Made by a program: the position numbers and the translations under genes. Below are positions 1 through 64,000 of a DNA stretch of 64,000 nucleotides, piece by piece; within the stretch, counting starts at the first letter, position 1; each line of letters begins with the position of its first letter. Source of the DNA: Polynucleobacter sp. MG-Unter2-18 (GTDB taxonomy: Bacteria; Pseudomonadota; Gammaproteobacteria; Burkholderiales; Burkholderiaceae); contig NZ_CP061302.1 of NCBI RefSeq assembly GCF_018687675.1, positions 62,001 through 126,000 on the forward strand, given 5' to 3'. The notes under the pieces are model-generated. The model made no database searches. It saw only the letters and a list, made by a program, of their open reading frames with translations, and was not told the DNA's origin.

Positions 1-126
1 CCTGTTCACATTTCTAATGTGGCTTTGGTTGACGGTAACGGCAAACCATCACGTGTTGGTATCAAACTCGTGGATGGTAAAAAGCAGCGTTTCCTCAAAA
101 CCACTGGCGCAACTTTAAGCGCATAA
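1..126 (+). CDS. rplX: 50S ribosomal protein L24, C-terminal part
   Basis: The window opens inside this gene; 41 residues and the stop codon are present, against about 105 for a complete L24. The visible part ([20 protein letters not shown] and on to a KKQRF segment) matches the C-terminal half of L24, which binds 23S rRNA early in large-subunit assembly. It is directly upstream of rplE, as expected in the spc operon. The 5' end lies outside the window. Confidence 0.93.
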
Positions 127-142
127 GGGGCACGGAGAAATT

Positions 143-685
143 ATGAGCACACGTTTTCAAGAACACTATCAAGCTAAAGTAGTTGCTGATTTAATTGCCA
201 AATTTGGTTACAAGTCAGTAATGGAAGTTCCACGTATCACCAAGGTAACCCTAAATATGGGCTTGGGCGATGCTGTGAACGACAAGAAAATTATCGAAAA
301 TGCAGTTGGTGATTTGACTAAAGTAGCAGGTCAAAAGCCAGTTGTAACAAAAGCGAAAAAAGCGATTGCTGGATTCAAAATTCGCCAAGGCTACCCAATC
401 GGTGCCATGGTGACATTGCGTGGTGCACGCATGTACGAATTTTTGGATCGTTTCGTAACTGTTGCTTTGCCACGCGTACGTGACTTCCGCGGAATTTCCG
501 GTAAGGCATTTGACGGTCGTGGTAACTACAACATCGGCGTTAAAGAGCAAATCATTTTCCCAGAAATCGAATACGACAAGATTGATGCCCTCCGTGGTCT
601 CAATATCAGTATTACGACGACCGCTAAGACTGACGAAGAAGCAAAAGCTTTGTTAGCAGCGTTCAAATTCCCTTTCCGCAATTAA
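143..685 (+). CDS. rplE: 50S ribosomal protein L5
   Basis: The product is 180 residues, the usual L5 length. L5 binds 5S rRNA and joins the central protuberance to the 30S subunit. The N-terminal [13 protein letters not shown], the [11 protein letters not shown] segment and the [10 protein letters not shown] segment near the C-terminus are typical of the family. A GGAG ribosome-binding site lies about 7 bases before the ATG. The gene is 16 bases after rplX in the spc operon order. Confidence 0.98.
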
Positions 686-694
686 GAGGCTAAC

Positions 695-1000
695 GTGGCA
701 AAACTATCCCTAATTGAGCGCGAGAATAAGCGCACAAAAACTGTAGAGAAGTACGCTGTAAAGCGTGCTGAACTCAAGGCAATCATTGCTGATCAATCAC
801 GCAGCGATGAAGAGCGCTATGAGGCTCGCTTGAAGCTACAGGCACTTCCACGTAACGCAAGCCCGATTCGTCAAAGAAATCGTTGTTCATTAACCGGTCG
901 TCCGCGCGGTGTATTCAGCAAGTTTGGTTTAGCGCGTAGCAAAATTCGTGAAATCGCCTTTCGTGGCGAAATCCCCGGTTTAACCAAGGCCAGCTGGTAA
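695..1000 (+). CDS. rpsN: 30S ribosomal protein S14, long zinc-free form
   Basis: The 101-residue product is the long form of S14, a 30S head protein. It lacks the CxxC pairs of the short zinc-binding form. [20 protein letters not shown] is the family signature. The start is GTG at 695, preceded by [17 protein letters not shown] matches the normal N-terminus. It lies 9 bases after rplE. Confidence 0.97.
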
Positions 1001-1024
1001 GCGGCGAAAGAATTAGGAGAACTC

Positions 1025-1420
1025 ATGAGTATCAGCGATCCAATCGCCGACATGTTGACAAGGATCCGCAATGCGCAAGCAGTGCAGAAACCCGTAGTCT
1101 TGATGCCGTCGTCAAAAGTTAAAGTAGCTATTGCAAAAGTCTTGCAGGAGGAAGGTTATATCGATAGTTTTGAAATCAAAGGTGAAGCAGCTAAGCCAGT
1201 GCTACACATTGAACTCAAGTACTACGCAGGCCGCCCTGTTATTGAGCGTATTGACCGTGTTTCTACACCAAGTCTACGTATCTACAAAGGACGCCACGAC
1301 ATTCCTGAAGTAATGAATGGCTTAGGCATTGCAATTATTTCAACCCCACAAGGCGTAATGACAGACCGCAAAGCACGTGCAAACGGCGTTGGTGGCGAAG
1401 TTATTTGCTACGTCGCGTAA
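1025..1420 (+). CDS. rpsH: 30S ribosomal protein S8
   Basis: The product has 131 residues, full length for S8, which binds the central domain of 16S rRNA and in enterobacteria represses the spc operon. [17 protein letters not shown] at the start and [13 protein letters not shown] near the end are diagnostic. An AGGAGA box precedes the ATG. An autoregulatory S8 site could not be assigned by eye. Confidence 0.98.
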
Positions 1421-1430
1421 GGAGAGAAAT

Positions 1431-1964
1431 ATGTCCCGCGTTGGTAAATCACCTATTTCAGTTCCTAAGGGCGCTGAAATCAGCATCAATGGTGCAAACA
1501 TTACTGTTAAAGGCCCATTGGGTACCTTGACACATAACTTGCATCCTTCTGTTGGTTTAAAGCAAGAAGATGGCGTATTGACAGTTGTTTTAAATAACGA
1601 CACACCAGAAGCTGGTGCACAGTCAGGTACAGCCCGTGCTTTGGTAAACAACATGGTTGTTGGCGTAACTGCTGGCTTTGAGCGCAAGCTCAGCTTAGTA
1701 GGCGTTGGTTACCGTGCTGCTGCCCAGGGCGATTCATTAAAGTTGCAGCTCGGTTTCTCACACGACATTATTTACAACCTGCCAAAGGGCGTAAAAGCTG
1801 AGACTCCAACTCAAACTGAAATCATTATCAAAGGTTCCAACAAGCAGCAAGTTGGCCAGGTTGCCGCTGAAGTTCGCGCATATCGTTCACCAGAGCCATA
1901 CAAAGGTAAAGGCGTTCGCTACGTGGATGAGGTTGTACGCCTGAAAGAAACTAAGAAGAAGTAA
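1431..1964 (+). CDS. rplF: 50S ribosomal protein L6
   Basis: The start is set at the ATG at 1431 ([14 protein letters not shown]), which follows an AAGGAGAG box just after the rpsH stop. The frame is open further upstream, but that part overlaps rpsH. The product has 177 residues, the normal length. The C-terminal signature ([14 protein letters not shown]) is intact. L6 supports the factor-binding region of the large subunit. Confidence 0.97.
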
Positions 1965-1977
1965 GCGAGATTAAAAA

Positions 1978-2331
1978 ATGAATAAAGACGAATCCAGACA
2001 AAGACGCGCTAGGCAGACTCGTATTCGCATTGCCGAAGCATTGGCAAATCGCTTAACAGTTATCCGTAGCAATACACATATTTCTGCGCAGGTTTATAGC
2101 CCGTGCGGAACCAAAGTTGTAGCAGCTGCTTCAACAATGGAAAAAGATTTACGCCAAGCGATCAAAAACGGCGGTAACGCCGAAGCGGCTAAACAAATCG
2201 GCAAATTAGTTGCTGAGCGTGCTGTTAAGGCAGGCATTGTTGATGTTGCTTTTGATCGTTCCGGTCATCGTTACCACGGCCGTATTAAGGCCTTAGCTGA
2301 AGCTGCGCGTGAAGCCGGCCTGAAGTTCTAA
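1978..2331 (+). CDS. rplR: 50S ribosomal protein L18
   Basis: The product has 117 residues, typical for bacterial L18, which binds 5S rRNA with L5 in the central protuberance. The basic N-terminus and the C-terminal [20 protein letters not shown] segment identify it. It lies 13 bases after rplF with no promoter between. Confidence 0.97.
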
Positions 2332-2349
2332 AAAGGTTTAGGAAAAGAT

Positions 2350-2868
2350 ATGGCAAAAATGCAAACCAAGATGCAAAACGAAGAGCGTGATGATGGTCTT
2401 CGCGAGAAGATGATTGCTGTTAATCGCGTAACTAAAGTAGTTAAGGGCGGTCGTATTCTCGGCTTCGCTGCACTTACTGTAGTTGGCGATGGCGATGGTC
2501 GTATCGGCATGGGCAAAGGCAAATCAAAAGAAGTTCCAGTTGCTGTTCAAAAGGCAATGGACGAAGCACGTCGCAAGATGATCAAAGTTTCCTTACGTAA
2601 AGGTACTTTGCAACACACTGTGATTGGTAAGCATGGCGCATCACGCGTGATGATTTCTCCAGCTAAAGACGGTACTGGCGTTATCGCCGGTGGCCCAATG
2701 CGCGCAATTTTCGATGTAATGGGTGTAACTAACGTTGTTGCTAAGTCACTTGGCTCAACAAACCCTTACAACATGGTTCGTGCAACGATTGATGGCTTGA
2801 GCAAGATGAGCACTCCTTCTGAAATTGCTGCTAAGCGCGGTAAATCAGTTGAAGAGATTCTCGGCTAA
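2350..2868 (+). CDS. rpsE: 30S ribosomal protein S5
   Basis: The product has 172 residues and both S5 domains: an N-terminal double-stranded RNA-binding-like domain with [19 protein letters not shown], and a C-terminal domain with [21 protein letters not shown]5 acts in decoding accuracy. The frame could also begin at the second methionine (MQTKMQ), but the first ATG follows a purine-rich AGGAAAAG box and is preferred. Confidence 0.97.
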
Positions 2869-2892
2869 GACCAAAAGATTAGGAAGCTATAA

Positions 2893-3081
2893 ATGACAAC
2901 AACTAACTCTAAAGTCAAACTGCAATTAGTACGCAGCTTGATCGGCACACGCGAAAGCCACCGTGCAACCGTTCGCGGCTTAGGCCTGCGTCGCATCAAT
3001 TCTGTTTCAGAATTGGAAGACACACCAGCTGTTCGCGGAATGATTAATAAAGTTTCTTATCTAGTTAAAGTCGTTGGCTAA
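2893..3081 (+). CDS. rpmD: 50S ribosomal protein L30
   Basis: This small gene encodes 62 residues. [20 protein letters not shown] followed by LGLRRINS is the L30 signature. It sits between rpsE and rplO, as in other spc operons. A TTAGGAAG box precedes the ATG. Confidence 0.97.
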
Positions 3082-3108
3082 TAACTAGCAAGTAAATAGG
3101 CGAAGAAT

Positions 3109-3549
3109 ATGCAACTCAATACACTCAAACCCGCACCGGGCTCCAATAAAAATCGTCGTCGCGTAGGTCGCGGTATCGGTTCTGGTCTTGGAAAAACAGC
3201 CGGTCGTGGTCACAAAGGTCAGAAGTCACGTTCAGGCGGATTCCACAAAGTTGGATTCGAGGGCGGTCAGATGCCAATGTATCGTCGTTTACCTAAACGT
3301 GGTTTCGTGTCATTGACACGTCGTCACGTTGGTCAGATCACTCTGAGCGACTTAGCAAAAATTAACTTGCCAGAAGTAGACTTGTTAGTTTTGCGAGCTC
3401 ATGGTTTTGCTGGTGAGCAGATTAATTCTGTAAAAGTTATCAAAACTGGTGAACTGTCTATTGCGGTAACCCTCAAGGGTATTACAGCAACTGCAGGTGC
3501 AAAAGCTGCTATTGAAGCAGCTGGCGGCAAACTGGTTGACTTGGTTTAA
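3109..3549 (+). CDS. rplO: 50S ribosomal protein L15
   Basis: The product has 146 residues with the glycine- and arginine-rich N-terminal extension of L15 ([20 protein letters not shown]), which threads into 23S rRNA, and a compact C-terminal domain. L15 is a late assembly protein of the large subunit. It lies directly before secY, the conserved position. Confidence 0.98.
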
Positions 3550-3566
3550 TTAGTTTTTAGTAAACG

Positions 3567-4904
3567 ATGGCACTCGCACCTACTAACGCAGCAAATATTG
3601 CTCAATCAGGAAGCAAGTTTGGCGAATTACGCCAACGCTTGATATTCCTGGTTTTGGCATTGCTCGTGTTCCGTCTGGGTGCGCATATTCCCGTGCCAGG
3701 TATTGATCCAGACCAATTAGCACAACTGTTTGCAGGTCAAAAAGATGGCATCTTGGGTATGTTTAACCTGTTCTCAGGTGGTGCTCTATCCCGGTTTACA
3801 GTTTTTGCTCTAGGAATCATGCCGTACATCTCTGCGTCAATCATTATGCAGTTGATGACGATTGTTGTGCCTACATTGGAGTCTTTGAAAAAAGAAGGCC
3901 AAGCAGGACAGCGCAAGATTACTCAATACACACGTTACGGCACTGTGCTCTTGGCAACATTCCAGGCCCTAGGTATCTCAGTTGCTTTGCAGGCTCAACC
4001 AGGTTTAGTTATTAATCCAGGTTTAATGTTTGAACTCAACACGGTAGTCACTTTGGTTACTGGCACGATGTTCTTGATGTGGCTTGGTGAGCAGATTACT
4101 GAGCGTGGTCTTGGTAATGGTATTTCCATCATTATTTTCGGCGGTATTGTTTCTGGATTGCCTTCAGCAATTGGTAGCTTGCTAGAACTCGTACGTACCG
4201 GCTCTATGAATATTTTGTCTGCATTGCTGATCGTGGTGATTTGCGTTGCAGTGACTTATTTTGTTGTGTTTGTAGAGCGTGGTCAGCGCCGTATTTTGGT
4301 GAACTATGCAAAGCGTCAAGTGGGCAACAAAATATACGGCGGACAGTCTTCATACTTTCCATTGAAGTTAAACATGGCTGGTGTCATCCCTCCAATTTTT
4401 GCTTCATCTATCATTTTGTTCCCTGCAACTATTGCTGGCTGGTTTACATCCGGCGAGCCAACAAATATGTTCAGCAGAGTTATTAAAGATTTGGCGGCAA
4501 CATTAGCTCCAGGTCAGCCTGTCTACACAATTTTGTATGCTGCAGCGATTATCTTCTTCTGCTTTTTCTATACAGCTTTGGTTTTCAATAGCCGCGATAC
4601 TGCAGATAACTTGAAGAAGAGCGGTGCCTTTGTACCAGGTATTCGTCCTGGTGATCAAACTGGTCGTTACATCGACAAGATCTTGGTTCGTTTGACATTG
4701 GCTGGTGCGATTTATATGGTTTTGGTTTGCTTGTTACCAGAATTTCTAGTCTTGAAGTACAACGTGCCATTCTATTTCGGCGGTACTTCATTGTTGATTA
4801 TTGTCGTTGTTGCAATGGATTTTATGGCTCAAGTTCAGTCATTCGCAATGCAGCAACAGTATGGTTCTTTAATGAAAAAAGCTAACTTTAAGATGGGCGC
4901 TTAA
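3567..4904 (+). CDS. secY: Preprotein translocase channel subunit SecY
   Basis: The product has 445 residues and about ten hydrophobic helices, the standard SecY architecture. The N-terminal [18 protein letters not shown], the plug-region [20 protein letters not shown] and the cytoplasmic FVERGQRRI loop are recognisable. SecY forms the inner-membrane channel through which unfolded preproteins pass with SecE, SecG and SecA. It is in its usual place between rplO and infA, 4 bases before the latter, so it is translated from the ribosomal-protein message. Confidence 0.98.
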
Positions 4905-4908
4905 CTGA

Positions 4909-5127
4909 ATGTCTAAAGACGATGTAATTCAGATGGCGGGAGAAATTATTGAGAATTTGCCGAACGCAATGTTTCGCGTGAAGCTAGAGAACGGACATGT
5001 GGTTTTAGGGCACATTTCTGGAAAGATGAGGATGCATTACATCCGCATCTTGCCAGGAGATAAGGTAACAGTGGAGATGACTCCTTACGACCTTACACGA
5101 GCCAGAATCATTTTCCGAGCGAAGTAA
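4909..5127 (+). CDS. infA: Translation initiation factor IF-1
   Basis: The 72-residue product is a single OB-fold. [13 protein letters not shown], the [14 protein letters not shown] strand and the C-terminal [13 protein letters not shown] are typical of IF-1, which binds the ribosomal A site during initiation. The gene follows secY by 4 bases, so coupled translation is likely. Confidence 0.97.
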
Positions 5128-5162
5128 AGATTAAGTAGTACATATTTTTTTAGAGGTGAGTT

Positions 5163-5279
5163 ATGAAAGTTTTAGCATCCGTTAAGTGTATTTGCAGAAA
5201 TTGCAAGATCATTAAGCGCAAACGCGTTGTTCGCGTGATCTGTTCTTCAGACGCACGTCATAAGCAGCGTCAAGGCTGA
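5163..5279 (+). CDS. rpmJ: 50S ribosomal protein L36, zinc-binding form
   Basis: This 38-residue gene begins [20 protein letters not shown] and ends RHKQRQG. Cys11, Cys14, Cys27 and His33 form the zinc ribbon of the C+ type of L36; an additional cysteine is at residue 9. A GAGGTGAG ribosome-binding site precedes the ATG. Its place between infA and rpsM is the normal one. Confidence 0.96.
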
Positions 5280-5303
5280 TCTGGTTAATTAAGAGGAAAT
5301 CTC

Positions 5304-5669
5304 ATGGCACGTATCGCTGGGGTAAATATCCCAAATCATCAACATACTGTTATCGGTTTAACAGCAATTTTTGGCATTGGCACAACGCGTGCACGCAAAA
5401 TTTGTGAAACCACAGGTGTTGCTATCGACAAAAAAGTTAAAGATCTTACTGACGGTGACTTGGAAAAGTTACGCGACGAGGTAGGTAAGTTCATCACTGA
5501 AGGTGACCTTCGTCGTGAAGTAACGATGAGCATCAAGCGTTTGATGGACTTAGGCTGCTATCGCGGCGTTCGTCATCGTAAGGGCTTGCCTGTACGTGGT
5601 CAACGTACTAAGACTAACGCGCGTACCCGTAAGGGCCCACGTAAGTCTGGCGTGCAACTCAAGAAATAA
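5304..5669 (+). CDS. rpsM: 30S ribosomal protein S13
   Basis: The product has 121 residues, full length. [20 protein letters not shown] is the family N-terminus, and the C-terminus carries the basic [20 protein letters not shown] tail that reaches toward the P-site tRNA. It is the first gene of the alpha-operon group (rpsM-rpsK-rpsD-rpoA-rplQ). In enterobacteria S4 represses this operon near rpsM; no such pseudoknot was identified here. Confidence 0.98.
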
Positions 5670-5687
5670 TCAAGAAAGTTTATTGAC

Positions 5688-6095
5688 ATGGCAAAACAAC
5701 AATCCGCTTCTGCAGCTTCACAGCGCGCACGTAAGAAGGTTAAAAAGAACGTTGCTGACGGTATTGCACACGTTCACGCTTCTTTTAACAACACCATCAT
5801 TACGATCACTGATCGTCAAGGTAATGCGCTTTCATGGGCAACATCTGGTGGTCAGGGCTTCAAAGGTTCACGTAAATCAACCCCTTTTGCTGCTCAGGTA
5901 GCGGCAGAAGTAGCAGGTAAAGCTGCTGTTGAGTGTGGTATTAAGAATTTAGAAGTTCAGATCAAGGGTCCAGGCCCAGGTCGTGAATCAGCAGTTCGTG
6001 CATTGAATTCTTTGGGAATCAAGATCACCGAGATTCAAGACGTAACTCCAGTTCCACACAATGGTTGCCGTCCTCCTAAGCGTCGTCGTATCTAA
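5688..6095 (+). CDS. rpsK: 30S ribosomal protein S11
   Basis: The product has 135 residues. The [20 protein letters not shown] segment and the C-terminal [16 protein letters not shown] are diagnostic of S11, part of the 30S platform near the E site. It lies 18 bases after rpsM. Confidence 0.98.
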
Positions 6096-6145
6096 GCTAG
6101 GAAGTTGGCAATACAAGTTTTAGTAGTTTTTTATTAAAGCCCACT

Positions 6146-6169
6146 GTTCATCTGAATTAAAGGGTGAAC
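6146..6169 (+). promoter_or_regulatory. Candidate stem-loop in the rpsK-rpsD gap
   Basis: The 116-base gap between rpsK and rpsD is much longer than the other gaps in this operon. It contains GTTCATC and GGTGAAC arms (7 pairs, one G-U) separated by a 10-base loop, preceded by a T-rich stretch. It could be an S4 feedback site, an internal promoter leader or a processing site. Only the structure is seen; the role is inferred. Confidence 0.3.
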
Positions 6170-6211
6170 TCACCGTTAGTCGTAAGACTGCGGCAAAGAA
6201 AGGAAAGCATC

Positions 6212-6835
6212 GTGGCACGTTACTTAGGGCCTAAGGCCAAATTAGCTCGTCGGGAAGGTACCGACTTATTTTTAAAGAGCGCACGTCGCGCCCTGTCAGA
6301 CAAGTGCAAGTTAGATACTAAGCCTGGTCAACATGGCCGTACATCTGGCTCAAGAACTTCTGATTACGGTAATCAATTGCGTGAAAAGCAAAAGGTTAAG
6401 CGTATGTACGGAATTCTAGAGCGTCAATTCCGTCGTTATTTCGCAGAAGCTGAGCGTCGTAAGGGTAATACTGGCTCAACATTACTTCAGTTGTTGGAAT
6501 CACGCCTTGATAACGTTGTTTATCGTATGGGCTTTGGTTCTACTCGTGCTGAAGCGCGTCAATTGGTTTCCCATTGCGCAATTTTGCTCAATGGTAGCCC
6601 AGTAAATATTCCATCTATTCAGGTCAAACCTGGTGATGTAGTTGCTATTCGTGAAAAAGCGAAGAAGCAAGCACGTATTACAGAATCACTCAATTTGGTT
6701 CAGCAGATGGCGGCAGTTGGCTGGGTATCAGTCGACGCAGCGAAGCTGGAGGGAACATTTAAGCAGGTGCCTGACCGTGAAGACATTAGCGGCGAAATTA
6801 ATGAAAGTTTGATCGTCGAATTGTATTCACGCTAA
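6212..6835 (+). CDS. rpsD: 30S ribosomal protein S4
   Basis: The start is GTG at 6212, giving [20 protein letters not shown], the standard S4 N-terminus, preceded by a GGAAAG box. The frame is open to 6164 but that extension has no family similarity. The product has 207 residues with the S4 N-terminal domain and an S4 RNA-binding domain around residues 97-160 ([20 protein letters not shown]). S4 nucleates 30S assembly and in enterobacteria represses the alpha operon. Confidence 0.97.
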
Positions 6836-6858
6836 TTAGGCACTCTCAAGGAAAAAAT

Positions 6859-7839
6859 ATGCAAACAAATTTGCTCAAGCCAAAAATTATTTCTGTTGAA
6901 GCGCTTACTGCCAACCAAGCTAAGGTTGTTATGGAGCCATTCGAGCGTGGTTATGGCCACACACTCGGTAATGCATTACGTCGTGTTTTGTTGTCCTCAA
7001 TGGTTGGTTATGCACCAACTGAAGTAGCAATCGCTGGTGTTGTTCATGAATACTCCACATTAGATGGCGTTCAAGAGGATGTAGTTAACCTTTTGTTGAA
7101 CCTCAAAGGTATCGTATTTAAGTTGCAGTCACGTGATGAAGTGACCATCAATTTGCGTAAAGAAGGCCCAGGCGTCGTTACAGCAAAAGATATCGACTTG
7201 CCACACGATGTAGAAATCATTAATCCTGATCACGTTATCGCTCACTTGTCAGCTGGTGGCAAGTTGGATATGCAGATCAAGGTTGAAAAAGGCCGTGGCT
7301 ATGTACCAGGCAATATGCGTCAATACCATGACGAAACTACCAAGATTATTGGTCGTATCGTATTGGATGCCTCATTTAGCCCAGTAAGCCGTGTTAGCTA
7401 TGCAGTTGAATCTGCTCGTGTTGAACAACGTACTGACCTCGATCGTCTCGTAATGACAATCGAAACAAACGGTGTATTGTCTCCTGAAGAAGCAATTCGT
7501 CAAGCCGCTACCATTTTGGTTGATCAGTTAGTTGTATTCGCAGCCCTCGAAAGCAGTGAAGTTTCTGGTGATCTTGCACCAAGCCGCTCTTCAATGGTTG
7601 ATCCAATGTTGATGCGTCCGGTTGATGATCTCGAACTCACAGTGCGCTCTGCAAACTGCTTGAAGGCTGAGAACATTTACTACATCGGTGACTTGATTCA
7701 ACGTACAGAAAATGAATTGTTGAAGACGCCTAATTTAGGTCGTAAGTCTTTGAACGAAATCAAAGATGTATTGGCGGCTCGTGGCTTAAGTCTTGGCATG
7801 AAACTCGAAAGCTGGCCTCCAGCTAACCTCGAGAAATAA
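6859..7839 (+). CDS. rpoA: RNA polymerase alpha subunit
   Basis: The product has 326 residues. The N-terminal domain (about 1-230) for dimerisation and core assembly contains [20 protein letters not shown]. The C-terminal domain (about 245-326) contains [17 protein letters not shown] and the [10 protein letters not shown] helix that contacts UP elements and activators. It sits between rpsD and rplQ, the conserved alpha-operon position. Confidence 0.98.
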
Positions 7840-7855
7840 TTAGAAAGGAAGCATC

Positions 7856-8248
7856 ATGCGTCACGGAAACGGCTTACGCAAACTAAACAGAACATCATCA
7901 CATCGCTTGGCGATGCTGCGCAACATGTCCAATTCTCTTTTGGAGCACGAAGTGATTAAAACCACTTTGCCAAAAGCTAAAGAATTGCGCATGGTTGTTG
8001 AGCCTTTGATTACCTTGGGTAAAAAAGATAACTTAGCAAACCGTCGCTTAGCATTCAATCGCACGCGCGATCGCGATATCGTGACCAAACTCTTCACAGA
8101 GCTCGGCCCACGTTACGCAACTCGTCCAGGTGGTTACCTTCGTATTTTGAAGTTTGGCTTCCGCCATGGTGATAATGCACCTATGGCTTTGGTTGAGTTG
8201 GTGGATCGTCCGGAAGTTGAAGAAACAGCAGTAGCTGAAGAGGCTTAA
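7856..8248 (+). CDS. rplQ: 50S ribosomal protein L17
   Basis: The product has 130 residues beginning [17 protein letters not shown], the L17 signature, and an acidic C-terminal tail ([11 protein letters not shown]). It is the last gene of the ribosomal block and is followed by a strong terminator 17 bases after its stop. Confidence 0.98.
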
Positions 8249-8264
8249 GCCCTAAAGCAAGATT

Positions 8265-8292
8265 AAAAGCCAGGCTTCGGTCTGGCTTTTTT
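8265..8292 (+). terminator. Rho-independent terminator of the alpha operon
   Basis: AAAAGCCAG and CTGGCTTTT form a perfect 9-pair stem around the loop GCTTCGGT, followed by a T run. It closes the ribosomal-protein transcript after rplQ. Confidence 0.92.
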
Positions 8293-8316
8293 CATTTATA
8301 CGGTTATAAATATGTC

Positions 8317-8649
8317 ATGACCCCTGATAAATCTACTGAGTTATTAATTGTTGCCACCACTTTTGCATCACTAGAGGATGCAAAGAAAATGGCGCTTCAA
8401 CTGATTGAGGGTCGATTAGCTGCCTGCGTACAAATTCAAGAGGGTATGCATTCAATCTATCGATGGGAAGGCAAGGTATGCGAAGGAAACGAAGTTCTGC
8501 TTTCAGCAAAGACAGTTGCAGATAAATGGATAGATATTTCTAATTTCATAAAAGGTCATCACCCCTATGATTTGCCTGAGGTGATTGCATATGCTCCTGA
8601 AAATTACGACGCGCATTATGGCAAATGGGTAGAGTCCGAGGTAAAGTAG
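8317..8649 (+). CDS. cutA: Divalent-cation tolerance protein CutA
   Basis: The 110-residue product matches CutA1: the early LLIVATTFASLEDA strand, the RLAACVQI segment and the YRWEGKV motif are characteristic. CutA1 is a trimeric PII-like protein linked to copper tolerance in E. coli; its biochemical role is unsettled. It lies 4 bases before dsbD, a pairing common in proteobacteria. A TATAAA box is only 6 bases before the ATG and no good ribosome-binding site is visible, so a leaderless start is possible. Confidence 0.93.
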   Translation: MTPDKSTELLIVATTFASLEDAKKMALQLIEGRLAACVQIQEGMHSIYRWEGKVCEGNEVLLSAKTVADKWIDISNFIKGHHPYDLPEVIAYAPENYDAHYGKWVESEVK

Positions 8650-8653
8650 TTCA

Positions 8654-10327
8654 ATGAGATTCCTTAGTAAATTTACTCCTCTAGCAGCTGTATTACTTAT
8701 GGTGATCAGCAATGCATTTGCTGCGCCAGAATTTCTTCCTCCTGAGAAAGCATTTCAGGCTGAAGCAACGTGGGCGGTCAATACGAATGATGTTGAGTTA
8801 GAAATTTTTCCAGCTAAGGGTTATTACATCTATCAAGAGTCTCTGCATTTTAAGATGGGCTCTGAGCCCAATAAATTAGAGTTTGTAAAGGTTTCGCTCC
8901 CTGCTGGGATTGAAAAGTTTGATGAGACTTTTCAAAAGAAAATGCAGGTTTACAAGCAGGCATTTCTATTAACTCTAGATAAAAAGGCTGAAATTGGTAA
9001 GCCACTCTATCTTGAGATGGAGTTACAGGGCTGTGCTGAGGCGGGAATCTGTTATCCACCTATGACCCTGAAGTTTTTACTTGCGGGGCCAGGTGTAAAG
9101 GCCGGCCCCATACCGGAAATATTGGATGAGTTAGGAGCAAGCAAAACCACCAAAAAAGAATTTAGCTTGATGGATGTTTGGCGTGAGCGTGATGACGTCA
9201 ATGCCATTAGCCGCTTCTTAGACACTACGCCAACGGGATATCTTTTCATAGCCTTCTTCATTCTGGGCTTGGCTTTGGCATTTACTCCCTGTGTTCTCCC
9301 GATGCTGCCTATCCTATCGAGCATCGTGTTTGGAACGCAAGGTAAGCAGTCCATTAGTAAGGGTCGTGCAAGCCTCTTGGCGGCGGCCTATGTACTTGGA
9401 ATGGCTTGTGTCTATGCACTAGCGGGGGTCTTGATGGCTGCCCTTGGCGGGAGCGTTCAAAGAGCTCTACAAAGCCCCATAGCGCTGATTGGGTTTGCAT
9501 TGCTGCTACTGGCCCTGTCAGGAAGTCTATTCGGTCTATACGAGCTCAGGATGCCCCACTCATGGCAGCAAAAGGTGGATCAATTGGCAGGACGTCATCA
9601 AGGTGGCAGCTTTGCGGGTGCTTTTTCCTTGGGTGGAATTTCCACATTAGTTGCTAGTCCTTGTATTACAGCTCCCTTAGCTGGGGTGCTCACTTTTATT
9701 GCTCAAACAGGCTCAATGAGCCTGGGTGCAGGGCTCCTTTTTGTGATGGCTTTAGGCATGGGATTGCCACTCCTGTTTATTGCCATTGAGGCTCGCATCT
9801 TAATTCCATCCACTGGTATTTGGATGGTCTGGCTACAAAGAACATTAGGCGTTTTATTGGTAGCAACTGCAGCCTGGATTGCATCTCCCTTGTTACAAAA
9901 TGGCAGTGATGAGGTAGGCAAGACAACGGCTAATGGACAGCGCCAGCATCAGATTGGAAAAGCTAGTTTCGCTGTGATTGATTCCAGTGCGCAGTTGGAT
10001 CAATTCTTAGCCCAAGCAAAAGAACAAAAGAAACTAGTGCTCTTAGATTTTTATGCAGACTGGTGCATCTCTTGCAAGGAGATGGAGATAAATACATTTG
10101 CTAATCCCGAAGTAAATCAAGAGTTGCAGAAATTTATTTTGATACAAGCAGATGTGACAAAAAACAATGCTGATCATCAGGCTTTATTGAAACGCTTTGG
10201 ATTATTTGGTCCGCCTGGAATTTTGATCTTTGACATCAATGCAGAAGAGTTAAAAGATCAACGCGTGATTGGCTATATGCCACCACAACGTTTTATTGAA
10301 CGCTTGAAAAGAGCCTTGGGAAATTAA
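8654..10327 (+). CDS. dsbD: Thiol:disulfide interchange protein DsbD
   Basis: The product has 557 residues and all three DsbD parts: a signal peptide (cleavage likely after NAFA, residue 23), a periplasmic alpha domain with GCAEAGICYPP, a membrane beta domain of about eight helices with the redox cysteines in FTPCVLPMLP and ASPCITAPLAG, and a C-terminal thioredoxin-like domain with DWCISCKEME. It passes electrons from cytoplasmic thioredoxin to periplasmic DsbC and cytochrome-c maturation proteins. It is probably co-transcribed with cutA. Confidence 0.95.
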   Translation: MRFLSKFTPLAAVLLMVISNAFAAPEFLPPEKAFQAEATWAVNTNDVELEIFPAKGYYIYQESLHFKMGSEPNKLEFVKVSLPAGIEKFDETFQKKMQVYKQAFLLTLDKKAEIGKPLYLEMELQGCAEAGICYPPMTLKFLLAGPGVKAGPIPEILDELGASKTTKKEFSLMDVWRERDDVNAISRFLDTTPTGYLFIAFFILGLALAFTPCVLPMLPILSSIVFGTQGKQSISKGRASLLAAAYVLGMACVYALAGVLMAALGGSVQRALQSPIALIGFALLLLALSGSLFGLYELRMPHSWQQKVDQLAGRHQGGSFAGAFSLGGISTLVASPCITAPLAGVLTFIAQTGSMSLGAGLLFVMALGMGLPLLFIAIEARILIPSTGIWMVWLQRTLGVLLVATAAWIASPLLQNGSDEVGKTTANGQRQHQIGKASFAVIDSSAQLDQFLAQAKEQKKLVLLDFYADWCISCKEMEINTFANPEVNQELQKFILIQADVTKNNADHQALLKRFGLFGPPGILIFDINAEELKDQRVIGYMPPQRFIERLKRALGN

Positions 10328-10336
10328 GAGGCTGAG

Positions 10337-10368
10337 AAGTTAAATGGGTACAACCCATTTAACTTTTT
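10337..10368 (+). terminator. Rho-independent terminator after dsbD
   Basis: A perfect 13-pair stem (AAGTTAAATGGGT with ACCCATTTAACTT) with a 3-base loop is followed by TTT on the plus strand. It separates dsbD from the convergent hemB. Confidence 0.85.
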
Positions 10369-10378
10369 AAACTACTAA

Positions 10379-12047
<1,669 letters not shown>

Positions 12048-12161
12048 GTCCAGAAGCTATTGTAAAATCACGCAAAATCAATAAATATCTCATAATGTTG
12101 GGTGAAAGTTGTAGAAGTAAGGGCCCAAACATTTTTAAGAATTTTTGCCAAGGTAAACATA

Positions 12162-12887
12162 ATGCGTCAAACCCCTCAAATCTCCAAATTAACTAGCTTA
12201 CGTGCTGGCTTTGCAGTTCTATCTATTTTTGCTCTAAGCGGCCTTGCGGCACAAGCTTATGCCGCTGATCCAGCACCCATGGCCCCAGCTGCAGAGGCAA
12301 AGGCTGCTGCTCCAGCTAAGCCAAAAGTTGATGTCGCTGCTGGTGAGACACTCTATAACTCTGGAGATGCCACTCGCGGTGTTGTAGCCTGTATTACATG
12401 CCATGGCCCTAAGGGCCAGAGTGCTGTAGCAACTTGGCCCAAGTTATCTGCTCAGCATGCTGCATACACAGCAAAACAGTTGAAGAATTTCAAGGAAGGC
12501 ACTAGAGCGAATGCCATCATGATGGGCATGTCTATGCCTTTAACTGAGCAAGATATGATCAATATTGGTACTTTCCTATCTCAGCAGGCTCCATCCCAAG
12601 GCGTGGCTCAAACCAAAGAAGCTCTTGATTTGGGTAAGAGTATTTATGGTGGCGGTATTGCATCGAAGGGCGTTCCAGCCTGCGCTGGTTGCCACAGCCC
12701 TAATGGTGCAGGCATTCCTGCGCAATACCCACGTCAAGGTGGACAGTGGGCCGAGTATTCCTACAATCAGTTAGTGGGTTTCCGTGAAGGCACTCGTAAA
12801 AATAGTACTCAGATGACAACGATTGCTACGAAGCTTTCTGATCAAGAGATGAAGGCAGTTTCTGATTACATGGCAGGCTTGCATTAA
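12162..12887 (+). CDS. Dihaem cytochrome c4
   Basis: The start at 12162 (MRQTPQISKLTSL) is chosen because it begins a signal peptide (cleavage after AQAYA) and follows an AAGG box; the frame is open to 12102. The 241-residue product has two haem-binding motifs, CITCHGPKG and CAGCHSPNG, about 100 residues apart, each followed by an axial-ligand methionine region (MSMPLTEQD and TIATKLSDQE). Such c4 cytochromes carry electrons in the periplasm from bc1 to terminal oxidases. An alanine- and proline-rich linker follows the signal peptide. Confidence 0.9.
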   Translation: MRQTPQISKLTSLRAGFAVLSIFALSGLAAQAYAADPAPMAPAAEAKAAAPAKPKVDVAAGETLYNSGDATRGVVACITCHGPKGQSAVATWPKLSAQHAAYTAKQLKNFKEGTRANAIMMGMSMPLTEQDMINIGTFLSQQAPSQGVAQTKEALDLGKSIYGGGIASKGVPACAGCHSPNGAGIPAQYPRQGGQWAEYSYNQLVGFREGTRKNSTQMTTIATKLSDQEMKAVSDYMAGLH

Positions 12888-12908
12888 TCGTTACCTAAGT
12901 ACAAAACA

Positions 12909-12937
12909 AAAACCCCGCTGATGTAGCGGGGTTTTTT
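12909..12937. terminator. Bidirectional terminator between cytochrome c4 and lysA
   Basis: AAAACCCCGCT pairs with AGCGGGGTTTT across a 5-base loop, with a T run on the plus strand and an A-rich flank that gives T on the minus strand. It serves two convergent genes. Confidence 0.9.
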
Positions 12938-12967
12938 ATTACCTGGAATTTACCAAGCGAAGTTAAT

Positions 12968-14266
12968 TTAATCTGGCAAGGTGGTTTCACTAGTAAAGAG
13001 ATCAGCAATATTTTCACGAGCACGAATGACGTATGCATTCTTGCCATCAACCATGATCTCTGCAGGTTTTGGCCTGGTGTTGTAATTGGAAGCCATCACA
13101 AAGCCATAAGCACCAGCAGACAGAATAGCTAGCAGATCACCTTCTTCAACCGCAAGTTGACGATCTCTTCCAAGCCAGTCACCAGATTCACATACGGGTC
13201 CGACGACGTCATAAGTAGAGCTTGCAACTTGCTTAGTTTGAACTGGAACGATTCCGTGATAAGCCTCGTAGAGCGCTGGGCGCATCAACTCTGTCATTGC
13301 TGCATCCACAATACAAAAGTTTTTCTCAGCACCAGGCTTGAGATACTCAACTTGAGTCAAGAGCACGCCAGCATTACCCACTAAGGATCTACCAGGCTCT
13401 AAGACAATATCGAGATGCCCAAAGCCACGTTGAGCAACGCGATTGAGTAAGGTGTTGGTGAACTCAGTAATATCAGGCGGGTTGTCATCGCCATAAGAAA
13501 TACCAAGGCCTCCACCTAAATCCAGATGGTGGATCTCAATACCCTCTTTTTTCAATTGAGTAACTAACTCGAGCACTTTATCAAGCGCATCAAGATAGGG
13601 TGCAGTGTTGGTAATTTGTGAACCAATATGACAATCAATACCAACTACATCAATCTGTGACAGCAATGCGGCTTCACGATATGTCTTTAAAACCTCGTGA
13701 TAAGCGATACCAAATTTATTACCCTTTAATCCAGTAGAAATATAAGGATGCGTTTGTGCATCGACATCGGGATTCACGCGCAAGGAAATTGGGGCGCGGC
13801 AATTGAGCTCAGTAGCAACCCGATTAATTTGGTGGAGCTCTGCAATTGACTCTACATTGATACACTTAACGCTAGCTTTTAATGCTTGCGCAATTTCGTG
13901 AGCAGATTTACCAACACCGGCAAACACTAAACTTTTTGGATCTGCGCCAATAGCAAGAGCGCGCGCTAACTCACCGCCGCTGACTAAGTCAAAGCCAGAG
14001 CCTAATTTTTTAAAGCAATCAATCACTGCTAAGTTGCTATTCGCCTTCATCGCATAGTGAACGCGAGCTCGTCTTTTGCCAGAGGAATCTACGCAAGCTT
14101 TGTCATAGGCCTGATAAGCTTCGGTCAATGCTTTTTTACTATAGACATACAGGGGTGTGCCAAATTCCTTTGCCAAATCTAGCAACGGAATTTCCTCTGC
14201 ATACCAAGTACCATTTCGTTCTGTAAATCCAGCTAAGTCGGGGAGTGGGATCGCTTTACTTGTCAT
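12968..14266 (-). CDS. lysA: Diaminopimelate decarboxylase
   Basis: The 432-residue product is a fold-type III PLP enzyme. The PLP lysine is in VHYAMKANSN, the glycine loop is DLGGGLGISYG, HIGSQI is a phosphate-site element, and CESGD near the C-terminus contributes the catalytic cysteine. It makes L-lysine from meso-diaminopimelate. Its ATG overlaps the end of lptM by 4 bases, so the two are translated together. Confidence 0.96.
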   Translation of the reverse strand: MTSKAIPLPDLAGFTERNGTWYAEEIPLLDLAKEFGTPLYVYSKKALTEAYQAYDKACVDSSGKRRARVHYAMKANSNLAVIDCFKKLGSGFDLVSGGELARALAIGADPKSLVFAGVGKSAHEIAQALKASVKCINVESIAELHQINRVATELNCRAPISLRVNPDVDAQTHPYISTGLKGNKFGIAYHEVLKTYREAALLSQIDVVGIDCHIGSQITNTAPYLDALDKVLELVTQLKKEGIEIHHLDLGGGLGISYGDDNPPDITEFTNTLLNRVAQRGFGHLDIVLEPGRSLVGNAGVLLTQVEYLKPGAEKNFCIVDAAMTELMRPALYEAYHGIVPVQTKQVASSTYDVVGPVCESGDWLGRDRQLAVEEGDLLAILSAGAYGFVMASNYNTRPKPAEIMVDGKNAYVIRARENIADLFTSETTLPD

Positions 14267-14454
14267 TGCTTGGCCGATGTGGAGTTAGGAGCTGTAGGGC
14301 TTTGGGGTGGATAGAGCTTGCCTTTAGGCTCTGGCTCAGCAGGAGGACTAGGTGCTGGCGGCACATTTGGCAAATATAAGGGACCTCTAACCCCACATCC
14401 AACAAGGGATATTAGAAGGCCAATACCAAGAGTTCTTTTAAGAATCGCTATCAT
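14263..14454 (-). CDS. lptM: LPS-translocon maturation chaperone LptM-like lipoprotein
   Basis: The 63-residue product has a lipoprotein signal ending LVGC, followed by GVRGPLYLP, the conserved LptM (YifL) motif, then a proline-rich tail. LptM is an outer-membrane lipoprotein that aids disulfide maturation of LptD in E. coli. In betaproteobacteria it commonly precedes lysA, as here with a 4-base overlap. Function is inferred from the motif and position. Confidence 0.85.
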   Translation of the reverse strand: MIAILKRTLGIGLLISLVGCGVRGPLYLPNVPPAPSPPAEPEPKGKLYPPQSPTAPNSTSAKQ

Positions 14455-14501
14455 GAATGTCTCTAAAACGAATGATTGAATATAGCATGCAGGACTCTAA
14501 T

Positions 14502-14885
14502 ATGAAGCCAGGCAATTTAACTGTAGAAACGATTGACGATAAGCAATTTTATCAATTGGGTAGTAATTTATTGGAGTCGATAGAGGTAGCCCTAGAAGCC
14601 GCAGACGATGCACTAGACCTCGATCTGGATGTGGAGCGCCAAGGTGGAAACGTCATCAACATTCGGTTTAGAGATCGCAGTGTGATTGTGGTCAACACCC
14701 AGCCCCCTCTACACGAGATTTGGGTAGCGGCTAAATCGGGCGGCTATCACTATCGTTGGGCGGGTACCTTATCTTCTCCGATGTGGTTGGATACTAAAAC
14801 TGGACGCGAATTGCTGGGCGACCTATCCGAATTTGCCAGTGCTCAAGCTGGTCAGATGATCACTATTGGCCTACTTCAGAAATAA
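14502..14885 (+). CDS. cyaY: Frataxin-like iron-sulfur protein CyaY
   Basis: The product matches frataxin/CyaY: a helix rich in acidic residues (SIEVALEAADDALDLDLDV), then the beta-sheet with NTQPPLHEIWVAAKSGGYHY. It binds iron and modulates cluster assembly by IscS. The frame has in-frame ATGs at 14457, 14472, 14487 and 14502. The last is chosen because AGGA lies 7 bases before it and it gives 127 residues, nearest the family length of about 110. The gene is divergent from lptM. Confidence 0.9.
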   Translation: MKPGNLTVETIDDKQFYQLGSNLLESIEVALEAADDALDLDLDVERQGGNVINIRFRDRSVIVVNTQPPLHEIWVAAKSGGYHYRWAGTLSSPMWLDTKTGRELLGDLSEFASAQAGQMITIGLLQK

Positions 14886-14898
14886 GTAAGCTAGAAAC

Positions 14899-15981
14899 TT
14901 AAACTGCCCCGGTCGCTGTTAAGGTCTCTATAACCTGAGCATCGGGAACGCTCTTAATTTGGGCTTTGCCAATCTTCTCTAAAACGACGTAGCGGATTTG
15001 TCCGCCCTCAGTCTTTTTATCTACTTGCATTAATTCCATATAACGTTGTGCGCCAAACTTGGGCGGTGTTATCGGCAGATTCATGGATTGAATGATTTGA
15101 GTGAGGCGGTTAACTTCATCTTGAGTGATGAAGTTTAGGCGTCTTGAGAGGTCTGCACCCATGACCATGCCGCAGCCAACAGCTTCACCATGCAACCACT
15201 CGCCATAGCCCATGCCCGCTTCGATCGCATGACCAAAGGTATGCCCGAAATTCAATGTGGCTCGAATGCCACCTTCTCTTTCATCGGCTGACACTACAGC
15301 TGATTTAATTTCGCAAGAGCGTAAGACCGCATGCGCCATTGCGGCGGTGTCGCAAGCTAGTAAAGCTTTTGCATTTACTTCAATCCAACTTAAGAACTCA
15401 GCATCTGCAATCGCACCATGTTTAATCACTTCAGCTAGACCTGCAGAGAGTTCGCGAGCAGGCAATGTCTTCAAGGTATTGAGGTCAGCAATAACCGCTA
15501 CTGGCTGATGAAATGCTCCGATCATATTTTTTCCGAGCGGATGGTTGATACCGGTCTTGCCACCAACAGAAGAGTCCACTTGAGACAATAAGGTTGTTGG
15601 GACTTGAATGAAGCGAATACCGCGCATAAAGCTAGCAGCAGCAAAGCCGGTCATATCTCCAATAACGCCACCACCTAAAGCCACCAACATCGTTTGACGA
15701 TCGGCCCCATATTTGAGGAGGTCATCAAAAATCAACTGAAGATTTTTCCAGTCCTTATAAGACTCTCCGTCAGGCAAGACAATCGTCCTGACTGGTTTAC
15801 CTAGTTTCTCTAAAGTCTTGGTGAGGCGCTCTGCATATAAAGGGGCAACAGTCGTATTGCTAACAATATAAATTGATGTTGCTTTTTCACAGGCACTAAA
15901 TAATTCTGCTTGATCTATTAAATCTGTACCAATATGAATGGGGTAGCTACGATCACCTAGATCAACTTCTAATGTTTTCAT
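14899..15981 (-). CDS. aroB: 3-dehydroquinate synthase
   Basis: The 360-residue product carries [11 protein letters not shown], the NAD-binding [13 protein letters not shown] and the [18 protein letters not shown] segment of Aro[10 protein letters not shown] supplies metal-binding histidines. It converts DAHP to 3-dehydroquinate in the shikimate pathway. It follows aroK by 8 bases on the same strand. Confidence 0.97.
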
Positions 15982-15989
15982 GGATAAGT

Positions 15990-16514
15990 TTATGCGGAAA
16001 GTTCGAGTTGCATTATGAGGGTGTTGACTAGCTGATTGACGCTGGGCTTTCCAGTCTCAATAATATAGTCAGCGATTTCGCGATATAAAGGGTCACGAAC
16101 AGCGTATAGGTTTTCTAAAATCTTTTTTGCATCACCATTTTTCAGGAGTGGCCGACCTTCACCACCTTTAGTGCGATGCCATAACTCTATGGGATTGGCG
16201 TGGAGATAAATTACCAATCCTCTTTCACTAAGAAATTGTCGATTCTCAGGCAGAAGCACGGCACCGCCACCGGTTGCCAAAATGACATCATGTTCGGCTG
16301 TGATGTCATTAATGGCCTGAGCCTCACGCTTGCGAAATCCATCTTCACCTTCCATTTCGAAGATGACAGGAATCTTGACTCCACAACGATCTTCAATCAC
16401 ATGGTCAGCATCTAAAAAGCGACGCCCTAATTTCTTGGCTAGCAATTTACCGACGGTCGACTTCCCAGCGCCCATGAGGCCAATGAGAAAGATATTGTTG
16501 GATGAAGAGTTCAC
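15990..16514 (-). CDS. aroK: Shikimate kinase
   Basis: The 174-residue product has the P-loop [10 protein letters not shown], the DADHVIE shikimate-site aspartate, the RKREAQ arginine and the GGGAV motif. It phosphorylates shikimate at the 3-hydroxyl. It lies between a pilQ-like gene (12 bases upstream) and aroB, the conserved pilQ-aroK-aroB order. Confidence 0.96.
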
Positions 16515-16526
16515 CCTATGATTTTA

Positions 16527-17648
16527 TTAGTGTTTGTCCAGCACGGTGGGGGTTAAGAAGACTAATAGTTCAGTTTTATCTGCCAATTTGGATTTATGGC
16601 GAAATAAATGCCCTATCAATGGAATATCGCCTAGGAGTGGAACTTTGATCTCGTCATCACGTTCGGTAGTTTGAAAGATGCCCCCAATGATGGCGGTACC
16701 TCCATTTTCAACGGTGACCTCAGAACTGAGATTTTTAGTATCAATCGCATAACCCTGTTCAGTTTTCATGCCAATGGTGTCTTTATTGATCCCTACTAAC
16801 ATGGAGATCTTTCCATCGGGATGAATTTTGGGTAAGACCTCTAGGCGTAAATTGGCTTTACGAAATTGCAATTTACTCCCGCTTTGAGAGCTCACTTGAT
16901 ACGGCAGTTCAGTTCCCTGCTCAATTGTGGCTTTAACCTGATCTCCGGTCATGATGCGGGGGTTCGAGAGAATTTTGCCCTGGCCATCAGACTCGAGTGC
17001 TGAGAGCTCCATTTGCAAGAGTTGGGCCGCATTCTTAGATACCAGGGTGGCAGCCAAGGTGGCTGGGTTGAATCCAGCCAAGCCAGTACCTGAGAGATCA
17101 AGGTTTGCGCTTGCGTTTTGGTCCGAGCGGTTACCAATGCCATTGGCTTGATATCCCAACTTCACGCCGAGTTCACGGGCAAAGCGCTGATCAGCTTCGA
17201 CGATGCGAGCTTCTATCAGGATCTGGCGGGGGCTATTAATATGATCACCCCCAAAAGGTAGGGCAGCATCCTCCCGACGAAATTTCTGAAAACTTTGAAT
17301 TTCTGCATGAGGGCCAATCCAGTAAATATCGCCATTTCTGACCAGGCGCAAGCCTCTGCTAGCCAATATGGAATGGAGGGCAGTTTGCCAGGGAGTGTCC
17401 TTGAGATCGATCGAAATTTTGCCCTGAATAGATTCGCTAAGGAGAAAATTGGTATTTCCCATTTGGGCTAAGACCTGCAAAAGTTCAGTTATTTCAATCT
17501 GGCTAAATTGAAGGCTAATACGACTCTCTGTAAGGCTGCTTTTAGGGCTGGTTGCTGGGAGATTTCCTTGGGCTGAATTGAGTAAAAAAACCAGCATCAA
17601 GGGGAGTAAGGTAGCGTGGAATTTCTGTAAGGTCTTCAATAGAGTCAA
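16527..17648 (-). CDS. pilQ: Short PilQ-like outer-membrane secretin
   Basis: The product is only 373 residues, about half of a usual PilQ. It has a signal peptide (to about residue 28), an N0/STN domain (about 46-115, SLQFSQIEITELLQVLAQMG) and a secretin core (about 140-370) ending with VPLLGDIPLIGHLFRH and LLVFLTPTV. The AMIN domains and the linker seen in full-length PilQ are absent. Secretins form outer-membrane rings for type IV pili or DNA uptake. Position before aroK-aroB supports the name, but pilM, pilN, pilO and pilP are not here. It overlaps the upstream membrane protein by 4 bases. Confidence 0.78.
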   Translation of the reverse strand: MTLLKTLQKFHATLLPLMLVFLLNSAQGNLPATSPKSSLTESRISLQFSQIEITELLQVLAQMGNTNFLLSESIQGKISIDLKDTPWQTALHSILASRGLRLVRNGDIYWIGPHAEIQSFQKFRREDAALPFGGDHINSPRQILIEARIVEADQRFARELGVKLGYQANGIGNRSDQNASANLDLSGTGLAGFNPATLAATLVSKNAAQLLQMELSALESDGQGKILSNPRIMTGDQVKATIEQGTELPYQVSSQSGSKLQFRKANLRLEVLPKIHPDGKISMLVGINKDTIGMKTEQGYAIDTKNLSSEVTVENGGTAIIGGIFQTTERDDEIKVPLLGDIPLIGHLFRHKSKLADKTELLVFLTPTVLDKH

Positions 17649-18325
17649 TCTGAGTTCGTAGATTTAAAGGTGATGGATTTACCTTTGGGATGGGTCAAGA
17701 TGGCCAACTCTTTTTCAGCTTGGGTCAGGCGCCATTCCCCTAAAGCCAGATCGCCCTTACCCACCATCCTCGTAGACTGGCCGATATGAAAAAAAGCCTG
17801 CTCCAAAGCCCCTATACGACTGATACCTAAATACCTCCAGCGACGAAGCTCTGCTTCATACGGGATGGATGTAGGCTTGCTTTGAGCCAGCTGTATTGGT
17901 GGTTTTGTCTCAATTGAGTGAATACTCACTTCTATTTTATCTACTACCTCATATAGATCCTCTAGCTCAGAATGCCATTCGTTTTGGGAGGATTCTATTT
18001 CTTCTTTAAGGGCTAATAATTGCTCTTGAAGTGTATTTATTTCATTTTCAGCCAGAGACTGATTGGATTCAAAGAAAAAAAAGAGGCCAGCTCCGCAGAT
18101 TAATAAGGTGCAAGAAAAGATCAAAACCGGGCTGAAATTAAGCCCTTTCACCTCGAATGATTTGGTCAAAACAGAGGGCTTTGAAGTCTTGGTTTGGGGC
18201 GATGGATCCATCCTGGGTGGGGAGGAGGTTTTACGAATTCCATGTGGATCTGGAATAGCGGGGTCATCTCCCAGCTCACTCAAAATGTCATCAAAAGACT
18301 GGGAGGAGATGTGGCGTGGTGGCAT
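17645..18325 (-). CDS. Unrecognised single-pass protein upstream of the secretin
   Basis: The family was not recognised. The 226-residue product has a hydrophilic N-terminus rich in Pro and Ser (1-67), one membrane helix (about 68-86, VLIFSCTLLICGAGLFFFF), a long charged helical stretch likely to be a coiled coil (about 90-135), and a conserved-looking C-terminal part (RRWRYLGISRIGALEQAFFH). This topology resembles PilN/PilO inner-membrane pilus proteins, and the gene stands where pilM-pilP normally stand, overlapping the secretin gene by 4 bases. A partner role for the secretin is inferred from position only. Confidence 0.6.
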   Translation of the reverse strand: MPPRHISSQSFDDILSELGDDPAIPDPHGIRKTSSPPRMDPSPQTKTSKPSVLTKSFEVKGLNFSPVLIFSCTLLICGAGLFFFFESNQSLAENEINTLQEQLLALKEEIESSQNEWHSELEDLYEVVDKIEVSIHSIETKPPIQLAQSKPTSIPYEAELRRWRYLGISRIGALEQAFFHIGQSTRMVGKGDLALGEWRLTQAEKELAILTHPKGKSITFKSTNSD

Positions 18326-18463
18326 GCCATATTGTTCTTCTCAGAGATGGGAAAGGCGATCAGGGAAGGCAGAATTGAGCGTCAGAAAAATATTAAATAG
18401 GCATTTAAATGAGAGGTTTTAGGCCTAGAGGGTGAATTACGTAAGCACCCTATAATTTGAACT

Positions 18464-20800
18464 ATGGCTCTACCCCCAAAAGACAAGCCGCCATTAAACG
18501 GGCGGTTTAACCGACAACCTGATAAACGTCCCGGTCAGCCAAGAGGAGGGGCATTCTCGCCCAATAAATCTGGAAGTAATCCGCTCATCAAAGCGCTTCT
18601 GATTATTAGTATGGTTTTTGCGGTGGTGGTTACCTTGTTGCTGGGATATGCTTTCTTAGTAGCAAAGCCGAATCTGCCAAAGATTTCAGCCTTGATTGAT
18701 TACAACCCCAAAACACCATTGCGTATCTATACGGCTGATAAAGTTCTCATAGGTGAGTTTGGGGAGGAGCGCCGTAAGGTAATTCCTTTAAATGAAATCC
18801 CGATGAGTATGCGTAATGCAGTTTTAGCAATTGAGGATGATCGCTTTTACTCTCATGGTGGAGTGGATTACGTGGGTATCCTGAGGGCTACGCTTACGAA
18901 TTTACGCGGCAACCTTTCCCAAGGTGCCTCAACTATCACAATGCAAGTGGCACGGAACTTTTTCCTCAGCAATGAGAAAACTTTCAGCCGTAAGATTTAT
19001 GAGGTTCTCTTAGCTTGGGAAATTGAGTCTCAATTAAGTAAAGACAAGATTCTTGAGATTTATATGAATCAGATCTTTTTGGGGCAAAGAGCTTATGGAT
19101 TTTCTAGTGCAGCCCAAATCTACTTTGGTAAAGATCTAAAAGACATTACGATCGCTGAGTCAGCGATGTTGGCCGGGTTACCAAAAGCACCATCGGCATA
19201 TAACCCTGTAAGCAATTTTCGGCGCGCCAAAATTCGACAGGAATACATTTTGCAGCGCATGCGTGATTTGTCGTACATCACTCCCGAGCAATATCAAATT
19301 GCAATTGCTGAAGAGTTACATATCCGTGGTCTCGGTAATGAATTTAGTACTCGCGCAGATTTTCCTGCTGAGATGGTTCGTCAGCTCTTAATTACACAAT
19401 ATGGCGAGGCAATCTATTCGCAGGGAATAGATGTATACACCACAATCTTGAAGGCAGACCAAGACGCCGCATATAAAGCAGTACGTCGCGGTATTTTTGA
19501 GTACGACTTACGTCACGCATATCGTGGTCCCGAGGGATTCATTGATTTGCCAGAAGATACAGTGAAGCGTCAACGTGCAATTGACGAAGCTTTGTTGGCT
19601 TATCCGCAATTGGATGATTTGCAGTCAGGCGTGGTGCTCGATATTAAGCCAAAAGAAATGCAGGTCATGATTGCTACTGGAGATACGATCACCATAAAGG
19701 GTGAGAGTATGAAGCTGGCCGCCGCTGCTTTAACAGATAGCACTCAACCTAAAAAACGTTTGCGTCCTGGTGCGATCGTTAGGCTACTTTCGGACGGTGG
19801 CGTATGGAAGTTGGCGCAGTTACCTCAAGTTGAAGCTGCTTTTGTTTCAATGAATACCGAGACGGGCGCGATCCTCTCTTTGGTGGGCGGCTTTGATTTC
19901 CGTCGAAATAAGTTTAATCACGTCACCCAAGCTCAACGCCAACCGGGTTCTTCTTTCAAGCCATTTATTTATGCCGCTGCGATTGAGAAAGGTTTTTCTC
20001 CAAGCACAATGGTGAATGATGCCCCGCTATCGATTGGCGGTCTGGAAACAGGGAGTCAAGCTTGGGAACCCAAGAACTACGATGGCAAGTATGAGGGTTT
20101 AATGCGCTTACGCACTGCCTTAGCAAAATCAAAAAACTTGGTTTCAGTGAGATTAATTCGCTCTATTGGACCATCTTATGCTCAAGACTATATTCAACGT
20201 TTTGGGTTTGAGGCGGAGAAGCACCCGCCTTATTTGACAATGGCTTTGGGCGCAGGTTCTGTTACACCTTTACAAATGGCATCAGCTTATAGCGTTTTTG
20301 CTAATGGGGGATATCGTGTAGATCCCTATTTAATTAATAAGATGACTGACTCAAAAGGCACAATACTCTTCGAGGCCAAGCCTACTCATGCGCGTGAAGA
20401 TGCCCCCCGTGTGTTGGATGCGCGAACTTCTTTTGTGATGGATAGTATGTTGCAAGAAGTTACGAAAACCGGCACTGCAGCCAGTGCAAGAGCGAAATTA
20501 GGTCGGAATGATATTGCCGGTAAAACAGGCACTACCAATGAGTCACACGATGCTTGGTTTGCGGGATATAACCCGAAGGTAGTTGCAATTGCTTGGATTG
20601 GCTTTGATAAACCCGCAAGTTTGGGTGATCGTGAAACTGGCGGAGGGCTTGCTTTACCAATGTGGATCTATTATATGAGTACTGCCTTGAGGGATGAGCC
20701 ACAACAATCACGCGAAGTGCCTGCGGGCCTTACTCAAGTGGATGGTGATTGGTTTATTCCTGAGTTTTCTAATAACGGCGGTGTACGCGAACTGCAGTAG
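18464..20800 (+). CDS. mrcA: Penicillin-binding protein 1A (bifunctional)
   Basis: The 778-residue product has a proline-rich cytoplasmic N-terminus, one membrane helix (about 42-66), a GT51 glycosyltransferase domain with catalytic EDDRFYSHGGVD and GASTITMQVARN, and a transpeptidase domain with SSFK (serine nucleophile), SKN and KTGTTN. It polymerises and cross-links peptidoglycan. It diverges from the gene upstream of pilQ, an arrangement widely seen as ponA-pilM. A transposase gene follows after 12 bases. Confidence 0.95.
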   Translation: MALPPKDKPPLNGRFNRQPDKRPGQPRGGAFSPNKSGSNPLIKALLIISMVFAVVVTLLLGYAFLVAKPNLPKISALIDYNPKTPLRIYTADKVLIGEFGEERRKVIPLNEIPMSMRNAVLAIEDDRFYSHGGVDYVGILRATLTNLRGNLSQGASTITMQVARNFFLSNEKTFSRKIYEVLLAWEIESQLSKDKILEIYMNQIFLGQRAYGFSSAAQIYFGKDLKDITIAESAMLAGLPKAPSAYNPVSNFRRAKIRQEYILQRMRDLSYITPEQYQIAIAEELHIRGLGNEFSTRADFPAEMVRQLLITQYGEAIYSQGIDVYTTILKADQDAAYKAVRRGIFEYDLRHAYRGPEGFIDLPEDTVKRQRAIDEALLAYPQLDDLQSGVVLDIKPKEMQVMIATGDTITIKGESMKLAAAALTDSTQPKKRLRPGAIVRLLSDGGVWKLAQLPQVEAAFVSMNTETGAILSLVGGFDFRRNKFNHVTQAQRQPGSSFKPFIYAAAIEKGFSPSTMVNDAPLSIGGLETGSQAWEPKNYDGKYEGLMRLRTALAKSKNLVSVRLIRSIGPSYAQDYIQRFGFEAEKHPPYLTMALGAGSVTPLQMASAYSVFANGGYRVDPYLINKMTDSKGTILFEAKPTHAREDAPRVLDARTSFVMDSMLQEVTKTGTAASARAKLGRNDIAGKTGTTNESHDAWFAGYNPKVVAIAWIGFDKPASLGDRETGGGLALPMWIYYMSTALRDEPQQSREVPAGLTQVDGDWFIPEFSNNGGVRELQ

Positions 20801-20812
20801 TTCGCTTAAGCA

Positions 20813-21517
20813 ATGGCAAGGCAAGCGCGTACCATCATTCCTGGTCAAGCAATGCATGTGATGGTTCGTGGCAATAATCGAGAAACAATTTTTTTTGGTG
20901 ATGCAGACCGCCGCATCTACTTAGATTGGTTACGAGAGGCCGCCAAACAATTTGGTAGCGCGGTACATGCATTTGCTTTAATGCCAAATCATGTACATCT
21001 TTTAATGACCCCCCAGAATGACGATTCGCTTGCAAAAACAATGCAATCCCTTGGTAGGCGTTACGCACAGTATTTCAATCAACAGCAGCAACGTTCGGGA
21101 ACGATTTGGGAGGGACGCTACCGCTCCTCCTTAATAGATCCAGATTATTTTTTACGCTGCCAACGCTTCATTGAACTCAATCCCGTGAGGTCTGGTTTTG
21201 AGTTGAGCCCACAGGCCTCTACTTGGACTAGTTTTGCTTCCCACATTGGCGGTAATGCAGAGCCTTGGTTGGTTGATCATCAGCACTTTTGGAGGCTGGG
21301 CAACACTCCATTTGAGAGGCAAATGACTTGGGCAGCATTTGTGAAAGAGGGGGCGCCTCACTGGGAAGATCGCCAAATTAATGAGGCTTTGGTGAGATCT
21401 AAGCCGTGGATAAGCGATGTTTATGCAAAAAAGCTGTTTAAAGATAATCCTGAACAGGTATTAATCAGGCGTCGTGGGCGACCTAAAAAATTAATATTAG
21501 CTAATTCAATAGCTTAG
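20813..21517 (+). CDS. REP-associated tyrosine transposase (Y1, IS200-like)
   Basis: The 234-residue product has the Y1 fold: MARQARTIIPGQAMHVMVRG, the HUH motif in MPNHVHLLM, the catalytic tyrosine region RRYAQYFNQ, and GTIWEGRYRSSLI plus RCQRFIELNPVRSG typical of RAYTs. Such enzymes act on short palindromic single-stranded DNA and are usually single-copy domesticated genes rather than mobile IS. A long palindrome lies 45 bases after the stop. The gene begins 12 bases after mrcA and could ride on its transcript. Confidence 0.88.
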   Translation: MARQARTIIPGQAMHVMVRGNNRETIFFGDADRRIYLDWLREAAKQFGSAVHAFALMPNHVHLLMTPQNDDSLAKTMQSLGRRYAQYFNQQQQRSGTIWEGRYRSSLIDPDYFLRCQRFIELNPVRSGFELSPQASTWTSFASHIGGNAEPWLVDHQHFWRLGNTPFERQMTWAAFVKEGAPHWEDRQINEALVRSKPWISDVYAKKLFKDNPEQVLIRRRGRPKKLILANSIA

Positions 21518-21562
21518 AGCTTCTTTAAGACGTTTAGTAGCAAGCGTTGCAGTGACCATCTT

Positions 21563-21627
21563 ATGACTCTGTCCCTTTTATAAAGATTCTTTTTAGCTCA
21601 TCCCTAATTTAAATGGGACAGAGTTAT
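21563..21627. repeat. Palindrome downstream of the Y1 transposase
   Basis: ACTCTGTCCC (21566-21575) pairs perfectly with GGGACAGAGT (21615-21624). Further pairs lie outside and inside, giving arms of about 18 bases around a 29-base loop. No clean T run follows, so it is not an obvious terminator. It could be the transposase's target element. Confidence 0.65.
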
Positions 21628-21711
21628 TTTATTTCTATTGCTTCAATATGGGTATTCCCCTATATTAGATCCTCCAAAAGTAATCGAGCCCAAAGGGTGA
21701 GCGGAAATACT

Positions 21712-24700
21712 ATGACTACATATACAAATACAGACCTTCGTCCAATCACGCAGGGTCTCTACGATCCACAAAATGAGCATGACGCTTGTGGCGTAGGATT
21801 CGTCGCCCACATCAAGGGTAAGAAGTCACATGAGATTGTTGCTCAGGGATTGCAAATTCTTGAGAACTTGGATCATCGAGGTGCTGTGGGCGCTGATCCG
21901 CTGATGGGCGACGGCGCTGGAATTTTGATCCAAGTACCGGATACCTTGTATCGCGAGGAAATGGCAAAGCAGGGTATCGAGTTACCTCCATTTGGTGAAT
22001 ATGGCGTTGGCATGATTTTCCTGCCTAAAGAGCAAGCATCGCGTTTAGCTTGTGAACAAGAGTTAGAGCGCACAGTTCGCCTTGAAGGCCAAGTTGTTTT
22101 GGGTTGGAGGGATGTTCCGGTTGATGTCAAACTGCCAATGTCACCAACAGTACAAATGACCGAACCATTTATTCGTCAGATATTCATTGGTCGCGGACGC
22201 GACATCATGACGACCGATGCACTTGAGCGTAAGTTGTATGTGATTCGTAAAACTGCAAGCCATGCAATTCAAGATTTACATCTAAAGCACGGCAAAGAAT
22301 ATTTCGTAGCGTCGATGTCAGCTCGCACCATTGTTTATAAGGGTTTGCTATTGGCGAACCAGGTAGGAGCGTACTACAAAGACTTACAAGATTCACGTAC
22401 AGTTTCTGCGTTGGCATTAGTGCATCAGCGTTTCTCCACGAACACTTTCCCGGCCTGGGAGTTGGCTCACCCATATCGCATGATTGCGCACAACGGTGAG
22501 ATCAACACTGTTAAAGGGAATGTCAACTGGGTAAATGCACGAGAGGGGGCAATCAGCTCACCAGTACTTGGCGATGACCTAAAAAAATTATGGCCACTCA
22601 TCTATCCAGGTCAATCTGATACAGCCTGTTTTGATAACTGTTTAGAGTTATTAGTGATGTCAGGTTATCCATTAGCACAAGCAATGATGATGATGATCCC
22701 GGAAGCATGGGAACAGCACACATTGATGGATGAAAACCGTCGCGCATTCTATGAGTACCACGCCGCAATGATGGAGCCATGGGATGGCCCAGCAGCGATG
22801 GCTTTTACGGATGGCCGTCAGATTGGCGCTACCTTAGACCGTAATGGTTTACGCCCAGCCCGTTATTACGTAACAGATGATGACCTAGTCATCATGGGCT
22901 CTGAGGCTGGTGTACTGCCAATTCCAGAGAATAAGATCGTTCAAAAGTGGCGCTTGCAACCAGGCAAGATGTTCATGATTGATATGGAGCAGGGCCGCAT
23001 TATTGATGATGTGGAATTGAAGGATGCAGTCTCTAAAGCAAAGCCATATAAGAGCTGGATCGATGCAGTACGGGTGAAGCTCGATGAAGTTGATGCTAGC
23101 AAGGCAGATTTAGTAGATGAAAAAAATACGATTCGTCCCGCTGCAAAATTATTAGATCGTCAACAAGCTTTCGGTTATACCCAAGAGGACATTAAGTACC
23201 TCATGGCACCAATGGCAATGAATGGTGAAGAGGCAATTGGATCGATGGGTAACGATAGCCCACTAGCCGTACTCTCAAATAAGAACAAGCCACTCTATAA
23301 CTATTTCAAGCAATTGTTTGCGCAGGTAACCAATCCGCCGATTGACTCTATCCGTGAAAACATGGTGATGTCTTTAGTGTCTTTCATTGGACCTAAGCCG
23401 AATTTGTTGGATACCAACAATATCAATCCGCCAATGCGTTTGGAAGTGAATCAGCCGATTTTAGACTTCAACGATATGACCAAGATTCGTCATATTGGTC
23501 ACTACACCAATGGTAAGTTCCGCTCGTATGAGTTGGACATTTGCTATCCAGCATCCTGGGGCAAGGATGGTATTGAGGCTCGCTTGGCATCCTTGTGTGC
23601 GGAAGCTGCTGATGCCGTACGCTCTGGTTACAACATCTTGATCGTGAGCGATCGTCAGGTTGACGAGCAGCATGTGGCCATTCCGGCATTGTTAGCAACT
23701 TCAGCAATTCATCAGCACTTAGTTGAAAAAGGGTTGCGTACTAGCGTCGGACTTGTTGTTGAAACCGGTAGCGCGCGTGAGACACATCATTTCGCACTCT
23801 TGGCTGGTTATGGTGCTGAAGCAGTTCATCCGTACTTGGCAATGGAAACTTTGGCTGAGATGGCTAAAGGTTTATCGGGCGATTTGTCAGCAGAAAAAGC
23901 AGTCAAGAATTTTGTAAAAGCGGTTGGTAAGGGCTTGCAAAAAGTAATGTCCAAAATGGGTATCTCTACTTACATGTCCTATACCGGCTCACAGATTTTT
24001 GAGGCAATTGGTTTGAACCGAGATGTAATTGATCATTACTTCAAGGGCACTCCATCCAATGTAGGTGGTATCGGTGTATTTGAAGTGGCTGAAGAAGCTT
24101 TACGCATGCATCAGTCTGCGTTTGGTAATGATCCTGTTCTGACCAACATGCTCGAAGCTGGTGGTGAGTATGCTTTCCGTATTCGTGGCGAAGACCATAT
24201 GTGGACTCCAGATACGATTGCGAAGTTGCAGCACTCTACCCGTGCTGGTATCGATAAGGGCTATCAAACTTATAAAGAGTATGCCAATCTGATTAATGAC
24301 CAAACCAAACGTCAGATGACCTTGCGCGGTTTGTTTGAGTTCAAGATTGATCCAGTTAAAGCAATTCCATTGGATGAAGTCGAGCCTGCAAAAGAAATCG
24401 TTAAGCGTTTTGCAACGGGCGCGATGTCCTTAGGTTCTATTTCTACTGAAGCGCATGCTACTTTAGCCATTGCCATGAACCGGATTGGCGGTAAGTCTAA
24501 TACTGGTGAGGGCGGTGAAGATCCAAATCGCTATGTGAATGAACTTAAAGGCATTCCAATTAAGAAAGGTGAAACCTTAGCAAGCATTTTGGGTGACGAT
24601 GTTGTTGAAGCAAACATTCCTCTGCTAGATGGTGATTCATTGCGTTCCAGAATTAAGCAGGTTGCTTCCGGTCGTTTCGGAGTTACCACTGAATATCTGC

Positions 24701-26457
24701 GCTCTGCTGATCAGATTCAGATCAAGATGGCTCAAGGTGCTAAGCCTGGTGAAGGCGGCCAATTGCCGGGCGGCAAGGTTTCTGACTACATCGGTAAGTT
24801 GCGCTTCTCCGTGCCAGGAGTTGGCTTAATCTCGCCTCCTCCACACCATGATATTTACTCTATTGAAGATATCGCTCAGTTGATTCACGATCTGAAGAAT
24901 GTGAACCCTGCTGCTGATGTCTCTGTGAAGTTGGTTTCTGAGGTAGGTGTTGGTACGATTGCTGCAGGTGTTGCTAAAGCGAAAGCGGATCACGTAGTGA
25001 TCGCTGGACATGATGGCGGTACTGGCGCATCACCACTTTCTTCTATTAAGCACGCTGGTTCCCCATGGGAGTTAGGTTTAGCTGAAACTCAACAAACATT
25101 AGTGCTCAATGGTTTGCGTAGCCGTATTCGTGTGCAAGCTGATGGTCAAATGAAAACTGGTCGAGATGTGGTGATCGGCGCATTATTGGGTGCGGATGAA
25201 TTTGGTTTTGCAACAGCGCCATTAGTTGTTGAAGGTTGCATCATGATGCGTAAGTGTCATTTGAATACTTGCCCAGTTGGTGTTGCTACACAAGACCCTG
25301 AATTGCGTAAAAAGTTCTCTGGTAAGCCAGAGCACGTCGTGAATTTCTTCTTCTTTATTGCTGAAGAAGTGCGCGAGATCATGGCTCAACTCGGCATTCG
25401 TAAGTTTGATGATTTGATTGGGCGCGTTGATCTCTTAGATACACGTAAAGGTATTGAGAACTGGAAAGTTCATGGCTTGGATTTCAGTAAGATTTTTGCT
25501 GAGCCAGCGGTGGCTAAAGACGTGCCGCGTTATCAGATCCTGACTCAAGACCATGGTTTGGATAGCGCGTTGGATAACATTCTGATTGAAAAGAGTCAGC
25601 CTGCATTGCAAGGTGGTGAGAAAGTCTCCTTCATTGTTCCTGTGAAGAACGTCAACCGTACTGTTGGCGCAATGCTCTCTGGAGAAATCGCTCAGCGTTA
25701 TGGTCATGCCGGTTTGCCGGATGACACTATTCATATCCAATTGAACGGAACTGCTGGTCAAAGTTTCGCCGCCTTCTTGGCGCGCGGCATTACCTTGGAT
25801 TTAGTTGGCGATGGTAATGACTACGTTGGTAAGGGTTTATCAGGCGGACGGGTCATTGTGCGTGCGCCACATGAGTTCCGTGGTGATACAGCCAAGAACA
25901 TCATTGTTGGTAATACCGTTCTCTATGGTGCAATCGGTGGCGAAGCATTCTTTAACGGTGTAGCTGGTGAACGTTTCGCAGTGCGTAACTCTGGTGCCAC
26001 AACGGTAGTTGAAGGTACTGGCGATCACGGTTGTGAATACATGACTGGTGGCACTGTGGTGGTGCTAGGCGCAACTGGCCGTAACTTTGCAGCAGGTATG
26101 AGCGGTGGTATTGCTTATGTTTACGACGAAGACGGTCTCTTTGAAAAGCGCTGCAATACCAGCATGGCGACCTTGGAAAAAGTATTGCCTTCCGCTGAGC
26201 AGATTGCCCAAATGCCTCAGTCACAGTGGCATGCCCCTGTTGACGTGAAGGATGGTGGCGAGCGTATGACTGATGAGCAAATTCTGAAGGGCTTGATCGA
26301 GCGTCATTTCCGTCACACTGGTTCTGAGCGCGCTAAAGCACTCTTGGCCGATTGGGAAAATGCGCGCAGTCTTTTTGTGAAGGTGCTACCTACTGAGTAC
26401 AAACGTGCCCTAGGTGAGTTGTGGGAAAAAGCGCAAAACAAAACCGTTGCAGCTTAA
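21712..26457 (+). CDS. gltB: Glutamate synthase large subunit
   Basis: The frame is open from 21613, but the start at 21712 ([10 protein letters not shown]) is chosen because it follows a GCGGAAA box and places the processed cysteine (Cys26 in [14 protein letters not shown]) after a short propeptide as in the family. The 1,581-residue enzyme has an N-terminal class II amidotransferase, a central domain, an FMN-binding synthase domain with [10 protein letters not shown] and the 3Fe-4S cluster [13 protein letters not shown], and a C-terminal beta-helix domain. With GltD it makes two glutamates from glutamine and 2-oxoglutarate. Confidence 0.97.
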
Positions 26458-26498
26458 TCAACAAAGAAGACATTAAGAAAAGATACTAAGGAATCGAT

Positions 26499-27962
26499 AT
26501 GGGTAAGGTCACTGGATTTATGGAGTTTGAGCGCGTAGATGAAACCTACGAAGCTCCCGTTAAACGCCTCCATCATTACAAGGAGTTTGTTGCGGTGCTG
26601 ACAGATGATGAAGCTAAAGTGCAAGGCGCACGTTGCATGGATTGCGGCATTCCATTTTGCAATAACGGCTGTCCAGTCAATAACATCATTCCTGACTTCA
26701 ATGATTTAGTGTTTCACGATGACTGGAAGAATGCATTAGATGTTTTGCAGTCCACCAATAACTTCCCTGAGTTCACTGGCCGCATCTGTCCCGCACCTTG
26801 TGAGGCCGCCTGTACCTTAGGAATTAATAGTGATGCAGTTGGTATTAAGTCAATTGAACACGCCATTATTGATAAGGGTTGGGAAAATGGTTGGGTTAAG
26901 CCGCAGCTGCCTAAAACCAAAACAGGTAAAAAAGTTGCCGTTGTTGGCGGTGGACCAGCTGGTATGGCGACTGCACAGCAATTAGCGCGTGTGGGTCATG
27001 ATGTCACTGTATTTGAAAAGAATGATCGTGTTGGTGGGTTACTGCGCTACGGCATTCCTGATTTCAAAATGGAAAAATGGTTGATCGATCGTCGTGTTGA
27101 ACAAATGCAAGCTGAAGGTGTGAAGTTTGAGACTGGTGTATTTGTAGGCAAAGAAGCAATTGGTGCTGAAGTAAAAAATTACTCCACAAAAACAGTTTCA
27201 CCTGATCAGTTGATGAAAGATTTTGATGCGGTAGTCATTAGTGGTGGATCAGAGCAGCCGCGTGACTTACCAGTCCCTGGCCGTGAGTTGAAGGGTGTTC
27301 ACTATGCTTTGGATTTCTTGATTCCCCAGAACAAAGAAAACGCTGGCGATTTCAAAAACGAGATTTCTGCAGCTGGTAAGCATGTCATCGTCATTGGCGG
27401 TGGCGATACTGGATCTGATTGCGTGGGAACATCCAATCGTCATGGTGCTGCCAAGATTACACAGTTTGAATTATTGCCACAGCCACCAGAAACTGAAAAC
27501 AAGCCTTTGGTATGGCCATATTGGCCAACTAAATTGCGTACATCTTCTTCGCATGAAGAAGGTTGTGAGCGCGATTGGTCCGTTGCAACTAAGCGTTTTG
27601 AAGGCAAAGATGGCAAACTAGAAAAGTTGATTTGCGTGCGTTTGGAGTGGAAAGACGGCAAGATGACAGAAATGCCAAACTCTGAATTTGAAATTAAGGC
27701 AGATTTGGTGTTCTTGGCAATGGGCTTTGTGTCCCCGGCAGCGCAAGTGCTCAATGCCTTCGGTGTTGAAAAAGATGCCCGTGGGAATGCAAAAGCCACT
27801 GTTGATGGCCAAAATGCTTACCAAACCAACGTTCCTAAGGTATTTGCTGCTGGCGATATGCGCCGTGGACAGTCTTTGGTGGTTTGGGCGATTCGTGAAG
27901 GCCGACAAGCTGCCCATGCAGTAGACGAGTTTTTAATGGGGTCATCCGTTCTGCCGCGATAA
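26499..27962 (+). CDS. gltD: Glutamate synthase small subunit
   Basis: The 487-residue product has the N-terminal cysteine clusters [17 protein letters not shown] and [11 protein letters not shown] for 4Fe-4S centres, then an FAD-binding [14 protein letters not shown] and an NADPH-binding [13 protein letters not shown]. It feeds electrons from NADPH to GltB. It lies 41 bases after gltB, and mlaF starts 10 bases after its stop, so read-through into the Mla genes is likely. Confidence 0.97.
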
Positions 27963-27972
27963 TATCGAGGAT

Positions 27973-28839
27973 ATGAACAGTGGCCACGCCAACTCGGTGG
28001 AAGTGAAGCAAAAAACCTCTAGTGGTGGCCAGGGCGAAGTTGTAGTTCAAATTAAGGACGTCAACTTTTCCTATGCCCCTGGCGAGCGGCAAATTCTATC
28101 GGGACTCAATATGGAGTTCCGTCGCGGCCAAGTGGTTGCGGTGATGGGTGGCTCTGGTTGCGGCAAGACTACTATTCTCAGGCTCATTGGCGGTCAGTTC
28201 ACCGCGCAGTCTGGTCAAGTTTTATTCGAAGGCCGAGATATTGGAAAAATGAACGGCACTGAATTGATGGCAGCCCGTCGTCGGATGGGAATGCTCTTTC
28301 AGTTTGGCGCACTCTTTACGGACCTCAGTGTTTTTGAAAACGTCGCCTTTCCTTTACGTGAGCACACGAATTTAAGTGAAGCGCTATTGCGCTCTTTAGT
28401 GCTCATGAAACTCAATGCAGTTGGCCTGCGTGGCGCACGTGATTTAATGCCGGCGCAAATTTCTGGTGGTATGGCGCGCCGTGTTGCTTTGGCTAGAGCA
28501 ATTGCACTGGACCCTCCTTTGATCATGTATGACGAGCCCTTCGCTGGTTTAGATCCAATTTCATTGGGGATTACGGCGCGCTTGATTCGGGATTTGAATC
28601 AAGCTCTAGGTGCAACCAGTCTTTTGGTTACGCACGATGTAGAAGAAACATTTGAAATTGCTGATTACGTGTATTTCATTGCCAATGGTCGCATTGGTGC
28701 TGAGGGAACGCCAGAAGAGTTAAGTCGATCAACAGATCCTTTTGTGCGTCAATTTTTAGATGCCTCCCCGGATGGCCCAGTACCATTCCACTATCCAGGG
28801 CAAAGCCTTGAGGAAGATTTTGGGGTGAGTCTCAAGTGA
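27973..28839 (+). CDS. mlaF: Phospholipid ABC transporter ATPase MlaF
   Basis: The 288-residue product has Walker [10 protein letters not shown], signature [13 protein letters not shown], Walker [13 protein letters not shown] and the H-loop VTHDVEE. It powers phospholipid movement between inner and outer membranes as part of the MlaFEDB complex. Its end overlaps mlaE by 4 bases. The N-terminus has about 20 residues more than E. coli MlaF. Confidence 0.95.
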
Positions 28840-29633
28840 GCATGCTTTATAAAATTATCGATCTCTTGGGTGACCTTGGATTCTTTATTCGTCGCAACTT
28901 AACGAGCCTTGGCCTTGCTACACGTATGTTTGTAGCGGTCATTTGGCGCTCTGGTTTTTTATTAAAAAGACCTCGCTTAGTTTCTGATCAGATTCTGTTT
29001 GTCGGCAATCACTCATTTGTGATCATTGCAGTATCTGGTTTGTTTGTTGGTTTTGTTTTGGGTTTACAGGGTTATTACACTTTGAATCGTTATGGTTCGG
29101 AGCAGGCTTTGGGTTTGTTGGTGGCTTTATCGCTCACCCGGGAATTGGGCCCTGTGATAACCGCTCTCTTATTTGCTGGTCGTGCTGGTACATCACTTAC
29201 CGCAGAGATTGGCTTAATGAAAGCCGGTGAACAGCTTAGTGCCATGGAAATGATGGCGGTGGACCCATTAAGCCGCGTGATTGCACCGCGCTTGTGGGCA
29301 GGCATTGTTGCTATGCCGATTTTGGCGACGATCTTTACGGCGGTTGGTGTGATGGGTGGCTACTTTGTCGGCGTGCCCCTGATTGGGGTTGACTCTGGCG
29401 CCTTCTGGGCGCAGATGCAGGGTGGGGTGGATCTCTTCTCCGACATTGGCAATGGCCTAATTAAAAGCCTGGTATTTGGTGTTGCGGTGACTTTTATTGC
29501 TCTGTATCAGGGCTATGAGGCGAAGCCTACGCCAGAGGGGGTATCACAGGCAACCACTAGAACTGTGGTGATCTCTTCCTTATCGGTTTTAGCATTAGAT
29601 TTCTTGCTCACCGCAATGATGTTCTCGAATTAG
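28836..29633 (+). CDS. mlaE: Phospholipid ABC transporter permease MlaE
   Basis: The 265-residue product has five to six hydrophobic helices and the MlaE family signatures LTRELGPVITALLFAGRAGT and AEIGLMKAGEQLSAMEMM. It forms the inner-membrane dimer of the Mla complex. The start is the GTG overlapping the mlaF stop; an ATG two codons later is also possible. Confidence 0.95.
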   Translation: MSMLYKIIDLLGDLGFFIRRNLTSLGLATRMFVAVIWRSGFLLKRPRLVSDQILFVGNHSFVIIAVSGLFVGFVLGLQGYYTLNRYGSEQALGLLVALSLTRELGPVITALLFAGRAGTSLTAEIGLMKAGEQLSAMEMMAVDPLSRVIAPRLWAGIVAMPILATIFTAVGVMGGYFVGVPLIGVDSGAFWAQMQGGVDLFSDIGNGLIKSLVFGVAVTFIALYQGYEAKPTPEGVSQATTRTVVISSLSVLALDFLLTAMMFSN

Positions 29634-29654
29634 AAAGAATAAACTGGGACTCTT

Positions 29655-30137
29655 ATGAGAAAAAGTGCAATTGATGTTTGGGTCGGAATCTTTGTAGCCA
29701 TTGGTTTGTTGGCAGCTCTGTTTCTGGCATTGAAGGTTGGCAATATGAATGCAGTTTCTTTTGCGCCAACTTACAAAATTTCTGCCCGTTTTGACAACAT
29801 TGGCGGACTCAAGCCACGCGCACCAGTCAAAAGTGCGGGTGTAGTTGTTGGGCGTATTGCGAATATTTCTTTTGATGATAAAACATACCAAGCCACTGTC
29901 ACTATGACTATTGAGGACACGTATAAGTTCCCGAAAGATTCGTCTGCTAAGATTTTGACTTCAGGCTTATTGGGTGAGCAATACATTGGTCTTGAGGCCG
30001 GCGGCTCTGATGACATGTTGGCTGCTGGAGATAAGATTACTCAGACTCAGTCTGCGGTAGTGCTAGAGAACCTAATTAGTCAGTTCTTGTATAACAAGGC
30101 TGCTGATAGTGGCCAAGACAAGGGCGCAGCAAAATAA
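29655..30137 (+). CDS. mlaD: Phospholipid-binding MCE protein MlaD
   Basis: The 160-residue product has an N-terminal membrane anchor (about 9-25) and one MCE domain with FDNIGGLKPRAPVKSAGVVV, the phospholipid-binding hexamer fold. It is held at the periplasmic face of MlaFE. Its stop shares one base with the mlaA ATG (TAATG). Confidence 0.95.
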   Translation: MRKSAIDVWVGIFVAIGLLAALFLALKVGNMNAVSFAPTYKISARFDNIGGLKPRAPVKSAGVVVGRIANISFDDKTYQATVTMTIEDTYKFPKDSSAKILTSGLLGEQYIGLEAGGSDDMLAAGDKITQTQSAVVLENLISQFLYNKAADSGQDKGAAK

Positions 30138-30883
30138 TGTCCTTGCTGGCAAATATCAAGCGCATAGTGTTACTGGGTTTGGTTGGGACCATGGTAGGTT
30201 GTGCATCCATTCCGGCTGGGGTTGCACCCTCTCCGCATGATCCATGGGAGCCATTTAACCGCTCCGTTTTTGAGTTCAATGAAGGCTTAGACGCCTATCT
30301 ACTCAAGCCAGTAGTGGCTGGTTACCGTTTTGTCTTGCCAGAATTTGTGCGTGACGGTATCTATAACTTCTTTAGTAATTACAGCGATATTTACACCGCA
30401 TTGCAGAATCTTTTGCAGGGTAAGCCCGACTATGCCTTTAGTGATCTGATGAGGGTTGTAGTCAACACCACCTTTGGTTTAGGTGGCTTAATTGATATGG
30501 CAACTCCAGGGGGTCTACCAAAGCATAAGGAAGATTGGGGTCAGACTTTTGGTGTTTGGGGTATTCCTTCTGGCCCTTATGTGGTTCTACCGTTCTTTGG
30601 CCCAAGCAATGTGCGAGATACCTTTGGTACTGCAGCTGATTTAGAGTCTGATTACCTATTTAGATTGCTGCCAGATGTTGCTTTGCGAAATAGCTTGACT
30701 GGCTTACGTGTGGTTAACGCACGTAATACCTATTACGAAGCAGGTGACTTATTGGATGGGGCTGCAATCGATAAATACAGCTTTGTACGGGATGCTTACA
30801 TTCAGAGGCGGCAATACCAAATTAATGAGGGTCGTGAAGACGAGGAGGTATTAATGCCTCCATATCAGAACCCCTACGAATAA
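30137..30883 (+). CDS. mlaA: Outer-membrane phospholipid-removal lipoprotein MlaA (VacJ)
   Basis: The 248-residue product has a lipobox (VGCAS, lipidated Cys about residue 22), then DPWEPFNRSVFEFNEGLD and the IPSGPYVVLPFFGPSNVRD signature of MlaA. It removes misplaced phospholipids from the outer leaflet and hands them to MlaC. In E. coli mlaA is elsewhere; here it is inside the mla cluster, as in other betaproteobacteria. Confidence 0.95.
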   Translation: MSLLANIKRIVLLGLVGTMVGCASIPAGVAPSPHDPWEPFNRSVFEFNEGLDAYLLKPVVAGYRFVLPEFVRDGIYNFFSNYSDIYTALQNLLQGKPDYAFSDLMRVVVNTTFGLGGLIDMATPGGLPKHKEDWGQTFGVWGIPSGPYVVLPFFGPSNVRDTFGTAADLESDYLFRLLPDVALRNSLTGLRVVNARNTYYEAGDLLDGAAIDKYSFVRDAYIQRRQYQINEGREDEEVLMPPYQNPYE

Positions 30884-30956
30884 AGGCGCCTGAGCCTGCC
30901 TTGATTTCCTGATGGGGCTAAAATGAGCTTCAATGACTAGCACCGATCGAGGACAC

Positions 30957-31604
30957 ATGAAAAGTTACACTACTATTCAACAATACTGTGCAGTATTGAT
31001 ATCAAGCTTTTTTTTAGCTGTTAGTGGCGCGAGCGCCCAAGCAGTGGATCAGTCCACGCCAGATGCTTTGATTAAGACCGTTGTTTCTGATGTGATGGCT
31101 TCCGTAAAGTCTGATCCGGAAATTCAAAAAGGGAATATCCCGCGTATTGTCGATTTAGTGGAAAAGAAAATTGTGCCCTATACCGATATGCGTCGCACTA
31201 CTGAAATGGCGATGGGTCCAAACTGGAAAAAAGCGACTCCAGAACAACAGGCTCAATTAGTTTCTGAATTTAAGAATTTACTGATTCGTACATACTCTGG
31301 TGCTCTAAGCCAACTGCGTGATCAAACAATTCAATTTAAGCCTTTGCGTGCAGCTCCCGACGACAAGGAAGTGGTTGTAAAAACTGTAGTCATTGGTCGC
31401 GGTGATCCGGTACCGCTTGATTACCGCCTTGAAAAAACAGCTAATGGCTGGAGGGTTTACGACATGAACATCATGGGCGTCTGGCTAGTTGAGGCTTATC
31501 GCAATCAGTTTGCCAATCAAATTAGCCAGAATGGTGTTGAAGGTTTGGTGAAGTTCTTGCAGGATCGCAATAAACAGCTTGCTGCTGCAAAGCCAGCAAA
31601 CTAA
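30957..31604 (+). CDS. mlaC: Periplasmic phospholipid-binding protein MlaC
   Basis: The frame opens at 30933, but the ATG at 30957 follows GAGGA and starts a signal peptide (MKSYTTIQQY to about SGASAQA), so it is preferred. The 215-residue product has the Tol-tol-Ttg2/MlaC features VEKKIVPYTDMRRTTEMAMG and MNIMGVWLVEAYRNQF. It ferries phospholipid between MlaA and MlaD. Confidence 0.93.
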   Translation: MKSYTTIQQYCAVLISSFFLAVSGASAQAVDQSTPDALIKTVVSDVMASVKSDPEIQKGNIPRIVDLVEKKIVPYTDMRRTTEMAMGPNWKKATPEQQAQLVSEFKNLLIRTYSGALSQLRDQTIQFKPLRAAPDDKEVVVKTVVIGRGDPVPLDYRLEKTANGWRVYDMNIMGVWLVEAYRNQFANQISQNGVEGLVKFLQDRNKQLAAAKPAN

Positions 31605-31638
31605 AGACCGCACAAGATCAATCAACGATAAATATTAG

Positions 31639-31899
31639 ATGCCATTTTTATTGCCCAGTTCAGTGACGCAAGACAATGTTTTGCAGTTAGAAAAAGATGG
31701 CCTCCTAAATCTTGCGACATTAAGAGTAATAGATTGCCGCAATCTCAAGGATTTTGACTCTACCGTGCTAACGGTCTTATTGGCATGGCAGAAGAAATTA
31801 CAAGCTGATGGACAGCAGATTACTGTACAAAATGCCCCTGAAAAATTAATCGTGTTAGCCGGCGTATATGGTGTTGCCCAGTTGCTAGGTTTGTCATAG
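31639..31899 (+). CDS. mlaB: STAS-domain protein MlaB
   Basis: The 86-residue product is a STAS domain; FDSTVLTVLLAW includes the conserved helix-capping serine. MlaB binds MlaF and is needed for activity of the transporter. It lies between mlaC and an ABC exporter, 1 base before the next ATG. Confidence 0.88.
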   Translation: MPFLLPSSVTQDNVLQLEKDGLLNLATLRVIDCRNLKDFDSTVLTVLLAWQKKLQADGQQITVQNAPEKLIVLAGVYGVAQLLGLS

Positions 31900-31900
31900 C

Positions 31901-32653
31901 ATGCACGCCGCAATATCAATTAAAAACGTATCTAAAAATTATGGCGCACTTCAAGCGCTAGATGATATTTCTTTATCCATCGAGCCAGGTGAGTTCTTTG
32001 GCCTACTTGGCCCCAATGGTGCGGGCAAGACAACACTCATATCCATATTGGCGGGTTTAGTTACTGCTGATGGCGGTCACGCTGCAATCATGGGTGCGGA
32101 TGTTCAAAGTCAATTCCGTGATGCTCGCCGGATGCTGGGCGTCGTGCCGCAGGAGTTGGTGTTTGACCCATTCTTTACGGTTAGAGAAACATTGCAATTT
32201 CAGTCAGGTTATTTTGGGATTCGTCACAACGATGCTTGGATTGACGAGATCATGGCCAATTTGGATCTCACCAATAAAGCGGATAGCAATATGCGTTCCT
32301 TATCTGGTGGTATGAAGCGCCGAGTATTAGTAGCTCAGGCCTTAGTTCATAGACCACCAGTCATTATTTTAGATGAGCCTACTGCTGGAGTTGATGTGGA
32401 GTTGCGCCAATCGCTTTGGCAATTTATTAGTCGCCTCAACCAAGATGGTCACACCATCGTTTTAACCACCCATTACCTTGAAGAGGCTGAGGCATTGTGT
32501 CAGCGTATTGCCATGCTTAAGCAAGGAAAGATTGTTGCTTTGGATACAACCGCAAATTTATTGAGCCAATACGGCTCAGTGAAAAAAGATGGTGAAGGTA
32601 AAACAGATCTCGAAGATGTGTTTGTCAACATCATGTCGGGAGGTGCTCGATGA
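31901..32653 (+). CDS. ABC transporter ATPase, YadG-like
   Basis: The 250-residue product has Walker A GPNGAGKTT, signature LSGGMKRRVLVAQA, Walker B PVIILDEPTAGVD and the switch histidine TTHYLEEAE. It belongs to the ABC-2 exporter ATPases near YadG/CcmA. The substrate is unknown. It overlaps the permease gene by 4 bases, so the pair forms one exporter. Confidence 0.9.
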   Translation: MHAAISIKNVSKNYGALQALDDISLSIEPGEFFGLLGPNGAGKTTLISILAGLVTADGGHAAIMGADVQSQFRDARRMLGVVPQELVFDPFFTVRETLQFQSGYFGIRHNDAWIDEIMANLDLTNKADSNMRSLSGGMKRRVLVAQALVHRPPVIILDEPTAGVDVELRQSLWQFISRLNQDGHTIVLTTHYLEEAEALCQRIAMLKQGKIVALDTTANLLSQYGSVKKDGEGKTDLEDVFVNIMSGGAR

Positions 32654-33438
32654 AACCTATTTTAAATAAACTACCAATCTCCTATGGAAGTGGTTTTCCA
32701 ACGCTCTTGCGAAAAGAAATCAAACGTTTTTATAAGGTAGCTTTCCAGACGGTCGCTGCGCCAGTGCTTACTGCTGTTCTATATTTAATGATCTTTGGAC
32801 ATGTGCTCGAAGGCAAAGAGGTATACGGTCGCTTAAATTACACGGCTTTTCTGATTCCTGGTCTAGTTATGATGAGCGTGTTGCAGAACGCATTTGCTAA
32901 TACTTCTTCATCCCTTATTCAGTCCAAGGTAACTGGCAACCTAGTCTTTGTATTACTAGCCCCCTTTAGTCACTTAGAGTTTTATGCTGCTTATGTCTTG
33001 GCTGCAGTATTTCGTGGAATTGTTGTGGGCGCTGGCGTGTTGCTGATTACCGCATGGTTTGCTATGCCATCTTTTGAATATCCCCTGTGGATCATGGTAT
33101 TCGCTTTGTTGGGCGCTGCAATTTTAGGAAGCATGGGTTTAATTGCTGGCATCTGGGCAGATAAATACGATCAATTAGCTGCTTTTCAGAATTTCATCAT
33201 CATGCCAGCAACAATGCTGTCAGGCGTGTTTTACTCCATTCATTCTTTACCGGCTGCATGGCAAGTGGTATCGCACTTTAATCCATTCTTTTACATGATC
33301 GATGGTTTCCGTTACGGCTTCTTTGGAGTGTCAGATATATCGCCTTGGAATAGTTTGGCGATTGTTGTCTGCTTCTTTGTCGCGGTGTCAGCGATTGCTT
33401 TGCGATTATTGCAAAAAGGTTACAAGCTTAGGAACTAA
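32650..33438 (+). CDS. ABC-2 type transporter permease, YadH-like
   Basis: The 262-residue product has six predicted membrane helices and the ABC-2 signature around NPFFYMIDGFRYGFFG. It pairs with the preceding ATPase. Position in the mla-ibaG-murA run suggests an envelope-related substrate, but this is inference from neighbours. Confidence 0.9.
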   Translation: MKPILNKLPISYGSGFPTLLRKEIKRFYKVAFQTVAAPVLTAVLYLMIFGHVLEGKEVYGRLNYTAFLIPGLVMMSVLQNAFANTSSSLIQSKVTGNLVFVLLAPFSHLEFYAAYVLAAVFRGIVVGAGVLLITAWFAMPSFEYPLWIMVFALLGAAILGSMGLIAGIWADKYDQLAAFQNFIIMPATMLSGVFYSIHSLPAAWQVVSHFNPFFYMIDGFRYGFFGVSDISPWNSLAIVVCFFVAVSAIALRLLQKGYKLRN

Positions 33439-33504
33439 GTGCGTAAAACTTGCTTCAAAATTAGTATTTAAGAATATTTAGAAATTAGAAATCAGGAGAT
33501 TGTG

Positions 33505-33753
33505 ATGTTGCCAACCCCAGAACAAATTGAAGGCTATATTCAGCAAGGCCTCTCGTGTACTCATATTAAAGTTGAGGGTGATGGCCAACATTTTTTTGCG
33601 ACGATTGTGAGTCCGGAGTTTGAAGGCAAGCGTTTGATTCAGCGTCATCAATTGGTATATGGCGCTATGGGTGACCGTATGAAGGCGGAGGTGCACGCTT
33701 TATCAATTAAGGCATTTACTCCTGAAGAATTCACACAAAATACCCCAACTTAA
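33505..33753 (+). CDS. ibaG: BolA-family protein IbaG
   Basis: The 82-residue product has the BolA fold with VEGDGQHFFATIVSPEFEGK and the RHQLVYGAMGDRM segment. AGGAG lies 6 bases before the ATG at 33505; a GTG one codon earlier is less likely. IbaG (YrbA) partners monothiol glutaredoxins in iron-sulfur trafficking. The mla-ibaG-murA order is also found in E. coli. Confidence 0.92.
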   Translation: MLPTPEQIEGYIQQGLSCTHIKVEGDGQHFFATIVSPEFEGKRLIQRHQLVYGAMGDRMKAEVHALSIKAFTPEEFTQNTPT

Positions 33754-33786
33754 AATACGGCATTAGCTTTTTACTGGAATAGATTC

Positions 33787-35061
33787 ATGGATAAATTACG
33801 AATGGTCGGCGGCACCCCCCTGAAGGGTGAAGTGCTGATTGCTGGCGCCAAGAATGCAGCTCTACCAATTTTGTGCGCTTGCTTACTCACTGATCAGCCT
33901 ATCACTTTGCGTAATGTTCCTGACTTACAAGATGTGCGGACTATGCTCAAGCTCCTCCAGGAAATTGGTGTGACTGTTACTTTTCCAGATGAGAATGATC
34001 GCAATTGCGTAGTGCTTAACGCGGCCAATATTAAGAGCTCTGAAGCAACTTATGAGATGGTTAAAACCATGCGTGCTTCTATTTTGGTTTTGGGCCCATT
34101 ACTTGCCAGAATGCACACCGCTAAGGTTTCTCTGCCAGGTGGTTGCGCTATTGGGGCGCGTCCAGTTGATCAGCACATCAAGGGCTTAAAAGCCATGGGT
34201 GCCACTATCAAGATTAAGAGTGGCTATATTCAGGCAGAAACTAAATCTGCTGCGGGTCGTCTCCAAGGCGCTTCTATCTTGACCGACATGATTACCGTAA
34301 CCGGCACAGAAAATTTACTGATGGCTGCTACTTTGGCATCAGGTACAACCATTTTGGAGAATGCTGCACGTGAGCCAGAAGTCGGTGACTTAGCTGAGCT
34401 ACTCGTCAAAATGGGCGCGAAGATTACGGGTATCGGTAGCGATCGCTTGGTGATTGAGGGGGTTGAAAATCTCCACAGTGCAGAACATGCTGTGATTGCA
34501 GACCGAATTGAAGCCGGCACATTCTTATGCGCAGTTGCTGCCGCTGGTGGTGAGGTGCTGGTGAAGCACTGTCGTCCAGACACATTAGATGCTGTGATCG
34601 TCAAGCTCAAAGAAGCTGGCTTAGAAATGGAAGTCGGCCCTGACTGGATTAAGGCCTCGATGAAAGGTCGCCCTAAGGCTGTTAGTTTCCGCACTTCAGA
34701 ATATCCAGCCTTTCCGACAGACATGCAGGCGCAGCTTATGGCAGTCAATGCGATTGCACAGGGCAATGCCACCATTACTGAAACCATCTTTGAAAACCGC
34801 TTCATGCACGTTCAAGAGATGAACCGACTTGGTGCTGATATCGCAATTGAAGGAAATACGGCAATTGCCCAAGGCGTGGAGAAGCTGTCTGGTGCTATCG
34901 TGATGGCTACCGATTTACGTGCTTCTGCCAGTCTAGTGATTGCCGGCTTAGCGGCCCAAGGAGAAACCCAGGTAGACCGGATTTATCACTTAGATCGGGG
35001 ATATGACCGTATGGAACAAAAGTTGACCCTCTTGGGGGCCAACATTCAGCGGATCAAGTAA
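33787..35061 (+). CDS. murA: UDP-N-acetylglucosamine 1-carboxyvinyltransferase
   Basis: The 424-residue product has [11 protein letters not shown] near the start and the catalytic cysteine in [15 protein letters not shown] (the fosfomycin target). It transfers enolpyruvate to UDP-GlcNAc, the first committed step of peptidoglycan synthesis. hisG follows 20 bases after the stop. Confidence 0.97.
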
Positions 35062-35081
35062 GCCTGATGGATAATTAGTCC

Positions 35082-35708
35082 ATGAAGTTAACCCTAGCCC
35101 TCTCGAAGGGACGCATCTTCGAAGAAACCGCTGAGATCTTATCTAAGATCGGTATTCGTCCGCTTGAGGATCCAGAAAAATCACGCAAACTCATTATTGA
35201 GACCTCTAATCCTGACGTGCGCCTGATTATTGTGCGTGCTTCAGATGTGCCGACCTACGTTCAGTTTGGCGGAGCTGATTTTGGAGTTGCTGGCCTAGAC
35301 GTCTTAATGGAAAACGGCACCGATGGCTTATATGTTCCTTTTGATTTAAACATCGCAAAATGCCGCATGTCAGTTGCTGTCAAAGAAGGCTTTGATTACG
35401 CTACTGCGGTAAAGCAGGGTTCTCGTTTAAAAGTCGCAACAAAGTACGTTAATTGCGCACGCGAACACTTTGCTAACAAAGGTGTGCACATCGATACGAT
35501 TCATTTGTATGGCTCGATGGAGCTTGCTCCATTGGTTGGGCTGGCAGATGCGATTGTGGATTTAGTATCCACTGGCAATACCTTGCGCGCTAATGGCTTG
35601 GTTGAGGTTGAGCCCATAGCTGATATCAGCGCACGCTTAGTGGTTAATCAAGCCTCTTATAAGCGTAAGCGTACACAGCTCCAGCCATTTTTTGAGTTGC
35701 TGAAGTAA
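35082..35708 (+). CDS. hisG: ATP phosphoribosyltransferase, short form
   Basis: The 208-residue product has [14 protein letters not shown] and the PRPP-binding [16 protein letters not shown]. It catalyses the first step of histidine synthesis. It lacks the C-terminal regulatory domain of long HisG, so it is the short form that needs HisZ as a partner; hisZ is not in this window. Confidence 0.96.
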
Positions 35709-35721
35709 AGAAAAAATTCAT

Positions 35722-37044
35722 ATGTCACCAGACGTCAAAGTAAAACGCCTTAATAGTAAAGATGCAGGGTTCAAAGAAACTCTGCTCTCTAGCCTTTCTT
35801 TACCGATGACGGATGATGAGGCAATTGATTCTGCGGTGGCGAACATTCTGGCGAAAGTTAAAAGTGAGGGTGATGCTGCGGTATTAGATTTCACAAAGCA
35901 GTTTGATCGCTTAAATGTTGTTAGCGTTACTGAGTTGGAGATTTCTCAAGAAGAATTAAAAAAAGCCTACGAAGGTTTATCAGCCGAGCAGAAAAATGCT
36001 CTCGACGTTGCTGCGCAAAGAGTGCGCGCTTATCACGAGAAGCAAAAGATTGAAGCGGGCTGTCACTCTTGGGAATATGAAGAGGCGGACGGTACGCGCT
36101 TAGGTCAAAAAGTCACTGCCTTAGATCGTGTCGGAATTTATGTGCCTGGTGGTAAGGCTGCCTATCCATCTTCCGTTCTGATGAATGCAATTCCCGCAAA
36201 AGTTGCTGGCGTCAAAGAGGTCATCATGGTGGTGCCTACTCCAGATGGTGCTCGCAATTCTTTAGTTTTGGCTGCAGCTTATTTATCCGGCGTTGATCGC
36301 GTTTTTACGATCGGTGGCGCACAAGCTGTTGGTGCCTTAGCGTATGGCACGCAGACTATTCCTGCGGTCGACAAAATTGTTGGTCCTGGTAATGCTTATG
36401 TAGCAGCCGCTAAGCGCCGAGTATTTGGTACTGTCGGTATCGACATGATTGCTGGCCCGTCAGAAATTTTAGTGCTCTGCGACGGCTCTAGTAACCCTGA
36501 TTGGATTGCGATGGATTTGTTTTCGCAAGCTGAGCACGATGAGTTGGCGCAATCTATTTTGCTTTGTCCAGATGAGAAATTTATTGAGCAAGTGCAAGTA
36601 AGCATTAACAAGTTATTGCCGGAGATGTCTAGAAAGAAAGTGATTGAAACATCACTTACGAATCGCGCCTTATTGATTCAGGTAAAAGATATGGGTGAGG
36701 CCTGTGAGATTGCCAATGCCATTGCCGCTGAGCATTTAGAGATTTGCGCTACTGAGCCGCGCAAGTGGGCTGAGTTAATTCGTCATGCTGGCGCTATCTT
36801 TATGGGCAACTACACCAGCGAATCTTTGGGTGATTATTGCGCAGGCCCGAATCACGTTTTACCAACAGCACGCACAGCGCGTTTCTCGTCCCCATTAGGT
36901 GTGTATGACTTCATCAAGCGCTCAAGTATGATTGAGGTTAGTGAAGCAGGAGCTCAAACGCTAGGGGCTGTAGCTAGTACTCTCGCGCACGGTGAGGGCT
37001 TAACAGCTCATGCACGTGCTGCTGAGATGCGACTTAAAAAGTAA
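35722..37044 (+). CDS. hisD: Histidinol dehydrogenase
   Basis: The 440-residue product has [20 protein letters not shown], the signature [14 protein letters not shown], and the zinc- and catalysis-related QAEHDE and AAEHLEI histidines. It oxidises histidinol to histidine in two NAD-dependent steps. It ends 2 bases from the end of the oppositely oriented hisC. Confidence 0.97.
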
Positions 37045-37046
37045 AC

Positions 37047-38120
37047 TTAGGCGATAGCCAGAATTTCTTTCAAGGCAGTAATCAATTCATTCGTTTGCTC
37101 ATCAGTACCGATGGTGATGCGCAGAAATTCTTCAATGCGTGGCGACTTGAAGTGACGCACAATAATTCCACGATCGCGTAATGACTGATACAACTTTGCG
37201 CCAGCATGTTTCGGATGGCGCGTAAAAATAAAGTTCGCTGTCGATGGCAAAGTATCAAAACCTAGTGAGGCCAACTCATTCACTAATCGCTCACGAGTTT
37301 GAATTACTTTTTTACTCGTCGATTCCAAATGCGCTTGATCTTGTATTGCAGCAATTGCTCCCGCTTGAGCCAAGCGGCCTAGTGGGTAAGAGTTAAAGCT
37401 ATTTTTTACACGCTCAAGACCTTCAATGAGAGCTGGATGCCCCACTGCAAACCCAACGCGAAGTCCAGCTAGGGCGCGAGACTTAGATAAAGTGTGTACG
37501 ACTAAGAGGTTGTCTGGGCAAGCACTTCCGCGTAGAAGTGGAATGCAAGACTCAGTGCCGTAATCCACATAGGCCTCATCGATCACCACTACGGAGTCTG
37601 TATTTCTCCTGAGCAGGGCTTCGATATCTGAACGCGGGATAGCTCGACCAGTTGGGGCATTGGGATTGGGAAAAATAATTCCGCCATTGGGGGTTTTGAG
37701 GTCTTGGGTTTGGATCTCAAAATTAGAATCTAGGGGCACTGTTTGATAGTCAATGCCAAATAACTTGCAATAGACTGGGTAGAAGCTATAGGTGATATCT
37801 GGAAACTGAACGGGTTTGGATTGCTTGAGAAGGCCTAAAAATACGTGGGCCAATACCTCGTCGGAACCATTTCCTAAAAACACCTGTTTTGGGTCTAGAC
37901 CGTGCAAATCAGCAATAGCTTTTTTAAGGGCTGCTCCTTCCGGGTCCGGATAGAGCCTCAAATCATCTGTGTTTTGCTGATTTATAGCGGCTAGGGCCAG
38001 CGGGGATGGGCCATAAGGGCTCTCATTCGTATTGAGCTTTACCAGTCGCTTCATTTGCGGCTGCTCCCCCGGGGTGTAGGGGGTCAGGGTCTGAACAACG
38101 GGGCTCCAAAAGCGGCTCAT
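37047..38120 (-). CDS. hisC: Histidinol-phosphate aminotransferase, reversed in the his cluster
   Basis: The 357-residue fold-type I PLP enzyme has [12 protein letters not shown], the PLP lysine in [15 protein letters not shown] and a C-terminal FLRITIGT segment with the carboxylate-binding arginine. It transaminates imidazoleacetol phosphate. It alone among the his genes here is on the minus strand, convergent with hisD and divergent from hisB, so it needs its own promoter in the 126-base gap before hisB. Confidence 0.95.
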
Positions 38121-38246
38121 GAGGGACTCTAGTTAAAAATCAGCAAAAGTGAACAAACGCTAGCAATCAAAATCAGCATTTATATCTGTATTAGGAATGA
38201 TATTATGAGGCTTCAATCAACACTTCGCCTCGCGGCGCACTGAAGC

Positions 38247-38834
38247 ATGCGGCAAGCCGACGTTACCCGAAACACTTCGGAAACCAAAATTCAAATTGCT
38301 ATCAATTTAGATGGCACAGGTAAAGCCGAGCTAGCCTCTGGCGTACCCTTCCTAGACCACATGTTGGATCAAATTGCCCGTCACGGCATGATTGACCTCA
38401 AAGTAGTGGCAAATGGCGATACCCATATCGATGATCACCATACCGTTGAGGATGTGGGCATTACCTTGGGCCAAGCCTTTGCTAAGGCAGTTGGCGATAA
38501 GGCCGGTATTACCCGCTACGGCCACTCCTACGTTCCTTTGGATGAAACCCTTTCTCGCGTAGTCATCGACTTTTCTGGTCGTCCAGGGTTAGAGTTCAAT
38601 GTGCCATTTACCCGCGCACGCGTAGGTGACTTTGACGTAGATCTCAGCATCGAGTTCTTCCGTGGTTTTGTAAACCACGCCGGAGTGACTCTGCATATCG
38701 ATAACTTACGTGGCATTAATGCCCATCACCAAATTGAAACTGTGTTCAAGGCCTTTGGGCGTGCATTGCGTATGGCTTTAGAGATTGATCCACGCGCATC
38801 CGGTGTTGTTCCTTCCACCAAAGGCAGTCTCTAA
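38247..38834 (+). CDS. hisB: Imidazoleglycerol-phosphate dehydratase
   Basis: The 195-residue product is the monofunctional dehydratase with [24 protein letters not shown] and [19 protein letters not shown], the metal-binding histidine motifs. It has no N-terminal phosphatase domain. Being downstream of the reversed hisC, it must start a new transcript, probably from the shared divergent gap. Confidence 0.97.
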
Positions 38835-38896
38835 TCTAGAAAATTTCTAGCGTTGAGTAGAAGACTGTCAAAAAACCACAGATCATAGGCTAACAA

Positions 38897-39559
38897 GTGG
38901 CGCAAACCATTGCGATCGTTGACTACGGAATGGGCAACCTACGTTCCGTCTACCAGGCCTTTCATCATGTGGCGCCAGATGCCAATGTTCTGATTGCACA
39001 CACCCCCGAAGAAATCCTCAGCGCAGAGCGGGTAGTCCTTCCAGGTCAGGGTGCTATGCCTGATTGCATGAAACATCTAGAAGAGTCGGGTTTATTGGAA
39101 GCCTTGCTTGATGCCGCAAAAAATAAGCCTTTATTAGGTGTTTGCGTGGGTGAGCAGATGCTGTTTGATCACAGCGCTGAAGTAAGAGCAAACCCCAGTT
39201 CAGCTTGGACTCCTTGCTTGGGATTGATTCCGGGCGAAGTGCGGCGTTTTGAGTTGACTGGAAAATTACAGCCAGATGGCTCCGCTTATAAGGTACCCCA
39301 TATGGGCTGGAATCAGGTTCGTCAGGATCGCCAGCACCCGCTTTGGAGTGGCATTCCGGATTTGACCAGTTTTTATTTTGTGCATAGTTACTATGTTGTG
39401 CCGCAGCGTAAGGAAGATACTGCCGGCTCAACCGAATATGGCGATTGGTTTACTTCTGCTGTTGCAAAGGATAATATTTTTGCAACACAATTTCATCCAG
39501 AAAAAAGTGCAGAATACGGATTAAAGCTCTACAAAAATTTTGTTTCTTGGCAACCTTAA
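38897..39559 (+). CDS. hisH: Imidazole glycerol phosphate synthase, glutaminase subunit
   Basis: The 220-residue product starts with GTG ([18 protein letters not shown]). It is a class I amidotransferase with oxyanion [10 protein letters not shown], nucleophile cysteine in [10 protein letters not shown] (GVCVGEQ variant of GxCxGxQ) and the catalytic His-Glu in TQFHPEKS. It supplies ammonia to HisF. Confidence 0.96.
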
Positions 39560-39579
39560 TACTTATCTAATCTACCGCT

Positions 39580-40341
39580 ATGCTGCTCATTCCTGCGATT
39601 GACTTAAAAGATGGCCACTGTGTTCGACTTGAACAAGGTGACATGGATAAAGCCACTGTTTTTTCTGAAGATCCAGGCGCAATGGCTGCGCATTGGATTA
39701 GTAAGGGAGCGCGTCGTTTACATCTGGTGGATTTGAATGGTGCGTTTGCTGGAAAACTCAAAAATGAATCTGCCATTAAATCTATTCTGAAAGCAGTGGG
39801 TGATGAGATTCCGATTCAACTGGGTGGCGGCATCCGCGATCTTGAAACGATTGAACGTTTATTGGATGACGGTATTAGTACAGTGATTATTGGTACTGCA
39901 GCGGTCAAGAGTCCTGGCTTTGTGCAAGATGCTTGTACCGCATTCCCTGGCCACATCATGGTGGGACTTGATGCACGTGATGGCAAAGTGGCAACCGATG
40001 GTTGGAGCAAGATCACAGGTCATGAAGTGATTGACCTTGCGAAGAAATTTGAAGATTACGGCGTTGAAGCGATCATCTATACCGACATTGGTCGTGATGG
40101 CATGATGAAGGGCATCAATATGGATGCCACGATTAAATTGGCCCAAGCTATCCGGATTCCGGTCATTGCTAGCGGTGGCTTATCAAATAACCAAGATATT
40201 GAAGCCTTGTGTGAAGCTGAAGTTGAAGGCGTGATGGGCGTGATTGCTGGGCGCTCAATTTATGCTGGTGATTTAGATTTAACTGCAGCGCAAAAATATG
40301 CTGATGAGTTAACGCTCAAGTTTGCTAAGAAAATTATCTAA
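39580..40341 (+). CDS. hisA: ProFAR isomerase
   Basis: The 253-residue beta-alpha barrel starts [20 protein letters not shown], with the catalytic aspartate in PAIDLKDG and the second in [12 protein letters not shown]. It isomerises ProFAR to PRFAR. It lies 20 bases after hisH and 11 before hisF. Confidence 0.97.
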
Positions 40342-40352
40342 AGTGCCGACCA

Positions 40353-41111
40353 GTGCTAACTAAAAGAATTATTCCCTGTCTTGATGTCACGGCAGGGCGC
40401 GTTGTGAAAGGTGTGAACTTCGTGGGTCTGCGCGATGCAGGTGATCCGGTAGAGATTGCTAAGCGTTACAACACTCAAGGCGCTGATGAGCTTACCTTCT
40501 TAGACATTACTGCTACCTCTGATGGCCGTGATCTCATACTGCACATCATTGAAGATGTTGCCTCCCAAGTATTTATTCCTTTGACCGTTGGTGGAGGTGT
40601 CCGTGCAGTAGCAGATGTAAGACGCTTGCTCAATGCGGGTGCTGATAAGGTCAGCATGAATTCTTCTGCAGTAGCCAATCCAGATTTGGTTTCTGATGCT
40701 GCGGCGTATTACGGTTCACAGTGCATCGTGGTTGCCATTGATGCTAAAAAAACTGAAGCGGGTAACTGGGAAGTTTTTACCCATGGCGGTAGAACCGCTA
40801 CGGGAATGGATGTAGTTGCATGGGCTTCAGAAGTCGCTAAACGTGGTGCTGGAGAAATTCTGCTCACCAGCATGAACCGTGACGGCAGTAAAGATGGCTT
40901 TGATCTGGAGTTAACTGCAGCAGTGAGTGATGCGGTAAGTGTTCCGGTAATTGCCTCTGGTGGTGTGGGAAATTTACAGCACTTAGTCGATGGTATTACC
41001 AAAGGCCATGCCGATGCTGTTCTTGCAGCCAGTATTTTCCATTACGGTGAATATACTGTCGGCCAGGCAAAAGAATATATGGCCAGCCAAGGGATTCCTG
41101 TCCGCATTTAA
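40353..41111 (+). CDS. hisF: Imidazole glycerol phosphate synthase, cyclase subunit
   Basis: The 252-residue barrel starts with GTG ([20 protein letters not shown]); the catalytic aspartates are in CLDVTAG and [11 protein letters not shown]. It makes IGP and AICAR using ammonia from HisH. Its stop shares one base with an ATG at 41111 that could begin hisI. Confidence 0.97.
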
Positions 41112-41146
41112 TGCGCAGACAGATCAACCGAGAAAACCAGACGAAG

Positions 41147-41557
41147 ATGACCATGCAAAATACTTTCACTCCAATTGAGTCTTTAGAGGCTGGAGCATGG
41201 CTTGATTCCGTAACTTGGAATGAGCAAGGCCTGGTCCCAGTAATCGCTCAGGAAGTGGGTAGTAAAGATATCTTGATGATGGCCTGGATGAATCGAGATG
41301 CGCTATTGGCAACACTGCGCTTGGGCGAGGCAGTGTATTGGACCCGCTCAAGGCAAAAGCTATGGCACAAGGGTGAAGAATCTGGCCACACTCAAAAGGT
41401 AAAAGAAATCCGTCTCGATTGCGATGGCGACACCATTTTGCTCATGGTTGAGCAAAAAGACGGTATTGCTTGCCATACTGGCGAGCACAGCTGTTTTTTT
41501 CTGCGGTGGGATTCTGGTAAGTCTGCCTGGGTGGATGAGTCTACAGGTCATAAATAA
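41147..41557 (+). CDS. hisI: Phosphoribosyl-AMP cyclohydrolase
   Basis: The product has [34 protein letters not shown] and the metal-binding [12 protein letters not shown] and [10 protein letters not shown] motifs of HisI. It opens the adenine ring of PR-AMP. The start is uncertain: 41147 (MTMQNTF, 136 residues) fits the family length, while the ATG at 41111 overlaps the hisF stop (TAATG) and adds a 12-residue basic extension. hisE is a separate downstream gene, not a fusion. Confidence 0.93.
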
Positions 41558-41601
41558 GACTCCCAGCGTCTCTCTAGCAATAAAAGACATAAAATCACTT
41601 T

Positions 41602-42003
41602 ATGACTAGTCCAGCACAAAACCCTTCTAATTTAGATTCCGCTTTGGCTCATTTGGCCGATGTGGTGGATCAGCGACGCGATGCGTTCAAGGCTGGCGAG
41701 GCAGATCCTAAGACTTCTTATACCGCTTTGCTCTTTTCGAAGGGCGATGATGGGATTTTGAAGAAAATTGGTGAAGAGGCGACTGAGGCAGTGATGGCAG
41801 CCAAGGATGCGCGTAACTCCAATCTAGCCCCTGAACAGCAAAAGCTCTTGGTTGGGGAGATGGCTGACCTTTGGTTTCATTGCTTAATTGCACTTTCCCA
41901 GTTTGGCTTACGCCCAGAGGATGTTGTGGCTGAGCTTAATCGTCGCTTGGGCACTTCAGGCATTGAAGAAAAAGCCGCCAGAAAAGCGGCTAATAAGGAG
42001 TAA
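41602..42003 (+). CDS. hisE: Phosphoribosyl-ATP pyrophosphatase
   Basis: The 133-residue product has [20 protein letters not shown] and [12 protein letters not shown] followed by [16 protein letters not shown], the MazG-like HisE fold. It removes pyrophosphate from PR-ATP. The HIT gene follows 3 bases after its stop. Confidence 0.95.
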
Positions 42004-42006
42004 TTG

Positions 42007-42363
42007 ATGGCGCATGACCCTAATTGCCTGTTTTGTAAGATTTCTCAAGGATTAATCCCATCTCAGAAGGTCTATGAAGATGAGGAAATCTATGCTTTTA
42101 AAGATATCAATCCAGCCGCACCCATCCATTTTTTAATGATTCCCAAAAAACATATACCCATGTTGGAGTCTGCAGAACTGGCAGATGCGCCATTGCTAGG
42201 TAGAATGATGGAATTAGCACCGCGTCTCGCCAAGGATCAGGGTTGCCGTCCCGGAAAAGATGGTGGCTTTAGAGTAGTGGTGAACAATGGTGCGGATGGT
42301 GGGCAAGAGGTTTATCACTTGCATTTACATGTGATGGGCGGTCCGCGCCCCTGGAAAAAATAG
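42007..42363 (+). CDS. HIT-family nucleotide hydrolase
   Basis: The 118-residue product starts [15 protein letters not shown] and ends with the histidine triad HLHLHVMGG. It resembles HinT, which hydrolyses AMP-lysine and other phosphoramidates. A hisE-HIT-tatABC order is common in betaproteobacteria. Confidence 0.93.
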
Positions 42364-42379
42364 TCCGAGGAGATTAAAA

Positions 42380-42622
42380 ATGGGTTCATTCAGCATTTGG
42401 CATTGGTTGATTGTTTTGGTAATCGTGATGTTGGTATTTGGTACCAAAAAATTGCGTAATATCGGCACAGACTTAGGTGGCGCTGTTAAAGGTTTCAAAG
42501 ACGGCATGAAAACACCTGAGGGAACTGAAGAGTCGCAAGATAAAACCAAGGAACAAATTCAGACCGCAGCCGCATCACCAGAGAAAACTGTGGATGTTCA
42601 GGCAAAAGACGTCAATAAATAA
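42380..42622 (+). CDS. tatA: Sec-independent translocase protein TatA
   Basis: The 80-residue product has a short N-terminal membrane helix ([17 protein letters not shown]), the FGTKKL hinge and an amphipathic helix with [12 protein letters not shown]. TatA polymerises to let folded proteins pass. CCGAGGAG precedes the ATG. Confidence 0.95.
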
Positions 42623-42650
42623 TTGTTGATAGAAATAATGCGCAGCAGTA

Positions 42651-43142
42651 ATGATTGATCTCGGAGTTTCAAAGCTTGCACTCATTGCAGTAGTTGCATT
42701 GATAGTGGTTGGCCCAGAACGTCTTCCTAAGATTGCCCGTATGGCGGGTAATTTGTTTGGACGTGCTCAACGCTATATGGCGGATGTCAAATCTGAAGTT
42801 AGCCGACAGATGGATGTCGAGGAGTTCAAGAAACTCCGTGAAGAAAGCGTCTCTGCCTTTAAAGATGTTGAGAACTCACTTCAATCTACCGTTCAAGAGG
42901 CGGGCGCCAATCTAAGCGATCAGGCCGACATCTTTGAAAATAATTTCACCAGAGCGCCTCTTGATGAAAAAGAGGTGCTTAGCAAGTCAATCCGTCAAGG
43001 GCGCAAGAGTTGGGGTGTAAGACGCGCAGCAAGACCAGTTTGGTTTAAGCATTCCACTGGGATGCGCACTCGCGTTCAATCTGGCGCAGCTCGTATGAAG
43101 CGTTTTCACCATAGCGCTAATAAGTCAGCAATAAAAGAATAA
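42651..43142 (+). CDS. tatB: Sec-independent translocase protein TatB
   Basis: The 163-residue product has the TatB start MIDLGVSKLALIAVVALIVV, the GPERLPKIAR hinge and a long charged helix. TatB with TatC recognises twin-arginine signals. The C-terminus is rich in Arg and Lys. Confidence 0.94.
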   Translation: MIDLGVSKLALIAVVALIVVGPERLPKIARMAGNLFGRAQRYMADVKSEVSRQMDVEEFKKLREESVSAFKDVENSLQSTVQEAGANLSDQADIFENNFTRAPLDEKEVLSKSIRQGRKSWGVRRAARPVWFKHSTGMRTRVQSGAARMKRFHHSANKSAIKE

Positions 43143-43169
43143 AAACTACAAGAATATAAATATCCGCGC

Positions 43170-43967
43170 ATGACTGACAAAAATCCAACAGAAGATTCCG
43201 GCTTACAAGAATCCTTCTTGTCTCATTTATTTGAGTTACGTGATCGCATTATTAAGTCTGCGCTAGCAATCATTGCGGTGTTCGTCTGCTTGGTGTATTG
43301 GGCGCCGGATATTTTTCATTTATTTTCACAGCCGCTATTGGACTCCTTGCCCTCAGGCGGAAAAATGATTGTGACGGATGTCACAGGATCATTCTTTGTG
43401 CCGATGAAGGTCACGATGTTGGTTGCTTTCTTGATTGCTTTGCCGGTAGTGATGTATCAACTGTGGGCATTTATTGCTCCTGGCTTATATCAACATGAGC
43501 GCAAGCTTATTGTGCCTTTAGTTGTGAGTAGCTACAGCCTCTTTATATTTGGCATGGCATTTGCCTACTTCTTGGTATTTCCAACAGTGTTTGAATTCAT
43601 GGCTAGTTATAACGCACCACTTGGCGCTGAAATGTCGACTGATATTGATAAGTACCTCAGTTTTGCTATGAATACCTTCCTAGCCTTTGGACTTACTTTT
43701 GAAGTACCCGTTGTGGTTGTAGTTTTAGTGCGCATGGGCATGGTTCCCCTAGAAAAGCTCAGAGAGATTCGTCCTTATGTGATCGTTGGTGCATTTGTGA
43801 TCTCTGCCGTGGTTACGCCACCCGATGTTCTATCACAATTGCTATTAGCAATTCCTATGACTCTGCTTTATGAGTTAGGACTGTTGATTGCGCGTTTTTA
43901 CGTTCCAAAGCCGTCAGACGATGATGCTGACGCAAGTACAAAGCCAGATACTCAAGCCACGACTTGA
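43170..43967 (+). CDS. tatC: Sec-independent translocase protein TatC
   Basis: The 265-residue product has six membrane helices, an N-terminal FLSHLFELRDRI segment for signal binding, and the family FAFGLTFEVPVVV-like segment (here FLAFGLTFEVPVVVVVL). It is the receptor of the Tat system. The Rieske protein at 57.96 kb is a likely substrate. Its 3' end overlaps the convergent Sel1-repeat gene by 16 bases. Confidence 0.96.
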   Translation: MTDKNPTEDSGLQESFLSHLFELRDRIIKSALAIIAVFVCLVYWAPDIFHLFSQPLLDSLPSGGKMIVTDVTGSFFVPMKVTMLVAFLIALPVVMYQLWAFIAPGLYQHERKLIVPLVVSSYSLFIFGMAFAYFLVFPTVFEFMASYNAPLGAEMSTDIDKYLSFAMNTFLAFGLTFEVPVVVVVLVRMGMVPLEKLREIRPYVIVGAFVISAVVTPPDVLSQLLLAIPMTLLYELGLLIARFYVPKPSDDDADASTKPDTQATT

Positions 43968-45424
43968 TCTTGTCCGAAGGTACTGGTAAGCCATTCCGTT
44001 ACCCGATCAAATCGATAGCGTCTTTGTCTTAAATTCCCCTCCAAGTCTGTATTACTGCTCGCAAAAACTTTTCCTGCTGCAAGCAATGAGCGGCGCTGCT
44101 GAGTGGTATCAATCTGAATTAATCTAGGCAGTATCTTTGGTAACTCATGGCGAATATCGACAACGACACAATGCTCATGTTGGAGTTGACCAACTTCACA
44201 TAGCAATAACTCTGCCTTGCTCAAGTTAAATTGATTAGCCACAATGAGTCGGTGACATAGCAAGATCCACTCCTCATCCAATTGATGCTCTGCATGGTGG
44301 TTCAAGGCTTTTTCTGCATGCAATGCTAAGTGATGCCAATCATTATTCTCGGGACTAGAAACATTCTCCAGAACTTTGCTTAGTAATTCTTTTGCTTCAG
44401 GTACACCTTGCTGGTGAGCTTGCCAAATCCAATAGGAAGCCTGAAGTCCGCGAACCTTCTCTTCCACTTTTTCACGTTTGCGCCAGAGGTTCGCACCTCT
44501 TCTGAATTGAGCCACAGGATGACCCAAATCAGCTGCGCGATCAAAACACCGATCACTTTCATTGGCGTTATATCCAGAGAACTGGGGACGACGATAGATT
44601 TCACCCAAAGCAAACCAAGCATCTCGATCACCATCTTTTGCTGCAAGCCCTAACCAGTAAGCCGCTTTCTTGAGAGATGCATTTGATTTTCCACTCGAAC
44701 CATCCAAATCTCTTACATCAGAGTCGACCTCATTCAATTGCGCAAGACGTAAGCCCAAGGTGAGCTTTGCAATCGTCAGGCCTAGTTCTGCTGCCTGAAC
44801 TAATACACCCTCATTCTTTTCTGAGAGCCAAGCGCTCCACAGATAGGAAAGTGCTTCATCTTTAGGTTGGAGCTTTATTAGAAGTTCTTTAGCCGAATTG
44901 GTGAAGGGGGTTTCTGATTCTACTAAGTGGAGTAGAAATTCTTTTGCGGTTCTTTGTAGAGAAGGTAGGTGGAGATCACCTTCCTGTTTTAAGAGCCATT
45001 CAGCAAGCTCTCCTTGAAGCGCTTTTTTACTAGGATCAAGCAGTAGTTCAGCGAGTTGCCACTGCGCTGCATAACTGACATCGATATTCGTATTAGCTAG
45101 CTTCCAGAATGATTCCCAGCCAAAGTAAAAGGCGGGTGAATTAAAGGTGAGCCCCAGTGGAACTAAGGAAATTTGCTTCAAAATTCCCAGCATTTCCGGG
45201 GAGAGCGTATCTAGCTTAAGAGTTTCAGAAGCGCCAGTGCTGGAATCGTTAACTGCTTGATTTTTAATGGATAAATAGGATTTTTCTAGCCAAATCAATG
45301 CATTAGCCGGCTGAATTGGAGTCTTGAATGCCCCTGTTAAATAAGCAGAAGCTAAGTTTTGTTGTGCGGATACGTCACCTAATCGAGCAGATTGAAGGAT
45401 TTTTAAGAATTCACGACTTGCCAT
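43952..45424 (-). CDS. Sel1-repeat (TPR-like) protein
   Basis: The start is set at MASREFLKILQSARLGD (codon ending at 45424); the open frame extends to 45571 but the added 49 residues are cysteine-rich and look non-coding. The 490-residue product has Sel1-type repeats (AAYWLGLAAKDGDRDAWFAL, CFDRAADLGHPVAQFRRGAN and others) and no signal peptide. Such solenoids mediate protein contacts. No catalytic domain was seen. Confidence 0.72.
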   Translation of the reverse strand: MASREFLKILQSARLGDVSAQQNLASAYLTGAFKTPIQPANALIWLEKSYLSIKNQAVNDSSTGASETLKLDTLSPEMLGILKQISLVPLGLTFNSPAFYFGWESFWKLANTNIDVSYAAQWQLAELLLDPSKKALQGELAEWLLKQEGDLHLPSLQRTAKEFLLHLVESETPFTNSAKELLIKLQPKDEALSYLWSAWLSEKNEGVLVQAAELGLTIAKLTLGLRLAQLNEVDSDVRDLDGSSGKSNASLKKAAYWLGLAAKDGDRDAWFALGEIYRRPQFSGYNANESDRCFDRAADLGHPVAQFRRGANLWRKREKVEEKVRGLQASYWIWQAHQQGVPEAKELLSKVLENVSSPENNDWHHLALHAEKALNHHAEHQLDEEWILLCHRLIVANQFNLSKAELLLCEVGQLQHEHCVVVDIRHELPKILPRLIQIDTTQQRRSLLAAGKVFASSNTDLEGNLRQRRYRFDRVTEWLTSTFGQDQVVA

Positions 45425-45632
45425 ATGACAATTTTGGCATCTAAGGCTCTTAAAAGACAGAAAACAAAGCCCTTGTTGCCCTGATACAACGAAGAAAGCC
45501 AAAAAACTGCCTTTCCACAAGCAAAAACAGCCTCTAAATGCCCTGAACCCCTGTCTAGCAATGCAAAACAAGCAAAATTCATGAGTCCCGAATTTTTTTG
45601 GGCATTACTTTCAATTTATGGAGATTTAAAGA

Positions 45633-46808
45633 ATGAAAAAATCGCTACTAGCAGTTGCAGCAATTGGCGCATTTGCGTCAGCAGCTCAAGCACAGTCATC
45701 AGTAACCGTATACGGAATCATGGACGTAGGTTTCCAAGGTGTTACAACTCGTGTTGGCTCAGCAAAAACAAACAAGACATCTTTTTCTGGTGAAGGTGCT
45801 GAAACAACATCACGTTTAGGTTTCAAAGGCACTGAAGATATGGGTGGAGGTACATCCGCTTTCTTCACAGCAGAATTTGCTTTGGCTCCAACTAATAGCG
45901 CCCTATCTGGCGATGCAAATACTGGCTTGGCAAATCGTCAAACATTCGTCGGTTTGAAAAAGAATGGTGTTGGCTCTGCAGCTATTGGTACTCAGTACAC
46001 ACCAGTTCATTTAGCTGTTGGCCGTACAGACCCAGGCCAGACAAACAACATGTTGGGTAACGTAATTTACGCAACTAATTCTTCACAAGGTAACGGTCAA
46101 ACAACCCAGGCCTACACAGTTCGCTACAACAATGCTCTTACATTGCAAACTGAGAGAATGGCTGGCTTTCAACTTTACGGTATTTACAACAACAACAATT
46201 CAAATGCCAATAATCCTGCCACAACACAGACTGTAACTAATAACGAAGCTCTCGGCCTTGGCATTAACTATGTATGGCAAAAGTTGAATGTTGATTTGGC
46301 TATGAATTCTTCAAAGCAAACTACAATCACAGGCACAACACAAACAGCCGCATCTATTGCTCCACTGTCTGCAACTATTGGCACAATTGCTAACGTCTTG
46401 GGTACATCTATTGGTATTTTGAGCAACTATGCTGGTGCTACTTATGACTTCGGTATTTTGAAGGCATATGCTCAGTACATTAATACTAAGTACACCTCTA
46501 ACTTGGACTCGAATTCTTATATCAGCCGTTCTGCACAGCAGATTGGCGTACGTTCATTCGTGACACCAACAATCGAGGCGTGGGCATCTGTCGGTAACGG
46601 TAGATACCAGGGTCCAAATGCTGTAACAATTTCTGCTGCAACTACAACTTCAGCTGACTTTACTGGTTATCAGTTAGGTACGAACTACCTGTTGAGCAAG
46701 CGTACAAACCTCTACGCGATTTTTGGCTCTACACAAAGTTCAACCAACGGCTCAATCGCTGCTGAAGGTGGTTCAAGCTATGGCGTTGGTGTGCGTCATA
46801 CTTTCTAA
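45633..46808 (+). CDS. Gram-negative general porin
   Basis: The 391-residue product has a 20-residue signal peptide (MKKSLLAVAAIGAFASAAQA), SSVTVYGIMDVGF and LGFKGTEDMGGGTSAFFTAE typical of burkholderial trimeric porins, and ends in phenylalanine (YGVGVRHTF), the BamA recognition signal. GGAG precedes the start. Serine-, threonine- and asparagine-rich loops suggest surface exposure. The upstream gap of 208 bases should carry its promoter. Confidence 0.93.
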   Translation: MKKSLLAVAAIGAFASAAQAQSSVTVYGIMDVGFQGVTTRVGSAKTNKTSFSGEGAETTSRLGFKGTEDMGGGTSAFFTAEFALAPTNSALSGDANTGLANRQTFVGLKKNGVGSAAIGTQYTPVHLAVGRTDPGQTNNMLGNVIYATNSSQGNGQTTQAYTVRYNNALTLQTERMAGFQLYGIYNNNNSNANNPATTQTVTNNEALGLGINYVWQKLNVDLAMNSSKQTTITGTTQTAASIAPLSATIGTIANVLGTSIGILSNYAGATYDFGILKAYAQYINTKYTSNLDSNSYISRSAQQIGVRSFVTPTIEAWASVGNGRYQGPNAVTISAATTTSADFTGYQLGTNYLLSKRTNLYAIFGSTQSSTNGSIAAEGGSSYGVGVRHTF

Positions 46809-46855
46809 ATTAATTCTTGCGTAGCAGTCTAGCAAAGTTAGTTTAGTATTTTATT

Positions 46856-46887
46856 AACCCACTGTTGAAAAACAGTGGGTTTTTTTA
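46856..46887 (+). terminator. Rho-independent terminator of the porin gene
   Basis: AACCCACTGTT pairs perfectly with AACAGTGGGTT around a GAAA loop and is followed by a run of T. It isolates the porin from the glycosyltransferase island. Confidence 0.93.
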
Positions 46888-46929
46888 TAACTTTTGCGAT
46901 GACCATATATCTACAGCTATTAATGGCTT

Positions 46930-47697
46930 ATGAAAACTATACCGGTAATAATCCCCTATTTTTGTGCAGAAGAAGAGTTGCAAAAATGCCTATCTGCGCT
47001 TGAGGATCAATCTTATAAACCGATTGATATTTTTGTAAGAGATAACAGCATCGATAATATTTTATTTATTGCTGCAATAAACGAAGGGCTACAAAAGTAC
47101 AGTTCAAATAAAGATATTGATTACATACTCATTTTGAATCAAGACGCTTATGTACAAAAAGAAACTATCAGATTCTTAGTCAAGAGTATGGAGGCGGATG
47201 AAAATTGTGGGATCGCATGTCCAATACAAATATCGAGTAAGGACAACTCCATATATTGGGGAGGGGGTTTTGAAGCATTTCCATTTGGAAGGCATCAAGG
47301 CGGGTCTTTGAGTGAGTACAGCAAGGACTTTGATACTTATTGGGCAAATGGAGCTTGTATGCTTTTAAGGGTGAAAATGATAAGAGAGATTGGTTTTTTT
47401 GATAAAAATATGAAGTTTATTTGTTCAGATTCTGATTACTCTTATACGGCTAGGTCACGAGGATGGAAGGTAAAGGTTGCTCACCAAGCACATGTTTATC
47501 ATTCAGCTGGTGCATGTGGTTCGGTTGAAAATAGTTTTATTAATACAATTAAAAATCAAGATGCAATATATTTTGCAAAAAAATGGTTAAATGGCGATCT
47601 TTACAAGAGCCTTTCGTATGATGGTGAAAAACTAACACGTATGAAGATTCAGACCTTGATTCAAAACTTGGAGTCAGCAGCTCGAAATAACGTGTAG
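46930..47697 (+). CDS. Family 2 glycosyltransferase (rhamnosyltransferase-like)
   Basis: The 255-residue product begins IPVIIPYFCAEEELQKCLSA, a GT-A nucleotide-binding strand, with VRDNSIDN and ILNQDAYV in place of the usual DxD, and YWANGACMLLRV plus the ICSDSDYSYTARSRGW acceptor-side segment, as in WbbL-like rhamnosyltransferases. It probably adds a sugar to a surface glycan or glycoprotein. No clear ribosome-binding site is seen. It opens the AT-rich island. Confidence 0.82.
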   Translation: MKTIPVIIPYFCAEEELQKCLSALEDQSYKPIDIFVRDNSIDNILFIAAINEGLQKYSSNKDIDYILILNQDAYVQKETIRFLVKSMEADENCGIACPIQISSKDNSIYWGGGFEAFPFGRHQGGSLSEYSKDFDTYWANGACMLLRVKMIREIGFFDKNMKFICSDSDYSYTARSRGWKVKVAHQAHVYHSAGACGSVENSFINTIKNQDAIYFAKKWLNGDLYKSLSYDGEKLTRMKIQTLIQNLESAARNNV

Positions 47698-47769
47698 ATC
47701 ACACATCAACCATCTCGAAGATTTAGTTGATTTTTTTGACCATATCGTAAGTGTCACAAGAGTTATTTT

Positions 47770-47871
47770 TTAGGTTCTAAGAGTTATCTTCAACATGCCT
47801 TTATCAACAGCTTTGACCATATCGTAGATTGTGAGGAGAGCGACTTGGACTGCGGTGAGAAGCCCAGCAAA
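47770..47871 (-). pseudogene. moaC 3'-end remnant, copy A
   Basis: Read on the minus strand this gives LLTAVQVALLTIYDMVKAVD followed by KGM and then an unrelated tail to a stop. It matches the helix of cyclic pyranopterin monophosphate synthase MoaC (consensus LTAVSVAALTIYDMCKAVD). The rest of moaC is absent, so it is a fragment. Confidence 0.72.
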
Positions 47872-48049
47872 AACAAAGAACTAAGAGTAATCAATAAACA
47901 ATAAGAGCTAAATTCTGTAAGTTGATTAATGGTTAGTGGGACTAAATTGGGCTACGAAAAAGGATGGTACAAGAGTCGTGTAAGATGAATCTACCAGCTA
48001 TTAGCTAAGCGCAAATCGATATTTATTGTGGCTCAGTAGGACTCATTTC

Positions 48050-48180
48050 ATTCACACACTAGATAAAAGAGGGGTAGCCTTTCGCGACTTTCTAGAAACC
48101 GACTTCTGCCACACCCCCATAGCCCATTTTTGAAAAGGGCCCCACCCAGATAGCCCCTCCACCTTATTTTGCTCAAATAA
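48050..48180. repeat. Intergenic block shared with 50530-50660, copy 1
   Basis: About 130 bases directly upstream of the first GT41 gene resemble the block before the second, including ACACCCCCATAGC, TTTTTGAAAAGGG and CACCTTATTTTGCTCAAAT. The minus strand of both can be read as PFSK..YGGV..xGF, here broken by a stop, so it may be a decayed gene end. Confidence 0.65.
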
Positions 48181-48212
48181 TTCTAATTTTTTCTGTTCAT
48201 TACCTCGTCTTA

Positions 48213-48237
48213 AAAATAAGTGCTGAAGCTGTAAAAT
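48213..48237 (+). promoter_or_regulatory. Shared -10-like block of TPR gene 1
   Basis: This 25-base block (AAAATAAGTGCTG...TAAAAT) is 22/25 identical to that before the third TPR gene. TAAAAT ends 7 bases before the ATG and no ribosome-binding site is present, which suggests a leaderless message. Confidence 0.5.
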
Positions 48238-48244
48238 ACACAAA

Positions 48245-50227
48245 ATGAATCCTCAACTTCAAATAATGCTTCAGCAAGCTTTTGAATATATGCAACAGGC
48301 AAAATTTAGCCAAGCCAAGCCAATCCTTGCTTATGTCCTAAAGATGCAACCAAAGAATTTTGACGTCTTGCACGCACTAGGATTTATTTCTGGAACTGAA
48401 AATAATCATCAAGAAGCAGTTTATTACTCATTAAAAGCGTTAAAAATTAAGCCTGACGATTTAGAAGTGAATATTAATTGCGCAAGAGCATTGCAAGAGA
48501 TTGGAAAGCATCTAGATTCAGTAAGGAGTCACCAAAAAGCAATTTTTTTATCCCCGAATAACCATGAGATTTGGCTTGGTTGTGGGAAGTCACTTCAAAG
48601 CCTTAAGCGTTATGACGAGGCTATTGCTCACTACGATAAAGCGCTAAGCCTGAAACCTGATTTTGCCGCAGCTTGGTCTAACAAAGGAAATATTTTCTAT
48701 GAACTCAAGCGTTATGACGAGGCTATCGCTCATTACGATAAAGCCTTAAATTTAAATCCTGATTTTGCTGCAGCTTGGTTTAACAAGGGAAATACTTTGC
48801 ATGAACTCAAGCGTTATGACGGGGCTATTGCTTACTATGATAAGGCTCTCAGCATCAAGCCCGATATTGATTGGATATTTGGTAGCTTACTACACTCTAA
48901 GATGAATATATGTAGTTGGTCAGGTTTGGCAGAATCTTTGGAGAATATTTCCAAAAAATTAGTGGTGAATGAGAAAGTTGTTAATCCTTTTTCGTTGCTA
49001 GCGTTAAATGATGATGCTCTGCTTCATAAAAAATCTGCTGAAATTTATATTCAATCAAGATATCCATCTAACCCTGTTTTAGAACCTATTCTTAAGCGTC
49101 CACAGAATCAAAAAATCCGAGTGGGTTACTTCTCGACTGATTTTAAAAACCATCCCGTTGCCTTTCTTATTGCCGAGCTTTTTGAGTTGCATGATAAAAG
49201 TCAATTTGAATTAGTCGGCTTTTCATTTGGCCCAATAACAAAAGACCAGATGCGCCAACGCCTAGAAAAGTCATTTGACCAGTTTGTTGAGGTTGGTAAT
49301 AAGTCGGATATTGAAATCGCCCAATTAAGTAGATGCTTAAATATTGACATTGCAGTTGATTTAACAGGCTTTACCCAAGACGCAAGAACGGGAATATTTT
49401 CTCATCGTGCCGCACCCATTCAAGTCAATTATCTTGGCTACCCTGGAACTATGGGTGCTGATTACATGGATTACATCATTGCCGATAGAACTCTTATTCC
49501 ACTGGAGTCTCAGTCATGCTATTCAGAGAAGGTAGTCTATTTACCCAATAGCTATCAGGTCAATGATAGAAAGCGTCTAATTTCAGATAGGCAATTTACA
49601 AGGCAAGATCTAGACCTTCCAGAAAAAGGATTTGTATTTTGTTGTTTTAATAACAATTACAAGATATTGCCCGCAACCTTTGCAAGTTGGATGAGAATAT
49701 TGAAAGCGGTAGAAGGTAGTATCTTATGGCTATTTCAAGATAATTCTTGGGCGGTAGAGAATCTCAAAAAAGAAGCTGAAAAACAAGGTATTGCAGCCGA
49801 TAGGCTAGTCTTTGCTGAACGTTTGCCTTTACCTGAACATTTGGCTCGCCATCGTCAGGCTGATTTATTTCTTGATACCTTCCCCTATAACGCACATACC
49901 ACCACTAGCGATGCTTTATGGGCTGGATTACCAGTTTTAACTTTAATAGGCAGGTCTTTTGCTAGTCGTGTAGCAGCGAGCCTTTTAAAAGCGATTGGTT
50001 TGCCAGAACTAATTACCAGCACTCAAGAAGAGTATGAAGCATTAGCGATTGAGCTAGCCATAAACCCCAATAAACTTAAAGATATTAAATTGAAGTTAGC
50101 CAAGAACCGTTTGACTACTCCATTGTTTGATACACCGCTCTTTACTAAAAATCTTGAAGTCGCTTACAGCGAAATGTATGAGCGTTATCAAGATGATTTG
50201 CAGCCAGATCATATAACTATTATTTAG
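48245..50227 (+). CDS. TPR protein with GT41 (O-GlcNAc transferase-like) domain, copy 1
   Basis: The 660-residue product has about six TPR units (1-214; the unit RYDEAIAHYDKALSLKPD repeats) and a C-terminal GT41/SPINDLY catalytic domain (about 290-650) with VGYFSTDFKNHPVAF (the catalytic-base-like histidine), IQVNYLGYPGTMG, CCFNNNYKILP (conserved lysine) and PYNAHTTTSDALWAGLPVLT. Such enzymes add sugars to Ser/Thr or Asn of proteins, with TPRs choosing the substrate. No signal peptide, so cytoplasmic. Residues 215-660 are identical to the C-terminus of the next gene, encoded by an apparently perfect DNA repeat. Confidence 0.9.
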   Translation: MNPQLQIMLQQAFEYMQQAKFSQAKPILAYVLKMQPKNFDVLHALGFISGTENNHQEAVYYSLKALKIKPDDLEVNINCARALQEIGKHLDSVRSHQKAIFLSPNNHEIWLGCGKSLQSLKRYDEAIAHYDKALSLKPDFAAAWSNKGNIFYELKRYDEAIAHYDKALNLNPDFAAAWFNKGNTLHELKRYDGAIAYYDKALSIKPDIDWIFGSLLHSKMNICSWSGLAESLENISKKLVVNEKVVNPFSLLALNDDALLHKKSAEIYIQSRYPSNPVLEPILKRPQNQKIRVGYFSTDFKNHPVAFLIAELFELHDKSQFELVGFSFGPITKDQMRQRLEKSFDQFVEVGNKSDIEIAQLSRCLNIDIAVDLTGFTQDARTGIFSHRAAPIQVNYLGYPGTMGADYMDYIIADRTLIPLESQSCYSEKVVYLPNSYQVNDRKRLISDRQFTRQDLDLPEKGFVFCCFNNNYKILPATFASWMRILKAVEGSILWLFQDNSWAVENLKKEAEKQGIAADRLVFAERLPLPEHLARHRQADLFLDTFPYNAHTTTSDALWAGLPVLTLIGRSFASRVAASLLKAIGLPELITSTQEEYEALAIELAINPNKLKDIKLKLAKNRLTTPLFDTPLFTKNLEVAYSEMYERYQDDLQPDHITII

Positions 50228-50513
50228 GTAGTGTTTTTAATATCTTAAGAGCCAATTGATCTGGGTCTGAAAGGTCTAACTGCCTATACCCCGAAAGGCG
50301 TCGGCATTGAGTCTTGCTAGTGCCCATTACTTCTTTTACATAGTATTAGCACGTTTTCTGTCCCCTCAGTGGAACAGAATTGGGCCCCAGCTTATTTCAT
50401 ATTCTTAATTTTGCTTTACAGGTTAATCTTTGCTAACCCGCTCTCCATTCCCCACTCTCGGCACCACTCTTCTCAAGTACATGGACATTACCCATAAGCA
50501 TGCCTCTATCAAC
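48887..50513 (+). repeat. 1,627-bp direct repeat, copy 1
   Basis: This segment covers codons 215-660 of the first GT41 gene and 286 bases beyond its stop, and recurs 2,687 bases downstream (51574-53200) with no mismatch seen by eye. The edges are sharp: C versus T just before it and G versus A just after. Confidence 0.93.
50356..50379. repeat. Small palindrome with CTGTCCC motif, copy 1
   Basis: TTCTGTCCC and GGAACAGAA (8 of 9 positions paired) flank CTCAGT. The CTGTCCC core also occurs in the palindrome beside the Y1 transposase at 21.6 kb. Confidence 0.5.
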
Positions 50514-50525
50514 GGGTTTGTCCAT
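50433..50525 (-). pseudogene. moaC 3'-end remnant, copy B
   Basis: The minus strand reads MDKPVDRGMLMGNVHVLEKS followed by GAESGEWRAG and a stop, resembling the MoaC C-terminus (KAVDKGM, then a V-LLEKSGGKSG tail). The 3' part, from the stop at 50433 to 50513, lies within the long repeat; upstream coding sequence is missing. Confidence 0.7.
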
Positions 50526-50529
50526 CCGC

Positions 50530-50660
50530 ATGCTGGATAAAACGGGGCACCCCTTTGTGATTTTCAAGAAACCGATTCCTTCTACACCCCCATAGCTCGT
50601 TTTTGAAAAGGGTCTCATCCAGCCAACTCTTTCACCTTATTTTGCTCAAATGAACAAGTA
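50530..50660. repeat. Intergenic block shared with 48050-48180, copy 2
   Basis: This is the counterpart of the block before the first GT41 gene. Here the minus-strand reading PFSKTSYGGVEGIGFLKITK is open. It may be the less decayed copy of a gene end; the family was not recognised. Confidence 0.6.
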
Positions 50661-50696
50661 TTTTTTAAAGAAATGTTGATTTTTGGCTCTATCTTA

Positions 50697-50721
50697 GGAA
50701 TAAGTAGGGAACCTATAAAAT
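50697..50721 (+). promoter_or_regulatory. Shared -10-like block of TPR gene 2
   Basis: The 25-base block ends in TATAAAAT 6 bases before the ATG and matches 17 of 25 positions of the block before the third TPR gene. No ribosome-binding site follows it. Confidence 0.5.
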
Positions 50722-50727
50722 GGCCTT

Positions 50728-52914
50728 ATGAATCCCAAACTTCAAGCAGCTCTTCAGAAAGCCATCCAAGCCTTTCAGAGCCAAAATTTTGATGGCGCTG
50801 ATTTAATCCTCAAGGAAGTTCTTCAAAGCGATATCAATAGTGCCGATGCTGTTTTTGAGTTGGGCATTGCTTATGCAAAAGCCAATAGATTTATGGAGGC
50901 ATCAGCTGTCTTTTGCTGCTTGCAGCCCTATAAAAAAAATGATGTAAGAATTCCTTATAACTTGGGCCTTATTCATTCGTTACTGGGCAGGCATCAACTT
51001 GCATTAGCAGCTTATGATTTAGCTCTCAAAATTCAGTCTGATGATGCCGAGATACTTATTAATAAAGGCTCAACTTGTAACGATATTAAGGATTATGTTT
51101 TGGCGCTAGAGGTCCTAGAAAAGGCAACCCAAATAAATCCTGATATCGCTGAAGGTTGGTCTAATAAAGGCATTGCATTCAATAATCTAAATTTGTATCA
51201 GGAGTCTATCAACGCCTATAACAAGGCCATTAAGCTAAAACCAAGCTATTACGAGGCATGGTCAAATAAAAGTGCACCACTGAACAAATTAAAACGCTTC
51301 GAAGAGGCCTCTGAAGCATGCGATAAAGCATTAAGTATCAAGCCTGACTATGCGGAAGCTTACTATAACAAAGGCAATGTATTAAATGAGCTAAAACGGT
51401 ATGACGAGGCCATTGCTCACTACGATAAGGCTCTCAGCCTTAAGCCTGACTATCATGAGGCGTGGTCCAACAAAGGTAATGTATTAAATGAGCTAAAACA
51501 GTATGAAGAGGCTATTGCTTACTATGATAAGGCTCTCAGCATCAAGCCTGATATTAATTGGGTGTATGGAGATTTACTACACTCTAAGATGAATATATGT
51601 AGTTGGTCAGGTTTGGCAGAATCTTTGGAGAATATTTCCAAAAAATTAGTGGTGAATGAGAAAGTTGTTAATCCTTTTTCGTTGCTAGCGTTAAATGATG
51701 ATGCTCTGCTTCATAAAAAATCTGCTGAAATTTATATTCAATCAAGATATCCATCTAACCCTGTTTTAGAACCTATTCTTAAGCGTCCACAGAATCAAAA
51801 AATCCGAGTGGGTTACTTCTCGACTGATTTTAAAAACCATCCCGTTGCCTTTCTTATTGCCGAGCTTTTTGAGTTGCATGATAAAAGTCAATTTGAATTA
51901 GTCGGCTTTTCATTTGGCCCAATAACAAAAGACCAGATGCGCCAACGCCTAGAAAAGTCATTTGACCAGTTTGTTGAGGTTGGTAATAAGTCGGATATTG
52001 AAATCGCCCAATTAAGTAGATGCTTAAATATTGACATTGCAGTTGATTTAACAGGCTTTACCCAAGACGCAAGAACGGGAATATTTTCTCATCGTGCCGC
52101 ACCCATTCAAGTCAATTATCTTGGCTACCCTGGAACTATGGGTGCTGATTACATGGATTACATCATTGCCGATAGAACTCTTATTCCACTGGAGTCTCAG
52201 TCATGCTATTCAGAGAAGGTAGTCTATTTACCCAATAGCTATCAGGTCAATGATAGAAAGCGTCTAATTTCAGATAGGCAATTTACAAGGCAAGATCTAG
52301 ACCTTCCAGAAAAAGGATTTGTATTTTGTTGTTTTAATAACAATTACAAGATATTGCCCGCAACCTTTGCAAGTTGGATGAGAATATTGAAAGCGGTAGA
52401 AGGTAGTATCTTATGGCTATTTCAAGATAATTCTTGGGCGGTAGAGAATCTCAAAAAAGAAGCTGAAAAACAAGGTATTGCAGCCGATAGGCTAGTCTTT
52501 GCTGAACGTTTGCCTTTACCTGAACATTTGGCTCGCCATCGTCAGGCTGATTTATTTCTTGATACCTTCCCCTATAACGCACATACCACCACTAGCGATG
52601 CTTTATGGGCTGGATTACCAGTTTTAACTTTAATAGGCAGGTCTTTTGCTAGTCGTGTAGCAGCGAGCCTTTTAAAAGCGATTGGTTTGCCAGAACTAAT
52701 TACCAGCACTCAAGAAGAGTATGAAGCATTAGCGATTGAGCTAGCCATAAACCCCAATAAACTTAAAGATATTAAATTGAAGTTAGCCAAGAACCGTTTG
52801 ACTACTCCATTGTTTGATACACCGCTCTTTACTAAAAATCTTGAAGTCGCTTACAGCGAAATGTATGAGCGTTATCAAGATGATTTGCAGCCAGATCATA
52901 TAACTATTATTTAG
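50728..52914 (+). CDS. TPR protein with GT41 (O-GlcNAc transferase-like) domain, copy 2
   Basis: The 728-residue product has about eight TPR units in residues 1-282, distinct from those of copy 1 and starting MNPKLQAALQKAIQAFQSQN, then 446 residues identical to the catalytic part of copy 1. Same GT41 motifs (DFKNHPVAF, NNNYKILP, NAHTTTSDALWAG). The switch from divergent to identical sequence falls at codon 283, just after the last TPR, with about 70 bases of partly matching sequence before it. Two enzymes with one catalytic domain and different recognition arms are implied. Confidence 0.9.
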   Translation: MNPKLQAALQKAIQAFQSQNFDGADLILKEVLQSDINSADAVFELGIAYAKANRFMEASAVFCCLQPYKKNDVRIPYNLGLIHSLLGRHQLALAAYDLALKIQSDDAEILINKGSTCNDIKDYVLALEVLEKATQINPDIAEGWSNKGIAFNNLNLYQESINAYNKAIKLKPSYYEAWSNKSAPLNKLKRFEEASEACDKALSIKPDYAEAYYNKGNVLNELKRYDEAIAHYDKALSLKPDYHEAWSNKGNVLNELKQYEEAIAYYDKALSIKPDINWVYGDLLHSKMNICSWSGLAESLENISKKLVVNEKVVNPFSLLALNDDALLHKKSAEIYIQSRYPSNPVLEPILKRPQNQKIRVGYFSTDFKNHPVAFLIAELFELHDKSQFELVGFSFGPITKDQMRQRLEKSFDQFVEVGNKSDIEIAQLSRCLNIDIAVDLTGFTQDARTGIFSHRAAPIQVNYLGYPGTMGADYMDYIIADRTLIPLESQSCYSEKVVYLPNSYQVNDRKRLISDRQFTRQDLDLPEKGFVFCCFNNNYKILPATFASWMRILKAVEGSILWLFQDNSWAVENLKKEAEKQGIAADRLVFAERLPLPEHLARHRQADLFLDTFPYNAHTTTSDALWAGLPVLTLIGRSFASRVAASLLKAIGLPELITSTQEEYEALAIELAINPNKLKDIKLKLAKNRLTTPLFDTPLFTKNLEVAYSEMYERYQDDLQPDHITII

Positions 52915-53200
52915 GTAGTGTTTTTAATATCTTAAGAGCCAATTGATCTGGGTCTGAAAGGTCTAACTGCCTATACCCCGAAAGGCGTCGGCATTGAGTC
53001 TTGCTAGTGCCCATTACTTCTTTTACATAGTATTAGCACGTTTTCTGTCCCCTCAGTGGAACAGAATTGGGCCCCAGCTTATTTCATATTCTTAATTTTG
53101 CTTTACAGGTTAATCTTTGCTAACCCGCTCTCCATTCCCCACTCTCGGCACCACTCTTCTCAAGTACATGGACATTACCCATAAGCATGCCTCTATCAAC
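51574..53200 (+). repeat. 1,627-bp direct repeat, copy 2
   Basis: Second copy of the segment at 48887-50513, same orientation. Recombination between the two would delete 2,687 bases, leaving one GT41 gene with the TPR arm of copy 1. Confidence 0.93.
53043..53066. repeat. Small palindrome with CTGTCCC motif, copy 2
   Basis: Identical to the element at 50356-50379, carried by the long repeat. Confidence 0.5.
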
Positions 53201-53270
53201 AGCCTTTGCCATATCTTGGATTGTAGGTAAGTTAAGTTTTACTACGGTACGAAGCTCGGTATAAAAAGCT
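53120..53270 (-). pseudogene. moaC 3'-end remnant, copy C
   Basis: This is the longest remnant: minus-strand reading gives ELRTVVKLNLPTIQDMAKAV followed by DRGMLMGNVHVLEKSGAESG and a stop shortly after. It aligns with the MoaC C-terminal helix and tail. It crosses the right edge of the long repeat at 53200, so the moaC fragment was probably present before duplication, with copy C nearer the original. Confidence 0.72.
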
Positions 53271-53393
53271 AAGTAAAGCCAAAACTTCGAGAATCAAGCA
53301 CCTAAACAATAAAAAGCAGGCTCAAGTTTAGGTGCAGGAATTACTTAGCTTAATGGTTGCATAAGTACAAATACGTTTACATATTCTCTAATT

Positions 53394-53401
53394 GGGGGGG
53401 G
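53394..53401. repeat. Homopolymeric G8 tract
   Basis: Eight consecutive G bases lie in an otherwise AT-rich spacer, 182 bases before the third TPR gene. Such tracts can vary in length by slippage. It is not inside a coding frame. Confidence 0.6.
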
Positions 53402-53551
53402 TATTAAAAAGTAATTAGGGTATAAGACTCGATCCCTGCGATAGCCCTGAGAACTTTTTGGAGCTAGTTCAATCTCGATCCATTCGCCTTGGCACAGTTA
53501 CTTATATTCTCCACTGGTTATTTTTAACTATTGTTACGCTAACCCTTGCTA

Positions 53552-53576
53552 AAAATAAGTGCTGTGGCTATAAAAT
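53552..53576 (+). promoter_or_regulatory. Shared -10-like block of TPR gene 3
   Basis: AAAATAAGTGCTG and TATAAAAT match the block before the first GT41 gene (22/25). TAAAAT ends 7 bases before the ATG at 53584, with no ribosome-binding site, as in the other two genes. Confidence 0.5.
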
Positions 53577-53583
53577 ATCTGTT

Positions 53584-55353
53584 ATGAATCATCAACTTCA
53601 AATATTGCTTCAACAAGCTATTCAAGCCTTTCAGAGCGGTAATTTTGATAGTGCCGACTTTATCCTTAAAAGAGTTTTACAGGTCGATTCAAAAAATCTT
53701 CCAGCGTTACATATTCTTGGTTTAATTAGAGCTTCACAATCAAAGTATAAGGAAGCAGCTAATTATTTAGCTTTAGCAGCCCGACTGAATCCGAATGATG
53801 CTTCTATACATTACAACTTAGCAAAAGCTCTTGCCGACTCAGGAAATGATAAAGATGCACTTACCCATCATAAAAAGGCAGTTGCTCTAGCCCCCAATAA
53901 TCCAGAAGCTTGGCTTAGCTACGGAAAAACAGCATCTAATTTAGGTCGCCATCATGATGCTTTGCTTTCCTATGAGAATGCTCTCAGTCTTAAACCTGAT
54001 TATGTGGAAGCTTTATTAAATAAAAGTACATCTTTAAAGGAGCTTAAGAGGTATGAAGAAGCTATAGCTTTGGCAGAGCAGGCTTTAGTAGTAGATCCTC
54101 ATTTGGCAGAGGCTTGGGCTAATAAAGGCGTTGCCTTAAATCAGCTTAAACGTTATGACGAAGCTATTACCCAATACGATCAGGCACTATCTCTTAAGCC
54201 TGACTATGTTGAGGCATGGTTGAGTAAAGGTAACGTGCTAAATCAGCTTAAACGTTATGACGAAGCTATTACCCAATACGATCAGGCACTATCTCTTAAG
54301 CCTGACTATGTTGAGGCATGGACTAATAAAGGTATTGCCTTGAAGGAGTCTAAACGATTTGAAGAAGCAATCACTCACTTTGATAAAGCATTAACTCTTA
54401 AGCCTAGCTATGCAGAAGCCTCTTGGAATAAAAGCCTTTCTTTACTGTTACAAGGAGATTTTGAAAATGGTCTTCCGCTTTATGAGAGCAGATGGGCATT
54501 GCATAAAACTAGCGAAGTTTCCAGCAAGCGTTTCTTCGATAAGCCAACCTGGCTTGGAGAAGAGTCGCTCGATGGCAAAAAAATCCTACTGCATTTTGAG
54601 CAAGGACTCGGAGATTTCATTCAGTTTTGCAGATATGTCAAACTAGTTGCAGATTTAGGCGCCAAAGTTATTTTGGAAGTGCCAAGGTCACTTGCTAGTT
54701 TAATGAAGAATTTAGAGGATATTTCAGAATTAGTCATTGAGGGCCAAGAGCTGCCATTCTTTGATTACCAATGTCCTCTATTGAGTCTTCCGCTGGCATT
54801 TAAAACTAAGCTAAATACAATTCCGAGTCCTAAGGAATATATTACTCTCAATAACCACCACGATAAAACCATTGAATGGAAAATAAAATTAGGTTCAAAG
54901 TTAAGGCCACGAGTTGGCCTAGTTTGGAGTGGGAATCCTCATCATAACAATGACCATAATCGCAGTTTATTGTTACGAGATCTTCTTCCGTTCCTACCAA
55001 ATAAATTTGAATACATAACACTGCAAAAAGAAGTTCGTGAAGTTGATAAATTAACGCTTGATATAAATCCGCATGTTCTGAGTTTTTCTAATGATTTAAA
55101 TGATTTTCTGGATACTGCAGCATTAATTGACCAGTTAGATTTAGTGATTAGCGTTGATACAAGCGTGGCGCATTTAAGTGGTGCATTGGGAAAAAAAACA
55201 TTATTGCTGTTACCTTATGTGCCAGATTGGCGATGGTTATTAGACAGGGAGGATAGTCCATGGTACCCGTCAATTAAGCTATATAGACAGCCGGCGATTG
55301 GCGACTGGAACAGCGTCTTTGATAAGGTCAAATTCGATTTGAGCTGTACTTGA
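53584..55353 (+). CDS. TPR protein with GT9-like C-terminal domain
   Basis: The start is set at 53584 (MNHQLQILLQQAIQAFQSGN), which matches the N-termini of the other three TPR genes; the frame is open to 53458. The 589-residue product has about nine TPR units (1-310) and a C-terminal domain (about 330-580) with ILLHFEQGLGDFIQFCRY, RVGLVWSGNP and DLVISVDTSVAHLSGALGKK, as in GT9 (heptosyltransferase-like) enzymes. Two neighbouring TPR units are encoded by an identical 83-base stretch. Substrate unknown; a role in protein or surface glycosylation is inferred. Confidence 0.85.
   Translation: MNHQLQILLQQAIQAFQSGNFDSADFILKRVLQVDSKNLPALHILGLIRASQSKYKEAANYLALAARLNPNDASIHYNLAKALADSGNDKDALTHHKKAVALAPNNPEAWLSYGKTASNLGRHHDALLSYENALSLKPDYVEALLNKSTSLKELKRYEEAIALAEQALVVDPHLAEAWANKGVALNQLKRYDEAITQYDQALSLKPDYVEAWLSKGNVLNQLKRYDEAITQYDQALSLKPDYVEAWTNKGIALKESKRFEEAITHFDKALTLKPSYAEASWNKSLSLLLQGDFENGLPLYESRWALHKTSEVSSKRFFDKPTWLGEESLDGKKILLHFEQGLGDFIQFCRYVKLVADLGAKVILEVPRSLASLMKNLEDISELVIEGQELPFFDYQCPLLSLPLAFKTKLNTIPSPKEYITLNNHHDKTIEWKIKLGSKLRPRVGLVWSGNPHHNNDHNRSLLLRDLLPFLPNKFEYITLQKEVREVDKLTLDINPHVLSFSNDLNDFLDTAALIDQLDLVISVDTSVAHLSGALGKKTLLLLPYVPDWRWLLDREDSPWYPSIKLYRQPAIGDWNSVFDKVKFDLSCT
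54137..54321 (+). repeat. Tandem TPR-coding repeat, 83 identical bases 102 apart
   Basis: Bases 54137-54219 recur exactly at 54239-54321, encoding QLKRYDEAITQYDQALSLKP and the next residues twice. The period of 102 bases equals one 34-residue TPR, so this is a recent single-unit duplication. Confidence 0.9.
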
Positions 55354-55809
55354 GATTTTCAGTCTGTATATCAATGATGGGCTATGCATGATTTTATTAT
55401 TTTCTTAGAAATTATTTGAGGGTTAACGAAGGGTTTGATTAGTTATAAATCGATCCACTATTTCATCTAGACATCAAGTAGAAATAAAAATCCTAAATTA
55501 GAATTAAACCTATGTATTTTTCTTACTTGAACTTATGTCCAATATGGCTTAGATGTATTTTTGATAGTTTTAATAAATCACCACGTTAATATGGTGGAGG
55601 TTTCTATTTGTAATTGTTGAATTGACTTAATTCATACTCAAGAAGAGGTTGTCTAGTCATATATAAAGCAATAACCAACATTAATTCATTGTAAAGTAGC
55701 GATATTAATTTTTACAGCTAGCAAAGATTTTTTGATACTTAGCTTATATCTAATGCGCTACAGTATCAAAAATTGAAGTGTAAAAATTGCTAAGATGAGC
55801 TATAAATAA
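55354..55809. other. 456-base AT-rich spacer between convergent TPR genes
   Basis: No gene, RNA or clear terminator was recognised. The only structure seen is a long hairpin at 55728-55773 and a weak CACCA/TGGTG pair near 55580. Confidence 0.5.
55728..55773. repeat. Long AT-rich hairpin
   Basis: TTTTTGATACTTAGC (55729-55743) pairs with GCTACAGTATCAAAAA (55757-55772) over 15 pairs with one bulged C and a 13-base loop. No T run follows the stem on either strand, so it is not a standard terminator. Confidence 0.6.
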
Positions 55810-57399
55810 TCAGGTATTGAAATTGATAAGTTCACGGCGAACGCTTTCAATGACTGACGTCCAGTCATCATGTGATGGCTGGCTAAATACTTTTGCAGTT
55901 GGGTACCAAGATTCTCTTTGCCCATCCGACCATCTCCAATCAACAGAGAACTGGGTTAAAACCCAGACTGGTTTACCCATTGCCCCAGCCATATGAGCAA
56001 CAGAGGTATCTACGGAAATTACTAAATCAAGATTTTCTATTAATGCAGCGGTGTCAGAGAAATCATTTAATTGATCATCATGGTTGAAAATTTTTGGGCC
56101 CAACCAAGAATCCGTTTCTAATTTTTCCAGCTCAGCAACAGCTTCCCCTCCCTTTTGTAAGCTATGGAACTCAAAGTTGACATCTTTAAGTACCGTAAAC
56201 ATTTTCAGGGGGATACTTTTCCGCACTGCATAATCCCAGAGTCCAGGCGTATCTGCTCTGTGCCCACTAGACCAAACTAATCCAATTCTGAATTTTTCCT
56301 TGGCGCCTAATTTATTTCTCCAGTGCTGAACTTTTTCGGTTGGCGGCAAAATATACCCAATACCTTTTGGTATTGTATTGATGGTTGTTTTTAATGCCAA
56401 AGGTAGACTGAGTAAGGGAATGTGAAAATCAAATTCTGGGGGCTGATCACCCTGTCTAATTAGCTGGTCTACGCCTTCCAGGTTGATGAAAGATGTCAAT
56501 AAAGGCTCTTGAACTTCAAAAAAAACTTTTGCACCCAAGTTGGCAATCAATTTAATGTATCTACAGAATTGAATCGTATCTCCTAGTCCTTGCTCGGACC
56601 AAATTAAGATAGTTTTTCCTTTTAGTGACTCTTGTCCAAGCCATAGGGGTTTTAAATAATGTCGATTTGAATTTTTTTGAAATTCTGTTTTCCATCTCCA
56701 CTCATAAAAAGTCCAGCCATTCTCATAGTCGCCAAGATGAAGAAGTGTAAGGGACTTGTTCCAATTTGCCGGAATATCATCTGGCTCAATAGCGATTGCT
56801 TTGTTATAACTTAGCAATGCTTCATCGAATCTTTTTAATTCATGGAGGGTAAATGCTTTATTCGCCCATGCCTGTGCAAAACTTGGATTTAGGCTCAATG
56901 CTTTGTCGTAGTGGGGTAGGGCTTCCTTAAATCTTTTTAACTCATGAAGAGTGGTTCCTATGTTGAACCAACTTTCAGCTAATTCGGGTTGTAATCCTAG
57001 AGCCCTTTCGAAACAATCGAGAGCTTGTGCATGGGATTTTAAGTTTGATAAGCTTTTACCGAAATTCAGCCAAGCAGATGGGTTGTTAGGAGTTAAGTCG
57101 ACTGCTTTTTTATGGTGGGTAATGGACTGCTTATGGCACCCACCATCAGCAAGAGATTTGGCTAGGTTGTATTGAATAGATGCGTCATTGGGATTAATTC
57201 GGGCGGCTTTACCTAGCAACTCAGCCGCTTCCTGATATTTTTGTGCTGATGCTCTGATAAGTCCCAAAATACTCAAGGCTGCCAGGTTTTTTGAGTCAAC
57301 CCTCAATATCCCCTTAAGAATTGAGTCGGCAACACGATGATCGCCTCTTTGAAAGGCCTGCAAAGCTTGTTGAAGCATTAATTGAAGCTGGGGGTTCAT
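55810..57399 (-). CDS. TPR protein with GT9-like C-terminal domain, next to mscL
   Basis: The 529-residue product has about six TPR units (1-235, starting MNPQLQLMLQQALQAFQRGD) and a GT9-like domain with ILIWSEQGLGDTIQFCRYIK, RIGLVWSSGH and NLDLVISVDTSVAHMAGAMG. It is a clear paralogue of the plus-strand gene at 53.6 kb but more divergent. It begins 4 bases after the mscL stop without a visible ribosome-binding site, so it probably depends on mscL transcription and translation. Confidence 0.85.
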   Translation of the reverse strand: MNPQLQLMLQQALQAFQRGDHRVADSILKGILRVDSKNLAALSILGLIRASAQKYQEAAELLGKAARINPNDASIQYNLAKSLADGGCHKQSITHHKKAVDLTPNNPSAWLNFGKSLSNLKSHAQALDCFERALGLQPELAESWFNIGTTLHELKRFKEALPHYDKALSLNPSFAQAWANKAFTLHELKRFDEALLSYNKAIAIEPDDIPANWNKSLTLLHLGDYENGWTFYEWRWKTEFQKNSNRHYLKPLWLGQESLKGKTILIWSEQGLGDTIQFCRYIKLIANLGAKVFFEVQEPLLTSFINLEGVDQLIRQGDQPPEFDFHIPLLSLPLALKTTINTIPKGIGYILPPTEKVQHWRNKLGAKEKFRIGLVWSSGHRADTPGLWDYAVRKSIPLKMFTVLKDVNFEFHSLQKGGEAVAELEKLETDSWLGPKIFNHDDQLNDFSDTAALIENLDLVISVDTSVAHMAGAMGKPVWVLTQFSVDWRWSDGQRESWYPTAKVFSQPSHDDWTSVIESVRRELINFNT

Positions 57400-57403
57400 A
57401 TTG

Positions 57404-57826
57404 TTATTTTTTGAGGCTATCCCGAATTTCTCTCAATAGCAGAATATCCTCTGGTGCTGGAGGGGTTGGTGGCGCATCTATTATTCGTATTTTGTTGACG
57501 ACTTTCACCATCTGGAAAATGACAAATGCTAGAAGGATAAAGTTAATGGAAATTGTGATGAAGTTTCCATAGGCAAAAATGGGTACCCCAGCCTTTTTGA
57601 GGGCATCAAAGGTTCTTGGAACACCCTCAGGGATTCTGCCTAGCACCAAGAACAGGTTGGTAAAGTCAATATGACCCCCCAAAAGGGTGGAAATCACCGG
57701 CATCACAATGTCATTGACCAGGGAATCCACAATTTTCCCAAATGCCCCGCCAATGATAACGCCCACTGCTAAATCAACGACATTTCCCTTAACTGCAAAG
57801 TCCCGAAATTCCTTTAAAACAGCCAT
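57404..57826 (-). CDS. mscL: Large-conductance mechanosensitive channel
   Basis: The 140-residue product begins [20 protein letters not shown], with the TM1 segment [20 protein letters not shown]2 [18 protein letters not shown] and a C-terminal helical bundle ending [11 protein letters not shown]. It opens under membrane tension to release solutes on osmotic downshift. Its only downstream partner is a TPR glycosyltransferase. Confidence 0.97.
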
Positions 57827-57962
57827 AAATACCTCTCATTTCAAGTGGATTGAGATTAACTCAAAATTAACCCTATAACTTTGATGAATGCCCGATTTTT
57901 ACTTTAAAATCTCACCTTTAAGTATTTTTACCTATAAATGCTCTTTTCGAGGAATTTTGTAA

Positions 57963-58565
57963 ATGAGTGACAAGCCCAGTATGGATAAGGATCGTCGTAA
58001 ATGGTTGATCGCTACTTCAGCGGTTGGAGGCGCTGGTGCGGCCGCAGCCCTTTACCCGTTTGTTGATAGTTTTCAGCCTTCTGAGCGTGCTAAAGCCGCT
58101 GGAGCTGCCGTCGAAATCGATATTGCTGGTATGCAGCCAGATGAGATGCGCATGGTGGAGTGGCGTGGTAAGCCTGTATGGGTGGTGCGTCGCACCCCTG
58201 AGCAGGTTGCCGAGCTTTCCAAGATTGATGCAGAGCTTGCAGATCCTGATTCTTTAAGGGATCCAGCTCAATTTACCCCTCCTTATGCTCAGAATCAATG
58301 GCGCTCAATTAAGCCTGAATACATGGTAGTAGTTGGTATTTGCACCCATTTAGGATGCTCGCCTACACCTAAGTTTGAGGCAGGCGCTCAGCCTTCTTTG
58401 CCAAATACATGGCAGGGTGGTTTCCTCTGCCCATGTCATGGCTCAACCTTTGATATGGCGGGCCGTGTATTTAAGAACAAACCAGCCCCAGACAATATGG
58501 AAGTGCCGCCGCATATGTATTTGAGCGACACCAAAATTCTAGTCGGTGAAGATAAGAAGGCCTAA
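57963..58565 (+). CDS. petA: Ubiquinol-cytochrome c reductase, Rieske iron-sulfur subunit
   Basis: The 200-residue product has a twin-arginine anchor (DRRKWLIATSAVGGAGAAAA) and the 2Fe-2S ligands CTHLGC and CPCHGS. It takes electrons from quinol at the Qo site of bc1. Export probably uses the Tat system encoded at 42.4-44 kb. It is the first gene of petABC. Confidence 0.97.
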   Translation: MSDKPSMDKDRRKWLIATSAVGGAGAAAALYPFVDSFQPSERAKAAGAAVEIDIAGMQPDEMRMVEWRGKPVWVVRRTPEQVAELSKIDAELADPDSLRDPAQFTPPYAQNQWRSIKPEYMVVVGICTHLGCSPTPKFEAGAQPSLPNTWQGGFLCPCHGSTFDMAGRVFKNKPAPDNMEVPPHMYLSDTKILVGEDKKA

Positions 58566-58575
58566 GGAGAAATAA

Positions 58576-59976
58576 ATGGCATTTCACGAAAAAGAAGTCC
58601 CAGCAAACGCATCCGTCGCAGTGAAGATGATGGCTTGGGTTGATTCACGGCTACCTGTCACTGAAGCCTTCAAGCGTCATATGAGCGAGTATTACGCTCC
58701 TAAAAACCTGAACTTCTTCTACATTTTTGGTGCGCTAGCGATTGTAGTTTTAGCGATTCAGATCATTACAGGTATTTTCTTGACCATGAACTACAAACCA
58801 GATGCTGCTAAGGCGTTTGAGTCAGTTGAATACATCATGCGCGAAGTTCCATTCGGCTGGTTGATTCGGTACATGCACTCGACTGGCGCCTCGATGTTCT
58901 TCGTAGTGGTTTACATGCACATGTTCCGTGGTTTGATCTACGGCTCATATCGCAAGCCACGTGAGTTAATTTGGATTTTCGGTTGCGCTATTTTCTTAGC
59001 TTTAATGGGTGAGGCGTTCTTCGGTTACCTGCTCCCATGGGGTCAAATGTCCTATTGGGGCGCTCAAGTAATTGTGAACTTATTTTCCGCAATTCCATTG
59101 ATTGGTCCAGATCTATCTCTTTGGTTACGTGGCGACTACGTAGTTGGTGATGCAACGCTCAACCGCTTCTTTGCATTCCACGTGATTGCTATTCCTTTGG
59201 TATTAATTGGATTAGTTGCGGCACACATTCTTGCATTACATGAAGTGGGCTCAAACAATCCAGATGGAATTGAGATTAAGAACACGGTTGATGAAAAAGG
59301 TATCCCTTTAGACGGAATTCCCTTCCATCCTTTTTACAGTGTCCATGACATCATGTATCTGGGCGGTTTCTTGATCATCTTTGCTTCGATTGTTTTCTTT
59401 GCACCTGAGATGGGTGGTTACTTCTTGGAAGCGAATAACTTCATTCCAGCAAACCCATTTGTTACGCCAACACATATTGCTCCGGTTTGGTATTTCACTC
59501 CGTTCTATTCCATGTTGCGCGCCACTACTACGAATTTCTTACTGCCTTTGTGGATTTTCTTGGCAGTAATTTTGGGTATGTTTGCTCTCCGGTCCAAAGA
59601 CATCAAGGTAAAAGGCGCATGTGTAGCTATCGCATTGGTATTAGCCGCCGGTTTCTATGCGTTTGATGCGAAGTTCTGGGGTGTTGTAATTATGGGTGGA
59701 TCTGTTGTGATTCTCTTCTTCTTGCCATGGTTAGATCACTCTCCAGTGAAGTCAATTCGCTATCGCCCCCAATTCCATAAGTATATTTTTGGAACCTTCA
59801 TCTTGACTTTCGTAGTTTTGGGTTACTTGGGTATCGAGCCGCCATCACCTCTGTACGAAAAGATTTCTCAGATTTGTACTATTTATTATCTGGGCTTTTT
59901 CTTGGCAATGCCGTTCTGGAGCACGCTTGGTACATTCAAGCCAGTTCCAACGCGCGTTACTTTTAAGCCTCATTAA
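58576..59976 (+). CDS. petB: Cytochrome b of the bc1 complex
   Basis: The 466-residue product has eight or more membrane helices, haem-ligand histidines in YMHSTGASMFFVVVYMHMF and FAFHVIAIPLVLIGLVAAHI, and the QMSYWGAQVI Qo element. At residues 303-306 the usual PEWY motif is PVWY, lacking the Qo glutamate. The length is full for a bacterial cytochrome b with eight helices plus a C-terminal extension. Confidence 0.96.
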   Translation: MAFHEKEVPANASVAVKMMAWVDSRLPVTEAFKRHMSEYYAPKNLNFFYIFGALAIVVLAIQIITGIFLTMNYKPDAAKAFESVEYIMREVPFGWLIRYMHSTGASMFFVVVYMHMFRGLIYGSYRKPRELIWIFGCAIFLALMGEAFFGYLLPWGQMSYWGAQVIVNLFSAIPLIGPDLSLWLRGDYVVGDATLNRFFAFHVIAIPLVLIGLVAAHILALHEVGSNNPDGIEIKNTVDEKGIPLDGIPFHPFYSVHDIMYLGGFLIIFASIVFFAPEMGGYFLEANNFIPANPFVTPTHIAPVWYFTPFYSMLRATTTNFLLPLWIFLAVILGMFALRSKDIKVKGACVAIALVLAAGFYAFDAKFWGVVIMGGSVVILFFLPWLDHSPVKSIRYRPQFHKYIFGTFILTFVVLGYLGIEPPSPLYEKISQICTIYYLGFFLAMPFWSTLGTFKPVPTRVTFKPH

Positions 59977-60005
59977 TTCAGATACTCGAGAAATTAGGAA
60001 CTAGT

Positions 60006-60779
60006 ATGAAACGAATTTTGCACACTGTGATGGGCGTCTGTCAGGCAACTGCATTGATTGCTGCCCTTGGTTTTGGTTTAACTGCAAATGCAAGCGAGGG
60101 TGGTTTCCCGTTGGAGACTGCACCAAATCGCGTTAGTAATAATGCATCTTTGCAAAATGGCGCTAAGATATTTGTTAACTATTGCTTGAACTGCCACTCT
60201 GCTACAAGCGTGCGTTACAACCGTATGCGTGATATTGGCCTGACAGATCAGCAAATCAAAGACAACTTGATTTTGACCGACGCTAAAGTTGGCGACTTAA
60301 TGACCATTTCAATGTCACCCAAAGATGGCAAAGCTTTCTTTGGTAAAACCCCTCCTGATTTATCTGTTGAGGCCCGTGCACGCGGTACTGACTGGCTCTA
60401 TACCTACTTCCGCACTTTCTACAAAGATGACACTACCCAAACTGGGTGGAATAACTTGGTGTATCCGAACGTTGGTATGCCGCATGTCCTCTGGCAGTTG
60501 CAGGGTGAGCGTGCTGCAAAGTTTGAAGAGCGCCCAGATCCACATGACGCAAGCCGTGTAGAGAAAAAATTTGTTGGATTTGAGCAGTTGACTCCGGGAA
60601 CTATGAAGCCACAAGAGTATGACGACAATATTGCTGACTTAGTTGCTTTCATGTCATGGATGGCTGAGCCAGTACAACTTGAGCGTAAGCGTTTAGGTGT
60701 GATTGTGTTGATCTTCTTGGCAATCTTCACTCTGGTAGCTTCACGTTTGAATAAGGCGTACTGGAAAGACATTCACTAA
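60006..60779 (+). CDS. petC: Cytochrome c1
   Basis: The 257-residue product has a signal peptide (to about ANASEGG), the haem motif CLNCH followed by SATSVRYNRM, and a C-terminal membrane anchor (LGVIVLIFLAIFTLVASRL) ending KAYWKDIH. It passes electrons from the Rieske protein to soluble cytochromes such as c4. It ends the petABC operon. Confidence 0.96.
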   Translation: MKRILHTVMGVCQATALIAALGFGLTANASEGGFPLETAPNRVSNNASLQNGAKIFVNYCLNCHSATSVRYNRMRDIGLTDQQIKDNLILTDAKVGDLMTISMSPKDGKAFFGKTPPDLSVEARARGTDWLYTYFRTFYKDDTTQTGWNNLVYPNVGMPHVLWQLQGERAAKFEERPDPHDASRVEKKFVGFEQLTPGTMKPQEYDDNIADLVAFMSWMAEPVQLERKRLGVIVLIFLAIFTLVASRLNKAYWKDIH

Positions 60780-60857
60780 GCTTCAGTTTTTGAGATTTAA
60801 AGTCGCAGTTGTTTGTGCGTTTGTTGTATTGAAGTAGATATTTAAGGAAATAAATTT

Positions 60858-61469
60858 ATGATGGTGTTGTACTCGGGCACAAATTGCCCATTCTCGCAAC
60901 GCTGCCGTCTGGTGCTTTTTGAAAAAGGCATGGACTTTGAAATTCGTGATGTGGACTTGTTTAACAAGCCAGAAGACATCTCGGTGATGAACCCTTATGG
61001 CCAAGTTCCAATATTGGTCGAACGCGACTTGATTTTGTATGAGTCAAACATCATCAATGAGTATATTGATGAGCGTTTTCCTCATCCGCAATTGATGCCG
61101 CCCGATCCTGTTGCACGCGCACGCGCACGTCTCTTCCTCTTCAATTTTGAAAAAGAGTTGTTTGTACATGTTGCAGCTTTAGAGAATGAAAAAGGCAAAG
61201 CAGCTGAGAAATCTCATGAAAAAGCTCGCTTAGCAATTCGTGATCGCTTAACTCAGCTTGCACCTATTTTTGTGAAGAATAAGTACATGTTGGGCGAAGA
61301 GTTTTCTATGTTGGATGTAGCAATCGCTCCTTTATTGTGGCGTTTGGAGCATTACGGTATTGACCTCTCGCGTAATGCAGCTCCTCTCTTGAAGTACGCT
61401 GAGCGTATTTTCAGCAGACCTGCTTATATTGAGGCATTGACTCCTTCAGAAAAGGTAATGCGTCGCTAA
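60858..61469 (+). CDS. sspA: Stringent starvation protein A
   Basis: The 203-residue product has a GST-like fold: YSGTNCPFSQRCRLVLFEKG, NPYGQVPILVERDLILYESN and an all-helical C-terminal half. SspA binds RNA polymerase and affects stress and virulence genes in E. coli. AAGGAAA lies 7 bases before the ATG. It lies between petC and sspB, the order usual in betaproteobacteria. Confidence 0.93.
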   Translation: MMVLYSGTNCPFSQRCRLVLFEKGMDFEIRDVDLFNKPEDISVMNPYGQVPILVERDLILYESNIINEYIDERFPHPQLMPPDPVARARARLFLFNFEKELFVHVAALENEKGKAAEKSHEKARLAIRDRLTQLAPIFVKNKYMLGEEFSMLDVAIAPLLWRLEHYGIDLSRNAAPLLKYAERIFSRPAYIEALTPSEKVMRR

Positions 61470-61500
61470 GCGGCTCATTTCTCAGGCTGGCAGAATAAGC

Positions 61501-61902
61501 ATGTCTGATATCCCAAGCAATAAACCCTACTTAATCCGTGCTCTACATCAGTGGTGCACGGATTTTGGTTTTACGCCCTTCATGGCTGTCTTTGTAGACT
61601 CTAGTGTTGAAGTGCCCATGGAGTTTGTGAAGAAAGATGAAATTGTTTTAAATCTCTCCTTGGAGGCCTGTCATCAACTGAATTTGGATAATGATTGGAT
61701 CAGTTTTCAGGCAAGATTTGGCGGGGTTCCAAGGAAAATTATGGTTCCTGTAAGCCATGTTTTAGCGATCTATGCACGAGAAAATGGCCAAGGAATGTCC
61801 TTTCCATTTGATGCCAGTCAGGCCGGCAAGCTCAAAGATACAAGTCCTGAGAATGCTGAAAAGCCAAAAGCTAGCAGACCTTCCTTGACGATTGTGAAAT
61901 AG
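61501..61902 (+). CDS. sspB: ClpXP adaptor SspB
   Basis: The 133-residue product begins with a substrate-binding domain (KPYLIRALHQWCTDFGFTPF) and ends RPSLTIVK, matching the C-terminal ClpX-docking motif of SspB. It delivers ssrA-tagged proteins to ClpXP. It lies 31 bases after sspA. Confidence 0.95.
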   Translation: MSDIPSNKPYLIRALHQWCTDFGFTPFMAVFVDSSVEVPMEFVKKDEIVLNLSLEACHQLNLDNDWISFQARFGGVPRKIMVPVSHVLAIYARENGQGMSFPFDASQAGKLKDTSPENAEKPKASRPSLTIVK

Positions 61903-61920
61903 GTTAAAATATTATCCGTT

Positions 61921-61996
61921 GCCCCTTTAGCTCATCTGGTAGAGCAACTGATTTGTAATCAGTAGGTGGTCTGTTCGAGTCGGACAAGGGGCACCA
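61921..61996 (+). tRNA. tRNA-Thr (UGU anticodon)
   Basis: GCCCCTT pairs with AAGGGGC to form the acceptor stem. The anticodon arm ACTGA-TTTGTAA-TCAGT shows TGT, and the T arm has TTCGAGT. CCA is encoded. The length is 76 bases. Confidence 0.96.
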
Positions 61997-62003
61997 AAAT
62001 TCC

Positions 62004-62034
62004 AAACCTAAGTTCTCACGAGCTTAGGTTTTTT
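62004..62034 (+). terminator. Terminator after tRNA-Thr
   Basis: AAACCTAAG and CTTAGGTTT pair over 9 bases with a 10-base loop and a T run follows. Confidence 0.85.
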
Positions 62035-62072
62035 CAATTTTAGAAACCGTATTTAATTGCGATGAAGTCTGC

Positions 62073-63392
62073 TTAATTGAGTAAGTTCGTTCTTCTAGTT
62101 TCTGGTAAGTAAAGCATTGCCACTATAGCCCCGCCAGCTAAGAAAACCGTCGGATACCAGAGTCCCGCAAGATTACTTTCCCAGTATTGATTCAACCAAG
62201 TCACAATTAAAGGTAGAAGCCCGCCTATCCACCCAGCCGCTAAGTTGTGCGGAAGGGTGGCTGCGCTATTTCTAGTTTTGGCTGGGAATAGCTCTGCAAG
62301 TAGGGCTGTTTGTGGACCCACTACAAGGGCAAGGATTGCAGATAAGCCAATCAAGACTCCTGCTATCAACGAGATAGATCCGCCACTACTTTGTAGAAAA
62401 TAAAACGCCGGCAATATTAGTGTGGCTCCTAAGGTGAGGCCGCTTACAACGACAGGCTTTCTACCGATCTTGTCAGATAGCCATCCTGCAAGTACTGTGA
62501 AAGGCAATAGCGCAACTATTGCATAGACGCTGAGCTGATCTACCAACTGAGGGGCGAGCCTTACAGTAGTCTTCAGGAAGATCGAGGTGTAAACCTGTAC
62601 GCAGAAAAAAAGCACTGCTCCACCAGCAGAGATGCAGAAAAAAAGTAGAAACATTCGCTTTCTGGTTTCAGGGTCTTTGAGATTGTCTCGCAATGGACTC
62701 TTTGATTGAGATTCAGTTTTACTAAGCTGTAAATAGACTGGCGTTTCCTCTAAAGCCATTCGTGCTCTAAATGCAATTAAAAGCAGAATCAGCGAAACCC
62801 AGAATGGCACACGCCACCCCCAGGATAAAAATTCTTCTTGAGTAAGATAGGTTTGTAGCAAGGCAATTTGAATCGTGGATACCAAGATGCCAAGGGGTCC
62901 CATGAGTTGCAAGAAGCTAGTCTTAAAGCCTCGATTAGAGTCACCTGCATGCTCTGTGAGGTAGACGGCGCTGCCCCCAATTTCTCCTCCTGCCGAGAGG
63001 CCTTGAAGTAGTCTAAGACTCACCAACAGAATAGGTGCCCAGATTCCAACCTGAGCATAGGTCGGCAAAAAACCAACGCAGACTGTAGCAATCCCCATGA
63101 GGGAAATGGTGATCATAAAGACGGGACGCCGGCCAATACGATCGCCAATGCTTCCAAAAATAGCTGCTCCTATGGGTCTCACCACCATACCTACACCGAA
63201 AGTCGCAAGGCTAGCTAATAGGGCTGTACTGGGATCGCTTGAGGGAAAAAAGAGGGGGCCAAAAACTACAGCCAGAGTGGCAAAGGTGAGAAAGTCATAC
63301 CACTCTAGAAAGGTTCCAAAGCAAGCAGCAATAGCTACTTTTCTATAAGAAGGTGGTGAGGTCTGTATTTCTGATGCGTGCGTAGCAGTCAA
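62073..63392 (-). CDS. MFS metabolite:proton symporter
   Basis: The 439-residue product has twelve hydrophobic helices, GTFLEWYDFLTFATLAVVFG at helix 1 and GSIGDRIGRRPVFM between helices 2 and 3, which place it in the metabolite:H+ symporter (MHS) group with ProP and citrate or shikimate carriers. LLQGLSAGGEIGGSAVYL is another family motif. The substrate cannot be told from sequence. It lies 3 bases after rmuC. Confidence 0.88.
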   Translation of the reverse strand: MTATHASEIQTSPPSYRKVAIAACFGTFLEWYDFLTFATLAVVFGPLFFPSSDPSTALLASLATFGVGMVVRPIGAAIFGSIGDRIGRRPVFMITISLMGIATVCVGFLPTYAQVGIWAPILLVSLRLLQGLSAGGEIGGSAVYLTEHAGDSNRGFKTSFLQLMGPLGILVSTIQIALLQTYLTQEEFLSWGWRVPFWVSLILLLIAFRARMALEETPVYLQLSKTESQSKSPLRDNLKDPETRKRMFLLFFCISAGGAVLFFCVQVYTSIFLKTTVRLAPQLVDQLSVYAIVALLPFTVLAGWLSDKIGRKPVVVSGLTLGATLILPAFYFLQSSGGSISLIAGVLIGLSAILALVVGPQTALLAELFPAKTRNSAATLPHNLAAGWIGGLLPLIVTWLNQYWESNLAGLWYPTVFLAGGAIVAMLYLPETRRTNLLN

Positions 63393-63395
63393 TTT

Positions 63396-64000
63396 TTATT
63401 CAGAGTCAGTTGACGATTCAATTAAGGGGGCAGATAAATTTTTACTAGGCTTAACACCGAGCTCACGCACCTTTTCTGCAGTACGAATCAGATTGCCTTT
63501 ACCGGATTTGAGTTTACTAAAGGCATCATGGTAACTCGTTTGGGCTTGATCTAAACGTTGACCCAGTTTTTCAAGATCATCAACAAAGCCAACAAACTTG
63601 TCATAGAGCGTGCCACATTGTTTTGCAATTTCTAGAGCGTTGCGGTTTTGGTGATCCTGACGCCAAAGATGTGCAACAGTTCTCAGCGTAGCCATCAAAG
63701 TACTTGGACATACGAGAACAATATTCTTGGCAAGTGCCTCTTGGTACAAATTAGGCGCTGTCTTCAAGGCTAACAGGAATGCAGGTTCAATGGGCACAAA
63801 CATCAACACAAAGTCTACTGAGCCAATTCCATACAAAGAGCTGTAATTCTTGCTTGAGAGCCCTTGAATGTGTTGTCGAAGAGACTGAATATGTGCCACC
63901 AATTCTTGCTCTGAGATAGTTGGATCGGTTGCCTCGGCATGGCGTGAATACGCGGTAATAGAAACCTTACTATCAACTACTAAGCTTCTACCCTCTGGCA
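63396..64000 (-). CDS. rmuC: DNA recombination protein RmuC, C-terminal part
   Basis: The frame is open to the edge of the window, so the N-terminal part is missing; about 201 residues are visible. VVDSKVSITAYSRH, GSVDFVLMFVPIEPAFLLAL and VCPSTLMATLRTVAHLWRQD are RmuC signatures. RmuC is a predicted nuclease-fold protein limiting inversion at short repeats. The C-terminus is ELGVKPSKNL and a short acidic tail. Confidence 0.93.
   Translation of the reverse strand, partial: PEGRSLVVDSKVSITAYSRHAEATDPTISEQELVAHIQSLRQHIQGLSSKNYSSLYGIGSVDFVLMFVPIEPAFLLALKTAPNLYQEALAKNIVLVCPSTLMATLRTVAHLWRQDHQNRNALEIAKQCGTLYDKFVGFVDDLEKLGQRLDQAQTSYHDAFSKLKSGKGNLIRTAEKVRELGVKPSKNLSAPLIESSTDSE

Follow-up and report, generated by a model that had tools for sequence, protein, structure and literature searches.

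The window analysed here, a stretch of 64,000 bases from Polynucleobacter sp. MG-Unter2-18, corresponds to bases 62001-126000 of a genome that consists of a single contig of 2,009,228 bases (G000; other genomes and loci of the comparison are denoted by G and L numbers, respectively). Between a porin gene (45633) and mscL (57404), it contains an array composed of a GT2-type glycosyltransferase gene, the two OGT-type genes OGT1 and OGT2, and two genes for TPR proteins with a GT9-like head (Table 1). The G+C content of this array (46930-57399) is 38.5%, compared to 45.5% in the remaining window. The GT9 label of such heads is weak: the gene following OGT2 (53581-55353; 20.8 bits) and a related gene in G084 (19.4 bits) both score below the Pfam cut-off of 22, which is exceeded by the last gene of the array (23.1 bits). 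At the gathering threshold, Rfam models detected one tRNA in the window and nothing else.

Table 1. Features of the porin-mscL array, in window coordinates.
Feature	Position	Strand	Description	Basis
GT2-type gene	46930..47697	+	Glycosyltransferase; opens the array on the porin side	ORF; Glycos_transf_2
att scar 1	47791..47887	-	moaC 3'-tail remnant (47791-47859) and element end (47860-47887) closely similar to the one at moaC-pilA in G063/G084	
Upstream module of OGT1	48059..48178	+	Shared with OGT2; 79% identical to 50533-50651	
OGT1	48245..50227	+	660 aa; TPR arm (codons 1-214) and GT41 head (codons 215-660)	ORF, Pfam, PDB sequence match, AlphaFold
OGT1 TPR arm	48245..48886	+	Closest arms belong to G084 (74%) and G082 (71%), where the head is GT9-like	
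Cassette copy 1	48887..50513	+	Matches copy 2 at every position; comprises the GT41 head, the 3' spacer and the 3' portion of a moaC tail	Exact comparison
att scar 2	50439..50525	-	Resembles moaC as far as the crossover core (CCAT on the + strand, 50522-50525); tblastn match to 50543	
Upstream module of OGT2	50533..50651	+		
OGT2	50728..52914	+	728 aa; TPR arm (codons 1-282) and GT41 head (codons 283-728); the G073 gene at moaC-pilA is colinear with it	ORF, Pfam
Cassette copy 2	51574..53200	+		Exact comparison
att scar 3	53126..53257	-	Window's longest moaC tail, covering codons 114-157; a degenerate element end comes after it	
TPR protein with GT9-like head	53581..55353	+	Head 79% identical to the head on the OGT1-like arm in G084	Pfam
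Second TPR protein with GT9-like head	55810..57399	-	Last gene before mscL	ORF, Pfam

Two OGT-type genes with an identical catalytic cassette

OGT1 and OGT2 are GT41 (OGT-type) proteins composed of a TPR arm and a GT-B catalytic head and, judging from their sequences, predicted transferases. Both contain a Glyco_transf_41 domain (PF13844; E = 8.5e-91 and 1.2e-90), preceded by N-terminal TPR Pfam domains, and neither reaches the cut-off of any NCBIfam model. In sequence, the head matches OGTs of solved structure, including Drosophila OGT (5a01; E = 1.9e-84), human OGT and XcOGT of Xanthomonas (2jlb), which likewise combine a TPR superhelix with a GT41 domain. The heads of OGT1 and OGT2 retain an NHP motif, the lysine of an FN..YKI motif as found in human OGT (5npr; the Drosophila 5a01 alignment has YMI) and an NAHTT sequence that aligns with NGHTT of OGT, all of which we take to be active-site motifs. 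An AlphaFold model of OGT1, the one of the two proteins that was modelled (mean pLDDT 90.4, pTM 0.86), has OGTs as its best fold matches and shows TPR helices up to residue 204, a helix comprising residues 211-221 and then the catalytic part.

In the initial annotation, the two genes were reported to share an apparently perfect cassette of 1,627 bp with sharp edges, covering 446 codons and 286 non-coding bases and preceded by arms of 214 and 282 codons. An exact comparison bears this out: all 1,627 of 1,627 positions are identical, with zero mismatches, and the copies cannot be extended at either side. Recounting gave the same values throughout, the cassette comprising the 446 codons, the stop codon and the 286 non-coding bases, and the distance between the copies is 2,687 bp, the length that recombination between them would be predicted to delete, as stated in the initial annotation. 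On the 5' side, in-register identity drops to 41/50 in the adjoining 50 bp and 36/50 in the preceding 50 bp (132/200 over 200 bp and 202/282 over 282 bp); on the 3' side, it amounts to 15/50. The cassette thus forms a sharply delimited tract of identity within copies that differ elsewhere, a criterion for gene conversion. Its start, at codon 215 of OGT1, lies within the helix joining the arm to the catalytic part, so that the boundary between unshared and shared sequence coincides with that between recognition arm and enzyme. The arms themselves are 29% identical and differ in length by 68 codons, equivalent to two 34-residue TPR units.

A protein search of the whole contig identified the heads of OGT1 and OGT2 as the only GT41 heads in this genome. 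Since only four distinct pairs reach at least 99.9% DNA identity among the 70 head pairs found on 132 loci with GT41 heads (a list in which some pairs were entered twice, as loci overlap), chance can be excluded as the source of the identity. Selection on the protein can be rejected as its sole cause because the identity extends over the 286 non-coding bases, and an unchanged tandem duplication of the whole unit is ruled out by the differences between the arms and between the upstream modules.

OGT1 as a likely chimera

The two genes differ in their relationships. The arm most similar to that of OGT2 (16 of the 186 genus genomes matched at E ≤ 1e-40) belongs to a gene located between moaC and pilA in G073 (81% amino acid identity), which carries a GT41 head at 82%. 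At the nucleotide level, OGT2 and this gene are 82.2% identical in the head and 80.7% in the arm, with dN/dS ratios of ~0.14 and ~0.16, respectively; the OGT1 arm reaches 65% with the same gene. Moreover, the 3' spacer of the cassette resembles the spacer between GT41 gene and moaC in G115 and G092 (71-73% over 291 and 201 bp), as well as the G073 spacer over the 115 bp adjoining moaC. With its arm and head equally diverged from the G073 gene and its spacer similar to those of G115, G092 and G073, OGT2 is colinear with that gene and appears to represent the older combination.

The arm of OGT1, by contrast with that of OGT2, has its closest relatives on other heads. Two arms stand out, those of G084 (74%) and G082 (71%), with the next one following at 46% (61 of the 186 genomes matched at E ≤ 1e-20, and in some of them only about 21 candidates were scored). 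Both are joined to GT9-like heads; relative to the head of 53581-55353, the G084 head shows 79% and the G082 head 28% identity (BLAST). Given the colinearity of OGT2 with the G073 gene and the GT9-like heads of the OGT1-arm relatives, the head would have moved from OGT2 to OGT1. OGT1 is thus probably a chimera, in which a copy of the OGT2 head was recently fused in frame to a dissimilar arm of older origin within a modular family of arm-plus-enzyme genes. The evidence on the arm side comes from these two close relatives, and the head in G082 is called GT9-like on the basis of the 28% BLAST identity; this head gave no match to Glyco_transf_9 or any other Pfam glycosyltransferase family.

It had also been suggested that recent duplication or ongoing gene conversion preserves one catalytic domain while the arms diversify. 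That one catalytic domain was recently copied from gene to gene agrees with our results, but a diversification of arms under a constant head is not supported, given their identity of 29% and their different relatives. The best reading is that the arms were already unlike before the head was copied and did not diversify thereafter.

Head copies in other genomes

GT41 matches are present in 138 of the 186 genus genomes. Among them, pairs of nearly identical heads recur in two further species, consistent with the earlier proposal that recognition arms and catalytic domains are shuffled, and similar arms occur on other heads in other species as well. G073 contains two heads with an exact match of 1,368 bp, separated by another gene; their arms (24% identical), their C-terminal ends and their flanks all differ. 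The 3' edge of this match lies inside the coding region and is followed by no common flank, which, at the sequence level, fits an illegitimate joint as much as a conversion event. In G017 (P. hallstattensis), two heads match over 1,569 bp with one mismatch; the arm of the first gene is out of frame with the cassette head near the joint, so that this gene looks broken, if its sequence is free of error. Like the pair in the window, both are located at porin-mscL. All remaining head pairs on genus-genome loci are at most 75% identical, and no head-length repeat was detected at loci L153-L172 in a check for exact repeats of at least 70 bp.

The fourth pair with at least 99.9% identity is found on contig L096, labelled as an uncultured gamma proteobacterium. 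We accept it as an equal case only in part: its repeat extends from one head into the beginning of the following arm and resembles an ordinary tandem duplication, and single-cell assemblies may be chimeric. From its contig name (AG-313-C04), we take L096 to be derived from a marine single-cell genome. A second exact repeat on this contig places one arm on both a sulfotransferase head and a GT41 head.

moaC-derived scars and integrase islands

Each of the two OGT genes is bracketed by minus-strand remnants of the moaC 3' end (Table 1), an unexpected feature that the initial annotation does not mention. Scar 2 is moaC-like on one side of the crossover core only, and the identity of the cassettes ends 8 nt short of this core. 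The intact moaC gene of G000 lies at 1.752 Mb on the contig; a pilin gene is located 80 bp away, and there is no insertion between them. Among 59 genomes chosen from the set of 186, 57 yielded a moaC match and 14 contained extra moaC tails; these lay 1.4-11.3 kb downstream of the intact gene and in the same orientation in 12 of the 59 genomes, and elsewhere in G000 and G017. In 31 genomes for which both moaC and the pilin gene had been fetched, a choice biased toward filled sites, the interval between them was empty in six (61-81 bp) and measured 2.7-11.5 kb in the other 25, 18 of which contained GT41 or GT9-like matches, some of them weak.

A tyrosine integrase (PF00589) follows moaC in G013, G044, G084 and G125. 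At E ≤ 1e-60, the integrase was detected in 32 of the 186 genomes (33 places), and among the best 12 of these 33 places, ten adjoin moaC and two a moaC tail. One integrase element, in G017, splits a gene that is unsplit in G020. Of the tails flanking this insertion, one is moaC-like only after, and the other only before, the sequence ATGG; together with the unsplit gene in G020, this arrangement points to ATGG as the crossover core. By eye, the split gene had been taken for a glycosyltransferase, an assignment that we dropped, as its intact relative has no Pfam family. Other tails start at varied moaC codons, from ~109 to 124, indicating more than one kind of joint. As to the cargo, G084 carries the integrase and a GT9-like gene, and G115 contains two integrase fragments and two GT41 genes, which links the transferase genes to the islands; a TPR gene bracketed by tails is also present in G084. 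The islands of G013, G044 and G125 have the integrase and gave no GT41 or GT9-like match. No integrase match was obtained in the window or, at E ≤ 1e-60, anywhere in G000.

The 3' end of moaC is therefore the apparent attachment site of a family of tyrosine-integrase islands in Polynucleobacter, which is described here. Members of this family presumably delivered genes of the OGT type, and their scars remain in the window. The idea that moaC tails are generally needed for head copies was discarded, as none were found at porin-mscL in G017 and G073.

Coupling of arms and heads across the genus

We considered 70 genes from the fetched Polynucleobacter loci, from which two duplicates were removed; these loci had been selected by head, arm or moaC-tail matches and are non-random. 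For the 51 GT41-type genes, arm and head identities show a Spearman correlation of 0.17 (1,275 pairs, p = 8e-10), and for the 17 GT9-type genes one of 0.11 (136 pairs, p = 0.21). In the 47 GT41-type genes that remained after four with distant or short heads were left out, the nearest neighbour by arm was also that by the N-terminal half of the head in 11 cases and by its C-terminal half in 12. The two head halves agreed with each other in 23 of the 47, which suggests that heads recombine internally too and that the arm-head contrast is one of degree. Among the 51 pairs with at least 65% identity in both head halves, 39 have arms that are at most 46% identical; conversely, 13 of the 24 pairs with arms of at least 65% identity have N-terminal head halves at or below 46%. 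Segment by segment, the correlation with the different pieces of the head lies between -0.01 and 0.23 for the first 100 arm residues, between 0.16 and 0.45 for residues 101-150 and between 0.28 and 0.67 for the last TPR stretch. Within heads it ranges from 0.27 to 0.79, and within the arm from 0.27 to 0.41, the latter values being low because many arm identities are near saturation.

Individual genes provide examples of such combinations. Arms that are 81% identical carry a GT41 head in G115 and a GT9-like head in G167; arms that are 84% identical link G060 (GT41) to G020, whose head is 29% identical to the GT9-like reference; and an OGT2-type arm (77%) is joined to a methyltransferase head in G102. 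Overall, arm and head relatedness are only weakly coupled across the 47 GT41 genes, and these patterns suggest that TPR arms and catalytic halves have recombined repeatedly among relatives.

Discussion

OGT1 and OGT2 are best explained as two members of a modular family that links an N-terminal TPR arm, the probable acceptor-binding part, to a C-terminal modifying enzyme. They would reside in remnants of islands that had inserted at the moaC 3' end and came to the porin-mscL locus. The OGT2 head and its 3' spacer would have been copied and fused in frame to the OGT1 arm, the closest relatives of which are found on other heads. This most likely happened through RecA-type recombination within the genome, by gene conversion or partial duplication. 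Similar TPR repeats could have served as the 5' anchor and, in this case, moaC-derived tails as the 3' anchor: as TPR stretches precede and moaC tails follow the cassette in both genes, homology for an exchange is available on both sides. The lack of moaC tails at the matching loci of G073 and G017 indicates that this 3' anchor is not general. The direction from OGT2 to OGT1, the pathway of recombination, the relocation to porin-mscL and the choice of acceptors by the arm are inferences.

The absence of MutS would help such an exchange. MutS (TIGR01070) gave no match in G000 and was without match in 20 of 25 Polynucleobacter genomes including G000, one of the five matches being partial; it was matched in 16/16 relatives from other genera and in 11/14 control genomes. 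This result agrees with the reported lack of mutS/mutL in 20 PnecC genomes (PMC5644125). The same report describes high recombination in P. asymbioticus and cites work according to which diverged DNA sequences face a lower barrier to recombination when MutS is missing (PMC5644125).

Among the alternatives, the whole OGT2 unit may have been duplicated in tandem, after which the arm and upstream region of one copy were replaced by incoming DNA. The final anatomy would be the same, arms of similar sequence are found across species and across head types, the L096 repeat is of the tandem-duplication type, and an exchange of genomic islands between species has been reported for the genus (PMC5644125). 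However, this scenario requires a second crossover in the TPR region and a replacement of the upstream module, of which the two versions are 79% alike, and it has to accommodate an arm of copy 1 that is 29% identical to that of copy 2. Neither point is decisive, and we regard arm replacement as unlikely. An assembly artefact, in which similar heads were collapsed into one consensus, is conceivable, as a 1.6-kb repeat at a distance of 2.7 kb is hard to handle for short reads. The identity is, however, perfect up to sharp edges and then falls, the genome forms one contig, and such pairs exist in two other species, making this explanation quite improbable. Finally, a moaC integrase acting in trans could have inserted or exchanged the unit site-specifically, with the copy as a by-product of island accretion, but although moaC tails bracket both genes, as they do a TPR gene in G084, and scar 2 is moaC-like on one core side, similar to the G017 insertion, there is very little room for this possibility, because the identity stops 8 nt before rather than at the core, the 5' edge lies within the gene at a distance from the moaC tails, and the integrase has no match in the window and none in the genome at E ≤ 1e-60.

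The component parts are of known kinds, and it is the exchange between arms and heads, with exact head copies, that looks like a novel variation on them. What sets the locus apart from the OGT family of humans, Drosophila and Xanthomonas, which it resembles in sequence and fold, is the presence of two linked genes with one exact catalytic cassette and unlike arms. Like the heads and arms described here, a constant part and variable recognition parts are combined in the shuffling of hsdS in Type I restriction systems and in pilE/pilS conversion, where the process is known to be programmed and reversible. A modular TPR-glycosyltransferase architecture is shared by FlmG of Caulobacter, whose N-terminal TPR part binds the acceptor flagellin and whose C-terminal glycosyltransferase modifies it, with both parts being required (PMC7591256). 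In contrast to the Polynucleobacter arrays, which adjoin porin or pilin genes, no shuffling of parts is described for FlmG in the sections of that report cited here (PMC7591256). By analogy, the arms of OGT1 and OGT2 may choose the acceptors, and as the islands adjoin pilin or porin genes, these proteins are candidate acceptors by position.

With respect to the islands, the ssrA islands of Dehalococcoides are likewise arranged in tandem and marked by repeats of the target-gene 3' end, and 15 of them that have no integration module are discussed as possible cis-mobilizable elements undergoing accretion (PMC3146451). The islands reported here differ from them in their target, moaC, a tyrosine-type integrase and a cargo that includes TPR-transferase genes, all as read from DNA sequence. 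In Polynucleobacter, replacement genomic islands with cell-surface functions are described as being swapped by homologous recombination (PMC5644125); the main text of this report contains neither the term 'integrase' nor 'glycosyl'. A literature search for Polynucleobacter together with moaC returned no paper. Among the matches listed by our other searches, we found no report of Polynucleobacter glycosyltransferase islands, moaC integrase islands, GT41 conversion or TPR-glycosyltransferase domain shuffling, and an earlier mention is possible.

It is tempting to speculate that these genes constitute a combinatorial 'address plus enzyme' system, in which TPR arms act as exchangeable labels that are reassorted, through recombination within TPR repeats and within the att tails of islands, among heads of the GT41, GT9-like and methyltransferase types and, in the uncultured gammaproteobacterium, of the sulfotransferase type. 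Such a system, which we consider possible but rather doubtful, could generate new modifications of surface proteins such as pilin or porin, for example under pressure from phages or grazers. More generally, arm-head recombination could provide cells with new protein-modifying specificities and suggests a possible route to fast changes in surface protein modification in freshwater bacteria. If the arms decide on the target, the natural chimeras represent ready-made domain swaps, with the same head on another arm or a similar arm on another enzyme, and would make the open question of target choice by OGT-type enzymes directly testable. The arms do not seem to be locus-specific, an idea that we had considered: the OGT2 arm class (54-81%) occurs both at porin-mscL, in G000, G079 and G017, and at moaC-pilA, in G073 and G115.

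Related arrangements in other genomes

In Polynucleobacter hallstattensis (G017), two tandem genes that join a TPR arm to a GT9-like head share 99% identity in their heads and 94% in their arms. The pair is a recent whole-gene duplication, in contrast to the GT41 copies in which only the head is shared. In the first GT41 gene of the same genome, the frame is lost between the arm and the cassette head, close to their joint, a break that would reflect either a broken gene or a sequence error. An exactly repeated arm is also found on an uncultured gammaproteobacterium contig, where one copy precedes a sulfotransferase head and the other a GT41 head. Several GT41 heads can also follow one another within one uninterrupted reading frame, strung like beads: such frames, about 2,200-4,400 aa long and with three to five heads in the stretch fetched, occur in MAGs that carry the label Chlorobiaceae, Methylococcales or Methylococcaceae (loci L064, L066, L073 and L090; further such frames in L051, L056, L063 and L083).

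An island with an integrase and moaC att halves occupies a second integration site in P. hallstattensis, interrupting at an ATGG core a gene of unknown function that is uninterrupted in genome G020. The moaC island of genome G125 contains an exact repeat, both copies of which enclose an identical 139-aa open frame.

Coordinates of the features described
Feature	Genome or contig	Position	Repeat length
TPR-GT9-like gene, first	G017	L142:11363-12949	
TPR-GT9-like gene, second	G017	L142:13040-14692	
First GT41 gene	G017	L132:9899-12068	
Island at second site	G017	L142:4178-10506	
Span with the repeated TPR arm	L096	L096:1686-5054	1,084 bp
Repeat in moaC island	G125	L140:5615 and L140:9464	566 bp
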